Positions 1-8,464 of a stretch of 8,464 nucleotides of DNA are shown one piece after another. The stretch's first letter is position 1. Every line of letters starts with the position of its first letter. Made by a program: the position numbers and the translations under genes. Origin of the DNA: Sedimentisphaerales bacterium (lineage in GTDB: Bacteria; Planctomycetota; Phycisphaerae; Sedimentisphaerales; SM23-30); assembly GCA_030636065.1 (NCBI GenBank), contig DAOVXR010000055.1:1-8464 (forward strand), read 5' to 3'. Under the pieces are notes generated by a model. The model was not told where the DNA came from, ran no database searches, and worked only from the letters and a program-made list of their open reading frames with translations.

Positions 1-6
1 CACAAG

Positions 7-60
7 AGCACCTCTCCTCCTTCGGCGGACAAGTCTGAAATACAGAAAGGTGGCACCCAA
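7..60. repeat. Dispersed intergenic repeat, copy 1
   Basis: The 27 bases at 34-60 are identical to 3839-3865 in the same orientation. The ten bases just before them in the second copy (3831-3840) are also present here at 7-16, but in this copy about 17 extra bases (17-33, containing CTTCGGCGG) separate the two blocks. One copy has therefore gained or lost a short segment. The function is unknown. The second copy lies in the spacer of the pilus-like cluster, so this is a dispersed element and not part of a gene. Confidence 0.75.
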
Positions 61-80
61 AATCACATTTCACAGGGCGG

Positions 81-353
81 GCACCCGGCGCTAAGCCTTT
101 ATTGCTCTCCACCGAGGAGTTAGAGAAAAGCGTTGAGTACTCATTGGTTAGTATCGAGCCTTTACTGCTCTCCGGCAAGGGCAAATTGCTTAGCAACAAG
201 GCTATATCGGTTAGCGCGAAGCACTAATTGCTTAGCGCGGAGTACTAATCGGTTAGCAAAAAGGCCTTAAAGAAAACCAAAATGACTACCGATGATTATC
301 GCAAGCTATTGAAAACAAGGGAGTTATGGTGAGAATCGGCAAAAAAGCCAAAA
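81..353 (+). pseudogene. Possible decayed heptapeptide-repeat reading frame
   Basis: Read in the frame of codon 102-104, the tandem array gives heptads with the pattern [L/S/E][L/V/K]-S-x-[K/E]-x-x. Serine at position 3 and Lys/Glu at position 5 hold in all eight units. The serine is written TCC in two units and AGC or AGT in the others, which is hard to explain without past selection on the peptide. The frame is now broken by TAA at 225-227 and 246-248, TGA at 330-332 and TAG at 354-356, and has no good start or ribosome binding site. It is best read as a decayed or repeat-derived remnant. I recognise no family, and chance remains possible. Confidence 0.3.
101..268. repeat. 21-bp tandem repeat array, 8 units
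   Basis: Eight units start at 101, 122, 143, 164, 185, 206, 227 and 248, an exact 21-base spacing with no indels. Units 5 to 8 are the most alike and alternate between ATTGCTTAGC and ATCGGTTAGC heads, giving a 42-base higher-order period. Units 1 and 4 carry CTCTCC where the others carry CTTAGC or GGTTAGC. Unit 2 is the most diverged. Twenty-one bases is both seven codons and two turns of B-DNA, so either a former heptapeptide-repeat coding sequence or a phased protein-binding array is possible. There are no CRISPR-like spacers. Confidence 0.85.
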
Positions 354-473
354 TAGCAGCCGGAAGTCGAGATTTTCGACTTTAATAAGAGCTATCAGCA
401 AAGCCAGCCAAAGCGAACCTTCGAATACGATAGCAGTGGTTCTGTAAATCGTGAAGCAACCCCCGACATACCA
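269..473. other. Intergenic, no gene recognised
   Basis: No start codon with a ribosome binding site leads into a credible gene. A stop-free plus-strand frame runs from 357 to 737, but it has no ATG until well inside the antisense of the lipoprotein gene. It also passes through the 474-517 repeat, so it is probably chance or a continuation of the decayed frame upstream. No terminator or promoter is clear. Confidence 0.5.
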
Positions 474-517
474 AATGGCGGGCACGGCCCGCCCTTTTGT
501 CCGGCCTACGCCTGCTG
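474..517 (-). repeat. Left arm of inverted repeat pair; degenerate REP-like hairpin
   Basis: The reverse complement of this segment matches 1540-1585 at 41 of 44 aligned bases, with a 2-base gap. It contains a 7-bp GC-only stem (GGCGGGC at 477-483, GCCCGCC at 487-493) with a 3-base loop. The GTAG head present in the right arm is reduced here by loss of two bases. The arm lies 41 bases past the stop codon of the lipoprotein gene and has no U-tract in that gene's direction, so a terminator role is doubtful. Confidence 0.8.
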
Positions 518-558
518 TTTTTTTAATAGGCCAAATGGGCTATCATCCAATACCCATT

Positions 559-1503
559 TTAATGACCAAAACCAATTTTTAAACCATGGGAGGTTATATT
601 TTCTTCATTTAGTCCAGTGCCGTCCCAAAAGTGTAGAGAAGCGCTTTGCGGAAATGACAGTGAAGGTGTCAGATGGTGTGTTGCGCCATTTAATTTTAAT
701 GCCTTATTGTTCTTTACGAACCACAGAAATAAACGTTTGACACCGAAATCGAAATATCTAGTTTTTGGCACATAAACAAAAACGCCGTCTCCGTAAGGAT
801 TATTCTTTACGCGGAGATCGAGATCGCTAACATTAAAGCGATTACCAACTAGCAGTGGCTTCAGAATGAAAATGGGATTAACTTGCCCTATAACTTTCTG
901 ACTCACAGCAGCGCTCGGGGGGATGGAGTCAAAGGTTGTCGCAAAATCCACCAGAGAAAATGACACCTTTTGGCCCTTTCCGCGTAGAAAGCTAGAATAC
1001 TCTATGGTTGCTGATTTGCCGCATTTTAGAGATTTTACAATTTCGTCGAAGTCTTTCGGATTAGCCTTAATTTGCGAATTCTGAATTGTAAAATAACTAA
1101 CTTGTTTGCCGTCAACACTTAATACGCCCGGAAAGTTTTCATTGAAAAAAAATCTAACGGGTACATAATCCTTATGATTAAGGCTTATATAAGTCGGCGG
1201 GTTAGTCGAATAAAATCGTTCATGATAACCGCGAGTATTCAGCGCAGTCAAAAAGATATTGGATGATTCTGTTACTTCTAAAAACATTCGAACGGGTTCA
1301 GATAAACCGGATTGTTTGACGTCGATAAAAGTATAAATTCGACACATGCCGGAAGCGTAATATTTCGACCATACGGAGGCCTGATTTTCAATTGATGATT
1401 TGGAGGCAGATTCTGCATGCAACGAAGTAATCATTCTCTGAGATTTGTCTACGCATCCTAACATGCCAACAACCATGCTTAGTGCGAACAGTAACTTATT
1501 CAT
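559..1503 (-). CDS. Putative lipoprotein, weak IalB-like central region
   Basis: A predicted 314-residue exported lipoprotein. A short basic start (MNK), a hydrophobic run and a lipobox-like end (residues 14-17, MLGC, acyl-Cys17) suggest cleavage by signal peptidase II. Met at -3 is unusual for a lipobox, so plain secretion is the alternative. Residues about 120-195 have the feel of IalB-like proteins: VDGKQV, then a basic K-x-L-x-x-G-K stretch, alternating strands and a closing SLVDFATTFDSI (183-194). This resemblance is judged by eye and is weak. Cys54 and Cys161 could pair. The C-terminal third (about 205-314) is beta-rich and unrecognised. The start is supported by GGAG at 1510-1513, six bases before ATG. 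The gene is visibly more A+T-rich than the pilus-like genes and is boxed by inverted repeats, which hints at separate acquisition. No substrate or pathway can be named. Confidence 0.75.
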   Translation of the reverse strand: MNKLLFALSMVVGMLGCVDKSQRMITSLHAESASKSSIENQASVWSKYYASGMCRIYTFIDVKQSGLSEPVRMFLEVTESSNIFLTALNTRGYHERFYSTNPPTYISLNHKDYVPVRFFFNENFPGVLSVDGKQVSYFTIQNSQIKANPKDFDEIVKSLKCGKSATIEYSSFLRGKGQKVSFSLVDFATTFDSIPPSAAVSQKVIGQVNPIFILKPLLVGNRFNVSDLDLRVKNNPYGDGVFVYVPKTRYFDFGVKRLFLWFVKNNKALKLNGATHHLTPSLSFPQSASLHFWDGTGLNEENITSHGLKIGFGH

Positions 1504-1520
1504 ATATTACTCCATAATAA

Positions 1521-1540
1521 CATTTTTTGTAACCGTTCAC
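1521..1540 (+). repeat. T-run plus TGTAACCGTTCAC repeat, copy 1
   Basis: The 13 bases at 1528-1540 are identical to the reverse complement of 3968-3980, and both copies are preceded by CA and a run of T (copy 2 has an extra GT). Here the motif abuts the right inverted-repeat arm, and in copy 2 it abuts a GTAG-type hairpin. The two therefore look like parts of one composite intergenic element. Confidence 0.75.
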
Positions 1541-1585
1541 AGCAGGCGTAGCCCAGACAAAGTAGGGCGGGCCATGCCCGCCATT
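1540..1585 (+). repeat. Right arm of inverted repeat pair with GTAG-type REP-like hairpin
   Basis: This is the inverted partner of 474-517. Within it GTAG (1562-1565) is followed directly by a perfect 7-bp stem (GGCGGGC 1566-1572, GCCCGCC 1576-1582) with a CAT loop. A GTAG or GGAG tetranucleotide followed by a palindrome is the known layout of bacterial REP elements recognised by RAYT (REP-associated tyrosine) transposases. No such transposase gene is in the window. Confidence 0.75.
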
Positions 1586-1626
1586 GTACTCACCTGCATT
1601 GCCAATGTCCCGCTCTATCTTTATAA

Positions 1627-1642
1627 AACCGTTGAAACGGTT
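1627..1642. repeat. Short inverted repeat AACCGTT-GA-AACGGTT
   Basis: A perfect 7-bp stem with a 2-base centre lies in the spacer. It is not followed by a U-tract on either strand. It may be a small repeat-family hairpin or a protein-binding palindrome. Confidence 0.5.
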
Positions 1643-1668
1643 GAAAGAAAGTTTATACGAATTGTGAA

Positions 1669-1688
1669 CCCCTCACTAAAGTGAGGGG
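1669..1688. repeat. Perfect 8-bp stem hairpin, CCCCTCAC/GTGAGGGG
   Basis: An 8-bp GC-rich stem with a TAAA loop. Neither strand has a T-run directly after the stem, so it does not meet the usual picture of an intrinsic terminator, though it could end transcripts weakly or protect 3' ends. Confidence 0.6.
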
Positions 1689-1711
1689 CTAATGAGAAAC
1701 AGAACAACCGC

Positions 1712-1733
1712 GTGGGGTAAGACCCCACCCTAC
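1712..1733 (-). repeat. GTAG-type REP-like hairpin
   Basis: On the minus strand GTAG, then one G, then GTGGGGT, a CTT loop and ACCCCAC. Seventeen bases (1717-1733) match 8012-8028 in the opposite orientation with one mismatch, so the element occurs at both ends of the window. Confidence 0.7.
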
Positions 1734-1747
1734 CAGCCTACAAGACA

Positions 1748-1802
1748 AATGACGAATGACGAAACCAGAATGAGGAATCAATGACGAAATCCAAATGACG
1801 AA
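1748..1802 (+). repeat. Irregular run of five AATGACGAA nonamers
   Basis: AATGACGAA occurs at 1748, 1755 (sharing two bases), 1780 and 1794, and AATGAGGAA at 1769. Steps are 7, 14, 11 and 14, so the underlying unit seems to be a heptamer close to ATGACGA. This looks like a decayed simple repeat. Confidence 0.7.
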
Positions 1803-1833
1803 TAAGATCGCCACACAGAGTGTGCTTCCCACC

Positions 1834-3672
1834 TTAAAAGATACCAGGCGGACGTCTTCCAGGTGAGCGCCGTGAGGTACTCTCTTTTTCTTTTGCTTTT
1901 ATTTCTCTGTCGATTTTTGATTTCGTATCGATGAAATATTCCGGCCAGGTATATTTATGGGTACCCAGCCTCTTGATATTCCCGTCATAATCGCGATAAA
2001 CAATGTCCGCACAGATCAGTTCCCTGATCATATTGGGTTTTATATACCAGTGGCTGCTCTTCGGCACAATGTCGATCACCGTAACACCAGTACGATAATC
2101 AACTTCTATAGTCTCAACGTCTTCGTCGATAGCTGCTCTGCGGCCCCTGTCTCTAATCCTGGCTCTGGCTTTGGTTGGATTAAGCGGTTCGTTGACAACG
2201 GTACCGATTTCACTGCCGGAGGCTACGCGAAAAGTCCTTTTGCGCCATCGGCCGCTCTGCCTGCGATAGACTTCCACACTTACACTGGCGTCGGCAACCG
2301 CGCCAATCGAAGTTTTCGGAAAGAACAAAGTACTGCGGGGTACCTGAACCACCTGTTCGAGATCGACGGAGGAGGCCCAGAGAACACGCTGATGCTTGTA
2401 TTTACTCTGGTCTTCCTTACTCCTGAACCAGTTATGACCGGCAATAGGATTGAAAAAACCAACCCGCAAACGATAGGAATATATAGCGCCCGGCTGTGCT
2501 TTGCCGTCGATGGCCCATATATGTATCTTGTCCTGATTAAACTCAGGCGGCAGATTATCACGTTCCGTTGGCGGCCCACCCCGGCGGGAAGGTGTTGTCC
2601 TACGACCCATCATAGGCGGTCCGCCAAATCCGCCTTCAAGTCCCGGCGGCATCCCCATTCCTAATCCCATGTCTTCGGGCATCGCAACGCCGCCTCTTCT
2701 CGAAGACGTTCTGCTGCGCGTAGTGCGGGTACGTGTACGACTTCGGGAACCGGCACCACGTCGGCCCATACCCCGAGCAGCCGCGGCGGAGCCACGACGA
2801 GTCGTCTCCCCGGCCGTTTCTTCCGCTTCCACGGGGTCTGTCCAATCATCCTCCCCGGCAATCTCGTAGGGGAAGGGCTGCATAATCTCAAGCTGAGTAT
2901 TATAGTTTTGTCGGTCTTTTATCAGCAATTCGAAAGCGGTCTGGGACAGTTCGTTGATATTGGCCAGGCTCAACTCGATGTCTTTGACGGCATCTACTTC
3001 AAGGCGGGGAACAATCTCATACTCACTCCAACTGCCATCGGGATTCAGCCGCCTCCGCTGCAATTCCACCAAAGCCACTACCGGATTATATACTTCCAGC
3101 GGGTTTTTGTTGACGCCGGGGCCAAAGCATCTCTCGAAGTTCTCATACAGTTCCTTTATAGAAAAAACCGCCGATACCGTTATCAGGCTTATATCCTTGT
3201 CCAGCCATTCGGCGGTATCCGGATCGAGTTGCGGGTCATCCGGCCCGACCTCGGACGGAACAACAGCAACAACCTGGTCCATATTTATTTTGAGGTTCTC
3301 CAACGCTGAAATCGTCGGCATACTATAATGTCTGATGTCTTCCGGCAAATCGGCAGTGCCTCTGTGAGGAGGGCTAAGCGGGATTCCGGTACCCTCGAAC
3401 GGCTTAACCTGCGCAAATAAATTGTCCGCGAAAAGCTCCACCTCCGGCAGAACACGTGTGTCAGGCGTACTCAAGCTATCCACAATCTCCGCTGCTTTCC
3501 GGGCCGCAAGATCGGCGGCTTCAGAGGCACTGATTGTTTCCTGACCGACCTCCACACCGGGAGAACTGACGAAAAAGGTTACAAATACCCAGCCAAATAC
3601 CACCAGCGCCAAAACTATAATTAGTTTCTCAACATGCGATTCGAATATATTCATACTTTGTTTTTTTGCCAT
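1834..3672 (-). CDS. Membrane-anchored periplasmic protein with Arg/Gly-rich linker, PilP/GspC-like position
   Basis: A 612-residue protein with one N-terminal transmembrane helix (about 17-35) and a large predicted periplasmic part. A helical, acidic stretch (45-90) leads to a mixed domain at about 160-225, then a low-complexity linker (about 283-370) dense in Arg, Gly, Ser, Thr, Met and Pro with SRTRTRTTRSR-type runs. A second folded region (382-580) contains PGAIYSYRLRV (394-404), a fibronectin-like strand pattern, and VDYRTGVTVIDIV (524-536). The tail is basic. The start is supported by AGGA at 3680-3683, seven bases before ATG. It follows the PilM-PilN and PilO-like genes on the same strand but is separated by 341 bases and a hairpin terminator, so it may have its own promoter. 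By order and layout it could be the connector to a secretin (PilP/GspC role). That is inference, as I recognise no named domain. Confidence 0.75.
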   Translation of the reverse strand: MAKKQSMNIFESHVEKLIIVLALVVFGWVFVTFFVSSPGVEVGQETISASEAADLAARKAAEIVDSLSTPDTRVLPEVELFADNLFAQVKPFEGTGIPLSPPHRGTADLPEDIRHYSMPTISALENLKINMDQVVAVVPSEVGPDDPQLDPDTAEWLDKDISLITVSAVFSIKELYENFERCFGPGVNKNPLEVYNPVVALVELQRRRLNPDGSWSEYEIVPRLEVDAVKDIELSLANINELSQTAFELLIKDRQNYNTQLEIMQPFPYEIAGEDDWTDPVEAEETAGETTRRGSAAAARGMGRRGAGSRSRTRTRTTRSRTSSRRGGVAMPEDMGLGMGMPPGLEGGFGGPPMMGRRTTPSRRGGPPTERDNLPPEFNQDKIHIWAIDGKAQPGAIYSYRLRVGFFNPIAGHNWFRSKEDQSKYKHQRVLWASSVDLEQVVQVPRSTLFFPKTSIGAVADASVSVEVYRRQSGRWRKRTFRVASGSEIGTVVNEPLNPTKARARIRDRGRRAAIDEDVETIEVDYRTGVTVIDIVPKSSHWYIKPNMIRELICADIVYRDYDGNIKRLGTHKYTWPEYFIDTKSKIDREIKAKEKESTSRRSPGRRPPGIF

Positions 3673-3779
3673 CGGTCTATCCTGTCAAAAACACAAATTT
3701 TCATATCGTGCGCGATTTTGCAACACGATGTTTTCTTTCGCCCCTACAGGGCTTTAAAGCGGCTGAACAGTCAGGCAGC

Positions 3780-3800
3780 ATGGGCTGAAGCCCATCCTAC
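3780..3800 (-). repeat. GTAG-type REP-like hairpin
   Basis: On the minus strand GTAG, one G, then a perfect 7-bp stem ATGGGCT/AGCCCAT with a 2-base centre. It has the same layout as the hairpins at 1562, 1712 and 3988 but a different stem sequence. Confidence 0.65.
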
Positions 3801-3830
3801 AAGACTGCCACCCGTCGAGGATTATACAAA

Positions 3831-3865
3831 AGCACCTCTCTGAAATACAGAAAGGTGGCACCCAA
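3831..3865. repeat. Dispersed intergenic repeat, copy 2
   Basis: Positions 3839-3865 are identical to 34-60, and the preceding AGCACCTCTC matches 7-16. This copy lacks the 17-base insert seen in copy 1. Confidence 0.75.
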
Positions 3866-3887
3866 TCAGCCATCCACCTCGAAGACT

Positions 3888-3902
3888 CGGTGGCTGCCAC
3901 CG
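3888..3902. repeat. Palindrome CGGTGGC-T-GCCACCG
   Basis: A perfect 7-bp inverted repeat around a single base. The centre is too tight for a normal RNA hairpin without opening base pairs. It is one of several GGTGGC/GCCACC-containing pieces in this spacer. Confidence 0.5.
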
Positions 3903-3967
3903 GTCGTATAGGCCACAATTGCTGATACCATCGCCTGATGACATACATCAGACGCTGCCACCCATCC

Positions 3968-3988
3968 GTGAACGGTTACACAAAAATG
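3968..3988 (-). repeat. T-run plus TGTAACCGTTCAC repeat, copy 2
   Basis: Inverted copy of 1521-1540, identical over 13 bases (3968-3980), with the T-run beside it. Its T-run doubles as the U-tract of the terminator-like hairpin at 3988-4005. Confidence 0.75.
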
Positions 3989-4009
3989 GTGCGATACATC
4001 GCACCCTAC
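3982..4009 (-). terminator. Intrinsic terminator of the PilO-like gene, built from a GTAG-type repeat
   Basis: Reading the minus strand, five bases after the stop codon at 4014 comes GTAG (4009-4006), then a perfect 8-bp stem GGTGCGAT/ATCGCACC (3988-4005) with a 2-base centre, then ATTTTTG. The stem followed by five T fits Rho-independent termination. The two-base centre means the end pairs must open to form a loop. The same sequence also has the GTAG-hairpin layout of the other repeats here. Confidence 0.65.
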
Positions 4010-4013
4010 TTAA

Positions 4014-5360
4014 CTAACCGCGTCTCCGGGCGGTCCCTGTAGCCTCCTCGTCCTGTTGGAGCAACTTTTTTACCGGTTCGGGTTTATATTTTTCATAGCC
4101 GCTCTTAAAGAAAAAATACTCACATACAATCCTCATTACCCCCAGCGATGCCGGGCCATAATGATAGCCGGCGGCGATTTCCTGCTCCACATCGACCGGC
4201 TCAAGTACATATTCCAGTACGGAAATCTGGTTGCGTTTGTGTAAGTCGGGGTCTTGTCTGTTATGCTTGAGGCTCTGCAGGGCGTTAATAAAATCGATGA
4301 CGGCAGTTGTATCAATAATAACGGCAAGCTCAAAATGAACCACATCAATAAATTCATCACAGGCACGTTCGGTCATCGAAGTGGTCATGGTCCCGGTCAG
4401 AACTTCCTGCTCATCACGAGAGCCGGAGGAACTTTTCCGAATAACATAATCAGGCAGATAACTCACACTGCCCTGTTCCCGCCGTCCGACCAGGCTTTCC
4501 CGCTGTCTCGAAGATGTTCCGGTCCTCGCTGGTTTGGTGGTAGCCCTGTCGCCGGATGGCGTGGCCGGGCCGCCGGCAAAAGAGATTTCAATTAACCGCT
4601 TAACCGGGTTTTTCAGCACAGACGCGCCACGGTTATTAACCTGGTTGATCGAAAGTGCCACATCCTCCTCGATCCAGGCGGCAATTTGAGTGAACCAGCT
4701 ATCCATCAGCAATGCTTCGGCATTACCGGTGCCGTCGTGGTTTTTCCAGTAATCGTAGCAGCAGAAAGAATCGTGACTTACATATACATTGATTTGACCG
4801 GCCCTGTTACGACGTAGTTCGTCGATAAGTATGTCTTCCGGAGTTTCCATACGCGTCCGGGACACTCCCATGGAGAACGCACCTCCCATACCCCGGCCTC
4901 TATCGACACTCGTTTTGCGATATTCCTCGCGGATTTTATCCTCTTCGGCGGGACTCGGCCGAGGGCCGCCTCCGAGATATTCCCCGATAAATCTGTCGAT
5001 CAATTTGTAGTAAGCATCGGCGAAATTACGATAATAAATAATTTTGCTCGATGCTTCCCAGGGCTTCGGGAAAACCTTTTGGTATATGAGTGGTCGATTG
5101 GATGTTTGTCGGGCCAGCAATATAACCTTTTGGGCGTCTTCGTGTATCCGGTCGCGATTTTCCCGGAGCTTCGCCAGAACATTATTATGGACGGCATTGC
5201 GGGACATAGTATTACTAACCTTATCATACTCGGCCTTAATACCGCTAAAGTCCTTCAGGTTGCCGGTATTGATCATCATGGCCGGAACGAAAAAACCCAC
5301 TCCGGCAAGAAACGCCGCCACACACCCAATGAGAAACAGTCTTTTTTTAATGAAGTTCAT
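4014..5360 (-). CDS. PilO/Amuc_1100-like inner-membrane protein
   Basis: A 448-residue protein with a short basic cytoplasmic start, one transmembrane helix (about 8-29), then a helical, coiled-coil-like stretch (45-85) and a periplasmic region. Residues 249-262 (KNPVKRLIEISFAG) end the first folded half. A polar Ser/Arg/Thr linker (263-318) follows. The last part (335-425) has the strand-helix-strand order of PilO/GspM ferredoxin-like folds: HFELAVIID, then TTAVIDFINALQSL, then QISVLEYVLEPVDV and a final strand near 407-416. Akkermansia Amuc_1100 has the same order. A Gly/Met-rich patch (154-166) and adjacent Cys200-Cys201 are unusual. ATG overlaps the TGA of the PilM-PilN gene as ATGA, so translation is likely coupled. 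It would pair with the PilN half in the inner-membrane platform. Layout and context support this, since pairwise identity to named PilO is low. Confidence 0.75.
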   Translation of the reverse strand: MNFIKKRLFLIGCVAAFLAGVGFFVPAMMINTGNLKDFSGIKAEYDKVSNTMSRNAVHNNVLAKLRENRDRIHEDAQKVILLARQTSNRPLIYQKVFPKPWEASSKIIYYRNFADAYYKLIDRFIGEYLGGGPRPSPAEEDKIREEYRKTSVDRGRGMGGAFSMGVSRTRMETPEDILIDELRRNRAGQINVYVSHDSFCCYDYWKNHDGTGNAEALLMDSWFTQIAAWIEEDVALSINQVNNRGASVLKNPVKRLIEISFAGGPATPSGDRATTKPARTGTSSRQRESLVGRREQGSVSYLPDYVIRKSSSGSRDEQEVLTGTMTTSMTERACDEFIDVVHFELAVIIDTTAVIDFINALQSLKHNRQDPDLHKRNQISVLEYVLEPVDVEQEIAAGYHYGPASLGVMRIVCEYFFFKSGYEKYKPEPVKKLLQQDEEATGTARRRG

Positions 5361-7777
5361 TTAACACCAGTCTCTTCTGAAGAAGTTTTATCCTGATCTT
5401 TCATCTTTATCTTTATCTTGACGCGGAACCAATAATCGTTACGTTCAAGAATCGGCTCACCAGCGGCGTCGAGTTTAATCTCGCCCGTATCCGGATCGGT
5501 CTGGTACTTATTGCTGATTGTCTCAAAGGTAAGAGGATCGATTAACAAGGTTAATTGATTTACCTTAGTCCGCCTGATGGTGGATGTGGCTCTTCCCGGA
5601 CCAAAAGCGGAACCAGCTCTGGAAATTATCGGCTCTTCAGTTTTTGTTATGCCTATGCCGGACGGTTGATCGGTCTGGGAAGCGCCGCTGACCCATCCGC
5701 CTTCCGAGGTATCGAAGAAAAACTTCCGGTCGCCCGGGCCAATATACGTCTTGAAGGGTAGTTTGCCGGCCGTCTCGCTGTCGGCCTGCTGAAATTCGTT
5801 TGTGGGAATATTGACCGTGGGTTTATCGGATAAAGGTTTCTGTCCTTCTTCCGCCTGAGCGAGAATGTCCTGGTCGGTATGACCCATATATTCGAGACGA
5901 TTAAAGAATCCCCATTTTTGTCGAGCTATACCAACTTCGGGCGGATAAAGAAAACTCAACTCATCCTTATGTGTGGTGGAGCCTTCCAGAATCACAATAA
6001 AACCCGGAACCACATCGAGCGACTCAGCATCCTCGTCGGAGCCTGTGCCTCTGGAAGCCCTTCTGGCACCGCCACCGCCTCGCGGCGGCCCCATCATCCC
6101 AGGCATCCCCATCATCCCAGGCATCCCCATCATCCCCGGCGGCCCCATCATATCCATCATTCCCATTCCGCCGCCGGTTGGGCCTGCCCCACCGCGGCCG
6201 GTGCTTTTCTTGGCGATCCGGTCAAATTCCTGGTTGATATTGTCAGTATAGACTATCTGCATACTATGGATAAAAACCTGTTCACGCAAAGAGCGTTTTA
6301 TGGATGCCCTGACAGCTTTGGAATCACCGTCATTAAAGGCCTTGTAAAGCTGTTGCTGTTCGGGATTATTTTTCTCGTTAGGCAGAGTCTCCTGCAGGGC
6401 CTGGATAATCGTCGGGATAAGATTGCGGGAGCCATAGAGTTGGGCGTTACGGTCAATCTCTTCCTTGGCCGTCTGGATTTCACCCTGATATTTGCCCATC
6501 ATGGATTTGTTTTGATTGACCATTTTTTCGCTCTGCTCGATGCTGGATCGGCTTTTGGCGGTGGCATCGGAAACAATATCGTTATGCTGAGCGTAATTCT
6601 TGAAGAAACACATCATACCGGCCAGCACAAAGATAGCGCACGCGGCAACAAACCAGCCTTTCTTACGCTTCCACTGGGTCTGACGTATAACCTCACGGGG
6701 CAGCAGATTACTTGTGATTATGGTTTGTCCGATGCCCTGTAACGCCAGGCCGTAAGCAACCCCCATAGTAGGCAAATGAGTGGCGAACTGACTGGCCGAG
6801 ACATCAGAGGTCAACTGTAAAGAATCGAAACTGTCTAACCGCTTGACCGGCATAGAAAGGCTCTGCTGCAAAAATTTAATCAGGCCGGGCAATTTCATGG
6901 CGTTGCCGAGCGCGATAACTTCACGGAACTTCGCGTCCCGATTGCCGCTGCTGTAGAACCCAAGGGAACGCTGTATCTCGGCGGCCAGATCGGCGAAGAC
7001 CGAACGCATAGCCTGAAAAATCTGCCTGGCATGCTTGCTGGTTCGGGCGGTGCGCTTGATGGCCTCGGCCTTGGTAAAGCTGAGCTTAAAAGCCTTTTGA
7101 ACAGCCGCGGTGAACTGATTGCCGCCGATGGGAATACTTCGCTGCCAGACACGCATACCATCGGCTATCACCAGATCAGTATTTTCGGCGCCGATATCGA
7201 GTGTTACAATCGCTTCTTTCGCGTCCGGTCTCTGGAGGTGCTTCTGGTCGTACCGAAGAAAATTATACAGGGACATAGGTGCCATCTGAACAAGATTTGT
7301 CATACAGCCGACCTCGGTAAAAGGCTCAAGGGCCTGCCGGACCAGATCACGCTTAATGGCAAAAATCCCCACCAGTATCTCCGAGACATCCTGGGTCTCA
7401 AATGTCTGCCAGTCCCATTCGACGTCCTCGATCTCGAATGGTATCTGCTGAATTGCTTCGTAGCGAACGAGTTCGGGAATGCGTTTGCTTTCGACGGGCG
7501 GCAGTTTGATAAACCTGGCGAAACTGCTGTGGCCCGGCACTGAAACCACAACAGCGGAATTGGCCACTTCGTGTTCGTCGAGGAATTTACGCAAAGCATC
7601 TATCACCAGCTCGGTCCGTTCCTGGGCTGTAACATCGGGCTGAGAAAGGATTTTTTTATGTTCGATGACAGCGAAATCAAGTACTTCCGCGCCTTCGTCT
7701 CCCATTCCGAGCTTGATAGCCTTAAGGGTGCAGTTGCCTACGTCAATTCCCCAGGCGATTTTGGCTGCTTTTGCCAT
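5357..7777 (-). CDS. pilM: PilM-PilN fusion, GspL-like type IV pilus/secretion assembly protein
   Basis: An 806-residue protein, over twice the usual ~350 of PilM. Residues 1-345 are the cytoplasmic actin-like ATPase: phosphate-1 GIDVGNCTLKAIKL (10-23), phosphate-2 LDIGAENTDL (193-202), and adenosine motif ALGNAMKLPGL (289-299). Then comes SNLLPRE (356-362), the sequence with which a separate PilN docks into PilM, followed by basic residues and a transmembrane helix (375-391), a coiled coil (about 400-445) and a periplasmic region interrupted by a Gly/Met/Pro-rich insert (526-572). The C-terminal part is unrecognised. PilM-PilN thus sit in one chain, as in GspL of type II secretion. The start at 7777 is chosen because GAGG (7787-7790) lies nine bases upstream and MAKAxKIAWGIDVG is the natural PilM beginning. 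An in-frame ATG at 7792 has no ribosome binding site. It is first in the cluster and overlaps the next gene by four bases. Confidence 0.9.
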   Translation of the reverse strand: MAKAAKIAWGIDVGNCTLKAIKLGMGDEGAEVLDFAVIEHKKILSQPDVTAQERTELVIDALRKFLDEHEVANSAVVVSVPGHSSFARFIKLPPVESKRIPELVRYEAIQQIPFEIEDVEWDWQTFETQDVSEILVGIFAIKRDLVRQALEPFTEVGCMTNLVQMAPMSLYNFLRYDQKHLQRPDAKEAIVTLDIGAENTDLVIADGMRVWQRSIPIGGNQFTAAVQKAFKLSFTKAEAIKRTARTSKHARQIFQAMRSVFADLAAEIQRSLGFYSSGNRDAKFREVIALGNAMKLPGLIKFLQQSLSMPVKRLDSFDSLQLTSDVSASQFATHLPTMGVAYGLALQGIGQTIITSNLLPREVIRQTQWKRKKGWFVAACAIFVLAGMMCFFKNYAQHNDIVSDATAKSRSSIEQSEKMVNQNKSMMGKYQGEIQTAKEEIDRNAQLYGSRNLIPTIIQALQETLPNEKNNPEQQQLYKAFNDGDSKAVRASIKRSLREQVFIHSMQIVYTDNINQEFDRIAKKSTGRGGAGPTGGGMGMMDMMGPPGMMGMPGMMGMPGMMGPPRGGGGARRASRGTGSDEDAESLDVVPGFIVILEGSTTHKDELSFLYPPEVGIARQKWGFFNRLEYMGHTDQDILAQAEEGQKPLSDKPTVNIPTNEFQQADSETAGKLPFKTYIGPGDRKFFFDTSEGGWVSGASQTDQPSGIGITKTEEPIISRAGSAFGPGRATSTIRRTKVNQLTLLIDPLTFETISNKYQTDPDTGEIKLDAAGEPILERNDYWFRVKIKIKMKDQDKTSSEETGVK
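6091..6144 (+). repeat. 18-bp tandem repeat inside the PilM-PilN gene
   Basis: Two identical 18-base units (6091-6108, 6109-6126) and a third diverged one (6127-6144). On the coding (minus) strand they encode GMMGMP-type hexapeptides in the Gly/Met/Pro-rich insert. Such a unit is prone to length change by slippage without shifting the frame. Confidence 0.85.
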
Positions 7778-7786
7778 TTTTTCGAT

Positions 7787-7790
7787 CCTC
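7787..7790 (-). promoter_or_regulatory. Ribosome binding site deciding the PilM-PilN start
   Basis: GAGG on the minus strand lies nine bases before the ATG at 7777-7775. It overlaps the upstream ATG at 7792-7790 and so cannot serve it, which favours the 806-residue form. Confidence 0.6.
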
Positions 7791-7878
7791 ATTTATTAAC
7801 TTTGATGCAACCGCCAAAAGTCCGAAAAACGCTGCAAAAACAACAGCAACGCTCCAGAATCAAGGGGGCAAAATACTT

Positions 7879-7894
7879 TTGACGCTGGCGTCAA
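7879..7894. promoter_or_regulatory. Perfect 16-bp palindrome TTGACGC-TG-GCGTCAA, candidate operator
   Basis: Two perfect 7-base half-sites around a 2-base centre, about 100 bases upstream of the PilM-PilN start. The size and symmetry suit a dimeric repressor or activator. Each arm begins with TTGACG, like a -35 element, but no matching -10 at 16-18 bases was found on either strand. The regulator is unknown. Confidence 0.4.
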
Positions 7895-8011
7895 CTTTTT
7901 AACAACATCCCACAATCAGGAAGCTATAGACAAAATAATCTTGCAGGGCGGAGCTTTAATCCACTCACTTATCAGCCCCGATGTAAAATCGGGAGATTAT
8001 CATTAGTCTTT

Positions 8012-8028
8012 GTAGGGTAGGGTCTTAC
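8012..8028 (+). repeat. Degenerate GTAG-type repeat
   Basis: Seventeen bases beginning GTAGGGTAGGG match the minus strand of 1717-1733 with one mismatch. The second half of the palindrome is lost here, so this looks like a decayed copy. Confidence 0.55.
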
Positions 8029-8194
8029 GTATCAACTCACTATACTACCAAATATTATCTGAAAAATCCAGAAAAATGCGAGGTTCGCGTGAGGAAATCT
8101 TGCTGAAAAGAGCCCTTTTCCTGTTATTGCTGGAATTTTGCACAAATATTGCTAAAATTCGTCCATACCGAAAATATTCGCATGGGAGAACAGT

Positions 8195-8464
8195 ATGAGC
8201 CAAAATAATTTATGGCCGAGTGAGTTGCCAAACCTGACAATCGAACGACTGGGAAAAAACACCTTCGATTCGCCACTAAAAAAGGGGACAAGGCGGTTTG
8301 TGGATGACAATGAAAAAATACTGGTCTATTCGCTCAGCGATAAAGTAAAAGACTGCATAGATAAGACAGGCGAAGTGCCGTCGTTCGAGCGGGCCGGGCC
8401 GAGAGAAAAGATATATTTCGATCCGGCAAAACTCAATTGCGGTATCGTAACGTGCGGCGGCCTC
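8195..8464 (+). CDS. pfkA: 6-phosphofructokinase, N-terminal part (runs off the window)
   Basis: The first 90 codons of a phosphofructokinase, which phosphorylates fructose 6-phosphate to the 1,6-bisphosphate in glycolysis. About 75 residues of N-terminal extension precede the conserved start of the catalytic domain: REKIYFDPAKLNCGIVTCGGL (from residue 70), the last part being the beginning of the G-G-x-x-P-G nucleotide-binding loop. A long extension plus the KIYFDP-type strand is typical of the plant/trypanosome/spirochaete-like long forms and not of short bacterial PfkA. Whether ATP or pyrophosphate is the donor cannot be told, as the deciding residues lie beyond the edge. GGGAG at 8184-8188, six bases before ATG, supports the start. 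It is divergent from the pilus-like cluster and probably unrelated in function. Confidence 0.85.
   Translation, partial: MSQNNLWPSELPNLTIERLGKNTFDSPLKKGTRRFVDDNEKILVYSLSDKVKDCIDKTGEVPSFERAGPREKIYFDPAKLNCGIVTCGGL

Follow-up and report, generated by a model that had tools for sequence, protein, structure and literature searches.

The layout in which PilM and PilN share one chain is not unique, having already been published for Campylobacterota pili and for GspL/PulL. In Campylobacterota, most type IV pilus clusters carry pilM and pilN as one gene, as reported previously (PMC11870540), and PulL has been characterized as a PilM-PilN fusion (PMC10191384). The Akkermansia locus Amuc_1098-1102/MUL2 is also on record (PMC13174399 and PMC10688800). 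Among the open-licence papers searched, we found no description of a PilM-PilN fusion in Planctomycetota, or of Amuc_1101 as one. Here, we analyzed such a fusion in a stretch of 8,464 nucleotides from a Sedimentisphaerales bacterium, referred to as the window. This protein is probably an inner-membrane platform subunit of a Planctomycetota type IV filament machine, related to Akkermansia Amuc_1101.

The features of the locus are listed in the table. Between 5357 and 7777, the plus strand is interrupted by stops, the open frame being on the minus strand (7777-5357). Translation from 7777 gives a protein of 806 residues starting with MAKAAK, and MA is also the N terminus of the relatives' consensus. 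A further in-frame ATG is found upstream of this start, at 7792. The stop of the fused gene and the ATG of ORF2 overlap by four bases. An assembly artefact was considered as the source of the fusion and ruled out, the identical join being present in 236 relatives. No secretin, pilin, or ATPase gene was recognized within the window.

Table. Features of the fused gene and its neighbors in the window
Feature	Residues	Coordinates	Strand	Basis
Fused PilM-PilN protein, 806 aa		5357..7777	-	Open frame, PF11104/TIGR01175 matches, relatives' consensus
PilM actin-like domain	8-348	6734..7756	-	TIGR01175 profile
SNLLPRE, PilN docking motif at junction	356-362	6692..6712	-	Sequence, relatives' alignment
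Helix: basic stretch, then putative membrane helix	361-398	6584..6697	-	Model; membrane nature from sequence
Long helix, putative coiled coil	405-447	6437..6565	-	Model; coiled coil from sequence
Periplasmic alpha/beta part	453-792	5402..6421	-	Model strands 501-511, 592-601, 688-695, 782-792
Disordered Gly/Met/Pro-rich insert	528-583	6029..6196	-	pLDDT <50 in model
ORF2, 448 aa, predicted PilO/Amuc_1100-like fold		4014..5360	-	
ORF3, 612 aa, position of Amuc_1099 in Akkermansia		1834..3672	-	

A first-pass annotation of this DNA had proposed that a PilM domain (residues 1-345) is followed on the same chain by the beginning of PilN, with the docking motif retained at the junction, and our analysis bears this out. 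PF11104 matches residues 10-347 (E 3.5e-35), while TIGR01175 matches residues 8-348 with 154.6 bits, above its cut-off of 133; one of the three other fused proteins tested, P0048, falls just below it (131.1). Residues 2-360 of the structural model adopt a PilM fold, as revealed by a Foldseek search. As in PilN, the docking motif is N-terminal to a single membrane helix.

The motif is widely conserved. Among the matches listed, NLLP is found at the junction in 115/120 relatives in search 1 and in 80/119 in search 2, one chain shorter than 430 aa being left out of the latter, while the looser [LI][LIMV]P is found in 120/120 and 116/119, respectively. The search 2 chains without NLLP that were inspected display IKLLP, IRLLP, or VVLIP instead, genuine departures being P0150 (RLVT) and P0143 (DLTP). 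This conservation at the junction rules out that NLLP is a chance motif. Two chains deserve a separate mention: P0138, which has an N-terminal extension, was scored as a miss, yet has LLP at its junction, and P0096 matches the looser pattern, but elsewhere in the chain. Removal of P0138 and P0096, and of P0186 and P0238, which are too short, from the 240 chains listed left 236 for alignment with the window protein; L358 and P360 are each kept in 236/237 of the aligned sequences. The tether between PilM and LLP, although variable in its letters, shows no indel in the 236 aligned relatives. Constant tether length is weakened as a proof of docking because almost the same freedom from indels (≤1%) is seen in 200 of 346 windows taken across the folded PilM domain; what it does show is limited to a tether that behaves as folded core does, unlike a loose linker. 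Since relatives were admitted only at 0.55 to 1.75 times the query length, the lists cannot hold most free PilMs, and they therefore demonstrate a conserved join but say nothing about how frequent free PilM is.

How the N-L-L-P segment docks was addressed using an AlphaFold2 model of the monomer, in which residues 351-360 have a pLDDT of 94 vs. about 51 for residues 391-410. The top Foldseek match of residues 2-360 is 5eou_B, with a superposition running to residue 361. This Protein Data Bank entry is an engineered PilM:PilN1-12 chimera that has, by design, an identical join. It is man-made and terminates after the docking peptide, and the GLAL-to-NLLP spacing is 11 residues in 5eou and 10 in the window protein, as aligned. 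Of the two docking modes previously envisaged, intramolecular or swapped between neighbors, the model thus favors the former. In a domain swap, the protein and the machine would be unchanged, but N-L-L-P would sit in the neighboring PilM of a ring, the tether stitching the ring together. PilM/PilN are thought to form a ring (PMC8389850), and a constant tether length fits a fixed swap as well as it fits docking in cis. However, residues 351-360 reach a pLDDT of 94 already in the monomer, more than one would anticipate for a loose arm, and we regard a swap as rather unlikely.

As for the second half of the protein, profile comparison places the chain in register with free planctomycete PilN from the motif to residue ~465. 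When the fused half was compared from the motif with seven free PilNs, the probability was 87.7 for the window group and 96.9 for a second group, vs. ≤10 for PilO and 48 and 34 for the corresponding half of GspL. The motif's share of this match is partly built in because the rows were chosen for N[LI][LI]P (117/120 plus the window in one group and 82/120 in the other) and a comparable motif close to the N terminus guided the choice of the free PilNs. With the motif removed, the second group still scores 84.0 against PilN, in register. Stripping the motif from the PilNs lowers the score of the window group to 5.9, which indicates that the match there is carried by the motif. A membrane helix alone can score 77.9, as seen against ORF2. 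Beyond residue ~465, comparison with PilN, GspL, and PilO came out blank. The Pfam PilN family PF05137 gives no match in the window protein and none in the 19 members scanned. Taken literally for this profile, that is the outcome named in the first-pass annotation as refuting its proposal. We have not counted it as a refutation because the model is short (78 positions), covers only the C-terminal part in the two chains where it matches, and, of two free PilNs tested, also misses L081, with L089 falling below cut-off. That the second part is PilN-derived at least as far as ~465 is well supported: the earlier assignment of residues 350-450 to PilN stands on its matches to free PilNs, despite the missing PF05137 match, while PilN identity past ~465 is not borne out, the profile match ending there. 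The contribution of PilN might be limited to the motif, the membrane helix, and the long helix, the large periplasmic part being a different domain. This would be in line with the absent profile match to PilN, GspL, or PilO past ~465, with the window group's dependence on the motif, and with the long inserts. Nevertheless, the predicted helix/strand order is reminiscent of a ferredoxin-type PilN domain, and we consider so restricted an origin somewhat unlikely.

The same layout had led to the suggestion of an intermediate between type IV pilus and type II secretion designs. For a GspL-like reading, either as a secretion component or as such an intermediate, speak the identical layout, matched by PulL, and weak PF05134 matches in 12/19 members (best E 0.0015). 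In a tree of PilM domains without verrucomicrobial rows (the names of the listed relatives are planctomycete or related), however, 31/32 fused PilM domains form one clade of their own (support 100/99); in an AU test, a clade uniting fused and GspL proteins is not rejected (P = 0.143, with two GspL-like rows only). Gene context argues against it too. Two genomes examined that carry the fusion also have a separate GspL-like gene amid GspE-, GspF-, and pseudopilin-like genes. Moreover, tblastn with PilB, PilC, GspE, and GspF found a match at 0/80 fused-gene loci, in flanks that extend to 10 kb at most and in many cases stop earlier with the contig, whereas the same queries match 7/38 other loci. 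The intermediate is thus not supported, although the AU test leaves a tie possible, and we judge the GspL-like reading very improbable.

The fusion is common in the phylum, with 86 of 149 sampled Planctomycetota genomes having an uninterrupted frame of at least 530 aa that scores at least 180 bits with NF045709, which we took as fused. Of eight genomes holding the fusion, six or more also have separate pilM and pilN, which the first-pass annotation had proposed to look for. Free planctomycete PilN starts with MITINLLP, MIQINLLP, and similar, followed by basic residues and a membrane helix, as in the fusion. Relatives of the PilT and first PilB of a PilB-PilT-PilB cluster are present in 15/15 genomes tested, but this co-occurrence is uninformative because these relatives are present even in a genome (G033) that lacks a strong fused match.

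Among known systems, Akkermansia Amuc_1098-1101 comes closest. NF045709, the Amuc_1101 family, matches the four fused proteins tested across the junction with 233-249 bits (where TIGR01175 gives 131-155), compared with 103 and 66 for two free PilMs and 38 for one GspL-like protein. Its cut-off of 650 is not reached by the window protein (249 bits) or in any of the 149 planctomycete genomes. ORF2 was assigned by its predicted fold because its link to Amuc_1100 or PilO by sequence is too weak. For ORF3, we found no NCBIfam family and no solved relative. A long frame after ORF3, seen 10 times in 66 related loci, encodes a TPR secretin in 7/7 of those submitted.

We propose the following scenario. 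The N-L-L-P segment would occupy the groove of its own PilM, which would thereby be tethered to the membrane 1:1 and have PilN bound at all times. ORF2 would be the partner of the periplasmic part of the fused protein, ORF3 would connect to the TPR secretin, and PilB/PilT ATPases encoded elsewhere would power the machine. By analogy with what has been proposed for the Akkermansia locus, its job might be to assemble or move a pilus-like attachment fiber. A broader and more speculative idea, which we consider unlikely as a whole, is that an ancient type IV filament machine for handling glycans is common to Planctomycetota and Verrucomicrobiota, with PilM permanently tethered to its own PilN ligand and a separate PilB-PilT-PilB-PilC-prepilins cluster as motor, which builds the dextran-binding crateriform-pit fibers of planctomycetes. 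The machine for fiber-bound polysaccharide uptake by planctomycetes is not named in the literature consulted. Gene-deletion tools are available for the laboratory strain Planctopirus limnophila (PMC11958385). The PilN-PilM binding step is difficult to isolate in known pili. Here, the ligand is ten residues from its receptor in every aligned relative, which makes docking in cis vs. swapping directly testable. The fusion also brings a closely watched Akkermansia locus (Amuc_1100, glycan attachment) to Planctomycetota.

Compared with known systems, the fused protein has the one-gene layout described for Campylobacterota PilMN, whose clusters are pilMNOPQ. Separate planctomycete PilM and PilN are two genes, the PilM being placed in a different clade from fused PilM. 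With GspL/PulL/EpsL, it shares a PilM-like domain, a membrane helix, and a periplasmic domain on one chain; however, it is separate in the tree (a tie not being rejected by AU), and the readable PilN motif belongs to the fused protein. The Amuc_1101 family is the best family match spanning the junction, although its model has 608 positions vs. 806 aa and a Gly/Met/Pro insert in the window protein. The neighboring ORF2 is predicted to have an Amuc_1100-like fold, and related planctomycete operons (fused gene, ORF2, ORF3, TPR secretin) follow the order 1101-1100-1099-1098. This likeness was drawn from NF045709 and gene order, the sole Akkermansia sequence directly compared being the solved Amuc_1100. 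The fused gene seems to be an ancient planctomycete relative of the Akkermansia pilus-like system and not a bridge from pili to type II secretion.

The PilM-PilN fusion is real and conserved. Its first domain is PilM, as the first-pass annotation had it: profile, solved relatives (Myxococcus PilM, E 2.1e-35; Thermus, 2.8e-21; the engineered Pseudomonas PilM:PilN1-12 chimera 5eou, 1.2e-16) and fold all agree. The 5eou alignment crosses the junction, pairing the NLLP of the fused chain with that of the chimera. Two protein searches, restricted to chains 0.55 to 1.75 times the query length, returned 4822 relatives (window group) and 2643 (second group), with 120 listed from each. Among those listed, NLLP stands at the junction in 115/120 and 80/119, respectively (one chain shorter than 430 aa being left out of the latter), and the looser [LI][LIMV]P in 120/120 and 116/119.

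The tether is also of fixed length. A pattern search found ten residues from GLAL to the motif in 118/120 and 115/120 listed rows, and no other length in any row. Seven rows fell outside the pattern: P0042, P0143, P0150 and P0232 have the same spacing by eye, as does P0138 if its N-terminal extension is discounted, while in P0096 the pattern matched at another spot and P0238 is a short chain. The extension in P0138 (795 aa) places ~220 residues ahead of PilM. When 236 of the 240 listed relatives were aligned and read in 14-residue windows, no row had an indel in windows starting at 344-348, and the letters at residues 351-356 varied freely; for windows starting at 390 and 400 the share of rows with an indel was 29% and 87%. 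Because 200 of the 346 windows in folded PilM are nearly as indel-poor (at most 1% of rows), the rarity of indels likens the tether to the folded core and is no proof of docking. Low-complexity inserts like those of the fused protein and ORF3 were seen in many of 19 aligned relatives, and the periplasmic part of P0048 has a CxxC...CxxC zinc-ribbon-like insert (residues 635-658; weak rubredoxin-like match, E 0.016).

PilM_2 had three to seven matches per genome in all eight genomes reached via fused-gene loci. Ten regions were fetched and eight read, the other two (L083 and L084) being used for PilN candidates and profile comparison. Separate PilM and PilN, which the first-pass annotation proposed seeking in Planctomycetota genomes, were found in two locus types: one pilus-like, with separate PilM, PilN and PilO, a protein we take to be ParA-like and a secretin, the other with separate PilM, PilN and PilO. 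Two genomes have a GspL-like protein (500-524 aa) whose surroundings include a secretin as well as genes resembling GspE, GspF and pseudopilins; some gene labels in the GspL-like and separate-pilus regions are our presumption.

Fifteen free PilN candidates were chosen by a near-start motif and a hydrophobic stretch; seven start MITINLLP, MIQINLLP, MIRVNLLP or similar, and the remainder include IDLLKG and IDFLP types. The fused half matched the seven NLLP-type PilNs in columns 2-115, the register holding from the motif onward, with profile probabilities of 87.7 for the window group (118 rows, the window chain plus 117/120) and 96.9 for the second group (82/120); the motif's share of the match is partly built in because only rows bearing N[LI][LI]P were used. 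Control profiles gave 0.5 to 10 (PilO), 47.6 and 34.3 (GspL half), 7.7 and 10.1 (IDLLKG-type PilNs), 0.9 and 6.0 (IDFLP-type), about 12 (ORF3), and 77.9 and 42.4 (ORF2, from the membrane helix alone). With the first 13 residues of the PilNs removed, the probability was 5.9 for the window group, where the match therefore rests on the motif, and 84.0 for the second group, which alone thus has support beyond it. Of the proposal that the second half is PilN, this match from the motif onward stands; past about residue 465 profile comparison found no match to PilN, GspL or PilO, and PF05137 is unmatched by the fused protein.

A 50-domain PilM tree (32 rows fused) places 31 fused rows in one clade (100/99), with L114, a long branch, outside. 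Seven separate PilMs adjoining NLLP-type PilN form another, and the GspL-like rows lie far away, on long branches with the second free PilM. A topology uniting the fused with the GspL rows, L114 being omitted, cost 12.2 log units and was not rejected (p-AU 0.143).

NF045709, the Amuc_1101 family profile, matches 149/149 sampled Planctomycetota genomes, a count that includes free PilMs. The fusion is presumed in 86/149 (at least 180 bits, uninterrupted frame of at least 530 aa), tallied by hand from the listing with fused status assumed without viewing each frame. In 37/66 loci (e.g., L006, L010, L015 and L116), one of the two closest frames upstream of the fused gene encodes a product with GCKVN near the N-terminus, presumably a tRNA methylthiotransferase. 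In L108, L112 and L114, the fused gene is followed by a small protein (272-315 aa) and an 855-941 aa frame, one gene further on in L114; the L108 frame, the only one submitted, has secretin and TPR matches.

No motor or platform gene was found by tblastn in the flanks of the fused gene (0/80 loci). Six genomes with one large contig have 9 to 21 T2SSE matches each. PilB, PilT and PilB are adjacent by position in 14/15 genomes and split in G006, two of the cluster matches having an in-frame stop. No PilM, PilN, PilO or secretin was recognised beside the cluster in L119, L120 or L123. By completion, we infer that this cluster may drive the fused platform.

Coordinates of the fused gene, its surroundings in the window, and PilB-PilT-PilB clusters in fetched loci
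Feature	Position	Strand
Fused PilM-PilN chain	7777 to 5357	minus
Gly/Met/Pro-rich disordered insert in fused protein	window 6029-6196	
ORF3, which contains a stretch rich in Gly/Arg/Ser	1834-3672	
Different divergent frame upstream of fused gene, no Pfam match	window 8195-8464	
314-aa frame, lipoprotein-like start by eye, no Pfam match	window 559-1503	minus
PilB-PilT-PilB cluster, PilC and prepilin-like genes	L119:5035-11277	
PilB-PilT-PilB cluster	L120:6700-11387	
PilB-PilT-PilB cluster, PilC	L123:5831-12059	

The MUL2 locus of Akkermansia is proposed to mediate glycan attachment through a type IV-like pilus (PMC13174399), and in planctomycetes dextran is bound on fibres that arise from crateriform pits (PMC5394234). 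Hypothetically, the fused-platform machine and MUL2 attachment could be linked to these fibres. The chief value of the fusion lies in its tie to the Akkermansia system and in a natural ligand-receptor tether of fixed length, in which GLAL and NLLP are separated by 10 residues in the window chain and by 11 in the engineered 5eou.
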